Source of the DNA: a virus
Reading direction: 5' to 3' (one strand)
Length of the DNA: 44,582 bases
IMG/VR virus record: IMGVR_UViG_3300027906_001946
Span: 1 to 44,582 of that record
A model generated the notes under the pieces. That model made no database searches and was not told where the DNA came from. It saw only the letters and a program-made list of their open reading frames with translations. Of the stretch, positions 1 through 44,582 are shown piece after piece. Positions within the stretch are counted from its first letter, which is position 1; each line of letters opens with the position of its first letter. A program made the position numbers and the translations under genes.

Positions 1-1124
1 GCAGTAGCAGGGAGTCCAAAAGACTCAGAGGTGTCAGTAAGGTCCACATCGCTACTAGCAAAGCCGCTACGAGTAGTTTGAGTGGCAGATACAATCGGAA
101 GGTTCGCCTCAACTGCGAGACCCCGTAGTTCTTCTGCGATTGCTTTGATGTATGAGTAGGAGTTGACATTAGCATTTCCTCTATACCTACTAGAGGCACA
201 AATATTGAGATAGTCTATGAATATTATATCAGGTCTAAAAGACTTTTTCAAGGCAAGTTCATTTAGCAATGATTTAAAATGACCACTATGTGCAGATGCA
301 GTAGGATACTCTTTAACAATTAATGTTCCCTGTGTTTTCTTACTAAGGCTTGTTACCTTAGCTTCAAACATCTGCTTAGGTAAATCTGTTATATCCTGTA
401 TATTGACATTAAGTAAATTAGCATCGATCCTCTCCGCAATCTTTTCCTCTGCCATTTCGAGAGTGATGTAGAGAACGTTCTTTCCTTGGAGGAGAACACT
501 GCTAGCCATGTGACACATGAATAAAGACTTTCCAACCCCTGTGCCAGCAAGAGCAATGTTGAGAGTTTTATTCGGAATACCCCCCTTCGTAATCTTGTCA
601 AAATACTCAAGGTCGAACGGGATCTTGTCTTCCTTCCTATGGTACGATTCATACCTTTCTTCGTAGTCTTGTAAGTAGTCATGACCTATATGATTATCGA
701 AAGAAACAGCCAGAGCATCAGACAAAATAGAAGGAATAGCATCCCTTCCTTTAGCGTCATCTTTTCCATCTGCCAATTGAATAGACTCCATCAAGGCTAG
801 ATATATGGCACGGTCTCTACACCACTTCTCAGTAGTAGAAACTAACCATTCAAACTCTGATGGTTCATCTTCTAGAGATCCTATTAGATCTGTAACATCT
901 TTAAAAGAACTATCATTAATATCTTGACGTTTCTCTGTTTCTATACAGAGGATCTCTTTAGTTGCTGGTTTATTATATTCCTCTACAAAACTAAGAATCT
1001 CTTCAAACACAACTTTCTGATTATGATCCTCAAAGTAATCTGCCTTAATAAAAGGAATTACCTTACGAACATACTCTTCATTATGTAAAAGATTTCTAAG
1101 AATTAGAAATTCAACCTTATCCAT
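1..1124 (-). CDS. 41: Replicative DNA helicase gp41 (DnaB-like), 3' end outside window
   Basis: Minus-strand frame opening at an ATG at 1124 and running off the left edge, so about 374 N-terminal residues are visible. An N-terminal helical domain is followed by a RecA-type core with a Walker A (GTGVGKS, near residue 196), a Walker B-like segment (IIFIDYL) and a SATQTTRSG segment matching the DnaB/gp41 H4 region. T4 gp41 is the hexameric 5'-3' helicase that unwinds the fork and works with primase gp61. The start overlaps the end of the preceding hydroxylase-like gene by 8 bases, suggesting translational coupling. The C-terminus is not visible, so intactness cannot be judged. Confidence 0.93.
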   Translation of the reverse strand, partial: MDKVEFLILRNLLHNEEYVRKVIPFIKADYFEDHNQKVVFEEILSFVEEYNKPATKEILCIETEKRQDINDSSFKDVTDLIGSLEDEPSEFEWLVSTTEKWCRDRAIYLALMESIQLADGKDDAKGRDAIPSILSDALAVSFDNHIGHDYLQDYEERYESYHRKEDKIPFDLEYFDKITKGGIPNKTLNIALAGTGVGKSLFMCHMASSVLLQGKNVLYITLEMAEEKIAERIDANLLNVNIQDITDLPKQMFEAKVTSLSKKTQGTLIVKEYPTASAHSGHFKSLLNELALKKSFRPDIIFIDYLNICASSRYRGNANVNSYSYIKAIAEELRGLAVEANLPIVSATQTTRSGFASSDVDLTDTSESFGLPAT

Positions 1125-1650
1125 GAGGAACATCAAAAACAAAAGTTACCCTAGTGACATCACCAAGATTCACAGTACCATGTGGTATCTTATTATTAAA
1201 CCACAAAAGTGTTCCAGGGTCAACTGTAATTCTCTCATTCCCAACAATATATTCATATTGACCTTTTATTGATAAATGATATCTATCCTTATCCTGATAG
1301 TATGTTCCTTTATCAATATGTGCTCCTACAATATCACCGACAGGTAATGCAAGAAAACCACAACGATAGATCTTAGGAAATATTCTACTAAGATATTTGA
1401 TCACTTCAGTGTGATGTTCATATGCAGGAGTCTTAATACAAATCTCAGTATTACCAACATCCTCTCCAGGTTCAGTAATACCACCCATCACCAATTGAAG
1501 AACGTCAACTGATGTAATATATTGATGAGGATCTTTAATCTCAGTATTATCAATACCTTTTTGCGATCCCCAATCTAATGGATTTTTATTTAATTGTTTT
1601 ACTATCTTTGATACATCTATTCCAGTTTTTAGAACTCTGATGTTTTTCAT
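1117..1650 (-). CDS. Aspartyl/asparaginyl beta-hydroxylase-like 2OG-Fe(II) dioxygenase
   Basis: 177 residues. The C-terminal half has the double-stranded beta-helix signature of the Asp/Asn beta-hydroxylase family: a first histidine in GAHID, an RYHLSIKG strand, then NNKIPHG with the distal histidine and an Arg-containing strand (RVTFVFDV) expected to bind 2-oxoglutarate. Such enzymes hydroxylate Asp/Asn side chains, but phage members have no known substrate. It sits between uvsX and gene 41, overlapping both by a few bases, so it is co-transcribed with replication genes. It might act on a phage or host protein, which is inference. A different 2OG oxygenase lies at 8869-9429. Confidence 0.72.
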   Translation of the reverse strand: MKNIRVLKTGIDVSKIVKQLNKNPLDWGSQKGIDNTEIKDPHQYITSVDVLQLVMGGITEPGEDVGNTEICIKTPAYEHHTEVIKYLSRIFPKIYRCGFLALPVGDIVGAHIDKGTYYQDKDRYHLSIKGQYEYIVGNERITVDPGTLLWFNNKIPHGTVNLGDVTRVTFVFDVPHG

Positions 1651-2651
1651 GATCCATAACTAAATTCTTTTTGTGCAACTTCATCTAATGCTTGCATTAC
1701 ATCTGGAGTAAAATACTCTTCTGGATTAGCAAGTATCTGTTTAGCATATATTTTCTTTCCACCCATCTCATACCTACCAGCAACATTCTTCCACAAGCCT
1801 CCTATCTCTCCTAGTTCAAGGAGACCATAGTATTTGTCAAGACCCCTATCATCATAATAGAGACGTATCTCAACTTGCTTATTCTCTTTACTTAAACGTG
1901 ATTTATGCGTCTTAGCTTTGATAATGTTTCCGATGACTTCTTTTCCATCTTTCTCTTTTTTCTTTCCGAGATATATGATTGTACTCGCTGCGTACTTGAG
2001 TCCCGAACCTCCTCCCATTTCTTTAGTTGGAACATAAGCTCCGATGACATCATACGTGTGATTCGTGACAATGAGTGGAACATTTGCTTGGCCGAGTTTG
2101 AGAGTTAACATTCTAAATGCTCCCTTCACCAATTGAGATTTAGTCATATCACGAACTTGCTTGTCATCAAGTGCGTCTCTGATTTCTTTTTCAGTGGAAA
2201 GCATTCCCAACGAGTCTAACACAAACATACATGGTTTGCGATCTTCTGTGTTGGTCTTTAAATATATATCAATTGCTCTAAGTGCTTTTGATCTAAACTC
2301 TTCAATTGTAACTACATTAACAACAACTAATCTCTTTAAATCTATACCACGAGACTCAAGTAATCCTTTATTAACAGCAGCTTCAGTATCGAAATACAAA
2401 CAGTAACCGTCAGGATTAGAATCCAAAAAGTTCTTGACAACTGCGAGGGAGAAGAAAGTTTTGCCAGTACTAGACTCACCAGCGATGGCAGTAATCTTAT
2501 TACTAGATACGCCACCAAAAATGGAACCGCTAACCAATCCGTTAAAGATGTACGAACCTGTGTCGATGTATTCTTCTGTTTCGTCGATGTCTTTTGCGAG
2601 TTGGGTGAAGTCATCTCCTATCTCTTTTACAATTTCCTTCAAAAAATCCAT
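1647..2651 (-). CDS. uvsX: UvsX, RecA-like recombinase
   Basis: 334 residues, shorter than T4 UvsX (about 390). Walker A GESSTGKT lies at about residues 58-65, a Walker B-type strand (CMFVLDSLG) near 142, and a conserved VTNHTY segment follows. UvsX coats single-stranded DNA and carries out strand exchange for recombination-dependent replication, loaded by UvsY (27269-27706). The ATG at 2651 is followed directly by a typical UvsX N-terminal helix. The stop overlaps the start of the hydroxylase-like gene by 4 bases. Family assignment is secure. Confidence 0.95.
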   Translation of the reverse strand: MDFLKEIVKEIGDDFTQLAKDIDETEEYIDTGSYIFNGLVSGSIFGGVSSNKITAIAGESSTGKTFFSLAVVKNFLDSNPDGYCLYFDTEAAVNKGLLESRGIDLKRLVVVNVVTIEEFRSKALRAIDIYLKTNTEDRKPCMFVLDSLGMLSTEKEIRDALDDKQVRDMTKSQLVKGAFRMLTLKLGQANVPLIVTNHTYDVIGAYVPTKEMGGGSGLKYAASTIIYLGKKKEKDGKEVIGNIIKAKTHKSRLSKENKQVEIRLYYDDRGLDKYYGLLELGEIGGLWKNVAGRYEMGGKKIYAKQILANPEEYFTPDVMQALDEVAQKEFSYGS

Positions 2652-2653
2652 AA

Positions 2654-3115
2654 TTAAATACCTAATAATTTACGTTGTCTTTCAAAGTAACCCCTAAGAA
2701 TCCAAGAACTACTATTCTCTTTAACATCACCACCAACACTCCATACAAATTTAACACGAGGATTTTTACCATACCTTTCATATTCTGGAGTATTTTCTTT
2801 ACCTCTATCACCACCATTACAAAAAATAACCTTCTCTGCAATCTCTAAAGATTTTTCAATAGCACCACAAGCAGAACCTTGCTCATCATCTTCCCAAGAA
2901 ATAACAGCATCAACCATTTCTAAATGTCTAATAATCTCAGCACGTTCAACCCAAGACTGGAAATACTGCCCTTTCTTATGAGTTAACCATTCTTCAGTAT
3001 TCAAACCAACTATCAAATAATTAGAAAGGTCTTTTGCCCTTTTAAAGTATGATATATGGCCACTATGAAGTGGATCAAATCCACCTGTAACAAGACTCAC
3101 TTTTTCAAAAAACAT
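2654..3115 (-). CDS. Cytidylyltransferase-like nucleotidyltransferase
   Basis: 153 residues with a single nucleotidyltransferase domain. An N-terminal TGGFDPLHSGH segment carries the HxGH motif (HSGH) that binds the nucleotide phosphates, and an RAEII segment further on fits the HIGH-superfamily core. The GGDRG segment near residue 100 resembles the adenylyltransferase domain of heptose-phosphate (RfaE/HldE) or glycerol-3-phosphate enzymes. It probably activates a sugar or polyol phosphate as a CDP- or ADP-derivative; the substrate is unknown. It could work with the phosphomannomutase-like, dehydrogenase and epimerase genes elsewhere in the window. It abuts the small gene at 3115. Confidence 0.75.
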   Translation of the reverse strand: MFFEKVSLVTGGFDPLHSGHISYFKRAKDLSNYLIVGLNTEEWLTHKKGQYFQSWVERAEIIRHLEMVDAVISWEDDEQGSACGAIEKSLEIAEKVIFCNGGDRGKENTPEYERYGKNPRVKFVWSVGGDVKENSSSWILRGYFERQRKLLGI

Positions 3116-3306
3116 TAGATCACCATCCCGTGTTGTTCACGTAAAATTTTCTTATATGGGCCATCTGGATTCTCATCTCTAACCTCTTTAACTAATTTCA
3201 ACTTCTCATATAAGTCTTTACATTGAGGTTCACCTGCATTCTTACGACATTTCCATAATGCAAGAACAATGTAATTAAACTCTTTATCATCAATAGGTAG
3301 ATCCAT
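3115..3306 (-). CDS. Small conserved-looking protein, paralogue of its upstream neighbour
   Basis: 63 residues, function not recognised. It begins MDLPIDDKEFNYIVLAL, strikingly like the start of the next gene upstream (MELPINDKDLSTIVSAL), so the two look like a tandem duplication. The middle is basic and has two cysteines (KCRKN and PQCKD). Its ATG overlaps the stop of the upstream gene, and its stop overlaps the start of the cytidylyltransferase, so it sits in a tightly coupled string from gene 43 to uvsX. No membrane segment or signal peptide is visible. Confidence 0.7.
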   Translation of the reverse strand: MDLPIDDKEFNYIVLALWKCRKNAGEPQCKDLYEKLKLVKEVRDENPDGPYKKILREQHGMVI

Positions 3307-3518
3307 TAAATGTCACACTCCCCCTGTTTGCATTGGTAATCATCAGATTCTGAAAAGATTTTAACATTAGGATCATTAGAGAAATCTATAGATCTATCTG
3401 TTATCATCTTTCTATCCTCCCTAATATTCTTTAATAAGAAATACAATCTAGTATCACCACCTAATGAAAGTGCTGAGACTATTGTAGACAAATCTTTGTC
3501 ATTGATAGGAAGTTCCAT
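3306..3518 (-). CDS. Small protein, paralogue of the gene at 3115-3306
   Basis: 70 residues, function not recognised. The first 17 residues match its downstream neighbour in pattern (M-[DE]-L-P-I-[DN]-D-K, then a hydrophobic helix), while the C-terminal halves diverge. It ends QCKQGECDI with two cysteines. It starts directly after the stop codon of gene 43 and ends on the start of its paralogue, so it should be translated from the DNA polymerase message. Confidence 0.68.
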   Translation of the reverse strand: MELPINDKDLSTIVSALSLGGDTRLYFLLKNIREDRKMITDRSIDFSNDPNVKIFSESDDYQCKQGECDI

Positions 3519-6011
3519 CTAATTAAAAAAGGATTCTAGGTTTACAGTTTTTTCAACGTGCCACCCAATAGCATCTAATATTGCTTTAAGTGGTTCCAAG
3601 AAGGCTTTCTCAAATTGTAGTTCATAATCAACGTATTTGTCAAGGTCAAGTTCATGAGGAAAATCTTGAATAAACGATATGATATTCTCATGAATAATAT
3701 TTGGTTTTTTCAAGTAGCAGAACTTAACCTTTTCGCCATTTTGGATCAAAGAATACTTATTATCCAACTTATGTTTCTTTACATAATGGTTGTATAATAA
3801 TGCACCCCGTATATGTATAGGAGTTCCTTTTGCATATATTGTAGAGTGTGCCTTATACTTCTCCACATTAGATGCAGAACGTGGGAATGCAATATCTTCA
3901 GGTGGAAGTTTCTTGAATTCCTTACGAGACTTCTCAATAAAATCAATCACATTATCTTCTGTTCCACTCATCATAAGTTGAAGAGCATCCTTAATCATCT
4001 TACGACAAGGTGCTGGTGTAGAAGATTTAACTGCTTCAATACCCATCATCTTTAGTTTAGGTTCTTCATATCGAACACCCTCACTATCCCATACATTTAA
4101 GATGTATCTTTTCTTAGCAGTCCATATACCACGATCAGCAATGTTCTCTCTCTTCATGAACATCTTTTGATCGTATGCGTTGACATACCTGGCCAACGCT
4201 TCATAAGAACCTTCAATAAAAGGTTCAAATTCAGTTTCACACACCTTGTTAAGGAACCCAACAACGCCCTCATTAGTTTTCTCTCTGCCTTTGTATACAG
4301 CCTCAACCAAAGGGCCCACATGCAAGTAAATACTATCAGTATCTGAAGCAATAACATAATCAACATCCTCCGTTTTTAAGATCCTATTCATCTTCTGATT
4401 CATCTTATTCTCTATCCAACGAATAGAGACCTGACCACTTAAGGTAATGGCTTCAGCGTTAGCCAATTTGTAATATCGAAAATACTGATTGCCAATAGCA
4501 CCATAAGCACTGTTAAGTGATATCTTCTTTGCCATCTGGATATTATTACATCTTGCGATTTCTTTTTCAAGTGCCTTTGATGGTTTCTTTTCATAATCTT
4601 TCTTTGCTTGGATCATCTTCTTCTTGAAGACCACACGATCCCCATACATCTTATCCATCAACTCTGGAAGAAATCCTCTTACATCTTTTCTATACTGTGC
4701 TCCATTTGCACAGGTTGCATATTCAGAATTAAAGTCTGTTACCTCTTCTTTTAAGATCCTCTCAACGCTCGCACTGGGATGTCGAGTCTCCCAGAGGGTC
4801 TCTGGCGAGATATTGTACTGCATAATAAGATGAGGATACAGGCTATTAAGGTCAAAAGAGACCACCCAATCATAGCGTCCTGCTTTCGGTTCCTTGACAT
4901 AAGCCCCTGCGTACTTTTCGTTTTTAGATGAACGGTTTTTAGGAGGAATAACAATATTCCTTTTCTTCAAATAGTTATAAATTATCGTATCCCACATCCT
5001 TACCTGATAAAACACATCATTATAATTGACCTTAGCATCATATGCCATAGTCAATGCAAGTTCGATCAGTTTCATCTTGTCTTCCAAACGGTCAACAAGT
5101 TCAACGTCAATTATATTATATTCAATAAACTTCTGCCAACCCTTTGTGTAGAAATCCTTAAACGTATCAAACTCACTGTGATCTAATTTCTTTTGACCAA
5201 GTTCTACACTTGCTATGTAATCCAATCGATATGATTCTTGTGCCTTATAAGTAAACTTCTTATAAAGGTCAAGATAATCAAGTTGAGTTACACCACCAAC
5301 ATCAAATGTTGTATGAGTTCTTCCCATAATATGAACTTCACCCTCACTACATAAACCCCAAGGTGACATCCTCTTCATCAACTTCTCACCAAGAACCCTC
5401 CTAAGACGTTTGCATATGTAAGGTATATCATACAATTGTATGTTCCATCCAGTAATCACATCTGGAACATCAACCATCCAATAATTAATAAACGAACTTA
5501 ATAAAGCATGTTCTGTAGGGCAATGATGATATATTACATCTTTCCTATTATTCTTAAAGGGTTTGACACCCCAAGTAATGATCTGCTTAGTTGTGTAATC
5601 CTGTATTGAGATTGCCAAGATCTCTTCCACGCAAGATTCAACGTCAGGGAAACCTTGCTCAGACGCAACTTCAATATCCAGAGTAACAAGCTTAATCTTA
5701 GATATGTCAAACTTGACTTCATCCTCTGGGTATTTCTCTGAAATATATTGGTAAATATACCTGTCATTCCCATATATCTCAAAGTTCTCAATACCATCAT
5801 ACTTCTTATAGAAGTCACGGCAATCTCTAACTGTGCCTGGATTAATTTCTTCAACTGCTTCCCCACTCAACGTTTTATATTTAGTATTCTTTTTAGATTT
5901 AACAAATAAAGTAGGAAAGAACTCATCCCTATGCTGATACCTCTTTCCATTCTCAACTCCACGAACCAAAAACTGATTCCCAATCAATTGAACATTAGTA
6001 TAGAAACGCAT
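3519..6011 (-). CDS. 43: DNA polymerase gp43 (family B, with 3'-5' exonuclease)
   Basis: 830 residues, a little shorter than T4 gp43 (898). The proofreading domain shows Exo I TLDIE with D112 and E114, the same numbering as T4, Exo II (GWNIQLYD, near 190) and Exo III (YNIIDVELVD, near 300). The polymerase domain shows motif A DLNSLYP near 390, motif B (KKISLNSAYG) near 500 and motif C SDTDS near 557. All catalytic acidic residues are present. It is the replicative polymerase, tethered by the gp45 clamp and loaded by gp44/gp62, all encoded in this window. There is no intein or split, although gene 43 is divided in some T4 relatives. Confidence 0.97.
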   Translation of the reverse strand: MRFYTNVQLIGNQFLVRGVENGKRYQHRDEFFPTLFVKSKKNTKYKTLSGEAVEEINPGTVRDCRDFYKKYDGIENFEIYGNDRYIYQYISEKYPEDEVKFDISKIKLVTLDIEVASEQGFPDVESCVEEILAISIQDYTTKQIITWGVKPFKNNRKDVIYHHCPTEHALLSSFINYWMVDVPDVITGWNIQLYDIPYICKRLRRVLGEKLMKRMSPWGLCSEGEVHIMGRTHTTFDVGGVTQLDYLDLYKKFTYKAQESYRLDYIASVELGQKKLDHSEFDTFKDFYTKGWQKFIEYNIIDVELVDRLEDKMKLIELALTMAYDAKVNYNDVFYQVRMWDTIIYNYLKKRNIVIPPKNRSSKNEKYAGAYVKEPKAGRYDWVVSFDLNSLYPHLIMQYNISPETLWETRHPSASVERILKEEVTDFNSEYATCANGAQYRKDVRGFLPELMDKMYGDRVVFKKKMIQAKKDYEKKPSKALEKEIARCNNIQMAKKISLNSAYGAIGNQYFRYYKLANAEAITLSGQVSIRWIENKMNQKMNRILKTEDVDYVIASDTDSIYLHVGPLVEAVYKGREKTNEGVVGFLNKVCETEFEPFIEGSYEALARYVNAYDQKMFMKRENIADRGIWTAKKRYILNVWDSEGVRYEEPKLKMMGIEAVKSSTPAPCRKMIKDALQLMMSGTEDNVIDFIEKSRKEFKKLPPEDIAFPRSASNVEKYKAHSTIYAKGTPIHIRGALLYNHYVKKHKLDNKYSLIQNGEKVKFCYLKKPNIIHENIISFIQDFPHELDLDKYVDYELQFEKAFLEPLKAILDAIGWHVEKTVNLESFFN

Positions 6012-6014
6012 TAT

Positions 6015-6320
6015 TTAAGAAGATTCAGTCGGTAATGTAGGTTTAACGTGTAGAATTGGTTTAAGAAGGTTTTCATATTTCTCAACCAAAGTAGGTTTGG
6101 GATCCACAAGAGTTAATATCTTATCAGATGATAACATAAATTCATTCTGATTGGTACTATCAACCAACCACGGAGAAAGAGTATTATTCTCTCCCACAAC
6201 CATTGGTTCAATCAACCTACAATCAGGTTCTCCTGGAACTGCTGCTGGAGCTTCTTCAATCTGTGAGACCAGTTTTAGGTTGTTCGTTAGAACTATCAGT
6301 TGAATCTGTCGTTTTTCCAT
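6015..6320 (-). CDS. Sm-like (LSm-fold) protein of cyanophage type, copy 2
   Basis: 101 residues. The strand pattern matches the proteins at 6256-6615 and 25355-25762: an N-terminal hydrophobic strand (IQLIVLTNNL), a second strand (KLVSQIEE), a central ..RLIEPMVV strand, a PW motif, then a DKILTLVDP strand and a C-terminal helix. A structure of an Sm-like protein of putative cyanophage origin has been published, and these three fit that family as I recall it. RNA binding by a ring-shaped oligomer is the obvious but untested idea. The start at 6320 aligns with its paralogue, so the 65-base overlap with the upstream gene looks real. It directly precedes gene 43. Confidence 0.65.
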   Translation of the reverse strand: MEKRQIQLIVLTNNLKLVSQIEEAPAAVPGEPDCRLIEPMVVGENNTLSPWLVDSTNQNEFMLSSDKILTLVDPKPTLVEKYENLLKPILHVKPTLPTESS

Positions 6321-6615
6321 CGTTTAATACATCCTTTTCGTACATTTCTTGAACTTTTTCAACTGGAGTTACCATAGTAACAACCCAGTCAATAGTGACG
6401 GGAATAGTTTTTTCCCTTGCTACAGGCATCCAAGGATGCATTCTTATGGATACAGATTTCTCTTCTTCAGTAGAAGGTTGATCTGAAGCCTTTAACTTAA
6501 TAACACATGGATTATTAAGTAAATACCCAAAGACTTGTTGTTCTGCACCATACATCTCTTGAACATCAGCAATGACATCCTCACCTGATTTTAAAACCAA
6601 GACTTTAATTGCCAT
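6256..6615 (-). CDS. Sm-like (LSm-fold) protein of cyanophage type, copy 1
   Basis: 119 residues. It opens with IKVLVLKSGEDVIADVQE, the strand-turn-strand pattern seen in its two paralogues, followed by NPCVIKL, a MHPWMP segment and VTIDWVVTMVTP, then a helix (KVQEMYEK) and a polar Ser/Asp/Thr-rich tail. That tail is encoded by the region overlapping the next gene in another frame. No RNA-binding residues can be assigned by eye. It is the first gene after the Hsp20 terminator, so it may need read-through or an unrecognised promoter between 6615 and 6650. Confidence 0.65.
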   Translation of the reverse strand: MAIKVLVLKSGEDVIADVQEMYGAEQQVFGYLLNNPCVIKLKASDQPSTEEEKSVSIRMHPWMPVAREKTIPVTIDWVVTMVTPVEKVQEMYEKDVLNDGKTTDSTDSSNEQPKTGLTD

Positions 6616-6644
6616 AATTTATTCATACCTCCAGATACTATAGC

Positions 6645-6678
6645 AAAGAAAAAGCACCTTGTCAATTGACAAGGTGCT
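6645..6678 (-). terminator. Rho-independent terminator after hsp20
   Basis: A perfect 11-bp inverted repeat (AGCACCTTGTC / GACAAGGTGCT) with an AATT centre lies at 6653-6678. On the minus strand it is followed by a T-rich run (TTTTTCTTT). It lies 24 bases beyond the Hsp20 stop and would separate that gene from the Sm-like/polymerase genes. Confidence 0.85.
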
Positions 6679-6702
6679 GATCCATCTCGAACTCAATTAT
6701 AT

Positions 6703-7134
6703 TTATAACCAGTCTTTACGAGCATGATGATCTGGAACAATCTTACCTACTGTAACAGTAAGTAATCCATCTTCAAATTCAACTTTCTGCACCTCTGTAT
6801 CGTCAGAGATACCCCATGATCTTTCAAAGGATCTTTGAGCAAGACCTTTAAAGACTAATTGATCTTTATCTTCTTTCTCTTCTTTCTTACCCTCAACTTT
6901 TAATTTACCAAACTCAGTGTAAACTTTAACTTCTTTCTTTTTGAATCCAGCAAGAGCAACCTCAAGTCTGGTTTCTACGTTGTTTACCTGAACTATGTTA
7001 TAGGGTGGATAGTTCTCTGTTCTTGTATCGTTCCAAAAACGATTAAGATAATCATCAAGACCAATACTGTTTCTCTGAATCCTTTCCATTAATTCAGGAA
7101 GATTGGCAGCATGATACCTTTGAAGGTTAGTCAT
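6703..7134 (-). CDS. hsp20: Small heat-shock protein, Hsp20/alpha-crystallin family
   Basis: 143 residues, typical length. An N-terminal arm ends in YPPYNI, then an alpha-crystallin beta-sandwich: EVALAGFKKKEVKVY, a LKVEGKKEEK strand, and the SFERSWGIS...VEFEDGLLTVTV region near residues 105-130. These proteins hold unfolding clients as oligomers without ATP, and Hsp20 is a recurrent cyanophage core gene. It is a single-gene unit: a candidate extended -10 promoter lies 58 bases upstream and a strong terminator follows. An ATAAGGAGCC Shine-Dalgarno region precedes the ATG. Confidence 0.92.
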   Translation of the reverse strand: MTNLQRYHAANLPELMERIQRNSIGLDDYLNRFWNDTRTENYPPYNIVQVNNVETRLEVALAGFKKKEVKVYTEFGKLKVEGKKEEKEDKDQLVFKGLAQRSFERSWGISDDTEVQKVEFEDGLLTVTVGKIVPDHHARKDWL

Positions 7135-7191
7135 AATAGGCTCCTTATAAAGCGAGTTTTATTGTGTGGATCCTTTCGGCATCCAATACTA

Positions 7192-7200
7192 ATTATATCA
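7192..7200 (-). promoter_or_regulatory. Candidate extended -10 promoter for hsp20
   Basis: The minus strand reads TGATATAAT, a consensus -10 hexamer with the TGn extension, 58 bases before the hsp20 ATG. No good -35 box is visible at 16-18 bases. The site overlaps the stop codon of the phosphomannomutase-like gene. Confidence 0.45.
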
Positions 7201-7923
7201 CTCAGTTATAATTACCTTTTCGGTTAACTTGATAAGTTTGGTTCGGGTTTCCTCCCAACTATTAACAGGATGCGGATAACCGCCCATTTTCTTTACTGCT
7301 TCCCCTAAAGAATAATCATTACCACCTTCTTTCATTCTGTCACCAAAGAAGTGCAACTCATCATCTTCATTAAAGTCTCTTAATATCTGACTCTTATCAG
7401 CACCTTTAGGGCCAATATCAATACCAGTTTGGCCACCAAGTGCTACAGTTAAATCAGGAAAGTTGTATAGAAGTCTTCTGGCAATATACTCCCTTTCACC
7501 ATGTATATTATCCCAACTAATATATTCTTTCCTACCCTTCATTGGGTTAGAATCTCTACCCAAAATACTAAAGTTAACTCCACCAGGTCTTCTCTCAATA
7601 TGATTTCCATTACGTAAAGGAAAATCACTGAATACTAACTCATCATTTAGATGCATCTCTACATCTTTCGGTAACTCCCAATCATCCCTATAAACATTCA
7701 CATCCCGTTCATATGCATCACTACCAGAGCAATTATATACTCGTTTAGCAGTGTAACATATATCCAATCCTAGTTGTTCTAGGGTCTTCTGCCTATCACT
7801 ACCAGTGACAAGATAGACATCATGATTGCGACAGAATATAAGAAAGGGAGCCCAGAATTCGTGCTCAATCTTTTTGCGACTAGGAGTTAGTGTCCCATCA
7901 ACGTCAAATATAAATTTTTTCAA
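7198..7923 (-). CDS. Eukaryotic-type phosphomannomutase-like HAD enzyme
   Basis: 241 residues, close to eukaryotic PMM (about 250). HAD motif I is DVDGTLT (nucleophile D7, acid D9). The cap carries RPGGVNFSILGR, resembling the sugar-phosphate-binding segment of eukaryotic phosphomannomutase (R.GMLN.SPIGR). The C-terminal part has LGGQTGIDIGPKGADK and FFGDRMKEGGNDYSL, which parallel the PMM GG...D..P.G.DK and FFGD...GGND motifs. PMM interconverts mannose-6-phosphate and mannose-1-phosphate for GDP-mannose synthesis. A plain HAD-IIB phosphatase is the main alternative. It starts one base after the regA stop, so it is probably co-transcribed with genes 62 and regA. Confidence 0.75.
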   Translation of the reverse strand: MKKFIFDVDGTLTPSRKKIEHEFWAPFLIFCRNHDVYLVTGSDRQKTLEQLGLDICYTAKRVYNCSGSDAYERDVNVYRDDWELPKDVEMHLNDELVFSDFPLRNGNHIERRPGGVNFSILGRDSNPMKGRKEYISWDNIHGEREYIARRLLYNFPDLTVALGGQTGIDIGPKGADKSQILRDFNEDDELHFFGDRMKEGGNDYSLGEAVKKMGGYPHPVNSWEETRTKLIKLTEKVIITE

Positions 7924-8361
7924 TTATTCTGTATCCTGTGTCTTACCTTTTTTACCAATATTATATTTCTGTTCTAAAATCCAATCTCCCTTATCCTTAT
8001 ATGAAAGAACCTTAATCTGATTTAATGGTGCTATATCCTCAACAGAACTTTCCTTTACGATAGATATGAGGCCCCAGTCAGAAAGCAACCGAGCAATACG
8101 ATTCCGACGCTGAACGTCGTTAACAGTAAGGTTAGCATGTTTCCCATCAAGTGCAAATAATTCTTTAAAATGAACAATATAATACTTACCTTGCTTATGT
8201 AGAATGTGGCAAGATTGGTAGAGTTTCTTTTCCTTTCTTGATGCTACACCAATTCTTGTAAGAGTTTCTCTAACCTTTAAGAAATCATCAGGTTCATTTA
8301 GAACCACCTCAAGCATCTTATCTTGAGCCCACTCTACAGTAGGTTCCGTAGTCGTTGTCAT
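7924..8361 (-). CDS. regA: RegA translational repressor
   Basis: 145 residues against 122 in T4. After a short N-terminal extension the protein follows T4 RegA closely: DDFLKVRETLTRIGVA, LYQSCHILHKQGKYYIVHFKE, then RRNRIARLLSDWGL and ILEQKYNIG. RegA binds the start regions of early mRNAs and blocks ribosome loading. The extra residues are at the N-terminus (TTTTEPTVEWAQD) and in a basic C-terminal tail. It overlaps the gene 62 stop by 4 bases, preserving the T4 order 44-62-regA apart from insertions. Confidence 0.94.
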   Translation of the reverse strand: MTTTTEPTVEWAQDKMLEVVLNEPDDFLKVRETLTRIGVASRKEKKLYQSCHILHKQGKYYIVHFKELFALDGKHANLTVNDVQRRNRIARLLSDWGLISIVKESSVEDIAPLNQIKVLSYKDKGDWILEQKYNIGKKGKTQDTE

Positions 8362-8741
8362 TTCAATCCTCCAGTGTCAAGTCGTTGTTTAATAAATTTA
8401 ATCTGTTCAGGGGTTAATATCTTTAAAGCATTTGCTGCTTTTTCGTTGCTATAACCATAGTATTGTTTAATGATTTCAAGATCTGTGACTTTATCCTTTC
8501 GGAGCCAGGGACTGAATCTCTTCTTTTTCCTAAGTGTATTTAGATAAAAAGAATATTGCATATCTTTATCTAAAGAAGAATACTTATTCATTTCATTCAC
8601 AAACATAATACAATCAAGATGACCTGACAAACAACGATTGATAATATATGGAGGATAATCCTTTATAAGATCGGCATCTTCCTCTATTAAATTTTTCTTT
8701 GTAAAGTTGATAGAGTTCAACCAATCTTTAAGTTCAGTCAT
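8358..8741 (-). CDS. 62: Clamp-loader small subunit gp62
   Basis: 127 residues, shorter than T4 gp62 (187), as I recall is usual in cyanophages. Recognisable by the PPYIINRCLSGHLDCI segment and the basic RKKKRFSPWLRKDK segment, and by position directly before regA. gp62 joins four gp44 subunits to load the gp45 clamp. Its ATG overlaps the stop of the 44-residue gene upstream. In T4, genes 44 and 62 are adjacent; here four small or medium genes separate them. Confidence 0.85.
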   Translation of the reverse strand: MTELKDWLNSINFTKKNLIEEDADLIKDYPPYIINRCLSGHLDCIMFVNEMNKYSSLDKDMQYSFYLNTLRKKKRFSPWLRKDKVTDLEIIKQYYGYSNEKAANALKILTPEQIKFIKQRLDTGGLK

Positions 8742-8872
8742 TTGGGTAGTTTACGATTAAAATTCCAGTAATCAAATTTCTGCCACATATAGTATACACC
8801 AATCAAAGTTCTTTTAACAAACTCCTCAAGAAAGATAAGTGAAATAAAAAAATAATCTTCTAAAGTTTTCAT
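8738..8872 (-). CDS. 44-residue protein between oxygenase and gene 62
   Basis: Start ATG at 8872-8870 overlaps the oxygenase stop as ATGA, and the stop TGA at 8738-8740 overlaps the gene 62 start as ATGA, so both ends fit the coupling pattern of the operon. The product (MKTLEDYFFISLIF...) is rich in Phe, Ile and Tyr with a hydrophobic N-terminal half and a basic end, possibly membrane-associated. Function not recognised. The coupling geometry is the main support. Confidence 0.6.
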   Translation of the reverse strand: MKTLEDYFFISLIFLEEFVKRTLIGVYYMWQKFDYWNFNRKLPK

Positions 8873-9429
8873 GATACATTAGGATCATAGCATTTTGTTT
8901 GACAAATCTTTTCTGGCCAAGGATTAATAACTAAAGAAGTTCTCTCACCAGAAAACTCTTTAACATTATGCCATAAACCTGGTCCAAAAACAACTAATCT
9001 ATTTCTCAAAGGAATGATAATTTCATCCTCTAATTCTAACACACCTCCTGTCATATCACCAGCAATATGTGGATAATAAACTAATGTGCAAATAGGAAAT
9101 TTAAGAATACCTTCTGTTAAATAAAGTCGTTCATCTTTATCCCTATGCCATCCATAACTTTCAGACAATCCTGGTCTGACACTAATATTTGTCCAAGACT
9201 CGTATCCAGCAGCAAAAGATATGTCAAAGTAATTATGTGCTATATTCAGTAAATGTAAAAATATATCCTTACATACATGTTCCTGATCCCAATCAAACCA
9301 CCAAGTAGGTAAATCATCTGGTGGTTCACCAAACCACATCGATGCACCACCTCTAATTTCAAACCCATTCATTGTATCTAATAAATGGGTTAATTCATTC
9401 TCAGGTAAAGCATTATCAATAACATTCAT
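8869..9429 (-). CDS. 2OG-Fe(II) oxygenase
   Basis: 186 residues. The metal site can be read as WHRDKD (HxD, near residue 94) and GLWHNV (distal histidine near 154), followed by ERTSLVINPW, where the Arg should bind the 2-oxoglutarate carboxylate. This resembles the prolyl-hydroxylase-like branch often found in cyanophages rather than the Asp/Asn hydroxylase type at 1117-1650. The substrate is unknown: protein, nucleic acid or small molecule are all possible. It is coupled to its neighbours by ATGA overlaps on both sides. Confidence 0.78.
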   Translation of the reverse strand: MNVIDNALPENELTHLLDTMNGFEIRGGASMWFGEPPDDLPTWWFDWDQEHVCKDIFLHLLNIAHNYFDISFAAGYESWTNISVRPGLSESYGWHRDKDERLYLTEGILKFPICTLVYYPHIAGDMTGGVLELEDEIIIPLRNRLVVFGPGLWHNVKEFSGERTSLVINPWPEKICQTKCYDPNVS

Positions 9430-10541
9430 CTTATTATTTGAATGTCATCGTCATCAGTCCACAATTCAACCTTAGTTCTAAATCTACCTTCCTGCTTTAA
9501 TTTATCATACCTCTTACCTGCTTTCTTCTTCCACCACTTAATAATATTATCAAGATGAAACTTATCCCAGTTCTGACCTGGCACTAACTTATCTTGCTGC
9601 TCATTAATAACTTCCCTAACATTACCATACCCATAATCAGATATGTAAAATCTTTTCTTCTGCGTTAAACCAAATGCCATATCAATAACAGAATTAAACT
9701 CATCAAGTTTATCCTGATCCTTTAATGACTTCTTAATACTAGCAATCATTTTATTCTGACGCTTCATCTTTTTAGATGAGGCTTTATTATCAGTCAATGG
9801 AGTATTATTATTTAATACAGTAAACCGATTATGAAGACGATGAAATACCTCATCATGAAGTAAAGGAAGAAACTTACTCTCAGTCAATCCTTTATATCTG
9901 AAGAAAGGTTTTAATCCATCATACTGTGATGCTGATGTAGTAGATCCATATAATGATGTAGTCTCAAATAAAGCAATATCCTTTTCAAATACTCTATTCA
10001 AAGTTTCTCTTGCAAAATGAGATACACACATCAATGCAAGTAACTTACCACCAAGATAGTTGTAACCGAAAGGTTGAGATGGAACTATTACAAATCCCAT
10101 TGCAGCATGACGATTAAACACAGAAAGATTAGGTGGTTTACCTAACCATAAATTTCTTGGTTTTGAATTGATAGTTGGTGAACCAAATCTTATAAACCCT
10201 ACAATCCTTTGTGTTCTTTTCTCATACACCATCCAACGCAATTCTCTACCAGGTATATTGCTTTCATTATTGTGAGAAGATACTGCTGCTAATAGATTAT
10301 TATAATGTTCTTGAGGAAGAGATTGTTCAAATCTATTCCCAATAAATTTAACATCAAACTCCATCTCCTCTGGATGAATATCTTCATTAAAGAACTCATC
10401 ATGTAAAGGAGTAAGTTGACTTGTTTGTGCAACTAATTCTTTCTTTACATATCGAAGATAATCTTCAATGGATGTAAAGTTTCCAAAGTAATCAATAAAT
10501 TCATCAGCAGCCCATGTAGCATCTGCTTCACTTATTATCAT
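9426..10541 (-). CDS. Large conserved-looking protein, tentatively DUF4338 (DruA-like)
   Basis: 371 residues, by far the largest unassigned gene among the replication genes. A central region resembles a GNAT-like or DUF4338 fold: LRWMVYEKRTQRIVGFIRFG (strand pair), GFVIVPSQPF, then GYNYLGGKLLALMCVS and a FETTSLYG..SQYDGLKPFF segment. The C-terminal third is very basic, with a KKSLKDQDKL helix and IIKWWKKKAG. DUF4338 occurs in DruA of the Druantia defence system, but the match here is from memory and partial. A nucleic-acid-binding role is possible given the charge. It overlaps its neighbours by 4 bases on each side. Confidence 0.5.
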   Translation of the reverse strand: MIISEADATWAADEFIDYFGNFTSIEDYLRYVKKELVAQTSQLTPLHDEFFNEDIHPEEMEFDVKFIGNRFEQSLPQEHYNNLLAAVSSHNNESNIPGRELRWMVYEKRTQRIVGFIRFGSPTINSKPRNLWLGKPPNLSVFNRHAAMGFVIVPSQPFGYNYLGGKLLALMCVSHFARETLNRVFEKDIALFETTSLYGSTTSASQYDGLKPFFRYKGLTESKFLPLLHDEVFHRLHNRFTVLNNNTPLTDNKASSKKMKRQNKMIASIKKSLKDQDKLDEFNSVIDMAFGLTQKKRFYISDYGYGNVREVINEQQDKLVPGQNWDKFHLDNIIKWWKKKAGKRYDKLKQEGRFRTKVELWTDDDDIQIIR

Positions 10542-10759
10542 TTTATTAACATAGGGTGATCATCCCAAGGATTGGTGGGAATACCTATATGCATCTTTAT
10601 AGGAGCATCTAACACGCTATCAAGACTCTCAGACATTCTACGGAAACCACTTCCAACAAATACCTGACCAGCAACAACTGCTACAGTGGCAGTACCCCAG
10701 AAGATATAATACCATCTAGATTTAACTTGATGCCTTTGTTTCTTTGTTATTTTTGTCAT
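10538..10759 (-). CDS. Small single-pass membrane protein
   Basis: 73 residues. A basic N-terminus (KKQRHQVKSRW) precedes one hydrophobic segment, about residues 17-36 (YYIFWGTATVAVVAGQVFVG), which suggests an inner-membrane protein with its N-terminus in the cytoplasm. The rest is soluble and ends in a Pro/Trp-containing segment. Function not recognised. Joined to both neighbours by 4-base overlaps. Confidence 0.65.
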   Translation of the reverse strand: MTKITKKQRHQVKSRWYYIFWGTATVAVVAGQVFVGSGFRRMSESLDSVLDAPIKMHIGIPTNPWDDHPMLIK

Positions 10760-10992
10760 GCTGGATGTTCAAATTGTTCAGTAAGTCTTGCACCAACAGG
10801 GCCATCATCTGAATAAACTTCTAAACGATGAACCTTGATAGAATCCTTTTCAAATATTGTAACATCAACCCTACCATCTTTGCAAGAAATCTTTACAGTT
10901 CCATTACAAGACCAATCTTTAGGTTCATTATAAAACTTATAAACTGGATAGGGATCACGAGTTTTAGCACTAGCTATTACTTTAGTATTCAT
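10756..10992 (-). CDS. Small hypothetical protein upstream of the membrane protein
   Basis: 78 residues, mostly beta-strand in pattern (GTVKISCKDGRVDVTIFEKD, then KVHRLEVYSDDG), possibly a small beta-barrel. No membrane segment. It overlaps the end of gene 44 by 4 bases and the next gene by 4 bases, so it is translated from the clamp-loader message. Function not recognised. Confidence 0.65.
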   Translation of the reverse strand: MNTKVIASAKTRDPYPVYKFYNEPKDWSCNGTVKISCKDGRVDVTIFEKDSIKVHRLEVYSDDGPVGARLTEQFEHPA

Positions 10993-11930
10993 TTGAAGTT
11001 ACACTCAACCATTATCTCTGTAAGACATGCTAACATATTAATTTCTTGATCTGCAACAAATGCTATTTGGTATTGATATTTTGCAATAATAAGAACGGCA
11101 GCAGGAATAGAGCTATTGACCAAGGATTCGTAAAGACTATCGTAAATGCGACGCAGTAATACACTAGAATCATTATCCAAATTACTAACGACCCATTTAC
11201 GAACTTCCGCAAAGTTCTTTTCTTTAAGGTTTTTAATGAGATCATTTACAGATACGTCTGAGAAAGATGCAAGAATACCAGAGTCAATTTTTCCACCAAC
11301 CGAATACCTTTGACATTCGTTGAGAACTCTTCTCCAATCTGGAAAATGTTTGTTAATAATTTCTGCAAGAACTTTTCCATCATACGAAACCTTTTCAGCA
11401 TCTAGTATATATTGAAGTCTTTTAAAAAATGTTACCGCAATCTCTTGTTTATGCTTACCCTTAATACCAAACTCCACCACAGCACATCTCGAATGGAGGG
11501 GTTCAATGATTTTATTTTTGTAGTTGCAAGTGAAAATGAATCTACAGTTCCCTGAGAACTCCTCAATAGACGCTCTAAGGAGGAGCTGTACGTCGGAAGT
11601 GGTATTGTCTGCTTCATCGATGATGATGACCTTATGCTTCGACTCGCTGCTAAGAGAGACTGTAGATGCGAAGTTCTTGGCGTTATTCCTAACAGTGTCA
11701 AGAAACCTGCCTTCATCCGAGCCATTAATGACATAATAGTCTACTCCCAATTCATTGCAGAGTGCCTTTGCCACTGTTGTCTTTCCTACACCTGGTGGGC
11801 CAGACAATAGCATATTAGGTATCTCACCTTTATTTAGAAAATCTCTAAAGGTTTTCTTTATATTCTCAGGAAGAATACATTCATCAATTGTTTGGGGTCT
11901 GTATTTTTCAACCCATATAAAGTCACTCAT
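10989..11930 (-). CDS. 44: Clamp-loader large subunit gp44 (AAA+ ATPase)
   Basis: 313 residues, close to T4 gp44 (319). It begins with the usual VEKYRPQT segment, then Walker A GPPGVGKT (residues 44-51), Walker B IIDEAD near 104, and an HSRC segment that places the SRC arginine-finger motif of clamp loaders near residue 152. With gp62 it opens the gp45 ring and loads it on primer-template DNA. The ring is also needed by gp55 to activate late promoters in T4. Assignment is secure. Confidence 0.95.
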   Translation of the reverse strand: MSDFIWVEKYRPQTIDECILPENIKKTFRDFLNKGEIPNMLLSGPPGVGKTTVAKALCNELGVDYYVINGSDEGRFLDTVRNNAKNFASTVSLSSESKHKVIIIDEADNTTSDVQLLLRASIEEFSGNCRFIFTCNYKNKIIEPLHSRCAVVEFGIKGKHKQEIAVTFFKRLQYILDAEKVSYDGKVLAEIINKHFPDWRRVLNECQRYSVGGKIDSGILASFSDVSVNDLIKNLKEKNFAEVRKWVVSNLDNDSSVLLRRIYDSLYESLVNSSIPAAVLIIAKYQYQIAFVADQEINMLACLTEIMVECNFK

Positions 11931-12176
11931 TCAAGATGCCCTCCAGGCCACATAGTAAATAAATCCCAACCCTAATAGGATTGTAAATGGAATAGGAAAA
12001 AATGGCAAGACCGTCATGGCATGTATAACTTGCACAAGAACAATACCATAGAAAATAAACATAATCCACATGCCTATTTTATTATGCCTACTCCCACGTT
12101 TATATTCTGGTTCAGCAACATTATACTTCCAGATGTCACTTGACATGTATTCATCTAAAGGGATTTTTTTACTCAT
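11931..12176 (-). CDS. Small protein with two predicted membrane segments
   Basis: 81 residues from the ATG at 12176. That start lies two bases after the stop of the upstream small gene and is preferred over an upstream in-frame ATG at 12218, which would overlap that gene. A soluble N-terminal third (KKIPLDEYMSSDIWKYN) is followed by two hydrophobic stretches (about 37-55 and 59-78), so it is probably an integral membrane protein. It abuts the gene 44 start. Function not recognised. Confidence 0.68.
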   Translation of the reverse strand: MSKKIPLDEYMSSDIWKYNVAEPEYKRGSRHNKIGMWIMFIFYGIVLVQVIHAMTVLPFFPIPFTILLGLGFIYYVAWRAS

Positions 12177-12178
12177 AA

Positions 12179-12343
12179 TTAATTCCAGTGTCGGATTACT
12201 CCTGCAACGATAAAACAATTAGTGATAAGATAAGTAAGGAAGATGCCAGATCGAACAATGAGTACAATATTATCATACCTCTTGGTCTGTTCATCAGAGA
12301 ACGAACCCAATGCATACTTCCATATCCTCCATAATTTAGTCAT
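12179..12343 (-). CDS. 54-residue protein with one membrane-like segment
   Basis: Start ATG at 12343 overlaps the stop of the 170-residue gene upstream (ATGA) and the stop TAA lies at 12179-12181, two bases before the next start. The product begins MTKLWRIWKYALGSFSDEQ and has a hydrophobic helix (GIFLTYLITNCFIVAGVI). Its size, hydrophobic helix and strict coupling make it a credible gene between genes 45 and 44. Function not recognised. Confidence 0.65.
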   Translation of the reverse strand: MTKLWRIWKYALGSFSDEQTKRYDNIVLIVRSGIFLTYLITNCFIVAGVIRHWN

Positions 12344-12852
12344 ACCCAATTCGGTTTTCTGGATGGGTCACGAAGATAATTAGATGCAACCCAAGGTTTG
12401 CTCCCAATGTAATTCTTGTAAGCAGTAAAAGTGTCAATGCTTGTGTCATGTTTATATTCATCGGGCATCGCTCGTGTAAATGATTTTGGTAATGTTGGTG
12501 GTCGAAGAGGAATAATACTACCTGCTTCTAATATAGTTTTTTCACAACTATGAACTTTACCATACCGATGTGTATACTCTTGACATAAAGCCATACCATG
12601 AGAAACTAACCACCATGTGTTTATGATAGATTCGTTTACCCATACTGTGCAAGGGTGATTACGAAAAGCACCCTTATCAGTGCTGTATTTACTACCATCT
12701 TTTTTATGTAACTCACCATACCCATGACCCCACTTGTCAGAACAAACAATAGAAAGCATTTGACATGTTTCTAATGGCATCTTAACTACATGCTTATCAG
12801 GTAAACATTGTGCAGACAAGATTGGTGATGGATCTGTTACAAAGATGTTCAT
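12340..12852 (-). CDS. Conserved-looking phage protein of unknown function
   Basis: 170 residues. It carries the pattern CLPDKHVVKMPLETCQMLSI near residues 17-36, which I recognise from many phage proteins of this size but cannot tie to an activity. The sequence is rich in His, Trp and Cys (KWGHGYGE, FRNHPCTVW, NTWWLVSHG), suggesting metal binding or a catalytic pocket. Proteins of this type are sometimes labelled as DNA-repair glycosylases, but I see no residues supporting that. The gene overlaps the end of gene 45 by 4 bases. Confidence 0.75.
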   Translation of the reverse strand: MNIFVTDPSPILSAQCLPDKHVVKMPLETCQMLSIVCSDKWGHGYGELHKKDGSKYSTDKGAFRNHPCTVWVNESIINTWWLVSHGMALCQEYTHRYGKVHSCEKTILEAGSIIPLRPPTLPKSFTRAMPDEYKHDTSIDTFTAYKNYIGSKPWVASNYLRDPSRKPNWV

Positions 12853-13514
12853 TCAAATGTTGAATCAGGCTCTAGAGCTATATAATACTTCAATGCGTAA
12901 TTTTGACAAGTAAATCGTGACAGTAATTTTTGTGACACAACGATATCATATGTACCAGGAACAATCTTAATGTTCTCTACTTTAAAATTAAATGAGAATG
13001 TTGAATCAGTCTCACCAACTATAACAGAAAAATCATTCGAAGTATCATTCTTCTTATCACGAACTAAGACCTTAACAACACCATCACCACCAACTACACA
13101 TAGATCAGGTAATTGATAAATTGCTGCTGCCTTCAATAACTTATCTAATTGAGATGTGCTCAACTCAAAACTGACAGTCTCATCAGGAAGTGTAATTTCC
13201 TTTTCTGGTGGAGTAACAATAACTTTTGGATCAGCAAAGAAATACTTAGAACGAGATCTACCTTCTTTGATAATAACATAACTATCATCTTGAAAGTCAA
13301 GTTCTGGTTTTTGATGAAGTGCAAGACCATTTAGAAACTGATTCAAATCATAGATACCAAAATCTTTAGGTATCTCCTCATCAATCTCTGCCTCTGCCAA
13401 TATGTTCTTCATGACAGAAATCGTTCTCAAAGAACTACCTTCCTTAAAAAGAATTGATTGATTGATTGTTGAAAAATTCTTCAATAAGGTCAGTGTTTTA
13501 TCCGATAATTTCAT
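12849..13514 (-). CDS. 45: Sliding clamp gp45
   Basis: About 221 residues from the ATG at 13514, where the product begins MKLSDKTLTLLKNFSTIN as in T4 gp45 (MKLS..T..LLKNFATIN). An in-frame ATG at 13535 is placed for coupling to the upstream stop and would add seven residues. Other clamp landmarks are IYDLNQFL, the SFNFKVENIKI strand and the C-terminal YYIALEPDSTFE, matching T4 VVALEADST. The trimeric ring tethers gp43 and, in T4, also acts as the mobile enhancer for late transcription with gp55. Confidence 0.93.
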   Translation of the reverse strand: MKLSDKTLTLLKNFSTINQSILFKEGSSLRTISVMKNILAEAEIDEEIPKDFGIYDLNQFLNGLALHQKPELDFQDDSYVIIKEGRSRSKYFFADPKVIVTPPEKEITLPDETVSFELSTSQLDKLLKAAAIYQLPDLCVVGGDGVVKVLVRDKKNDTSNDFSVIVGETDSTFSFNFKVENIKIVPGTYDIVVSQKLLSRFTCQNYALKYYIALEPDSTFE

Positions 13515-13537
13515 AGTGTGGGGTCTCAGTTTCATTA

Positions 13538-14245
13538 TTAAGGCATGTTGTGATCAATGTTTCCACTGGTCATAGATGGTTTTCCGTAATGCTCATCAAA
13601 GTGTAACAATAGCATAGCATAATGTATTACTTTCAGCAAGTCTTTCTTATTCTTTCCATCCTTACTTCCATACCTACTACCATACTTAAGTATGTTTGCT
13701 TGACAGAAATCAGATGCAAGATCTCTTGATGCCATCAAGTCTATTGTCTGAACATTACGATACTCATGTTTAGTGCCTGTGTAATGCCCATTGTAAGTAC
13801 GTGATACATACTCCTCTACATCTTTAAGTATCTCCTCTTCATGATACTTATTCCTGCTGTCTGACATTTTTGTAAGTTCCTCCTTATAGAAATCTTGTTC
13901 GTATCCACTATTGTATGGTGAATTTGCATGTATATTTAGATTTAATTCTTCATAAGATGTAGATGGTATATGATGTGCAATTTGATCATCATTATCTGAT
14001 AAGTAAGATTGTGGATAAGGAGTTCCATTAACCACAGCTTCTGCCATCATATGATCAAAAGCATCTGTAAATGGATTCTCTGCATCAGGGTCATTTCTCT
14101 TATAATCATAGTAGTAAGGGGAATGTTTAATATCATCCCCTTCTACTTTAAACGATTGACCAGTATCAGGTTTTTTCATAATAGGATAATCCTCATCAAA
14201 TGTTCCATCTAAAATAGATGCTGCTAAAGCCCATGCATTAGTCAT
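13538..14245 (-). CDS. DUF3310-like protein
   Basis: 235 residues from the ATG at 14245, which overlaps the CobS-like stop by 8 bases and is preceded by AGAGAG; an earlier ATG at 14287 would overlap further. The first 150 residues are acidic and Tyr/His/Asn-rich with low complexity (SPYYYDYKRNDPD). The last 80 residues contain IDLMASRDLASDFCQANILKY and the DLLKVIHYAMLLL helix, which resemble the DUF3310 domain common in phages. That domain is often labelled nucleotide kinase, but I see no P-loop. Role unknown. Confidence 0.7.
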   Translation of the reverse strand: MTNAWALAASILDGTFDEDYPIMKKPDTGQSFKVEGDDIKHSPYYYDYKRNDPDAENPFTDAFDHMMAEAVVNGTPYPQSYLSDNDDQIAHHIPSTSYEELNLNIHANSPYNSGYEQDFYKEELTKMSDSRNKYHEEEILKDVEEYVSRTYNGHYTGTKHEYRNVQTIDLMASRDLASDFCQANILKYGSRYGSKDGKNKKDLLKVIHYAMLLLHFDEHYGKPSMTSGNIDHNMP

Positions 14246-15344
14246 TGTAGGCACTCTCTTCTGCTTTGTCAAATTCAAAATCAGCATCTACCTTGTCATA
14301 TAGTTCCAAGAAAGATTGCTTTGTTTCATCATCAAAACGATTCACACATACAGAGATTGCTTTCGCTTTATCATTAAAGATACTATATGCTCTAACAATA
14401 TGAACCAATCTACGAGTGCTGATGATCTCTTCGATACCACCATCATAGAATGTTTTACGAATGATGTCACCCCAATCTACAAGACGTTGTAGGAAATTGA
14501 TATCCGTAACACCATGAGTAGCAGCAACCTTACCAAGAATTCTTTGCTCAGTCTTAGGAGAAGGATACTGTTGTTCAAATGTTACTGGGAATCTTTCAAG
14601 GAAGGCTTCATTAAGCACGTTAGTTCCAATGAATCTTCCGTCGTCTGAACCTTTACCCTTAGTATTTGCTGTTGCAATGACGTTGAATCCTGCTCTTGGT
14701 CTAACGAATTTTCCAATTTTTTTAAGGAAAACTCCAGATCCCTCAAGTACGCTTTGAAGGCAGAGAATTTTGTTGGATGCGAGGTCGATTTCATCAAGGA
14801 GCAAGATAGCTCCTCGTTCGAGTGCTTCAATGACTGGGCCATTGTGCCATACTGTGGCACCATCAACAAGACGGAAACCGCCAATAAGATCGTCTTCATC
14901 TGTTTCGATTGTAATATTTACCCGAATAAGTTCTCTCTTCAACTGAGCACATGCTTGCTCTACACTAAAGGTTTTACCGTTACCCGAAAGACCTGTAATA
15001 AATGTAGGATAGAATTGTTTAGATTTAATTACAGATTTAATATCTACAAAAGGCCCGAATGGAACAAATGTATCATCCTTATCAGGAACTAAATTCTGTT
15101 CTACTGATGGTTCTACAGAAGGTGCTTTAAATGACTTCTCAATATTCTCCACTGCTTTTGTAGTTACTTCAAGATTCCACTTACCTTTACCCACCTTATA
15201 TTTTTTAATCTTCTTAGTGACAGTTGAATAACCAATATCGTTCATGGCACAAAAAGCACGAATATCAGCTGCGGTAAACTCTATACCAAAGTTTTCTTTC
15301 AATCCTTCAAAAACTTGATCTTCGGTCATTTTGATTTCGAACAT
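14238..15344 (-). CDS. cobS: CobS-like AAA+ ATPase (MoxR type)
   Basis: 368 residues from the ATG at 15344; an in-frame ATG at 15362 would add six. The N-terminal 80 residues form a small domain (FTAADIRAFCAMNDIGY). Next come Walker A GLSGNGKT near residue 120, the TDEDDLIGG segment, Walker B LLLDEID, and IATANTKGKG with sensor 1. CobS with CobT inserts cobalt in aerobic cobalamin synthesis, but phage copies lack the CobN partner and more likely form a MoxR-VWA chaperone pair with the gene at 16849-19047. A candidate promoter lies just upstream. CobS-like genes are a cyanophage hallmark. Confidence 0.9.
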   Translation of the reverse strand: MFEIKMTEDQVFEGLKENFGIEFTAADIRAFCAMNDIGYSTVTKKIKKYKVGKGKWNLEVTTKAVENIEKSFKAPSVEPSVEQNLVPDKDDTFVPFGPFVDIKSVIKSKQFYPTFITGLSGNGKTFSVEQACAQLKRELIRVNITIETDEDDLIGGFRLVDGATVWHNGPVIEALERGAILLLDEIDLASNKILCLQSVLEGSGVFLKKIGKFVRPRAGFNVIATANTKGKGSDDGRFIGTNVLNEAFLERFPVTFEQQYPSPKTEQRILGKVAATHGVTDINFLQRLVDWGDIIRKTFYDGGIEEIISTRRLVHIVRAYSIFNDKAKAISVCVNRFDDETKQSFLELYDKVDADFEFDKAEESAYND

Positions 15345-15369
15345 AATGTAATTTTGTTTCAATACACAT

Positions 15370-15398
15370 ATTATAGAGCATTGGAACCACCTTTAAAC
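15370..15398 (-). promoter_or_regulatory. Candidate early promoter for the cobS-like gene
   Basis: On the minus strand, GTTTAA at 15393-15398 is followed after 17 bases by a perfect TATAAT at 15370-15375. The -35 resembles the T4 early element GTTTAC more than TTGACA. It lies in the short gap between the 81-residue gene and the CobS-like start. Confidence 0.4.
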
Positions 15399-15408
15399 CC
15401 TTTGTCAC

Positions 15409-15654
15409 CTAATGTTGATATTTCTTAACACTTGCTTCCCACTCTTTCATGGATGATTGCAATTGACCCTCATTCTCCTTTGGATCCAATTTATCATATC
15501 CCTTCATCTTTTTCCATTTATTATACATTGCACCCAAGATCCATGCTTGAGCAAGTTGTTTAGGCCCATTCTCTAACAACTCAAGTTGCGTCTTGCTACT
15601 TGTGTATGCTTTGTATTCTTCTCTCCAATTGGAGTCATCATAAAGTTTTGTCAT
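15409..15654 (-). CDS. Small hypothetical protein, paralogue of 16664-16846
   Basis: 81 residues, function not recognised. It shares with the gene at 16664 the ordered pattern NW-[EK]..Y, Q-[LI]-ELLE, then G.MY..WK: here NWREEY, QLELLENG and GAMYNKWKK. The C-terminus is charged and helical. It is the last gene before the CobS-like promoter and starts one base after the stop of the basic protein upstream. It may be a small helical adaptor, which is inference. Confidence 0.7.
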   Translation of the reverse strand: MTKLYDDSNWREEYKAYTSSKTQLELLENGPKQLAQAWILGAMYNKWKKMKGYDKLDPKENEGQLQSSMKEWEASVKKYQH

Positions 15655-16143
15655 TTAATCTCCGTATGAGAAAGTTTTTCCTTTAATTTGAGATTGCCCA
15701 TATGGGTTTTTACCTTGAGGTTTGAACCTACCCACATTTTCTCCTTTCTTTTCTAAACCTCCTTTCCTGGTTCTATGGAGTGTAGCAGTTTTTTTAGTTT
15801 GTGTCAAGACAGAATCCTGACCATACTTCTTACCTAGTTTCTTGACCTCTTTCTTAAACTTCTTCTTACTCATCTTACCACGATCTATTGCATAACTTTT
15901 CTCTTTTACTTTTCTTTCCTTTCCAGTCTCCTTATCTTTTTCTAAATAAGATCCTTTTACTTTAGTAGGCCCTCTACCAAATTTACCACGAATATCTTTT
16001 TGTAATTGCTTTGATCTTGCTTGATTATCTTTTCTTGATTTGTTACCACGATCAGCCGAGAGAGTTGCTATCCCACTCTTATCAGACTTACTTTTTATTC
16101 TAGAGAGACTACTCTCTTGTATAAACTCTTTATAGGTCTTCAT
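15655..16143 (-). CDS. Highly basic protein with a KTYKEF N-terminus
   Basis: 162 residues from the ATG at 16143, with AGGAA twelve bases upstream; a TTG at 16155 lies directly on that AGGAA and is less likely. The start MKTYKEFIQES resembles the short N-terminal tag (MKTFKEF..E) that I recall from many cyanophage proteins. The remainder is extremely rich in Lys, Arg and Gly with few hydrophobics (KKKFKKEVKKLGKKYG), suggesting nucleic-acid binding, for example an internal head or DNA-packing protein. That role is inferred only from composition. Confidence 0.72.
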   Translation of the reverse strand: MKTYKEFIQESSLSRIKSKSDKSGIATLSADRGNKSRKDNQARSKQLQKDIRGKFGRGPTKVKGSYLEKDKETGKERKVKEKSYAIDRGKMSKKKFKKEVKKLGKKYGQDSVLTQTKKTATLHRTRKGGLEKKGENVGRFKPQGKNPYGQSQIKGKTFSYGD

Positions 16144-16168
16144 GCTTTGCGACAATTCCTAAACTTAT

Positions 16169-16303
16169 TTATTCTTCTTCATCTTCTAATAGATATTCAA
16201 ATTTCTTAAATCTAACTCCGTTCTGTAATAAAAGAATCATCTTTGATTTAGTCATTTCCTCACTATAAAAAATAACTGGTTGTTCTCTACAATCTCCACT
16301 CAT
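16169..16303 (-). CDS. 44-residue acidic-tailed small protein
   Basis: ATG at 16303 overlaps the stop of the coiled-coil gene upstream as ATGA; stop TAA at 16169-16171. The product begins MSGDCREQPVIFYSEEMTKS and ends in an acidic run (LEDEEE). Function not recognised. Support is the coupling and the lack of any other gene in this stretch. Confidence 0.5.
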   Translation of the reverse strand: MSGDCREQPVIFYSEEMTKSKMILLLQNGVRFKKFEYLLEDEEE

Positions 16304-16431
16304 TTCCTTTCCCCATTTCTTGGAGAACCCTTATAATATTCCAACCTTCTACGGAGAAGGTGAACTTCCTTTTCAAGTTCTTTGTTTTCTTTTTCTAAAA
16401 GTTCGATGTGTTCTTCGTATACAATGTACAT
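16300..16431 (-). CDS. 43-residue coiled-coil small protein
   Basis: ATG at 16431, stop TGA at 16300-16302. Almost the whole product is a charged heptad-like helix (IELLEKENKELEKEVHLLRRR), a likely coiled coil, ending in a short basic tail. Function not recognised. The 54 bases before the start are very AT-rich and show no clear promoter. Confidence 0.5.
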   Translation of the reverse strand: MYIVYEEHIELLEKENKELEKEVHLLRRRLEYYKGSPRNGERK

Positions 16432-16485
16432 AATTTTCAAATAAACAATACCATAATATAAATTATCTTCTATTTCGTTAAATAT

Positions 16486-16671
16486 TTAATCATTTAACTT
16501 TTTCTTTATGTTCCTTCTCTCATATTGAAGTAAGGATAATTGACGTTCAAGTTCATATTCTATTGTGCGTAAATTACCAACCAAATAAGATTCCCACTCA
16601 TTACCTTCAATCAAATCATGTAGATGTGCTACATGTTCTAGAGCAAATACTAGTTTAGTTTGATCATTCAT
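16486..16671 (-). CDS. 61-residue helical protein
   Basis: Start chosen at the ATG at 16671, overlapping the upstream stop by 8 bases and preceded by AGATGAG; a more upstream ATG at 16713 would sit deep in the neighbouring gene. The product (MNDQTKLVFALEHVAHLHDL...) is predicted helical with a basic C-terminus (ERRNIKKKLND). Function not recognised. Confidence 0.55.
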   Translation of the reverse strand: MNDQTKLVFALEHVAHLHDLIEGNEWESYLVGNLRTIEYELERQLSLLQYERRNIKKKLND

Positions 16672-16846
16672 TCTCATCTTTACTCCTCTTCCAATCAACA
16701 TACATCTGACCATAGATCATACCTTCATGGGATTTAATATCCCTACCCTCAAGCAACTCTATTTGTTGCTTAGATAACTTACCCTTCATAGTATCAAGAT
16801 ACTGCTTTTCCCAATTAGGGATTTCTTTAATGTATTCTTTAGTCAT
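16664..16846 (-). CDS. Small hypothetical protein, paralogue of 15409-15654
   Basis: 60 residues. NWEKQY, QIELLEGR and GQMYVDWKR align in order with NWREEY, QLELLENG and GAMYNKWKK of the gene at 15409, so the two are probably duplicates flanking three unrelated small genes. It starts two bases after the CobT-like stop, so it should be translated from the same message. Function not recognised. Confidence 0.65.
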   Translation of the reverse strand: MTKEYIKEIPNWEKQYLDTMKGKLSKQQIELLEGRDIKSHEGMIYGQMYVDWKRSKDENE

Positions 16847-16848
16847 AA

Positions 16849-19047
16849 TTAAGCCACCAGTGAAATGAATTCTCCAAGAACTTTCTTGTTTAGTTTTTTA
16901 GTCTTAAGAGATTTAGCAAATGCTCTTTTGATTTGTGCTTTAGTTGCATCTTCTTGAACTTCAAACTCAGCATCATCTGCAAGGTTATCAGAAGAAAGTG
17001 CAAAATATGCATCATATCCAGACTTAGTGATTGTGAAACTTTTTTGTTTCTTCCAATCTCTTTCTATTTTAGAATAATCATCAGTATACTCCATATGATA
17101 CATTCTAGCAAATCTTAAAGCATCTCTTTTTTCTATAACACGAATACCAATGAAGTTAACTGTAGGAAATTTATCCTTAAGATTTTTAAGTAAAGCATCT
17201 GTAAATTCATGATAACTCCATCCAAACCTATAGGTTTTACCAACACTACGATCTCTCAAGAATGAATGTTCACCATTACAGTTTCTGCATCCTAGAAACT
17301 CATCATTTTCCCAATGACGTTTTACATTAACACGATATGGTAATTGATAGGCCTCACCATCAGTAAGAATAATACATTGAACCTTTTCAACTTTATTTTG
17401 TTTTTGAAAATGAGGAAGAATCTGGTGTAGTGCAACTAGACTCTCATTCAAAGGAGTTCCAGATAAAGATAATCTACGAGGAAAATTATAAAAAGTCGTA
17501 GTATAACCACTATACCTCATACATGAACCAAAAGATGTAGCAAGTCTCCAAACATTAATCATTTGATGTTCTAATGTTTTTGAATTTACCTTACTAGTAA
17601 GCATATTCATTAAAGCAAATTTATTATCTACATGAAGATGACCCTCTTTTCCTTCATAATGTTCTACCCTTTCTTTAAATAACTCAGAATCCCTACCATA
17701 ATATTCTTGACTACTATACCATTCATTACTAAATGCATAAACTTCAAATGGTATAGAAACTTTTCTACAGAACCAAACTAGGTTATAAAGTTGCTTAATA
17801 GTATCAAGCATAACTCTATTCATAGAACCAGACCAATCTAATATAAAGACCAATCCATGATTTTTACCATCAGGTAATACAGTTATCTTCTTAAAGAGAT
17901 CCTCGTTATATCTGTAAGTATGAAGCTTCGCTGTATCGAGAACCCCAGTGCGACTAGTAGCAGCACGAGCATAACTCGAAGCTGCCTTACGAGATTCAAA
18001 CTCTTTGACAAGATAATTGACTTCTTTTTGTGCATCTCTTTTAAATTTATTAAAGTCTGAATCTACAAAATCAAATATTCCTTTTGGAAATACATCTGTT
18101 TCTAAACGATGTTCATCTTTATCCCACTCTGCTGCTCTAGCATTATAGTATTCATCAATCTCAGCATGAACCTCAGAGTTCTTAGCAATTATAGTATCAA
18201 GATTTACTTTTGGCAATTCAGTATAAACATTTTCATGCCCTTGAGTATTTACTAAATCCTTCAATCTTTCCTCTAAAGATTCTGCTGTTTGAACTTCTAT
18301 ATCTTTAGGAAACTCAGGTATCTGATCGCTATGGGTGCTACCATTCTCCATGTCAATTGACTGTGATGGTTTCTTATCAGATTCAGTTTCTTCACCTTCT
18401 TGATCCTCATACTCAGTAGTATCCTCACCCAAATCAGGAGCTTTTGATTCCATTTCCATTTCCATCTGCTCCTCTGCTTCATCCATATGTTCCTTTTCAC
18501 TTTCTTGCTCTTGCATACAATATTGATATACTACTCTTGCAGCATTTTCCATATCTTCAAAAGTCTCAGCAGATCCAACTAAATCGACAATCTCCTTTTC
18601 ACTAGTTGTAAAAGGTATATCAACGAACGAACCAATCTTGTAATATAGATTAATCCGATCAGCAAGATTAAAAGTATCAATATCTTCATTTTCTATTTGA
18701 AAAAAATCTTTATCACTAAGTTCAGTATAACCTCTATAAAAGGTCTTGGCAATTCCCATATACTTACGCTTCATCAATTTCTCAATTCTTGCATCCTCGC
18801 ATACATTTACAATATCATGTGGAATATCTTTTGGAGGATCTTGATCAGGTGTAAAGAGTGCGTGACCAACCTCATGACTTACAAGCATATCATATACTCT
18901 ATCACTTGCTTTCTCCCACATAGGAAGAGTTAACACACGAGTATGAACATTGAATTGTGCTGTCTCACATTGCTTATGCTCTACTACTAGATCTTCAGTA
19001 GCAAGCAACTTTGCTAGTTGTGACTTGATTTCTTGCTGAACTGCCAT
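16849..19047 (-). CDS. cobT: CobT-like VWA-domain protein with a zinc-peptidase motif
   Basis: 732 residues. The N-terminal domain contains SHEVGHALF (HExxH motif, residues 58-62) followed by a CEDARIEKLMKRKY helix, as in gluzincin-like CobT relatives. A long acidic linker (EEQMEMEMESK, TTEYEDQEGEETESDKK) joins it to a C-terminal von Willebrand A domain with an intact MIDAS DWSGS near residue 402 and a conserved ILTDGEAY strand. VWA proteins of this type partner with MoxR/CobS ATPases to remodel proteins or insert metals. The CobS-like gene lies 1.5 kb downstream on the same strand. Whether the HEVGH site cleaves anything is unknown. Confidence 0.88.
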   Translation of the reverse strand: MAVQQEIKSQLAKLLATEDLVVEHKQCETAQFNVHTRVLTLPMWEKASDRVYDMLVSHEVGHALFTPDQDPPKDIPHDIVNVCEDARIEKLMKRKYMGIAKTFYRGYTELSDKDFFQIENEDIDTFNLADRINLYYKIGSFVDIPFTTSEKEIVDLVGSAETFEDMENAARVVYQYCMQEQESEKEHMDEAEEQMEMEMESKAPDLGEDTTEYEDQEGEETESDKKPSQSIDMENGSTHSDQIPEFPKDIEVQTAESLEERLKDLVNTQGHENVYTELPKVNLDTIIAKNSEVHAEIDEYYNARAAEWDKDEHRLETDVFPKGIFDFVDSDFNKFKRDAQKEVNYLVKEFESRKAASSYARAATSRTGVLDTAKLHTYRYNEDLFKKITVLPDGKNHGLVFILDWSGSMNRVMLDTIKQLYNLVWFCRKVSIPFEVYAFSNEWYSSQEYYGRDSELFKERVEHYEGKEGHLHVDNKFALMNMLTSKVNSKTLEHQMINVWRLATSFGSCMRYSGYTTTFYNFPRRLSLSGTPLNESLVALHQILPHFQKQNKVEKVQCIILTDGEAYQLPYRVNVKRHWENDEFLGCRNCNGEHSFLRDRSVGKTYRFGWSYHEFTDALLKNLKDKFPTVNFIGIRVIEKRDALRFARMYHMEYTDDYSKIERDWKKQKSFTITKSGYDAYFALSSDNLADDAEFEVQEDATKAQIKRAFAKSLKTKKLNKKVLGEFISLVA

Positions 19048-19216
19048 GTTTGTTTTCGTCTGATATACCCATAATACTAGAAGACCTCCGCTTCTTGGAG
19101 GTCATGTAACGCATCTTAACATTTTGTAACTTTTGCTTTGCTTGACGCAATGCCTGTGGTTTGAGAGTTCTTTTACTCTCCTTCTTACTATGATGTTGCC
19201 AATTAGGAACTTTCAT
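18995..19216 (-). CDS. Possible small basic protein overlapping the cobT-like start
   Basis: 73 residues from an ATG at 19216 (an upstream in-frame ATG exists at 19243). The product is strongly basic (KVPNWQHHSKKESKR, KPQALRQAKQKLQ). It overlaps the preceding small gene by 14 bases and the CobT-like gene by 53 bases, which is unusually long here. It may be a genuine K/R-rich protein or a chance frame. Confidence 0.35.
   Translation of the reverse strand: MKVPNWQHHSKKESKRTLKPQALRQAKQKLQNVKMRYMTSKKRRSSSIMGISDENKHGSSARNQVTTSKVACY
19082..19102 (-). other. Hairpin in the cobT-like leader
   Basis: A perfect 7-bp inverted repeat (GACCTCC / GGAGGTC) with a 7-base loop lies 35 bases before the CobT-like ATG. 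There is no T-run, so it is more likely a translational or mRNA-stability element than a terminator; the 3' arm contains GGAGG, which could hide a ribosome-binding sequence. Confidence 0.4.
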
Positions 19217-19346
19217 CTTCGTTACCCCACTGTTCGGATTCACCCGTTGTCATACCTCCACAGACAGTATACGCATTAGGGTCAGCAGTGTCAACTGGGT
19301 TTAATACTGCTGGATTGCTTCCTTGCTGAACGCAACTACTAATCAT
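19203..19346 (-). CDS. 47-residue small protein after the epimerase
   Basis: ATG at 19346 overlaps the epimerase stop by 8 bases (ATGATTAG), and the stop TAA is at 19203-19205. The product begins MISSCVQQGSNPAVLNPVD, has two cysteines and an acidic end, and shows no membrane segment. Function not recognised. Coupling to the epimerase is the main support. Confidence 0.5.
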   Translation of the reverse strand: MISSCVQQGSNPAVLNPVDTADPNAYTVCGGMTTGESEQWGNEDESS

Positions 19347-20082
19347 CTGATTTTACGGTATCCAGAATATTTATCATTGGCATCCATCCAGTGCTAGCTA
19401 TAATAGAAATATCTGCCACATTATCATCCACCTCACCAGGAGTATAATCCTTAACTGGTAGATCACCTCTACCAAATGCTTCTGCCAATTTTCTTACTGG
19501 AATAGATTCTCCATATCCAACTGGAACAGGGCCACATATAGTGCTAGGAGCAAGATACCTGATAGCACGACAAACATCCTTTACATGAATCCAGTCTCTT
19601 TTATGGTTTGTCACATATGGTGCAGTTCCTTCCTTTAACATACCATACATCATATTATCCCGACTATCAGGGCCATAAACCGTTGTAAACCTCATTCCTA
19701 CGCTGTTAGGGGGTGCCATTTGTTCATTGATCCATTTACTCATTGCATAAGGATTATTCCAATACGCACCATCTACGGCACTGGAAGAAGCATATAAAAG
19801 TCTTGTATTAGTGTCTCTACACCAATCAAACAATCGTTTTGTCTTTACTACATTGTTCTCATAATACTCTTCAGGTTTCTCAAGACTCTCACGAATGTCT
19901 GCCCATGCTGCGAGATGAACTACAAGATCATAATCACCTGATTCCATCTTACCACTAATATTAAAATCACCCACATCGTCTGGATGATCCAAACCATGAA
20001 CTTGATATCCAAGTTCCTTTCTCCAGTCGGCAAATACATACCGACCAATAAAACCTCTATGCCCTGTTACTAATACTTTCAT
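19339..20082 (-). CDS. NAD-dependent sugar epimerase/dehydratase (extended SDR)
   Basis: 247 residues from the ATG at 20082, which overlaps the dehydrogenase stop as ATGA. The N-terminus has the nucleotide-binding TGHRGFIG motif; then come the HLAAWAD segment, SSSAVDG strand and catalytic YAMSK (YxxxK), and RDWIHVKDV, all typical of UDP-sugar epimerases or dehydratases. At 247 residues it is shorter than GalE-type enzymes (about 310-340), with a trimmed C-terminal substrate domain. It probably modifies a nucleotide sugar, acting with the dehydrogenase next door; the exact sugar cannot be read. Confidence 0.85.
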   Translation of the reverse strand: MKVLVTGHRGFIGRYVFADWRKELGYQVHGLDHPDDVGDFNISGKMESGDYDLVVHLAAWADIRESLEKPEEYYENNVVKTKRLFDWCRDTNTRLLYASSSAVDGAYWNNPYAMSKWINEQMAPPNSVGMRFTTVYGPDSRDNMMYGMLKEGTAPYVTNHKRDWIHVKDVCRAIRYLAPSTICGPVPVGYGESIPVRKLAEAFGRGDLPVKDYTPGEVDDNVADISIIASTGWMPMINILDTVKSDD

Positions 20083-20867
20083 GTCACTGGCCAATCAATA
20101 ACTTTTCTAATTTGTTTATTATACTGCCATACTTCTTTTAGCATGTCAGCATTTACCCCATGAGATTCCATCTGAACAATCAAGGAGTTAAGGTCTTTAG
20201 GGAAACACGTTCCACCAAATCCCCTATCATTATCTATACCAGGAACCTTGGTATGGGATTTACCTATTCTACTATCTGCAGTTACTCCCTCACAAACTGT
20301 ATCATAATCCATTCCAACTGCTTGGCATAAGTCATATATCTTATTAAAATATGCTACCTTATATGCAAGGAAGGTGTTCGAGAAATATTTAATTGCTTCA
20401 CTCTCATCAGAAGTTGTAATGAAACTTGGGATGTGTGAAAAATGCTGATCAAAGAAAGTAACAAACTCAGAACACAATTCCATATCACCACCAACAATAT
20501 TCCTCTCAGATTTAGCAAAATCTGCTATAGCATTTCTTGCAGTCAGAAACTCTGGATTATGAATTACATTATGCCTTTCAGAATACTTCTTAGTAGTTCC
20601 AACAGGAACAGTAGATTTAATTACAAAAGTTCCTATCACATTCTCTGGTAAATTATCAAAGAAATTATCCAGTATTGATAAATCACATTCCCCTCCTTCT
20701 CTCATAGGAGTAGGAAGACAAACAAAAATAAAATCTTGAAGGATAACTTCCCCTAATGTATTAAGAGATCTATTTTTATCAACATCATAGACCTTACATT
20801 CTACTTTATCACGTAGGTTTTGATATACTGCATTACCTACAAAGCCATTACCAACAATTCCAATCAT
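20079..20867 (-). CDS. UDP-glucose/GDP-mannose-type dehydrogenase, shortened
   Basis: 262 residues against roughly 390-450 for the family. The NAD-binding domain (IGIVGNGFVGNAV), the CLPTPM loop, STVPVGTTKKY and the central domain with catalytic cysteine (GFGGTCFPKD, near residue 222) are all present. The C-terminal UDP-sugar-binding domain is absent, although the reading frame is intact. Such enzymes oxidise a nucleotide sugar to its uronic acid. The missing domain may be supplied by a partner, or the substrate may differ. Coupled to both gene 46 and the epimerase. Confidence 0.82.
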   Translation of the reverse strand: MIGIVGNGFVGNAVYQNLRDKVECKVYDVDKNRSLNTLGEVILQDFIFVCLPTPMREGGECDLSILDNFFDNLPENVIGTFVIKSTVPVGTTKKYSERHNVIHNPEFLTARNAIADFAKSERNIVGGDMELCSEFVTFFDQHFSHIPSFITTSDESEAIKYFSNTFLAYKVAYFNKIYDLCQAVGMDYDTVCEGVTADSRIGKSHTKVPGIDNDRGFGGTCFPKDLNSLIVQMESHGVNADMLKEVWQYNKQIRKVIDWPVT

Positions 20868-22576
20868 GATACCATCCTGCTAAATCCTTTAAGTTTTTCA
20901 AATCGAATGTGATCTTCAAATTTATCTTCTAATCCAGTTTTATGAGATATGATAAAGATATTAGCATCTTTTATTACATATCGGATAATCTTTAAAAATT
21001 CCTCAGTTCCTTGACCATCTAATGAACTATCGAACACTTCATCCAATATCATTAAGTTGGTTGAGACTGAATTCTTAAACTTAGCCACTTCCCTCCAAGT
21101 GAAGAGAAGTGCTAAATCAATTCTTTGCTTTTCACCTTCACTAAACGATGCATAAGAAAAATCCTCATGTATTGGGGATTGAATAGTTTCGTTAAACTCC
21201 TCATCAAGTGTAAAGTTTATGTAGAAATCCATCATCTGTAGATAACGGTTTACTTGTTGATTTATCAACGGTAAATACTTCTTGATGATTTTAGTCTTAA
21301 CTCCTCCATCTTTCAATAGACCGTATGTGAAATTGTAATATTTGATTTTGTCTTTATGTGAGACTAAATTGTCATAGGTCTCCTGGAGATTCTCCTTGAA
21401 TGTTTCTAACTTGTCATGCTCAGTATTTCTGTTTTCAAGTTGACTGGTAAGTGTTTGAATTTCAGATTCCAGTTCTCTGACCTGTCTCTGGCAAGCAGAT
21501 ACAGTTGTATTGTTTTTAGAAATGCCATGCGTGAGTTTAGTGATCTCCTTTGATAAGTTTGTAAATTGACGCTCTCGCTCTTGTTCCGTTTTAATTGCTT
21601 CTTCTAGTTTATCATAACCAGATTGCAACTCCTTAGCTCTAGTTTGAGCGTCGTCGATTTTATTTATTCTAAAGTCTTCATCTATAGATTGTGTGCAGGT
21701 AGGGCAAACTGTATTTTGTGTGAAGAACTTATGTTCTTTAGTAATAGACGCTACCTTTTGTGATATCTTACCTCTGTAATTATTAAGTTCTACTAACTTT
21801 TCTCCTGCACCCATTACTTCTTGTTGTTCCTTTGTAAGGTCATCAACGTCAGTTTGTATAAGTTGATTCTTCTCAATATTAGTATCAATTTCAGATCCAA
21901 GTATTTTAATTTTATCATTCTTATCTTTAATCCGTTCTTTACCACGAGATTCAATCTCTTCCATAAACTTCTCTTGCATATCAACTTTATCATTAAGAGA
22001 TTCTTTCTTTAATTCTAAAGTTCTAACATCATCTTTAACTACACGTATCTTATCTCTAATAATATTATTCATTGAAGAGAATATTTTAATATCAAGTAAA
22101 TCCTCAATAACCTCTCTACGATTTGTAGCACTCAATTGCATGAAAGGAACAAAAGTGCTACTACCAAGAACTACAATCTGAGTAAAAGATTTATAGTTCA
22201 TCTTCAATACATTCTGCTCTAACCACTTCTGCTGATCATTAGCAGATGATGATTGATCTAATAAAGTATCGTCTCTATAAATCTCAAATACATTTGGTTT
22301 TATTCCTCTTATTACTTTCCATTTAATTGTTCCAATAGAAAAATCTACCTCTACACTACAATCCTTTTCGTTAGTAGAATTAACTAACTGACTTTTATTG
22401 ATCTTACGAAATGGTTTACCAAATAAACTAAAGGTAAGTGCATCCAATACAGTACTCTTACCACTACCATTGTTACCAACAATTAAAGTAGTAGAAGTTC
22501 CTTTAAGGTTAATTTCAGAATATTGATTACCAGTGGAAAGAAAATTCTTCCATTTGATATTTTCAAATAAAATCAT
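20864..22576 (-). CDS. 46: Recombination endonuclease subunit gp46 (SbcC/Rad50-like)
   Basis: 570 residues, as in T4 (560). Walker A GNNGSGKST lies near residue 36, a long coiled coil is interrupted by a zinc hook CPTC near 292, and the C-terminal part has the ABC signature (FSEGEKQRID) near 480 and Walker B (LMILDEVFD) near 515. With gp47 it forms the nuclease that resects double-strand ends for recombination and host DNA degradation. It is separated from gene 47 only by the DUF3110 gene. Assignment secure. Confidence 0.95.
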   Translation of the reverse strand: MILFENIKWKNFLSTGNQYSEINLKGTSTTLIVGNNGSGKSTVLDALTFSLFGKPFRKINKSQLVNSTNEKDCSVEVDFSIGTIKWKVIRGIKPNVFEIYRDDTLLDQSSSANDQQKWLEQNVLKMNYKSFTQIVVLGSSTFVPFMQLSATNRREVIEDLLDIKIFSSMNNIIRDKIRVVKDDVRTLELKKESLNDKVDMQEKFMEEIESRGKERIKDKNDKIKILGSEIDTNIEKNQLIQTDVDDLTKEQQEVMGAGEKLVELNNYRGKISQKVASITKEHKFFTQNTVCPTCTQSIDEDFRINKIDDAQTRAKELQSGYDKLEEAIKTEQERERQFTNLSKEITKLTHGISKNNTTVSACQRQVRELESEIQTLTSQLENRNTEHDKLETFKENLQETYDNLVSHKDKIKYYNFTYGLLKDGGVKTKIIKKYLPLINQQVNRYLQMMDFYINFTLDEEFNETIQSPIHEDFSYASFSEGEKQRIDLALLFTWREVAKFKNSVSTNLMILDEVFDSSLDGQGTEEFLKIIRYVIKDANIFIISHKTGLEDKFEDHIRFEKLKGFSRMVS

Positions 22577-22835
22577 GTTTAGTGTTTGGAGGAATTACAA
22601 TATCATTGGGAGTGATAACGGTATATTCATAACCGTGTTGTTCACACACTCCAATCATCATATCAGGTTCAACTTCAATAACGTGCATTTCTGGATAGTT
22701 ATTATCTTCTAACTGCATAGCATAACGAGTGGCATCATCTTCTTCTTGAAAAAGATATAAGATGTGATTACCATCATCATCTTCAACAGAATATGCACCC
22801 TCATTTTCTTTTCCATGAATTGTCAGAATAAACAT
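22563..22835 (-). CDS. DUF3110-like protein
   Basis: 90 residues. The pattern ENEGAYSVEDDDG, LFQEEDDATRYAMQLED and then NYPEMHVIEV matches DUF3110, a small cyanobacterial family in which a stress-like LF-E-DDA-RYA-LE core is conserved. Function unknown. It sits between genes 47 and 46 and overlaps each by 1-14 bases. Its presence supports a cyanobacterial host. Confidence 0.75.
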   Translation of the reverse strand: MFILTIHGKENEGAYSVEDDDGNHILYLFQEEDDATRYAMQLEDNNYPEMHVIEVEPDMMIGVCEQHGYEYTVITPNDIVIPPNTKHDFI

Positions 22836-23875
22836 CAGACTAACTCACATGCTTCTTGATAGACTGTTTGAAGCATCTCTTGAACTCTCGACTTATCAAG
22901 ATTGATCTCAGATTCTTCTACATACCTATTCAAGATTGAGAGTGTATCTTCAGACTCAAAAGCCTCAAAATCCTCACTCTCTTGTAGTTGGAAATTTTCA
23001 ACTACCTTAAGTTCATGCACATTACTATTATACAACTTATCGATGAATTTTTCAAATTTCTTAGGGCTACTCTTCTTACGAACAATAACCTTTACGATTT
23101 TATTCTCCAATTCACGAGTATCAAATGTTTGATAGTTGTGATCGTTATAATAGATAGTATAGAACATCCTATAAGGATTATTAATAGGAGTATGTTCTAA
23201 AGTTTCTGTATCAAAGATATTAAATCCACGAGTATCTTCCAAGTCATTCCAATACATCTCATAGGGATTACCTAAGTAGTGGATGTTTTCTTGACTTGAT
23301 CTTGTGTGGTAGTGGCCTGAGAAGACTCTTTCAAACTTCTTAAAGAGGTTGCAATCCGTACCTTGTTCCATGACGTAGCCTCTATGAATTCTAAATCCTT
23401 TGAACTCAAGGTGCCCCATCGTGACTCTACAATTTGTCTTTTTAAGAAGTTTAAGAGTGCTTTCTTTATTTTCATTATTGATCCAAGGAACTAGTAATAC
23501 ATTTAGTTTATCAATTTTAATTTCTGTTGCTTCTGAATATATTTTAATATTATCATATTCACGCAACAATAAATCTATTGCATTTACTTCATTTGTATTC
23601 TTATAATATGCAGTATGATTACCAACAATCGTATGAAGATTGCACCCCATATCACGTAGTCTGTCAAAGTAATTAACCTTTGCCCACCCTAGACATGAAA
23701 AATCAACACCCTTTCTACTATCAAAGGTGTCTCCCATATCAACAACGGTAGTAATACCTTCCTTCTCTAAAGTAGGAAAGAATATATCATTATAAAACTT
23801 TAAAAAGTAATCGTGAAAATGTTTTGAATTTTTCCTCGCACCAAAATGTTGGTCGGTAATGATAGCGATTTTCAT
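22835..23875 (-). CDS. 47: Recombination endonuclease subunit gp47 (SbcD/Mre11-like)
   Basis: 346 residues, close to T4 gp47 (339). The calcineurin-like phosphoesterase motifs run in order: TDQHFG (D8, H10), VDMGDTFD, VGNHTAYY, MGHLEF and SGHYHTRS. These bind two metals and carry the nuclease activity; gp46 supplies ATPase and tether. Gene order 47-46 is as in T4 apart from the inserted DUF3110 gene. The ATG at 23875 overlaps the PurS-like stop as ATGA. Confidence 0.95.
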   Translation of the reverse strand: MKIAIITDQHFGARKNSKHFHDYFLKFYNDIFFPTLEKEGITTVVDMGDTFDSRKGVDFSCLGWAKVNYFDRLRDMGCNLHTIVGNHTAYYKNTNEVNAIDLLLREYDNIKIYSEATEIKIDKLNVLLVPWINNENKESTLKLLKKTNCRVTMGHLEFKGFRIHRGYVMEQGTDCNLFKKFERVFSGHYHTRSSQENIHYLGNPYEMYWNDLEDTRGFNIFDTETLEHTPINNPYRMFYTIYYNDHNYQTFDTRELENKIVKVIVRKKSSPKKFEKFIDKLYNSNVHELKVVENFQLQESEDFEAFESEDTLSILNRYVEESEINLDKSRVQEMLQTVYQEACELV

Positions 23876-24195
23876 GCTTCAAACAATGCATGTTTTGATG
23901 TTCCTGCATTATCATTTGATATGTTTCCTATTCCAGTCTCTTCAGTTTCTTCTAGTTTATATTCCCAATCTTCTATCACAGTATTAGCAAGCATCCTATC
24001 AGACAGCAGATCCATTTGTTCTCTTGCTATCTCTTCAGTCTCTGCATCAAACCAAAAATCTATTGCTTTACCTATCCTCAACAAATGAGGTTCTAGTTGT
24101 GGGGCAATTCTTTTGACATTATTCATCACTGCATTACCAGCAGCATCTGATACAGATCCTCTCAACCTGACATGAACGAGTGCTTTAAATCTCAT
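23872..24195 (-). CDS. purS: PurS-like protein (FGAM synthase small subunit)
   Basis: 107 residues. The first 80 match PurS in pattern: FKALVHVRLRGSVSDAAGNAV, a LRIGKAIDF strand and a DRMLANTVIEDWEY end, compared with the usual DP.G..V and LL.N.VIE..... The last 25 residues are an extra polar tail. PurS joins PurL and PurQ to turn FGAR into FGAM in purine synthesis. Cyanophages are known to carry purS among purine genes. No purL or purQ is seen in this window. Alternatively it is a related small ferredoxin-like-fold protein. Confidence 0.75.
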   Translation of the reverse strand: MRFKALVHVRLRGSVSDAAGNAVMNNVKRIAPQLEPHLLRIGKAIDFWFDAETEEIAREQMDLLSDRMLANTVIEDWEYKLEETEETGIGNISNDNAGTSKHALFEA

Positions 24196-24371
24196 TTTTT
24201 AGTAGTGTTGCTACGTGTTCTGTTTATTATTGAAATAAATTTATCACCTGCAAATGTGCCACCAAGACACACATCTATCTCATCACCATCCTTCCAATTG
24301 GTTTCACCATTCATTTTAGTGTGAGTCATTGCTAATTGAATTTGATCAATTACTTTTTGAGTCAATCTCAT
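24192..24371 (-). CDS. 59-residue hypothetical protein
   Basis: Start chosen at 24371, overlapping the upstream stop as ATGA, rather than 30 bases further upstream. The product (MRLTQKVIDQIQLAMTHTKM...) has an N-terminal helix and a strand pair around GDEIDVCLGGTFAGDKF. Function not recognised. It ends on the start of the PurS-like gene. Confidence 0.62.
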   Translation of the reverse strand: MRLTQKVIDQIQLAMTHTKMNGETNWKDGDEIDVCLGGTFAGDKFISIINRTRSNTTKK

Positions 24372-24757
24372 TTTTTCCTCACTGGTACTTGGATTGTCCA
24401 TGATGATGATACTAAATCAACCATATCAAAATTCTTCTTAAACTCCTTTTCTCTTTCTTTCTTTTCCTTTTCCATTGTTAGTTCAATGGTTTCAATACTC
24501 CTCTCACCATAATGAGGTTTCTCTGGATTATGTAAACCCATATAATCTAGTATCGCACCATCTACCATAAAGTAAAGTGCATCCCAAGTAAGTGTTTCTC
24601 TTAGCTGAACTGCAATTCGATCAACATCATTTTCATCAAGATACTCACCAGTTGCTACTGCCTTTGAGTAATCTTCATACTGAGTTAAGAGTTTTGCTCT
24701 TGCTTCTACCAACTTATTAAGATTGATAGTGATCTTCACATCATCATCAAAGGCCAT
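24368..24757 (-). CDS. Hypothetical acidic/helical protein after gene 55
   Basis: 129 residues. An N-terminal strand (VKITINLNKLVEA) is followed by helices, and a strongly charged stretch (TMEKEKKEREKEFKKNFD) near residues 93-110 suggests a surface helix or coiled coil; the C-terminus is basic. It starts exactly on the gene 55 stop. Function not recognised. Confidence 0.68.
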   Translation of the reverse strand: MAFDDDVKITINLNKLVEARAKLLTQYEDYSKAVATGEYLDENDVDRIAVQLRETLTWDALYFMVDGAILDYMGLHNPEKPHYGERSIETIELTMEKEKKEREKEFKKNFDMVDLVSSSWTIQVPVRKK

Positions 24758-25251
24758 TAATATCTCAACTTAGAGTGTACAGCATCTTTGATTTGATTAT
24801 AGTCTGAAGTGTCTCCTCCGTCAACCTTGTCACCATGAAAAACTTCATCGAAACCTGATCTTTCAAGTATCTTATTCTTAATTTCTAACTGACGTTTCTC
24901 TCTTTGTATTCTGCGGAGAAATGCATAATGTATGATCTGAGTAAAGTAAGCAAAAGGATTTTTGGATTTCTCAGGATTAAAATTATGTATGTATTGAACG
25001 CAATTTTCGATTCCATCAGAGATCATGTCCTCCTTGAACATGTAGTTTACAAAGTTTGGCTTAAATGATAAATGATTTGCAATCTTTAAAAAACAATCAC
25101 CTATGTAACGAGGGATAACAGGTTTGGGTTTATCTTGCAATCTAGCAATTTCAATATCTTCTTGATATCTAATTAAAGCCGCAAGGAACTCTTTGTTGTT
25201 AACATAGTGCTCCGACCTTTTTCGTTTAGCCATAGGTCTAATTATTGCCAT
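24757..25251 (-). CDS. 55: Late-transcription sigma factor gp55
   Basis: 164 residues (T4 gp55 is 185). The region EHYVNNKEFLAALIRYQ near the N-terminus, KEDMISDGIENCVQYIHNF and KNPFAYFTQIIHYAFLRRI match T4 gp55 (VNNKEL, EMIADGIE...HNF, KNPHAY). gp55 replaces sigma70 on host RNA polymerase and recognises the late octamer TATAAATA, activated by the gp45 clamp. The ATG at 25251 is 26 bases from the -10 of its own promoter; a second ATG at 25233 is possible. Confidence 0.93.
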   Translation of the reverse strand: MAIIRPMAKRKRSEHYVNNKEFLAALIRYQEDIEIARLQDKPKPVIPRYIGDCFLKIANHLSFKPNFVNYMFKEDMISDGIENCVQYIHNFNPEKSKNPFAYFTQIIHYAFLRRIQREKRQLEIKNKILERSGFDEVFHGDKVDGGDTSDYNQIKDAVHSKLRY

Positions 25252-25276
25252 AAGTCATTATCACTATTATGTAGAT

Positions 25277-25305
25277 ATTATAACACTTCCACATACAGTT
25301 GACAA
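25277..25305 (-). promoter_or_regulatory. Sigma70-type promoter for gene 55
   Basis: The minus strand reads TTGTCA at 25300-25305 (5 of 6 to TTGACA), a 17-base spacer, and a perfect TATAAT at 25277-25282. It lies in the only sizeable gap here (25252-25354), directly upstream of gene 55, so the late sigma factor can be made by unmodified host polymerase. Confidence 0.78.
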
Positions 25306-25354
25306 GTTTTCATTTCACCATTAGAATAACTCTGTTAGGGTTGAAGAGAAAGAC

Positions 25355-25762
25355 TTAGCTACTTTCTTTTTTTGGACTAGATCTATATAATTTTTCTAAA
25401 ATATCTTTGGCATCATTAACAGATGAAATATAACCCATCTTTCTACTTAGTTTAGGTTGACCTCTTTTATCTCTTGCAGAATCTTGAACAAATTGTTGGA
25501 ACATATTAATCATATGAATATCTGATGATTCAGACATTGTAAGAACATTATCCATATTAATAATAAACATATCATCTTTAGTCGTCTTTAACCAAGGTTC
25601 TACTTTATATCCAACCATCTGACCTCTTTGCTTTATTTCAACTGTTGTTATGGGATGAGATATTACTAGCATCGTACGATCATCTTCTTCTGATGCTGCT
25701 ACCTTGGCAAAGATTTCTTCACCATTTTTAAATTTAATTGTTGCGTAAAAATCGTCTTCCAT
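25355..25762 (-). CDS. Sm-like (LSm-fold) protein of cyanophage type, copy 3
   Basis: 135 residues. KFKNGEEIFAKVAA, a TMLVISHPITTVEIK strand, VEPWLKTTKDD and NMDNVLTM line up with NGE-V, NPCVIKL, HPWMP and IDWVVTM of the copy at 6256-6615. The tail is longer and basic (DKRGQPKLSRKMG). It is placed between uvsW and gene 55, far from the other two copies. RNA binding is inferred from the fold only. Confidence 0.65.
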   Translation of the reverse strand: MEDDFYATIKFKNGEEIFAKVAASEEDDRTMLVISHPITTVEIKQRGQMVGYKVEPWLKTTKDDMFIINMDNVLTMSESSDIHMINMFQQFVQDSARDKRGQPKLSRKMGYISSVNDAKDILEKLYRSSPKKESS

Positions 25763-25764
25763 AA

Positions 25765-27240
25765 TTATTTTTTTAATTGAATTGTAATTATCTCATAATT
25801 AAAATTTTCTTCATTGTAGATTTTAATTCTTTCTATGAGATGGTTTAAGGTGTAGTTCTTTCTAGATTTTTGAGAACAATCGTCGGCAATATCGTATAGA
25901 ATGGCTTTAACCTTGTTTGATCCTTTTCTGAGAACTCGACCAATTGATTGGAGATTTCGAATCCTTGACTTCGAAGGAGAGGCGAATATAATATTATGGA
26001 GGTTCTTAATATTAATCCCTGTACTGAAAGTACCATAGGAAGCGACGATGATTGCATTTTTTTCCTGCTCCGTAATTTCCCGAACCAATTCTCTTTCTTC
26101 AGTATCTACTCCACCATGAATGAAGAAGACCTTTCTATCACCTCGCTTATTAGTATTTATTAAATCATATAGTATCGCACCGTGGGTTTCTACTCTACTA
26201 TACAATACAAGACTATTTCCATTTAAATCTAATGTCAAATTTGTTATAAACTTATTCCTTTGTTCATGTGTAATAAGATATTGTATTTCATCTTCATAAG
26301 TATCAAATTTTTGCGAAGGATGTTTTAATACTAAACATTGAATATCTAACTTTGATAGATGCCCTTGTCTCATCAATTCTTCAGTTTTAGTTACTTTATA
26401 TGCAGGGCCAAATAATCCTTCTAATACCCATTTATGAGTCTGTGTTCCATCTAAAGTTCCTGTAAATCCGTAACGATACTTAGCATGTTCTAACTTTGTC
26501 ATTATAGATACTAATGACTTACTCTTAAATAAGTGAGCCTCATCACCTATTACTACATCATAATCTGTAAAGAATGAACGATCTAGTTTATGAACAGATT
26601 GCCATGTGGTAATAGTAACAGGAAATTCATTTGTTTTTTCCTTGCCCGCATATATTCGGTGACAATATGAATCCGCATTCCAACCATAATCTTCAAAATC
26701 CTTATACATCTGTTCTACAAGGGATGTCGTTGGAACAACTAAGAGAATTTTTTGATGTTTATCAACGTAATATCTTACAAGAGCGTAAATCATCAAAGAT
26801 TTGCCTGAAGCAGTTGGTGATATTAACAGCTTTCTGTTATGTTTTAGAGCATCATATACTCCCTCTATTTGATACTTCCTTGGAGAATGAGAGCATATGG
26901 CACTCATATAATCCTTAACACCTTCATATGATATCCCATCATTAATTTCAAAGGGAGCACCATAGTAATCATTATCTACAAACTTATAAGTATAATCTCT
27001 TCTTTCACAAAACGAAACAATCTTATCTAATAACCCTATGTAAATTCTTTTTGTTCTTAAGTCAAATAAATGTATCTCCCCATTCCAGTTCCTCTTTCTA
27101 TACTGAGGCATAAACTTTGCTCCCTCCACCTGAAAGGTGAAGTGGTCACGTAGTTCATACTGAATATGAGGTTCTGCATTAATCTGCAAGAACACTTCAT
27201 TCATTTTACCTATAACAACATTAGCTGAAGTGTCAATCAC
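25765..27240 (-). CDS. uvsW: UvsW recombination DNA/RNA helicase
   Basis: 491 residues, near T4 UvsW (about 500). Superfamily 2 motifs: Walker A SPTASGKS (residues 141-148), DEAH near 233, and motif VI SIGRVLRKG near 445. UvsW unwinds branched DNA and R-loops, closing origin replication late in T4 infection. A late-type octamer CTAAATAC sits just upstream, consistent with late expression as in T4. Confidence 0.94.
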   Translation of the reverse strand: MIDTSANVVIGKMNEVFLQINAEPHIQYELRDHFTFQVEGAKFMPQYRKRNWNGEIHLFDLRTKRIYIGLLDKIVSFCERRDYTYKFVDNDYYGAPFEINDGISYEGVKDYMSAICSHSPRKYQIEGVYDALKHNRKLLISPTASGKSLMIYALVRYYVDKHQKILLVVPTTSLVEQMYKDFEDYGWNADSYCHRIYAGKEKTNEFPVTITTWQSVHKLDRSFFTDYDVVIGDEAHLFKSKSLVSIMTKLEHAKYRYGFTGTLDGTQTHKWVLEGLFGPAYKVTKTEELMRQGHLSKLDIQCLVLKHPSQKFDTYEDEIQYLITHEQRNKFITNLTLDLNGNSLVLYSRVETHGAILYDLINTNKRGDRKVFFIHGGVDTEERELVREITEQEKNAIIVASYGTFSTGINIKNLHNIIFASPSKSRIRNLQSIGRVLRKGSNKVKAILYDIADDCSQKSRKNYTLNHLIERIKIYNEENFNYEIITIQLKK

Positions 27241-27260
27241 ATAAGCCCATAAATCTATAG

Positions 27261-27268
27261 GTATTTAG
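27261..27268 (-). promoter_or_regulatory. Late-promoter-like octamer before uvsW
   Basis: Minus strand CTAAATAC, 21 bases before the uvsW ATG and directly after the uvsY stop. It resembles the gp55 octamer TATAAATA. Confidence 0.45.
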
Positions 27269-27706
27269 TTACCCTAATCCAGACTGGAATCTCATAAACT
27301 CAATTGCATTTTTTATTTGAAATGTTCTATTCTGAACTACCTTTAATATACTTTCGATGTATGTAAGCATAGTATCGTAGTATTCTATCTTAAGAGATGA
27401 GTTTGCAAGTTTCTCATCCGCATCGAGATACTTTTGCATTGTATCTTTATCTCTTATTTTCTTTGGGAATGGATTCTCTATATAAACATCTGGATCTGAC
27501 TTTCCACTAAAATACTCATACCGTTCATGACGGATGTTCTTTCTTTGTTGTTCTGCTTTCTTTCTTAATAGAAAGATAGTATTATATAATTCAAAGTATT
27601 TTGCATGAAGAGAAGGGATATTCAATGATTCTTCGTGTAGATTATCTCGATCTATCTTTGCATCTTTTTCCCACATCTCTTGAATTGCTTCAAGGTTTAC
27701 ACTCAT
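27269..27706 (-). CDS. uvsY: UvsY recombination mediator
   Basis: 145 residues (T4 UvsY 137). The layout follows T4: an N-terminal LEAIQEMWEKDAKID segment, the basic helix (EQQRKNIRHERYEYFSGKSD) containing the YYSG-like YFSG turn, and a C-terminal helix ending NAIEFMRFQSG. UvsY loads UvsX on gp32-coated single-stranded DNA. It overlaps the tail-tube-like gene by 4 bases and precedes uvsW, as in T4-like phages. Confidence 0.88.
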   Translation of the reverse strand: MSVNLEAIQEMWEKDAKIDRDNLHEESLNIPSLHAKYFELYNTIFLLRKKAEQQRKNIRHERYEYFSGKSDPDVYIENPFPKKIRDKDTMQKYLDADEKLANSSLKIEYYDTMLTYIESILKVVQNRTFQIKNAIEFMRFQSGLG

Positions 27707-28263
27707 AAAGGATTGTTCTGAACGTCAGTTATATTGTACATAGTATACTTGAAAGATACGTCTGCTGTAAAGTATTCTATATCTGTATCTGTAGCATCGA
27801 ATGTCATAGTTGTCAATGAATATGGCCATAATTCACTGAATTTAACATTAAACTTTGCAACCATATTACTACTTAATATTTGCAAGGTTCCATCAGAATA
27901 TATTTGGTCTCCAGTATTCTTAAATGTTTTTGGTAAAGAAGCAGTACCAGATTTTTCAAATTTATCAAATTGTTCTGTGCTTTCTGGAAATCCTAATCCT
28001 CTTATCCAGTTTTGAATTTCCATATAATTGGTGAGATCTTCATCTACCAAAAATCTTAAATTCAAATCACCAAATTCAACTTTATCTCCAGGTGTTGGAA
28101 TATCTCTTAAGTAGTTTGGTTGTTCAACAATACCAAGACTTAGATCAGGAACATTTGCCTGATTACAAAAATATGCAACACCAGGTGATCTTTGCAGATT
28201 AAATTTAAAACCTACAGGTGCTAAAAAATTCCTATTCTCTATTTGTGACTTTCTCGTTGCCAT
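27703..28263 (-). CDS. Tail-tube-fold structural protein (gp19/gp54-like)
   Basis: 186 residues. It begins MATRKSQIENRNFLAPVGF, then FNLQRSPGVAYFC, a VEFGDLNLRFLVDEDLTNY segment followed by a WIRG helix, and a C-terminal TDIEYFTADVSFKYTMYNI strand pair. This is the pattern of T4 tail-tube-family proteins, which polymerise into the inner tube or start it on the baseplate. True gp19 is at 36591-37181, so this copy is more likely a tube initiator or baseplate component. That placement is inference. Confidence 0.55.
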   Translation of the reverse strand: MATRKSQIENRNFLAPVGFKFNLQRSPGVAYFCNQANVPDLSLGIVEQPNYLRDIPTPGDKVEFGDLNLRFLVDEDLTNYMEIQNWIRGLGFPESTEQFDKFEKSGTASLPKTFKNTGDQIYSDGTLQILSSNMVAKFNVKFSELWPYSLTTMTFDATDTDIEYFTADVSFKYTMYNITDVQNNPL

Positions 28264-28412
28264 TATTCTTCTCTAGTCATTTGTTCTTCGAGTTTTGCTT
28301 TAGCAGCTTTAATTCCCGCAAGTCTAATCTCTAATGTATCTTCCCAACGAGAATACATTTTAAATTGCCACTCACGGTATTCTTTAATAGTCTTTCGGGC
28401 TTTACACAGCAT
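28263..28412 (-). CDS. 49-residue basic helical protein
   Basis: ATG at 28412, stop TAA at 28263-28265 sharing bases with the next ATG (TAATG). The product begins MLCKARKTIKEYREWQFKMY and is one long charged helix. An AAGGAG lies about 17 bases upstream of the ATG and a late-like octamer further up. Function not recognised. Confidence 0.6.
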   Translation of the reverse strand: MLCKARKTIKEYREWQFKMYSRWEDTLEIRLAGIKAAKAKLEEQMTREE

Positions 28413-28434
28413 GATAGTAAAACGCAGGTCTCCT

Positions 28435-29568
28435 TTATGTATTTAGTTTCGTTGTCATCCCTTCATCCCATACTTTGAAATAGTATGGTGGCCATTGACC
28501 ATAGAACTTATCTTGTGTTCCACCACCATATTTTGTTGTAGGAATACAATCTGATATACTACTATATCCTAAAAACTTATCAAAGGTTGGATCATCAAAA
28601 TGAAATGTATTTGCATAATCCCAGAAAGGTGTATCATATTTTGATCCAAACTGATAATGCCATAGAACAAAGTTTTTAAGTTCATTTATATATTTTTTAA
28701 TATCTTGTGCAACATACTCTGCAGTGCATTTTTCTTGCAAATAATAATCAAAGACTCCTCTAGCCATTTCAAGATATGCTTGAGTGGAAGATGATTCTAA
28801 TGGTTCTAGAAAAAATAATCTATTCCCATTCTTAAAAATTCTTCCATCTACAATTGGTTCTTTTGCTACATAATTTTTATATTCAATATGATTTGTCACT
28901 TCAACATTAAACATTTCTAAGAAATTATATTCTGCTACTTCCTTTTGTGTTATCTCTGAGTTATAACAATATCCAACTGAATATTGATGTGATGGTGATT
29001 TCTTATGTGTTGGTATAACAAATGTCCATCCATCAGGAGTTGCAACATGTCTACTCCAAGGATTCTTTGCAGTGTTCCATTTTGGTTTTCCTAGAATACA
29101 TGCATTAGTTGGATTTTTTAATTCTTCGTATTCTAAAAAATCTTTTGGTTTACCTCTACAATCAAATACAAAATCAGAATCTACATCTTCAGGATCTACC
29201 TCACCTTCTGTCACTTTAAAATGACCAGATTGTAAAATACTTTTTTGCATTTCCCAAGGGCAGTAATGCATTGCCATACTATCTGAAGGGAAAGGTGCAA
29301 ATACTTTCTTATTAACTTTACCCCAACCCTCATATAATATACCACTTTTCATTGTGGCATTTATATTGTTATTATACCAATTAAATCCAGTAGTAGCCCA
29401 CAATAAACCAGGTGGTTCTAATACTGTTGCTTGACCTACTTTTTCAGGTGGTATTTCTGGGTTATATATTAACTCTACTTCTGAATTAGTTTGTTTACCT
29501 TTCCATGCACAATATAACGCAGTAAAACATCCTGCATTACCACCACCAACTACTGTTATCTTTGGCAT
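28435..29568 (-). CDS. Tryptophan-halogenase-like flavoprotein
   Basis: 377 residues, clearly shorter than bacterial tryptophan halogenases (about 510-540). The FAD fingerprint GGGNAG is at residues 8-13, and VGQATV near 44-49 parallels VGEATIP. K74 in ATMKSGILYEGW aligns with the catalytic lysine of PrnA-type halogenases. The WxWxIP motif appears as GWTFVIP (180-186), with Phe for the second Trp. The ESSS..YLEMARG segment is like the FAD-proximal helix. It may chlorinate or brominate an indole or a protein Trp; a non-halogenating flavin enzyme is the alternative. No tryptophan-binding pocket can be judged. An extended -10 promoter and structured leader precede it. Confidence 0.8.
   Translation of the reverse strand: MPKITVVGGGNAGCFTALYCAWKGKQTNSEVELIYNPEIPPEKVGQATVLEPPGLLWATTGFNWYNNNINATMKSGILYEGWGKVNKKVFAPFPSDSMAMHYCPWEMQKSILQSGHFKVTEGEVDPEDVDSDFVFDCRGKPKDFLEYEELKNPTNACILGKPKWNTAKNPWSRHVATPDGWTFVIPTHKKSPSHQYSVGYCYNSEITQKEVAEYNFLEMFNVEVTNHIEYKNYVAKEPIVDGRIFKNGNRLFFLEPLESSSTQAYLEMARGVFDYYLQEKCTAEYVAQDIKKYINELKNFVLWHYQFGSKYDTPFWDYANTFHFDDPTFDKFLGYSSISDCIPTTKYGGGTQDKFYGQWPPYYFKVWDEGMTTKLNT
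28439..28446 (-). promoter_or_regulatory. Late-promoter-like octamer before the tail-tube-like/uvsY unit
   Basis: Minus strand CTAAATAC overlapping the last codons of the halogenase-like gene, 27 bases before the 49-residue gene; AAGGAG follows. Confidence 0.45.
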
Positions 29569-29662
29569 AAAAAATGATATAAAGATGGTGATTTCCTATC
29601 GCCTCCAAGTCTGAAACCACCAAAGGGACTTGCAGCAGTCAAAGGTAGCGATGCCTTGTGAC
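29569..29662 (-). other. Possible structured 5' leader of the halogenase-like gene
   Basis: About 95 bases of non-coding transcript are predicted between the -10 promoter and the ATG at 29568. Two mutually exclusive pairings can be drawn. In one, GCGAT at 29598-29602 pairs with ATCGC at 29648-29652, enclosing a CAAGTC/GACTTG stem (29606-29611 with 29627-29632). In the other, local hairpins form at 29587-29603 and 29627-29640. No known RNA family was recognised; this rests on hand-drawn pairing alone. Confidence 0.35.
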
Positions 29663-29668
29663 TTGTAT

Positions 29669-29677
29669 ATTATAGCA
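29669..29677 (-). promoter_or_regulatory. Extended -10 promoter for the halogenase-like gene
   Basis: Minus strand reads TGCTATAAT: consensus -10 with TGn extension, about 100 bases before the ATG at 29568. No good -35 is seen. It follows the tRNA gene by 44 bases. Confidence 0.5.
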
Positions 29678-29720
29678 TACTATTCATAATTTGCCATCAT
29701 TTATAAATATTATTTTAAAA

Positions 29721-29805
29721 CTGTGAGGGTAAGAGTCGAACTTACAAGTCCCGCCAGAGACACTAGTTAAACAGACTAGAGCGTTTACCGTTTCGCCACC
29801 TCACA
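29721..29805 (-). tRNA. tRNA with GUU (Asn) anticodon and a long variable arm
   Basis: 85 bases fold as a complete cloverleaf. The acceptor is TGTGAGG / CCTCACA (7 bp). The D stem is GCG/CGC with loop AAACGGTAAA. The anticodon stem is CTAGT/ACTAG with loop CTGTTTA, anticodon GTT. The variable arm is 17 bases with a 5-bp stem (GTCTC/GGGAC, one G-T). The T stem is GTAAG/CTTAC with loop TTCGACT. The discriminator is G and no CCA is encoded. GUU reads Asn codons, yet tRNA-Asn normally has a short variable loop and A37; here position 37 is T and the arm and D-loop resemble tRNA-Leu/Ser. It lies 9 bases after the synthetase-like gene. Charging identity is unknown. Confidence 0.88.
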
Positions 29806-29810
29806 ATGGA

Positions 29811-29827
29811 AGCCCTATGAAAGGGCT
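29811..29827 (-). other. Hairpin between the synthetase-like gene and the tRNA
   Basis: A 6-bp inverted repeat AGCCCT/AGGGCT with a 5-base loop spans the synthetase-like stop codon, 5 bases before the tRNA 5' end. It may mark a processing site on a joint mRNA-tRNA transcript. Confidence 0.4.
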
Positions 29828-30606
29828 GACATGAGACGTTGCATCCCGATTCCTCCACCACTTCTAGGGAAGAAGTCGAACTCTAAGAACTCTTCAAGTT
29901 CTTTCTCGACTCTTTCCTTACCAAATAATTTGTAGAGTAGTTCAGCATATTGCCCATCAGAAATAGTATGGAATGTTTCACGCATCTGTTCCTTATCGGT
30001 GCTGCGTTCCGCACTACCTATGGTTTCCATACCACCTAAGATAACATCAATCTTTTTACTGGTGTCATCTTCATTCCTTGCCATGTTCCAGAAAGGAGAA
30101 GTGAACTCAGGGAAATCAGTAATCATACCAGAACCAATTGCTCTCTCATGAACATGATCCAGTTCATCTGCTCTGAATTCCTTATTCCACTCACCATAAG
30201 TTTTAATGGTAAGATCAGGTAATCCAAGATGTTTGCATAATTCAATCTCCATTTGTTTAAGTTCTTCTACACCTCCCTTCATCTCAAATTCAAACATTGG
30301 GAAGATGGTTTCATGTCTCCCTTCTACAGGGTTTGGTTCTGCCCTATATGAAGTTGAGACACAAAAAAATCCTTCTACGGAAGGATTGGAAAGGAGTTCA
30401 TATTCTAACCACATCTGACCTGTCTGTGGTAAAGGCCATACTTGACCATTATAATTGTATGTTGCTACTGTCTCAGGATCTTCACAAGCAGCAAGTATAC
30501 TTAAACGATTTTGAGTATGAACCTCAAGAAAATTTTTAGACAAAAAAAATGACCTCAATAGGTCAACGGTCTCACTATATTTTTTAGGGTCAATCAGTGC
30601 AGTCAT
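29815..30606 (-). CDS. Class II aminoacyl-tRNA synthetase catalytic-core protein (AsxRS/LysRS-like)
   Basis: 263 residues from the ATG at 30606; an open frame further upstream belongs to antisense-like reading of gene 23 and its terminator. Motif 1-like FFLSKNFLEVHTQ is at 20-32, LPQTGQMWLEYELL at 59-72, motif 2 YRAE (87-90) with the downstream GRHE loop and FEFE (105-108), and motif 3 GGGIGMQR (250-257). TIGSAER at 195-201 resembles the EI.G..R segment of AsnRS/AspRS. The usual N-terminal OB-fold anticodon-binding domain is absent, so the protein is a core only, like archaeal-type AsnA or synthetase paralogues. It may charge the adjacent tRNA or make asparagine. Late-type promoter upstream; no Shine-Dalgarno is visible. 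Confidence 0.82.
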   Translation of the reverse strand: MTALIDPKKYSETVDLLRSFFLSKNFLEVHTQNRLSILAACEDPETVATYNYNGQVWPLPQTGQMWLEYELLSNPSVEGFFCVSTSYRAEPNPVEGRHETIFPMFEFEMKGGVEELKQMEIELCKHLGLPDLTIKTYGEWNKEFRADELDHVHERAIGSGMITDFPEFTSPFWNMARNEDDTSKKIDVILGGMETIGSAERSTDKEQMRETFHTISDGQYAELLYKLFGKERVEKELEEFLEFDFFPRSGGGIGMQRLMSALS

Positions 30607-30628
30607 TTTATTTATTGACAAAACTATA

Positions 30629-30636
30629 TTATTTAG
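30629..30636 (-). promoter_or_regulatory. Late-promoter-like octamer before the synthetase/tRNA unit
   Basis: Minus strand CTAAATAA, 22 bases before the ATG at 30606 and directly after the T-run of the gene 23 terminator. The placement fits a separate late transcription unit. Confidence 0.5.
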
Positions 30637-30639
30637 CAT

Positions 30640-30666
30640 AAAAAAAAGGCACCCGTAGGTGCCTTT
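30640..30666 (-). terminator. Terminator after gene 23
   Basis: Stem of 9 bp (AAAGGCACC / GGTGCCTTT) with a TACG loop, closed by C-G (a UNCG-type stable tetraloop), followed on the minus strand by a run of T. It lies 25 bases beyond the gene 23 stop. Confidence 0.88.
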
Positions 30667-30691
30667 GTGATTGAAAGAAGATATTGACTTC

Positions 30692-32125
30692 TTACATAAG
30701 GTTCTTAACTGCAACTCTTCTATAGTAGCGGTTGCTGTTAACCTGAAGACCACCAAGTCCTTGAGTGGTTCCTTCAGCGAATGGGTTTGCAACAAGACCA
30801 TATCTTGTCTTAAATCCAATTTTTGGCTGGAAGGAGTTCTCACCCACGGCACGAACCATCTGTAGTGGAACGTAAGGGCAGTAGAATATTCCTGCGTCAT
30901 AAGGAGATGATCCCTTATAACCAACAACGTAATACTGGTTACCACCTGTAGGTGCAGCGTTAGCAGCAGTAAGGTTAGCAGAATAAGGGTCAATGTAGAC
31001 TCTATACTTACCTTGTAGCACACCTGCGAAAGTGTTACCTGTATCGTCAACGTTAAGATTAGCGTTAAGAGCAGGGGTGTAATCAAGAACACCAGCCATT
31101 GTTAGTGCAGAAGCAACGTCAGCAGAACAAAGGATGATGTTACCCTTTCCACGACGAGTTCTTTGTGCAATAGCGTTAGCGTCTCTTTCTATTTGGAATA
31201 GAAGACCCTTGAACTTCTCAACTGACCATCTTCCGTTTGAGTCGATGTCTAAGTCGAATACACCAGCAGTAGCAGTGTTTTGAACAGCACCTTGCTCAGA
31301 AACCTTATAGATTGTTCTGATAACTTCTCTGTTGATTTCCGCAAGGATCTCAGTAGAGAGGATGTTAGCAAGTTCTGCCTCTGCATTCAATCCGTGGATT
31401 GCTTTGAGGTCTTGTGCTAGTTCTAAACTGTATTCAGCTTTCAACGCACGAGATTTCGCAGTAACTGTTACTTTCTCTATGCTGAATGCCATCTGGTTGA
31501 AGGCATCATTACCAGTTCCACTGAGATTCTCAGCGTCTCCAGTTACCATTCCTTGACCAACATTGTATCCACGAGTAGACGCAGATGCAACTGGGTTTAG
31601 AACAGCAGGGTTACCACCACTTTGTGATGTGGTTCCCATACCAGCGTTACCATCGGTAATACCAGCTGATTCATCGTTACCAGCATCTTGACCTGAGAAC
31701 GCAGTATCTACTTCATTGTAGAATGTCTCTGTTCCAGACTGTGATGTGTAACGTGAACGCATTGCAAAGATTAGTCCAGTTGGACCACTCATTGGCTGAA
31801 CACCAGCAAGATCGTATGCCACCAAGTTAGGCATTGAACGACGAATCAAGCTGATCAGCACAGGGTCGAAACCTGCAACTGGGCCTGCGGCAGTAGCACT
31901 ACCACCGAATCCACCACCAGCACCTGCAGCGTTTGCAGAGTTAGTTGGGACTGCTTCCATCAGGTTTAGACCTGATCCGAAGGCTTGTTCTTCTCTTAAA
32001 AATTTCTCTTGGTTTTCTAGCAGAACTGCGGTTACCGCCTTTCTATGATTGTCTTTGATTGGATCAAGACCTTCATAGTTTAATAACGGAGCCCACTTTT
32101 CCTGCAACTGTTCTGATTGGAACAT
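30692..32125 (-). CDS. 23: Major capsid protein gp23
   Basis: 477 residues (T4 gp23 521). The N-terminal pro-region ends in GLNLMEAVPTN; cleavage by gp21 is expected after E57, as at the equivalent LxE-A site in T4. The mature part begins with a Gly/Ala-rich stretch and shows LVAYDLAGVQPMSGPTGLIFAMR near 100-125, a hallmark of T4-type capsids, and FNQMAFSIEKVTV. It forms the icosahedral head shell. It is bracketed by scaffold gene 22 and a strong terminator. Confidence 0.96.
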   Translation of the reverse strand: MFQSEQLQEKWAPLLNYEGLDPIKDNHRKAVTAVLLENQEKFLREEQAFGSGLNLMEAVPTNSANAAGAGGGFGGSATAAGPVAGFDPVLISLIRRSMPNLVAYDLAGVQPMSGPTGLIFAMRSRYTSQSGTETFYNEVDTAFSGQDAGNDESAGITDGNAGMGTTSQSGGNPAVLNPVASASTRGYNVGQGMVTGDAENLSGTGNDAFNQMAFSIEKVTVTAKSRALKAEYSLELAQDLKAIHGLNAEAELANILSTEILAEINREVIRTIYKVSEQGAVQNTATAGVFDLDIDSNGRWSVEKFKGLLFQIERDANAIAQRTRRGKGNIILCSADVASALTMAGVLDYTPALNANLNVDDTGNTFAGVLQGKYRVYIDPYSANLTAANAAPTGGNQYYVVGYKGSSPYDAGIFYCPYVPLQMVRAVGENSFQPKIGFKTRYGLVANPFAEGTTQGLGGLQVNSNRYYRRVAVKNLM

Positions 32126-32167
32126 TGTAGGGTTACCTAATAAGTTTACGTTTGATTAATACTAAAA

Positions 32168-33256
32168 TCAGGATTGCTTAAATGCTGAAATTGATTTCAG
32201 ATAAGCAGCCATTGCATTTGAATGTGCTTCCACACCTTCTGCACTGTCTACACCTTCTGAAAGGTTCTCAGTTTTAGCGGTTGGTGATACTTGTGAAGTG
32301 AAATAAGATTCCTTCAAAGTTTCCAACTTTTCACGATAAGATTCTTCACTTTCAAACTCTACACTTTCAGCAAGTGAAGCGAGCTTTTCTTTCTGAGTAG
32401 ACGCTAATCCTTCAGAAACGCTAGAAACGATTGCATCAGCAACAGACTCACCGAGTCTACCGTTTAAACTGATGTTCTTCTCTATTTGCTCATTGAGCTT
32501 GGTCTCCATATCATCTAGTTTTTCTACCATGCTTTCCAGCACATCATATTTATCTTCAGGGATTGATACATAATGTTCTTCAAAGAGACTGTGCATTCCA
32601 CTAAGGAATGATTCAGTCATATCTGTTTTAAGTCCTTGCTCAACTGCAAGGGCATTTTCGTTGAACCACTCGTCTGCAACATACTCAAGGTAAGAATCAA
32701 CTCTCTCAGAAAGAGCAGACTTTTCTGCTTCTAGACTTTCTTCAAGTGTCTCTTGGTATTTTGCTTCTAAAGCTTCTTGAAGTTCGGCAACTTTAGAATT
32801 CAAAGCGGTCTCGAATACAAGCTTTGCTTTTTCTCTAAACTCTTCGGAGAGTTCTTCGCCACCTAATAGAGCATTAACATCATCTTCGATGTTAACTTCA
32901 ACTGTTTCTTCTTCCACAGTTTCCTCCACTGCGACAACTTCCTCAGTAGTTTCTTCAATTACCTCATCGGCAACCTCTGTCTCTTCCTTAGCAGTTTTAC
33001 CTTTACGGTTAGTGACCACATCGCTCACTTGCTTAAGTGATGCACCAGGTGTTTTCAGCTTTGCTGAATCATCATCTACCTTATAGTTCTCTGGAGTTGG
33101 TCCTCCGAGATCTTCATAACTAGGGGCAGTGCCACCAGTAGTTAATTTAGGCATTGGTTCACCAGGCTTGGCGTTGGCGTTCACAGCAGTCTTTGACTGG
33201 CTTACACTAGGGTTAGCCACAGACTCTTCCATTTCTTGTTTTTTACCACGAGACAT
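32168..33256 (-). CDS. 22: Prohead core scaffold protein gp22
   Basis: 362 residues, very acidic (many Glu and Ala), with a low-complexity N-terminal third (EETEVADEVIEETTEEVV) and long helices later (KVAELQEALEAKYQETLEE). Scaffold gp22 fills the prohead and is degraded by gp21. Position between 21 and 23 is as in T4. The ATG at 33256 has AATCGGAG about 9 bases upstream, and a late-like octamer lies further up. Confidence 0.88.
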   Translation of the reverse strand: MSRGKKQEMEESVANPSVSQSKTAVNANAKPGEPMPKLTTGGTAPSYEDLGGPTPENYKVDDDSAKLKTPGASLKQVSDVVTNRKGKTAKEETEVADEVIEETTEEVVAVEETVEEETVEVNIEDDVNALLGGEELSEEFREKAKLVFETALNSKVAELQEALEAKYQETLEESLEAEKSALSERVDSYLEYVADEWFNENALAVEQGLKTDMTESFLSGMHSLFEEHYVSIPEDKYDVLESMVEKLDDMETKLNEQIEKNISLNGRLGESVADAIVSSVSEGLASTQKEKLASLAESVEFESEESYREKLETLKESYFTSQVSPTAKTENLSEGVDSAEGVEAHSNAMAAYLKSISAFKQS

Positions 33257-33296
33257 TTGTACGACTCCGATTCTTATGAGTAATTAAAATCTATAT

Positions 33297-33304
33297 TTAT
33301 TTAG
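33297..33304 (-). promoter_or_regulatory. Late-promoter-like octamer before gene 22
   Basis: Minus strand CTAAATAA (the run continues CTAAATAAATA), 40 bases before the gene 22 ATG. Confidence 0.5.
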
Positions 33305-33309
33305 AAGTT

Positions 33310-33960
33310 TTATAAATTTGATAAGAAATCGTTAAATAAATTCAACTTTTTCTCATCTAGTTGTTTTTGATCAACTAATGTATTAATGTGCTTGTAGGTT
33401 TTCTCTGCGAACCTCTCACGCAGAATTCCACCATCCCAAACCCAGTCTTTTCCTTCCATAATTCCAGATACAAATGCATCAGGAGCTGAAGGATCGGCAA
33501 CGATATCAGCAGCAGTTGCTAACATGAAATCTTCACCAACGACAGAATAACCTTCTTTAGTTTGCTGGAGTGAACCAACACCACGAGAAGATACGCCAAG
33601 TTTAACACCTTCTTCAATCAGTGAAGATGCAATCTTACCCATTGGTGTGCTAAGAATTTTAGCCTTACCAACAAAGTTAGAACCACTCTCTTTAAGAGAA
33701 ACTATTTTATGAGATACCCTATCTAAATTAACTGTAGGGCCTTCTGGATGACCAAGTTCTCCAAGTGCTCTTCCTGAAGTAATGTGGTTTTCGCTATAGC
33801 GACCCACTTCTCTTCTAAGAGTTTCCATAGGATACATACGACCATTACGGTTCTTTATGTTTCCCTGTAGAAAAACGCCTTCAATATACATTGACTTCTT
33901 GCCGTTCTTTTGTTCGACGAGAAATTCAACAGATTCGATTTCTTCTCTAATCAGTTTCAT
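33310..33960 (-). CDS. 21: Prohead maturation protease gp21
   Basis: 216 residues (T4 gp21 212). Strand pattern and motifs of the herpes-type serine protease fold: GELGHPEG carries the catalytic histidine (near residue 71), GVSSRGVG carries the nucleophilic serine (near 124), and the ADPSAPDAF segment follows. It cleaves gp22, gp23 and other prohead proteins before DNA packaging. It starts on the stop of the structural gene upstream. The ATG at 33960 gives the expected N-terminus. Confidence 0.93.
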   Translation of the reverse strand: MKLIREEIESVEFLVEQKNGKKSMYIEGVFLQGNIKNRNGRMYPMETLRREVGRYSENHITSGRALGELGHPEGPTVNLDRVSHKIVSLKESGSNFVGKAKILSTPMGKIASSLIEEGVKLGVSSRGVGSLQQTKEGYSVVGEDFMLATAADIVADPSAPDAFVSGIMEGKDWVWDGGILRERFAEKTYKHINTLVDQKQLDEKKLNLFNDFLSNL

Positions 33961-34520
33961 CAGGCATCCCCAGTTGTTTGAACTTGTTGTATATAAACTG
34001 CACCTTTAGAACCACCAGTTGAAATACCAGATACTTTTTGAGATCTGATAAGAGTTGCATCAACATGAGAAAATGCAGTGCTAATACCACTTGTATTAGC
34101 TTCAACTGTTATCCTAGTGCCAAAATAACCACCCACATTAGCAGTTACATTGACAGCAGTTACTTGTGTATCATTAATCAAGGTTGTCCAATTAGTATCA
34201 TTCGCATTATTCAATGTTACACGATCACCAATATTGAAGGGCATTGCTGTTCCTTCTGGGCAATCAATTAATGTAGTGCTTCCTTTAGTAATACTCTGAA
34301 CTTTTTGAGATGCTTTAGTTAAAGCAAGAGTTGCAGAAGTATTTGCAGGAATATAATAATCAGCGTTACTGGCAACTGGATCAGTTCCAATCGCAACAAA
34401 TGCAGGAGCATCTGTAGTTACTAGTCGCAAGACACTAGATTGAACATTAAAAGCAGATGACGTTGATGCCACTGCTGCTGTTCCAAAAGATTGTCCCGCT
34501 CCAACTGGTCTATGTGCCAT
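33960..34520 (-). CDS. Virion structural protein of unknown role
   Basis: 186 residues, rich in Thr, Ser, Ala and Val (AAVASTSSAFNVQSSV, VTAVNVTANVGGY), consistent with a beta-rich virion protein, possibly a head decoration. It lies between the acidic core protein and protease 21, where T4 has no such gene. Preceded by a perfect TATAAATA. No catalytic motif or signal peptide is visible. Confidence 0.72.
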   Translation of the reverse strand: MAHRPVGAGQSFGTAAVASTSSAFNVQSSVLRLVTTDAPAFVAIGTDPVASNADYYIPANTSATLALTKASQKVQSITKGSTTLIDCPEGTAMPFNIGDRVTLNNANDTNWTTLINDTQVTAVNVTANVGGYFGTRITVEANTSGISTAFSHVDATLIRSQKVSGISTGGSKGAVYIQQVQTTGDA

Positions 34521-34544
34521 TATACTAATAGGTCCATTTACGTT

Positions 34545-34552
34545 TATTTATA
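34545..34552 (-). promoter_or_regulatory. Late promoter TATAAATA before the structural gene/21
   Basis: Perfect T4-type late octamer on the minus strand, 24 bases before the ATG at 34520. Confidence 0.7.
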
Positions 34553-34555
34553 AAA

Positions 34556-34834
34556 TTATTCTGCACCTGTTTCAGCAGCTACAGGAGATTCCTCCTCATC
34601 AGCCTCTGCTTCAGTTTCAGTATCAATCTCATCTTCAATTTCATCTTCAACCTCTTGATCGCCAAATAAACTATTGGCTACTTCAGGTTTAAATGCGTCA
34701 ATTCTTTCTGCTGACTTTGCAAAAAGCATATCCTTAATACGATCACTAATTTGTGAAGGTGATTCATCCTTAGTAATCATATCCATCAATTCAGATTGCA
34801 CAGCATCCATATCAGGTTTCTCATTCTCAGGCAT
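34556..34834 (-). CDS. Acidic prohead core protein (gp67/gp68-like by position)
   Basis: 92 residues. The first 60 are helical and mixed in charge (MDAVQSELMDMITKDE...), the last 30 nearly all Glu, Asp and Ala (EVEDEIEDEIDTETEAEADEE), as in T4 gp67. It sits between portal 20 and protease 21, where T4 carries 67 and 68. The sequence itself is too simple to prove homology. A perfect late octamer lies 33 bases upstream and a second, weaker one only a couple of bases from the ATG. Confidence 0.6.
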   Translation of the reverse strand: MPENEKPDMDAVQSELMDMITKDESPSQISDRIKDMLFAKSAERIDAFKPEVANSLFGDQEVEDEIEDEIDTETEAEADEEESPVAAETGAE

Positions 34835-34867
34835 TGTATTTAGTTAATAAAAATAACAGTCAAATAG

Positions 34868-34875
34868 TATTTATA
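34868..34875 (-). promoter_or_regulatory. Late promoter TATAAATA before the acidic core gene
   Basis: Perfect late octamer on the minus strand at 34868-34875, sharing one base with the palindrome at 34875-34890. Confidence 0.7.
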
Positions 34876-34890
34876 CACTATCGATAGTGT
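34875..34890. repeat. 16-bp perfect palindrome next to a late promoter
   Basis: ACACTATCGATAGTGT is its own reverse complement and fills most of the gap after gene 20, ending at the late octamer. No T-run follows, so a simple terminator is unlikely. Confidence 0.7.
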
Positions 34891-34893
34891 AGG

Positions 34894-36561
34894 TTAAATT
34901 TCACCACCTTTAGGTAGATCTTTTATACCCATAGTTTCCCCTTCTAAATCAGGTTCAGCTACTGGTTGCCCCATATCCATTCCCATACTACCATCTAAAG
35001 GTAATCCAGTTTCAGGATCTACTGGTGCATTTGGATCAGCAATAACACCATCTGCAATTTCTTGCTCCATGAGTTTATCCTGTTCCAATATCTCTTCATC
35101 AGTCTGACGAAGTATCTTACGTCTTACATAATCTTGTGAGAAGTATCTTCCAATATATGGTTCTGCAGTAGCAGCAACATTAACCCTCTCATTAAATAAC
35201 TCAGTTTCTTTCAATTCTGAGAAATGATTGTCATATAGGAAGTCATATTGTATGTGTTCACTCATTATTTCCCAGTCTTCTGGGGTAATAATATTCTTAA
35301 GAATTAACTGAGTTTTAAGGAAATCGTCAAATAATCTAGAGAATCTCTTTCTTAATCTACCAACAAATTTAGTGAATTTTAATTCGTCTCTTAATATCTC
35401 TGATGATCTTCCCAAGTTGAATCCTCCCTCTCCGTCCATTCTTGATGGGGGTACATTGAGCGACCTATATAATTTCTTTTTGAAGTACTCAATATCCGTG
35501 ATTTCACCAAGGTTTTGGCCTCCAGGAAGAGTAGAAATTTCAGTTCCACGACCTCCTTCCCTTCTAGGGAGCCAGAAATCTTCAAGCATTGCCATGTACT
35601 TTTTGTCATCACGGATCTCCCCTGTGTTAGCGTCGTAAACAAGTTTGTTACGATATCTCATCATCACATCTCGGAGATATTGCTCAGCCTTTACCTTTGG
35701 TAGATTGCCGACATCAATATAAAAAATTCTTCTTTCGGGTGCTCTTGATAATCTGTATATAACAAGTGAGTCTTCAATCATTCTAAGTTGATTAATAGAC
35801 TTAATTGCTTTATGCAAATATGAAAGAGTTGATCCCTTATTTCTATCTACTAACCCAGAAGTGCAATATGTAATTGCATCTTTGGTCATCTTTATTCCTT
35901 GACTTGCACCAGTAGCATTAATATTACCAGTTGGAATTCCTCCTTTTGAATTATAGATAAAGTATTCTTCTATCTCAGGGAATTTATGATCCATCGGATT
36001 CTGATTATTATTATTCAACTTCATTTCATATTTTCCATTATTATCTTTCTTTTTCTCTTGACGAACATAACGCATTTTCATTGCGTCAATATAACGTAAT
36101 TCCTGAAGACCTTCTTCAGGTTTTTTCAAATCAATAATTTTATGATAATAAATTCTACCATCAATATACCAATTCCTATAAATCTCATGAGACTTCTTAT
36201 CAAAATCTAATAGATCTATAATATGTTTAAACTCCTTTCTAATCTTTTTCTTAATACCATCACTAGCATTTAGATTATCAAGATTAATTTGTATAGGAGT
36301 ATCATTGGTATCCGATACAATAGCTTCATTTACAATATCTTCAATAGCACTATCCGCTTCTGGATGAAGTGACATTTCACGATATCTTTTAATTAGATCA
36401 TATTCAGTACGGTAAATACCTTCAATATCAACATAAGAACCAAAAAAACCACTACTCATATAGTGGTCACTCCCATCCTCATTATTAGGAGGAACGGGAG
36501 ATACCGCAGTCGGAGATAGTGGTTCGGTGTCCTCTATAGAGAACCCAAATAATTTTGCCAT
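34894..36561 (-). CDS. 20: Portal vertex protein gp20
   Basis: 555 residues (T4 gp20 524). Long polar N-terminus, then EADSAIEDIVNEAI, YRLSRAPERRIFYIDVGNLPK and the PPSRMDGEGGFNLGRSSEI segment, all landmarks of T4-type portals; the C-terminal 60 residues are acidic and Pro/Gly-rich. Twelve copies form the DNA gateway and the nucleus for prohead assembly. The ATG at 36561 is 21 bases after a late-like octamer. Confidence 0.95.
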   Translation of the reverse strand: MAKLFGFSIEDTEPLSPTAVSPVPPNNEDGSDHYMSSGFFGSYVDIEGIYRTEYDLIKRYREMSLHPEADSAIEDIVNEAIVSDTNDTPIQINLDNLNASDGIKKKIRKEFKHIIDLLDFDKKSHEIYRNWYIDGRIYYHKIIDLKKPEEGLQELRYIDAMKMRYVRQEKKKDNNGKYEMKLNNNNQNPMDHKFPEIEEYFIYNSKGGIPTGNINATGASQGIKMTKDAITYCTSGLVDRNKGSTLSYLHKAIKSINQLRMIEDSLVIYRLSRAPERRIFYIDVGNLPKVKAEQYLRDVMMRYRNKLVYDANTGEIRDDKKYMAMLEDFWLPRREGGRGTEISTLPGGQNLGEITDIEYFKKKLYRSLNVPPSRMDGEGGFNLGRSSEILRDELKFTKFVGRLRKRFSRLFDDFLKTQLILKNIITPEDWEIMSEHIQYDFLYDNHFSELKETELFNERVNVAATAEPYIGRYFSQDYVRRKILRQTDEEILEQDKLMEQEIADGVIADPNAPVDPETGLPLDGSMGMDMGQPVAEPDLEGETMGIKDLPKGGEI

Positions 36562-36582
36562 GATTTATATTTTACCTTATGA

Positions 36583-36590
36583 CTATTTAG
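36583..36590 (-). promoter_or_regulatory. Late-promoter-like octamer before gene 20
   Basis: Minus strand CTAAATAG, 21 bases before the portal ATG, ending at the gene 19 stop. Confidence 0.5.
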
Positions 36591-37181
36591 TTAGCCATTT
36601 GAACCGCCAGCCGCAACCGCTTTGAAGGATTGCACTTGGAATTCAACTGTAAAGTCTTCTATAGCATCACTCGAATCGTAAGATAAGTCAATAGCTGCTA
36701 CTGCTGATGGCCAAATATCAACAAATTCATACTCTGCTAATACTGAGTTTGTATTACCATTACTATCGGTGCTGCTTGTTTGAGCTCCTCTACCTAATTG
36801 GAATACCTTTGCATTTGTCATATATGCTGATGGATCAGTTGCACCAAGGTTGGTATCCAACTTAGCGATTAATTCTGACCATTGCTCAAATGCTCTTCTA
36901 AGATTAAAACTTTCATCGTTGATGATAGTTACAGTCCATGTATCGATGGTGCGGTCTCCAGCTATTTTAAAAATACGACCTCTAAATGGAACATCAATGT
37001 TAGCGACGTTTTGTGCTGGCAGTTGGGCTGCTTTACACATATATCGGAAACTATTGGCATCCCAATCGATACCTGCAGGTAGAGTAGTTAACTCTACCTC
37101 GAACAGATTGGGTCTTGCTCCTCCACCAATAAGTGCTGACTTAAACTGAGAAATTGTTTTGTTTTCTCTGGATGTTGCCAT
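36591..37181 (-). CDS. 19: Tail tube protein gp19
   Basis: 196 residues (T4 gp19 163). GARPNLFEVEL, YMCKAAQLPAQNVANIDV, the PFRGRIFKIAGDRTIDTWTV strand pair and RRAFEQWSELI are classic tube-family segments. Hexamers stack to form the inner tube through which DNA passes. Good AAGGAG ribosome-binding site and a CTAAATAA octamer upstream. A second tube-fold protein lies at 27703-28263. Confidence 0.94.
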   Translation of the reverse strand: MATSRENKTISQFKSALIGGGARPNLFEVELTTLPAGIDWDANSFRYMCKAAQLPAQNVANIDVPFRGRIFKIAGDRTIDTWTVTIINDESFNLRRAFEQWSELIAKLDTNLGATDPSAYMTNAKVFQLGRGAQTSSTDSNGNTNSVLAEYEFVDIWPSAVAAIDLSYDSSDAIEDFTVEFQVQSFKAVAAGGSNG

Positions 37182-37201
37182 GATTTTTTACTCTCCTTTA
37201 G

Positions 37202-37209
37202 TTATTTAG
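37202..37209 (-). promoter_or_regulatory. Late-promoter-like octamer before gene 19
   Basis: Minus strand CTAAATAA, 20 bases before the gene 19 ATG and between it and the gene 18 stop, with AAGGAG following. Confidence 0.55.
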
Positions 37210-37222
37210 ATGATTGATAGGA

Positions 37223-39472
37223 TTAAACACGACCAGCAACTTCTTCAAAGCTGACCCCAGTTCTAGTAGCAACGAACGTAAGTGTTACGTAGTTGATAGA
37301 CTTCGCTGGTTTCAAGTAAATGTCAGCCCTAAATTCATTGTTATCAATAACATCAGGAGTGTTATTTGAAGTATCGCAAACAACGAGGAATCCATAAAGA
37401 CCACGTTTTGCTTCGATATCTCTCAAATAAGGTTCAACAATGTTTCTAAAGTTGGCTCTAGTTAATTCATCGTTAAGTTCAAAGAGTTGTGCTTCTGCAG
37501 ATCTTTGTAGTGCTTGCTCAATTGTTAAGAACAGGCGACGAACATTAATTCTGTCGAATGCTGATGCATACGCAAGACCTGTCTTATCACCGAAGAGCAT
37601 TGTTCCAGTGCCAGGTTTTGTAACTATGGCATTGACTCTTTGTGGATAGAGTTGATCTCTTTGATCCTTAGTAGGATTATATGCTAGTTTAATAGCATTA
37701 TTAATCATACCTCTTTGCTGACCAGCTGGTGAGAACCAAGGATATGCAACAATATTTGTGCGACACATTAAACCAGCAACGTCTCCATTACATGGAATGT
37801 ATCTAAACTCGTTGTTAAATCTGTCGTAAGTATACTTATAACCACTGTCAAATATTACATAAGACGATGATGTAAGTGGTGAGAAGTAATTGATCAGATT
37901 TGTAGTTTGTGTTGTAGTGTTTGTAACATTTACGATGTCTGCCCTATGAGGCCCGACAACAGCAACACAATCTTTTCTTTCTGCAGCAATGGCAATCAAT
38001 TTATTTGCCTTTGTCTGCGATAGGTCTTTAGCACCAAGACCTGGCCCCATGATTAAGTAATCTACTGCAATCTCATCTGAGTTTGAAAACTCATTGTATG
38101 ATGTGATTAAATCTCCCAAGGTAGCGGTCATTCCACCATTACCACCAAGTAGAGGAACTCCAGCAGAGTAATCTTCTCCACCACCAAGAGTATAAGTTAC
38201 ATTTCCTATTGCAGAGAATGTATTGTCTTGTGCGTTTTGAGCCCAAAGACCTTGAGCAGTTGAGTATGGAGTAAATGCAGTTCCGAATCCAGTTGCTCTT
38301 GGTTCTGTATTCCAGTAAGTATCAGCAGCACTAGATGGATTGTATCCAGCATAAGTATTGTCTGAGAAATCTGCAACATACTGTTTGTAGTAGTTCTTCT
38401 GAGGAGAATTTACAGATGATATTGAATCAACTGCCTTAGAAAGACCTACATGCTTCTCAATTACGTTACCTTTAATTCCAGTAACTGTTCCATAATCATC
38501 AACAACAGCAATGTGCATTCCATCACCCTTACCATTTCTATCTGTTACATAAACATTAGAAGTTGGTCTTGGAGCAATAGACTTCCAGTAAACGGTTGCG
38601 TTGTCTAATGTAAGTGTTTGATCATTATACCAGTCTGTTATAGCACCAGCAGTTGCAACGACTGCAGTGTTTGGAGCATTTGGAGCACCAGTGTTAACAC
38701 CAACGTTATCTACAAACCAAAGACTGTCAGCTGCTTGGAATCCAGCATAACGAGTTCCTTCTTTATAATCAATCGCAGTTTCTGCATAAGTTCCAGAAGT
38801 TCCAGCAGCACCAGTTACACGAGAAACAATCTTAACATCAATAGATGAAGCACCATTAGTTGCATCCGTAGAAACACCAGTGATGATACCTTTAATATAT
38901 CCGTTAAATGTTGATGTTGATCCTGCCCCAGGAATAACAACAGCCGAAAGTGCAGCAGTAACACCATATCCAATCTTAGCACCATAATCTCCAGGAGAAG
39001 TTGTGGTGAGACCGATTGTTTGGTCTGCCATGTCATCAATGACACAGACTTTTAAACCATTTGCCCAAGAACCAGGAGTCTTTGCTGCCCAAGAGAAGTC
39101 AGAGGTTGAAGTCCAACTTGCTTGATAGTCGTCGTAATTCTTAATTTTTGTCGTTGTTTCAGAAGCAATACCAACACCAGCATTTGCAGTGTTTAAGTTA
39201 GTGTTGTCTGTTCTTACAACCTTTAAAACTCCCCCGTAGGAAAGGTAAGATGCTGCACTCATCCAATACTCATATTGAGCATCAGTTGAAAGCGGCTTAC
39301 CGAAAGTACTAATTAGGTCTTCTTCAGTTGAAATATCAATTGGTTCGTCGATAGGGCCTATTCTAAATGGGCCTGCTATTGCACCGATGTTATCCAATAC
39401 ATTATCAGCTCTTCCTACTGTTAAGTCAACCTCCCTGGTTAACACACCAGGAGACAATTGAGGAGTAGCCAT
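37223..39472 (-). CDS. 18: Contractile tail sheath protein gp18
   Basis: 749 residues (T4 gp18 659). N-terminus SPGVLTREVDLT, then GPFRIGPIDEPIDIS; the C-terminal domain has ..NEFRYIPCNGDVAGL, PWFSPAGQQRG and the NDELTRANFRNIVEPYLRDI helix, all diagnostic of T4-type sheath. The middle is a long Ser/Thr/Gly-rich insertion exposed on the sheath surface. It contracts on adsorption to drive the tube through the envelope. Strong CGGAG ribosome-binding site about 10 bases upstream. Confidence 0.95.
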   Translation of the reverse strand: MATPQLSPGVLTREVDLTVGRADNVLDNIGAIAGPFRIGPIDEPIDISTEEDLISTFGKPLSTDAQYEYWMSAASYLSYGGVLKVVRTDNTNLNTANAGVGIASETTTKIKNYDDYQASWTSTSDFSWAAKTPGSWANGLKVCVIDDMADQTIGLTTTSPGDYGAKIGYGVTAALSAVVIPGAGSTSTFNGYIKGIITGVSTDATNGASSIDVKIVSRVTGAAGTSGTYAETAIDYKEGTRYAGFQAADSLWFVDNVGVNTGAPNAPNTAVVATAGAITDWYNDQTLTLDNATVYWKSIAPRPTSNVYVTDRNGKGDGMHIAVVDDYGTVTGIKGNVIEKHVGLSKAVDSISSVNSPQKNYYKQYVADFSDNTYAGYNPSSAADTYWNTEPRATGFGTAFTPYSTAQGLWAQNAQDNTFSAIGNVTYTLGGGEDYSAGVPLLGGNGGMTATLGDLITSYNEFSNSDEIAVDYLIMGPGLGAKDLSQTKANKLIAIAAERKDCVAVVGPHRADIVNVTNTTTQTTNLINYFSPLTSSSYVIFDSGYKYTYDRFNNEFRYIPCNGDVAGLMCRTNIVAYPWFSPAGQQRGMINNAIKLAYNPTKDQRDQLYPQRVNAIVTKPGTGTMLFGDKTGLAYASAFDRINVRRLFLTIEQALQRSAEAQLFELNDELTRANFRNIVEPYLRDIEAKRGLYGFLVVCDTSNNTPDVIDNNEFRADIYLKPAKSINYVTLTFVATRTGVSFEEVAGRV

Positions 39473-39509
39473 GCTTTTGTTCTCCGATTCTCAGATTTAT
39501 CTAAAAATT

Positions 39510-39517
39510 ATTTATTG
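39510..39517 (-). promoter_or_regulatory. Late-promoter-like octamer before gene 18
   Basis: Minus strand AATAAATA, 37 bases before the gene 18 ATG; a second weak match GATAAATC follows at 39495-39502. Confidence 0.4.
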
Positions 39518-39527
39518 TTTTGGGTGT

Positions 39528-41180
39528 TTACATATACTCCCACATATATGAACGGTCTCCATATTCATCAGTATGCCACCTATCTCCGTCTTTATCAACA
39601 AAACTTTCATCATCCATTCCATCAGATATAAACCCAAAAGGTGCCATATCTTGCTCTATCTGATTCTTTTGTTCATCATATAATCTTTTCCTAACATCCT
39701 GATCAGTAAGTTCTTTAAAATAATCTTGTGCTACTAACCACGCATATATTACAAGACACATTGCAAGGTCATCATTACACCCATCCTCTGCCTCAAATGA
39801 ATTACTCTTTTGAATGAAAGTAGTAAGTTCACTTAATATCTCATAATCTTTAAATAATAATTTATCAGATTCTACAATAGTCTTTAAGTTAAGAGCACCA
39901 ATTTTTTTAACAGTCTTTGACATCTTAACACCAAGTTGTGTTTTCTTACCAGAGAATCCCTGACCTACAACTTGACCTGCTCTACCTCTCATAGAACACA
40001 TTAAGAGATTTTCATATTCCAAATCATAATTTATAATTGATGCTACCTGATCTCCAACATCATTTACTTCGCATAAAATAAATGCTTCATTATAACTTTT
40101 TGCTACTTCATAAATTATACTGGGAAATAGCATAGGTTTAATCTCATTATCCCTATACTTTGCTACTACCCTATGCGGAAACTTCGTAATATCTACAATA
40201 ACAAATGCAGAATAGTCACTTCCCACTCCACGAGCAACGTCAACTGTAATTACATAATCATGATTTTTCTTTGGATCTTCATATACATCCAATCCAGCAT
40301 TTCTTTTCTTAGGGCTGTCATAAACAAGAGTTCTTAATTTACTGGGAGCAATAAGAGTATCAACAGATCCTAAGAATTCGCATTCAAACTCAACTTTAAA
40401 CTGCGACTCTGATGTGTTCGCTATAGTTTGTTCTCTCCATTTATCATCCCTACCTGGAACCTCTGACCAATGAACATCTGTAGGAACATATTCATTCTTT
40501 CCTTTCTCCGCATCATGCCACATGCGGTAGAAGTGATTCATTCCGTGGGGGGTCGAGACGATAATAACTTTAGTACTTTTACCACTAGTAATAGTAGGAT
40601 AAACAGAGGCAAAAAACGAATCAGCAATATGATTTGGAACGAATGCAAACTCATCCAAGAACAAGATATTGAATGACATGCCTCGAACAGCTGAGGCAGA
40701 TGTTGAAGCAGCCAAGATTTTGGAACCATTCTCTAACTCCAGTGATCCTCTATTCCAAGACAAGACACCTTGCTGCATCCATTTAGGAACATTTTCATAT
40801 GCAGTCTGTAAACGACCTAATAGTTCCCGTGCAGTAGCTGCCTTGTTAGCAAGTATACCAATATTTACACTATCATTAAAAAGCAAATAATGCAACAAGT
40901 ATGATATAACAGTTGTAGACTTACCTGTCTGACGAGGCATTTTACAAATATTAAATCTATTCTCGTGGAAATTTGTAATTAAACCTTCCTGAAAATCATA
41001 AGGTTCAAATGGCATTAAACCAGCATCAAGAGTAACAATCTTAACGTGCTGTTTTGCAAAGTAGACAGGATCATGCTTACACGCCATGAACTCAAGAATT
41101 TGTTCTTGAGTAAATTCAATAGGTGTATTGGCTTTCTTTAGATTAGGATTACCAAGATAAATGTCGTCAACTTTTGCCAT
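39528..41180 (-). CDS. 17: Terminase large subunit gp17
   Basis: 550 residues (T4 gp17 610). ATPase domain: Walker A PRQTGKS (83-89), Walker B ILFLDEF near 172, coupling motif IVSTPHG. Nuclease domain: TVDVARGVGSDYS near 304 and the DDLAMCLVIYAW acidic pair near 480. It packages the genome through the gp20 portal and cuts concatemers. The small coiled-coil gene just upstream ends 2 bases before its ATG. Confidence 0.95.
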   Translation of the reverse strand: MAKVDDIYLGNPNLKKANTPIEFTQEQILEFMACKHDPVYFAKQHVKIVTLDAGLMPFEPYDFQEGLITNFHENRFNICKMPRQTGKSTTVISYLLHYLLFNDSVNIGILANKAATARELLGRLQTAYENVPKWMQQGVLSWNRGSLELENGSKILAASTSASAVRGMSFNILFLDEFAFVPNHIADSFFASVYPTITSGKSTKVIIVSTPHGMNHFYRMWHDAEKGKNEYVPTDVHWSEVPGRDDKWREQTIANTSESQFKVEFECEFLGSVDTLIAPSKLRTLVYDSPKKRNAGLDVYEDPKKNHDYVITVDVARGVGSDYSAFVIVDITKFPHRVVAKYRDNEIKPMLFPSIIYEVAKSYNEAFILCEVNDVGDQVASIINYDLEYENLLMCSMRGRAGQVVGQGFSGKKTQLGVKMSKTVKKIGALNLKTIVESDKLLFKDYEILSELTTFIQKSNSFEAEDGCNDDLAMCLVIYAWLVAQDYFKELTDQDVRKRLYDEQKNQIEQDMAPFGFISDGMDDESFVDKDGDRWHTDEYGDRSYMWEYM

Positions 41181-41182
41181 AA

Positions 41183-41338
41183 TTACATCATTTCATATTT
41201 AAAAATTTTTTGTTGTTTTCTATCGTGCTCTGCTGTTTTGTTTTGTAGTTCTATTATTTTCTTTAAATTTTCTACTTGTTTTTCTAAGTCTTTAGTTTTA
41301 AGTTCCTCCGACTTGGAGGATTGGTTCTCCAGGTTCAT
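41183..41338 (-). CDS. 51-residue coiled-coil protein just upstream of gene 17
   Basis: ATG at 41338, stop TAA at 41183-41185, overlapping the 3' end of the upstream gene by 41 bases. The product (MNLENQSSKSEELKTKDL...) is a continuous charged helix with heptad spacing. T4 has the small terminase subunit gp16 here, which also oligomerises through a central coiled coil, but this product is far shorter, so only position and helix type suggest a link. Confidence 0.5.
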   Translation of the reverse strand: MNLENQSSKSEELKTKDLEKQVENLKKIIELQNKTAEHDRKQQKIFKYEMM

Positions 41339-41693
41339 GTTCCGATACTTGGTAGTTCCAGAGTTTACCGCCAGGATACACTTTTCTCATTTGATCCTGA
41401 ACGTCTCTGCGTGAAGGTTTCTTGACTGAAGGGAAAAACATTTTTATCATGTAGTTTGATCCTCTCCAAGCAAGATATACGTCTATTATATTTCCTACTT
41501 TATTATAGTTGGGAAGTTTGGTAGCTTCTTTTAATGGGTCTTCGTATTGTATGTTTGATTGTGGAACCTTCATGGGTTCTGGCTTAATCACATCAATAAC
41601 TTCAAATTCACGGAACTTGATATCCCCCGTGGCATCTTCGACCTGAATACCACAATTTTCTAATGCACCTAATTGTGCTGGAGACCATCCCAT
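41298..41693 (-). CDS. Conserved-looking cyanophage protein of unknown function
   Basis: 131 residues. N-terminal GWSPAQLGALENCGIQVEDATG, a central IIDVYLAWRGSNYMIKMFFPS strand pair, and RRDVQDQMRKVYPGGKLWNY with an EPGEPILQVG end. I recall similar proteins beside structural genes in cyanophages but know no function. Probably a small mixed alpha/beta virion or assembly protein. A CTAAATAA octamer lies 29 bases upstream. Confidence 0.7.
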   Translation of the reverse strand: MGWSPAQLGALENCGIQVEDATGDIKFREFEVIDVIKPEPMKVPQSNIQYEDPLKEATKLPNYNKVGNIIDVYLAWRGSNYMIKMFFPSVKKPSRRDVQDQMRKVYPGGKLWNYQVSEHEPGEPILQVGGT

Positions 41694-41717
41694 TTTACAA
41701 ATAAAAATAACAATACG

Positions 41718-42272
41718 CTAATTATTTAGGTTTTTCTCTTCTTCTTCGCATTCTTTTGCTAGATCAGCAGCCATTTGACCACCAATTTCTGCACCCTGAT
41801 CCATGCCCATCATTGTGGTAGCACCAGCAATAACCCATCCAATTATAGGGATAGATGCCATACCAGTTTGAGTAACAGCAGCAGTTCCTACAGCACCACC
41901 AACTAATCTTCCTGTCTGTTCACCACCACCTTTCTTCTTAATACAAGCAATAGTTTTAGGATCTAATCCACCACTTTCACCTTTTGATGGAGAAAGATAA
42001 TATTGCTCATGTACTACTAATTTCTTTTTACCTAATCCTAAAAATCCAGCAGGTCTATCAAGATGCTCAGATTTTACTAATACTCTAGGATCATGTGCTC
42101 TATAATTTATACTATATCCTTCTTTATTTGCAATAACATTATAAGAAGTATATTCTCCTATAGGTAATTTTAATTTTGGTATTGAATCCTTTCTGGCAAT
42201 CATACCAATCATACCTATATGGGAAATGCCTAATAAAGTTCCTAAACTAAGACCAATCCATTTTTTCATCAC
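41718..42272 (-). CDS. Membrane-associated protein with glycine-zipper segment
   Basis: 184 residues. N-terminal hydrophobic helix (IGLSLGTLLGISHIGMIGMI, residues 6-25) after KK, which could be a signal or anchor. A basic middle follows, then a small-residue region (GRLVGGAVGTAAV ... GWVIAGATTMMGMDQG) resembling a glycine-zipper membrane hairpin, and an acidic C-terminus. Either ATG of the MM start is possible. It might span or perturb the membrane; a holin role is speculation. Function not recognised. Confidence 0.65.
   Translation of the reverse strand: MMKKWIGLSLGTLLGISHIGMIGMIARKDSIPKLKLPIGEYTSYNVIANKEGYSINYRAHDPRVLVKSEHLDRPAGFLGLGKKKLVVHEQYYLSPSKGESGGLDPKTIACIKKKGGGEQTGRLVGGAVGTAAVTQTGMASIPIIGWVIAGATTMMGMDQGAEIGGQMAADLAKECEEEEKNLNN
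41722..41729 (-). promoter_or_regulatory. Late-promoter-like octamer before the 41298-41693 gene
   Basis: Minus strand CTAAATAA, 28 bases before the ATG at 41693, inside the end of the glycine-zipper gene. It is the probable entry to the late terminase-tail unit. Confidence 0.5.
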
Positions 42273-42302
42273 AACACCATATCGTAAAAGTATATATGTA
42301 AA

Positions 42303-42647
42303 TTACTTTTCTTGAAAGTTTTCCGACCCACCAGGCCAAGGAGAATGTTTCTTAATATAATCTACCTCAGATTGAGTATTTTCAGATCCTCCCACATGGA
42401 ATGGATTATTTCTTGCTGTTGCTATTCTATACATTTTTTCATGCATAGTTACAATATCTTCAGCAGTCTTTTCATAATCTGGTGTTGATTGATGTCTTGA
42501 TGAGTATGTATTGTCATCAGTTGCGATAGGCATTCTATCTAATGGGTTATCATGAAACCAAGGATCATACTTTATTTTATCAGGTGCAGGAATAGTTACA
42601 TGCATCTTTGATTTTATAAAAGTCTTAATTTTATTTAGAATACCCAT
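42303..42647 (-). CDS. Hypothetical protein downstream of the ycf35-like gene
   Basis: 114 residues from the ATG at 42647, which follows the upstream stop by 2 bases; an earlier ATG at 42659 overlaps that gene. The N-terminus is basic (MGILNKIKTFIKSKM), and the rest is polar, His/Asn/Pro-rich, including two similar GGSEN segments near the C-terminus. Function not recognised. Likely in the same operon as DUF2997 and Ycf35. Confidence 0.62.
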   Translation of the reverse strand: MGILNKIKTFIKSKMHVTIPAPDKIKYDPWFHDNPLDRMPIATDDNTYSSRHQSTPDYEKTAEDIVTMHEKMYRIATARNNPFHVGGSENTQSEVDYIKKHSPWPGGSENFQEK

Positions 42648-42649
42648 AC

Positions 42650-43042
42650 TCAATCCCAACGATTTACTGTTATTTCAATACTATTATCAGTCATCTCCCA
42701 TTCTTCTGCTATTTCAAAACCCATATCCTTTACCGTATTGTAAATAGTCATTCTTGCATATTGTTGAGTTACTTTTTCAACAAATCTTTTTGGTGGAATA
42801 GATTCTTTCCATGTTTCAAGATCAGTAACTAACTCATAGGTTCCTGTTTGTTCATTCAAACGAAATCCTATTTCTTCTGTTACTAAAATATCAGCCTTCA
42901 CTTTAGGATGATCTATTGCATGAGCACCATATACTGATAGTTCTTGATGTTCATCATTTTTCCAATATCCAAGAAGTTCTAGTGCTTCTACTAGATTATC
43001 CTTGTCTTTAATTTTGGTTTGTATCGTGCTGAAATGTGACAT
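42650..43042 (-). CDS. Ycf35-like protein (DUF1257)
   Basis: 130 residues. It begins MSHFSTIQTKIKDKDNLVEAL, nearly the family signature of Ycf35/DUF1257, and continues with a KADILV strand, IGFRLNEQTGTYELVTD, a VTQQYAR segment and a final SIEITVNRW strand. The family occurs in cyanobacteria and chloroplasts, and in cyanophages; its biochemical role is unknown. It overlaps the DUF2997-like gene by 35 bases. The pair has a sigma70-type promoter, implying early expression. Confidence 0.85.
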   Translation of the reverse strand: MSHFSTIQTKIKDKDNLVEALELLGYWKNDEHQELSVYGAHAIDHPKVKADILVTEEIGFRLNEQTGTYELVTDLETWKESIPPKRFVEKVTQQYARMTIYNTVKDMGFEIAEEWEMTDNSIEITVNRWD

Positions 43043-43214
43043 TTTCTGTATCAGTTACGGTTTGGTAATACTCTGGTTTATATAGTTTTTGGGTTACTGT
43101 TCCCAATTTATCTTCTATTAATTTAGTAAGTTCTTCGCATTCATTAGAAGTAGCACCAGTAACTTCTTCAGTTACTTGACCATCTTGCCTAATGGTAAAT
43201 TTGATACTTTTCAT
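43008..43214 (-). CDS. DUF2997-like protein
   Basis: 68 residues. KSIKFTIRQDGQVTEEVTG, then CEELTKLIEDKLGTVT and PEYYQTV match DUF2997 (I.P.G.V...V.G..G..C..LT..LE..LG.V, ending in EYY). This small cyanobacterial family is often a neighbour of ycf35 and a ferredoxin gene. Here it lies directly before the Ycf35-like gene, reproducing that pair; no ferredoxin is seen. Function unknown. Confidence 0.8.
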   Translation of the reverse strand: MKSIKFTIRQDGQVTEEVTGATSNECEELTKLIEDKLGTVTQKLYKPEYYQTVTDTENVTFQHDTNQN

Positions 43215-43217
43215 TGA

Positions 43218-43367
43218 TTAAAACTGCTTAGGATGGGTAATAACATCACCATGTATCTCACCAATATCATCTATATGTGCATGATCTATATCAACATGCA
43301 AACCTTTTTCGTAAAAGTCTGCAATCCTTTCTAATGCATTAGCAATACGAACTAGTTCGTCACTCAT
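43218..43367 (-). CDS. 49-residue protein, first gene after the early promoter
   Basis: ATG at 43367, stop TAA at 43218-43220, three bases before the DUF2997-like start. The product begins MSDELVRIANALERIADFYE and has a His/Asp-rich middle (HVDIDHAHIDDIGEIHGD) that could bind a metal. Function not recognised. Its ATG lies 26 bases from the -10 box. Confidence 0.65.
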   Translation of the reverse strand: MSDELVRIANALERIADFYEKGLHVDIDHAHIDDIGEIHGDVITHPKQF

Positions 43368-43392
43368 AATCAACAGATCCTTAACAGTTCTG

Positions 43393-43421
43393 ATTGTATC
43401 ATCAGTTTACATTCTTGTCAA
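43393..43421 (-). promoter_or_regulatory. Sigma70-type promoter for the DUF2997/ycf35 operon
   Basis: Minus strand TTGACA (perfect) at 43416-43421, a 17-base spacer, and TACAAT (5 of 6) at 43393-43398. The -35 lies directly after the stop of the fibre-like gene. It is the strongest promoter of host type in the window. Confidence 0.8.
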
Positions 43422-43423
43422 CC

Positions 43424-44582
43424 CTACACAGTTATTTTATCTGCTTTAACCGTAACAGTTGCTGATGATGAACTTCCCATTGTTACTTGGAATAATAAAT
43501 TACTACTACTAATAGTTCCGCTAAATGCTCCTAACATAGACCCAGTTGCAACAGCAGATTCTTCAACTACTGTTACTGTGGTTCCATCATGTATAATTGA
43601 ATATTTACCAATCTGATAATTAGATCCTTGTGTAATAGATAATGAAACAAATGCTCCACGATAAGATGCATGTGCAAAAGATAATACTGTTGTTGCACTT
43701 GTAGATGAAACTGCAGTATCTGCTTCTGTTATACCTGCTGCATTAGTTGCATTAGTTACTGTTACCCCTGCAATATGAGTATCTAACGCTGTGCCATTGA
43801 CAGTAATTGCATCTGCTTCTAATGTTCCATCAACATCCACATCACCAGCAACACTTAAATCTGTACCATTAAGTAATTGTAATTCTGTACTCTTCCATCT
43901 TCCAGTAATAGTTTGAGAACCTGCTTTAATATGAGCAAATTCTATAATACCATCTTCAGTACCATTACTTGCGTCTGATATCTTACCTGTTATCTTTGCA
44001 TAGTTTCTTTCTGTACCAGTATCACTTTCTCCAGCAAACTTTATCTGCCCCAGATAATCTGCATCAGCAGGTGAGGCACTATTTCTAAAGAGTTTTAATT
44101 CTGGACCAGCAGCACTATCAGTAGTAGTGTCTGTGAGTGTTACATCACCACTAAATGCTCCAGTCGTAGCAGATACACTACCACCACTAATATTACCAGT
44201 AACATTACCAGTTAATCCACCAACAAATCCACCATTAGCAGTTACTATCCCTGCAGCCGCAATATTACCATTAGCAAATACAGTAGCACCAGTGCTGACA
44301 TTTGCTTGAGTAATAGTAATTGTTGGGCTACCACTTAATCCTGCAGCAGTTCCAGAAGTATTTTGATTACCTGATTGGTTTACACCTGGAAGATTAATTG
44401 CAGCAGAACCATTGAAGTTTACTCCACCAATAGCTCTTGTAGTTTCCAGTATAGTAGCAGTAGCAGCATTACCTGTTGTATCTTGGTTTAGTGTCGCAAC
44501 TCGTGCAGCAGCAACCGTTCCAGAAGCAATATTAGAACCACTTAATGCTGTTATATTTGCACCACCACCAACAAAGTTTGCA
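43424..44582 (-). CDS. Fibre-like structural protein, 5' end outside window
   Basis: An open minus-strand frame from the right edge to a stop at 43424, about 386 C-terminal residues. The upstream half is a Gly/Asn/Thr/Ala-rich repeat with short motifs (GFVGGLTGNVTGNISGG, SGTAAGLSGSPTITI) typical of long fibre beta-repeats. Then a DSAAGPELKLFRNSASP...FAGESDTG segment familiar from cyanophage fibres, and a beta-rich C-terminal domain ending SATVTVKADKITV. Probably a tail-fibre or whisker protein for host recognition. The N-terminus and total length cannot be seen. A shorter internal ATG at 43840 is not a real start. Confidence 0.8.
   Translation of the reverse strand, partial: ANFVGGGANITALSGSNIASGTVAAARVATLNQDTTGNAATATILETTRAIGGVNFNGSAAINLPGVNQSGNQNTSGTAAGLSGSPTITITQANVSTGATVFANGNIAAAGIVTANGGFVGGLTGNVTGNISGGSVSATTGAFSGDVTLTDTTTDSAAGPELKLFRNSASPADADYLGQIKFAGESDTGTERNYAKITGKISDASNGTEDGIIEFAHIKAGSQTITGRWKSTELQLLNGTDLSVAGDVDVDGTLEADAITVNGTALDTHIAGVTVTNATNAAGITEADTAVSSTSATTVLSFAHASYRGAFVSLSITQGSNYQIGKYSIIHDGTTVTVVEESAVATGSMLGAFSGTISSSNLLFQVTMGSSSSATVTVKADKITV

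Follow-up and report, generated by a model that had tools for sequence, protein, structure and literature searches.

An AsnRS-like mini-enzyme and its adjoining Asn-type tRNA in viruses, and their link to pyrimidine genes

In viruses, a gene for a synthetase core without an anticodon-binding domain is followed, at most loci, by a tRNA that conserves its signals for charging with asparagine and not those for decoding. The enzyme is linked to pyrimidine genes in viral and cellular genomes alike, and its cellular homologues are rarely found together with pyrB. We consider the chances about even that the tRNA and the mini-synthetase form one functional unit serving the synthesis of a pyrimidine precursor and not, or not mainly, decoding.

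An Asn-type tRNA and a mini-synthetase gene in a cyanophage fragment

The window, i.e. the whole stretch of 44,582 nucleotides analysed here, is a fragment of a T4-like cyanophage whose minus strand encodes capsid, portal and terminase proteins. The features discussed below, together with the annotated genes of three Prochlorococcus phages, are as follows.

29721..29805, minus strand: tRNA (ARAGORN; Rfam, 51.1 bits; direct reading; kept in P-SSM7, P-SSM2 and P-SSM5; covariation)
29811..29827, minus strand: hairpin AGCCCT-TTCAT-AGGGCT, read from the sequence, spanning the stop codon of the mini-synthetase gene (29815-29817) just before the tRNA
29815..30606, minus strand: mini-synthetase gene, 263 aa (translation, homologues, PF00152, alignments, AlphaFold2, fold search)
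L001:4218-5015 (P-SSM7): mini-enzyme gene annotated 'tRNA ligase'
L002:4263-5003 (P-SSM2): mini-enzyme gene annotated 'tRNA ligase'
L003:2263-3003 (P-SSM5): mini-enzyme gene annotated 'tRNA ligase'

ARAGORN predicted a tRNA-Asn(gtt) at 29720-29806 on the minus strand, and the Rfam tRNA model matched at exactly 29805-29721 with 51.1 bits, against a cut-off of 29. Direct reading bore out the anatomy described in an earlier, sequence-only reading of this DNA: a GUU anticodon, U37, a 17-nt variable region with a 5-bp stem (U-GUCUC-UGGC-GGGAC-UU), a Leu-type D arm and G73 as the discriminator base. The acceptor stem, UGUGAGG/CCUCACA, gives a U1-A72 pair; the D stem has 3 bp (GCG/CGC), the anticodon arm reads CUAGU-CUGUUUA-ACUAG, with U33 present and A38 following U37, and the T arm reads GUAAG-UUCGACU-CUUAC. 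CCA is not encoded in the window tRNA.

G73, U1-A72 and GUU are ordinary identity elements of bacterial tRNA-Asn, and the window tRNA shares them with 118 relatives; it differs from canonical tRNA-Asn in its long variable region and in carrying U37 instead of a purine after a normal U33. With tRNA-Leu it shares the body and the long variable arm, whereas G73 and GUU stand in place of A73 and a Leu anticodon. A covariance model built from 30 relatives found chiefly tRNA-Leu in cellular genomes, which confirms the Leu-type body; as the best cellular matches were Leu, a Tyr- or Ser-type body was ruled out. The window tRNA is thus most aptly seen as a Leu-type body that bears the charging signals of tRNA-Asn. 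The suggestion of a hybrid identity holds to that extent, G73 being ordinary in tRNA-Asn and no sign of mixture; charging with another amino acid, also suggested, is not favoured by G73, U1-A72 and GUU, although a few relatives carry GUC (Asp). The closest tRNAs are those of the Prochlorococcus phages P-SSM7 (93%) and P-SSM2 and P-SSM5 (83%), all with U37 and a long variable arm. A sequencing or assembly error, which might have produced these features, was ruled out by their recurrence in relatives from independent isolates and contigs.

The mini-synthetase gene ends at 29815, with the tRNA 9 nt downstream. Its true start lies at about 30606, within a longer open reading frame (29815-31092) whose 5' part is spurious and overlaps the capsid gene. 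A homologous gene directly precedes the tRNA in P-SSM7, P-SSM2 and P-SSM5, where the record label 'tRNA ligase' invites misreading of the mini-enzyme as an RNA-repair ligase. Such a ligase, as in T4-like tRNA repair, was ruled out, since the sole Pfam match is PF00152 (class II synthetases for Asp, Lys and Asn) and the fold is that of a class II synthetase core. The protein scores far under every equivalog cut-off, with 18 bits against 342.6 for the asnS family model and 17 bits against 389 for that of asparagine synthetase A.

The AlphaFold2 model of the 263 residues (pLDDT 93.2, pTM 0.90) retrieved AspRS and AsnRS:Asn-AMP with a TM-score by query of about 0.78 and archaeal asparagine synthetase A (3rex, 3reu) with about 0.75. 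The mini-enzyme starts just before motif 1, and the anticodon-binding domain, N-terminal in AsnRS, is absent. The arginines of motifs 2 and 3 are invariant in the family alignment and the AsnRS-type Q..QLYLE segment is kept, while a C-E-D-P loop replaces the EGG type. The gene at 29815-30606 therefore encodes an AsnRS/AspRS-like class II catalytic core without the anticodon-binding domain. In fold, motifs and the Q..QLYLE segment it resembles the class IIb enzymes AsnRS and AspRS (PF00152); it differs from them in the missing domain, in its low identity to solved members (about 18-20%) and in its linkage to pyrimidine genes.

The hairpin at the end of the gene exists in several compensated sequence versions and recurs with compensated changes in cyanophage loci; over 52 distinct viral gene-tRNA junctions the longest stem averages 6.3 bp, as against 4.1 bp in shuffles. 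It is possibly a processing or coupling signal. Just downstream of the tRNA, the gene at 28435-29568 on the minus strand resembles tryptophan halogenases (phrog_2928), which is unusual for a phage. No pyr gene was found in the 44.6-kb window record.

Conservation of the pair and of the tRNA's charging signals

A scan of viral collections yielded at least 600 stretches, all encoding relatives of the mini-enzyme. From the listed matches of three scans and from phage records, 162 non-redundant viral loci with room downstream were assembled. ARAGORN found a tRNA within 400 nt downstream in 134 of them, one of which (L259) is an ordinary tRNA-Leu, and 11 further linked tRNAs with long variable arms, missed by the program, were identified by eye. 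A tRNA of this Asn type thus directly follows the mini-enzyme in about 144 of the 162 loci, at a median distance of 8 nt; about 18 show none adjoining the gene. In a quick tree, the viral enzymes and a few probably viral MAG contigs form one clade (SH-aLRT 97) inside the cellular tree. Two distant homologues from huge phages, L086 and L087 (LR756501 and LR756508; 45-48% identity), fall outside this clade and have no adjoining tRNA. The tRNA-Leu(UAA) at L259:4858-4944, which occupies the place of the Asn-type tRNA, possibly hints at the origin of the Leu body.

Among 118 unique linked tRNAs, G73 is invariant, position 1-72 is U-A in 117 and U-G in one, and nearly all have the GUU anticodon. By contrast, U33, present in practically all elongator tRNAs, is lost in 27 (A in 17, C in nine, G in one), and at position 37 about 103 have U, about 11 have G and four have A. 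The variable region ranges from 3 to 29 nt, and a single member, L237 (CUGUUAA), has a fully canonical anticodon loop. As a control, 47 other tRNAs from the same viral loci all have both U33 and a purine at 37. Charging signals are therefore protected and decoding signals are not, the combination expected of a dedicated non-translational tRNA; among the possibilities raised by the sequence-only reading, action outside decoding is accordingly the best supported. The fold itself is under strong selection: in an alignment of 30 relatives, 99.5% of cells are paired, 20 of 25 pairs show double changes, and the covariation score is 0.740 compared with 0.228 in shuffles. Outside the cyanophages, CCA is mostly encoded.

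The retention of GUU adds nothing to decoding, because host tRNA-Asn has the same anticodon. Since the mini-enzyme has no anticodon-reading domain, it points instead to charging by the host AsnRS or a non-discriminating AspRS. Three tRNAs with the Asp anticodon GUC (L266:3868-3963, L275:4859-4955 and L277:4225-4321) have a different D arm, and a near relative with the same body, L298, has GUU; they suggest that Asp may also serve.

Alternatively, enzyme and tRNA may be a private translation pair, in which a minimal AsnRS reads the acceptor end and the variable arm and loads its own tRNA with Asn, the tRNA then decoding Asn codons during infection independently of the host synthetase and of t6A. 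The constant adjacency of a synthetase core with intact ATP motifs, and the kept GUU, would be consistent with this. However, many members have lost U33 and purine 37, yet all 47 other viral tRNAs have kept them; GUU confers no decoding ability beyond that of host tRNA-Asn; and the cellular homologues lie in pyrimidine gene clusters without a tRNA. We regard such a pair as rather unlikely.

Another possibility, in part already voiced as a cleavage-resistant decoy, is a decoy or replacement tRNA that withstands host anticodon nucleases. Phage tRNAs can counter tRNA-cleaving defences, and the anticodon loop is indeed altered. Nevertheless, the loops vary at positions 33, 37 and 38 and present no single resistant form; the constant partner is a synthetase core and neither an RNA-repair enzyme nor a defence gene; and the pyrimidine genes near some of the loci would be left unexplained. 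This explanation appears very improbable.

Cellular homologues and pyrimidine genes

Homologues about 45-70% identical to the P-SSM2 protein have a patchy distribution across Bacteroidota, Patescibacteria, relatives of Rickettsiales, Pasteurella atlantica and others, where they are stand-alone proteins of about 260-320 aa whose loci mostly have no tRNA nearby. A private tRNA of the U37 type was sought in 12 genomes encoding the enzyme and none was found, the hits resembling chance matches or Gln tRNAs. A hidden private tRNA was likewise rejected on inspection of the tRNA-model hits in cellular genomes, which were Leu or Ser tRNAs.

Within about 5 kb of the enzyme gene, 24 of 79 cellular loci have a gene of the dihydroorotate dehydrogenase type (pyrD) and 22 of 79 have genes for orotate phosphoribosyltransferase and/or OMP decarboxylase (pyrE/F); in Midichloriaceae the order is enzyme-pyrF-pyrE-pyrD-prs-tkt. 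Presence and absence were scored in 30 genomes with the enzyme and in 14 control genomes; many of the genomes analysed in this study are incomplete MAGs. In the former set, pyrB exceeded the cut-off in one genome and carB in three; pyrC, represented by two families, did so in one and none of the 30, with weaker amidohydrolase matches in 11. Matches over the cut-off were obtained for pyrD in 19 of the 30 (11 being without) and for OMP decarboxylase in 23. All 14 controls have pyrB, carB, pyrD and OMP decarboxylase.

The same contrast was seen at a narrower taxonomic level, in 150 genomes from the order of the Chitinophagales MAG G003: pyrB was present in none of the six genomes with the enzyme and in 136 of the 144 without it (Fisher one-sided 2e-7, not corrected for shared ancestry), and five of the six carry pyrD no more than about 1 kb from the enzyme. 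In eight genomes of this set (G039, G040, G054, G079, G110, G116, G122 and G128), no match to pyrB or to the mini-enzyme exceeded the threshold; pyrD is strongly matched in at least three of them, G039, G040 and G128. The eight may be incomplete assemblies or may use a further route. Given the linkage to pyr genes and the absence of pyrB and carB, the enzyme seems to take the place of two steps, that of carbamoyl phosphate and that of aspartate carbamoyltransferase.

Pyrimidine genes also accompany the viral enzyme: pyrE at four loci (L024, L029, L046, L082), pyrF at two (L187, L199), prs at L167 and a pyrD-type gene in three cases, beside L307 and in two phage-like contigs, L088 and L092. Among the named phage isolates searched, this type of pyrE occurs only in P-SSM2, P-SSM5 and P-SSM7, the very isolates that carry the enzyme and the tRNA, in what is a small sample of two species. 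In six single-cell assemblies of marine viruses, pyrE was present and the enzyme was not detected, and no dihydroorotate dehydrogenase gene was found in P-SSM2 or P-SSM7. Overall, the pyrimidine link of the enzyme-tRNA pair is well supported.

This link could also be read as that of an enzyme acting in pyrimidine synthesis without any tRNA, the viral tRNA being a regulator or sensor (of charging or Asn supply, for example) or a structural or processing element of the transcript. The cellular homologues without a linked tRNA would agree with this, as would the conserved hairpin linking the tRNA to the 3' end of the gene. On the other hand, regulation does not obviously need U1-A72, G73, GUU, a complete covarying fold and, in most members outside the cyanophages, an encoded CCA; we hold this interpretation to be unlikely. 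The mini-enzyme might, finally, be an asparagine synthetase (AsnA or the archaeal type) converting Asp to Asn, with an ordinary though degenerate translation supplement travelling along. It has in common with archaeal asparagine synthetase A and bacterial AsnA a synthetase core without an anticodon-binding domain (TM-score about 0.75 by query), but it is far under the AsnA cut-off, lies in a pyrimidine gene context and, in viruses, comes with a tRNA. The linkage to pyrD, pyrE and pyrF, the absence of pyrB and carB and the disparity between charging and decoding signals would all be unaccounted for, and asparagine synthesis therefore seems improbable.

A possible role for a charged tRNA in pyrimidine synthesis

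As a more specific form of the functional unit introduced above, we tentatively propose a tRNA-dependent entry into pyrimidine synthesis; it is possible, and less probable than the unit as such. An enzyme derived from AsnRS would make dihydroorotate from tRNA-held Asn (or Asp) without carbamoyl phosphate or aspartate carbamoyltransferase; the private, non-decoding tRNA of the viruses would keep the charged pool from draining into translation; and scattered bacteria and archaea would use the enzyme in place of pyrB. In the functional unit as such, the host AsnRS or a non-discriminating AspRS, or less likely the mini-enzyme itself, would load the tRNA with Asn (or Asp), because it keeps the GUU, G73 and U1-A72 that such synthetases read. 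With its decoding features let go, the loaded pool would be poorly used by ribosomes. The mini-enzyme, an ATP-using core, would then employ the aminoacyl-tRNA to reach dihydroorotate by a different route, one that needs neither carbamoyl phosphate synthetase nor aspartate carbamoyltransferase; in a variant, the amino acid would be used in free form and the tRNA would act as acceptor or carrier. We infer that the tRNA is aminoacylated and not used in decoding, that dihydroorotate is the product, and what chemical part the tRNA plays; that the aminoacyl group is delivered to a metabolic enzyme is suggested by the gene linkage.

The chemistry is attractive, if unproved: Asn already holds N1, C4-C6 and the amide N3 of dihydroorotate, so that one bicarbonate-level carbon and ATP activation would be all that is needed. 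The AsnRS-like pocket, with its Q..Q..LE segment kept and the altered C-E-D-P loop, might suit a modified Asn. In a phage, the route would avoid the early, regulated part of host pyrimidine synthesis. Several observations go against the proposal. No private tRNA lies near the cellular homologues, and 12 genomes yielded none of the U37 type, so that the reaction itself may not require the tRNA; about 18 viral loci have no adjoining tRNA, and 11 of the 30 genomes with the enzyme have no pyrD over the cut-off; the window tRNA itself has U33, and the window record has no pyr gene.

Dedicated non-translational tRNAs have precedents in the tRNA-Gly of cell-wall synthesis in Staphylococcus and in tRNA-Glu, the carrier in C5 tetrapyrrole synthesis. 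The proposed system would resemble both in that an aminoacyl-tRNA serves metabolism, and the former also in tRNA changes that disfavour translation; it would differ in amino acid, pathway and partner, and in being encoded by viruses. With the classical entry through CarAB, PyrB and PyrC it shares the downstream pyrD, pyrE and pyrF, whereas the mini-enzyme is an unrelated protein that occurs chiefly in the absence of pyrB and carB. The open-access literature, a scope that may miss subscription papers and preprints, yielded no report of the pair or of the pathway. A job for a tRNA in making pyrimidine nucleotides rather than proteins would, if true, be new.

De novo pyrimidine synthesis is regarded as one of biology's most uniform pathways. 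A scattered, synthetase-derived replacement of its first committed steps would, if true, alter the way in which genomes are used to diagnose pyrimidine auxotrophy, as in Patescibacteria and relatives of Rickettsiales. A viral tRNA acting as a metabolic cofactor would represent a new class of viral auxiliary gene and would caution against counting every phage tRNA as an aid to translation. Whatever the chemistry, the viral loci provide a natural set of more than 100 tRNAs in which the constraints of charging and decoding come apart.
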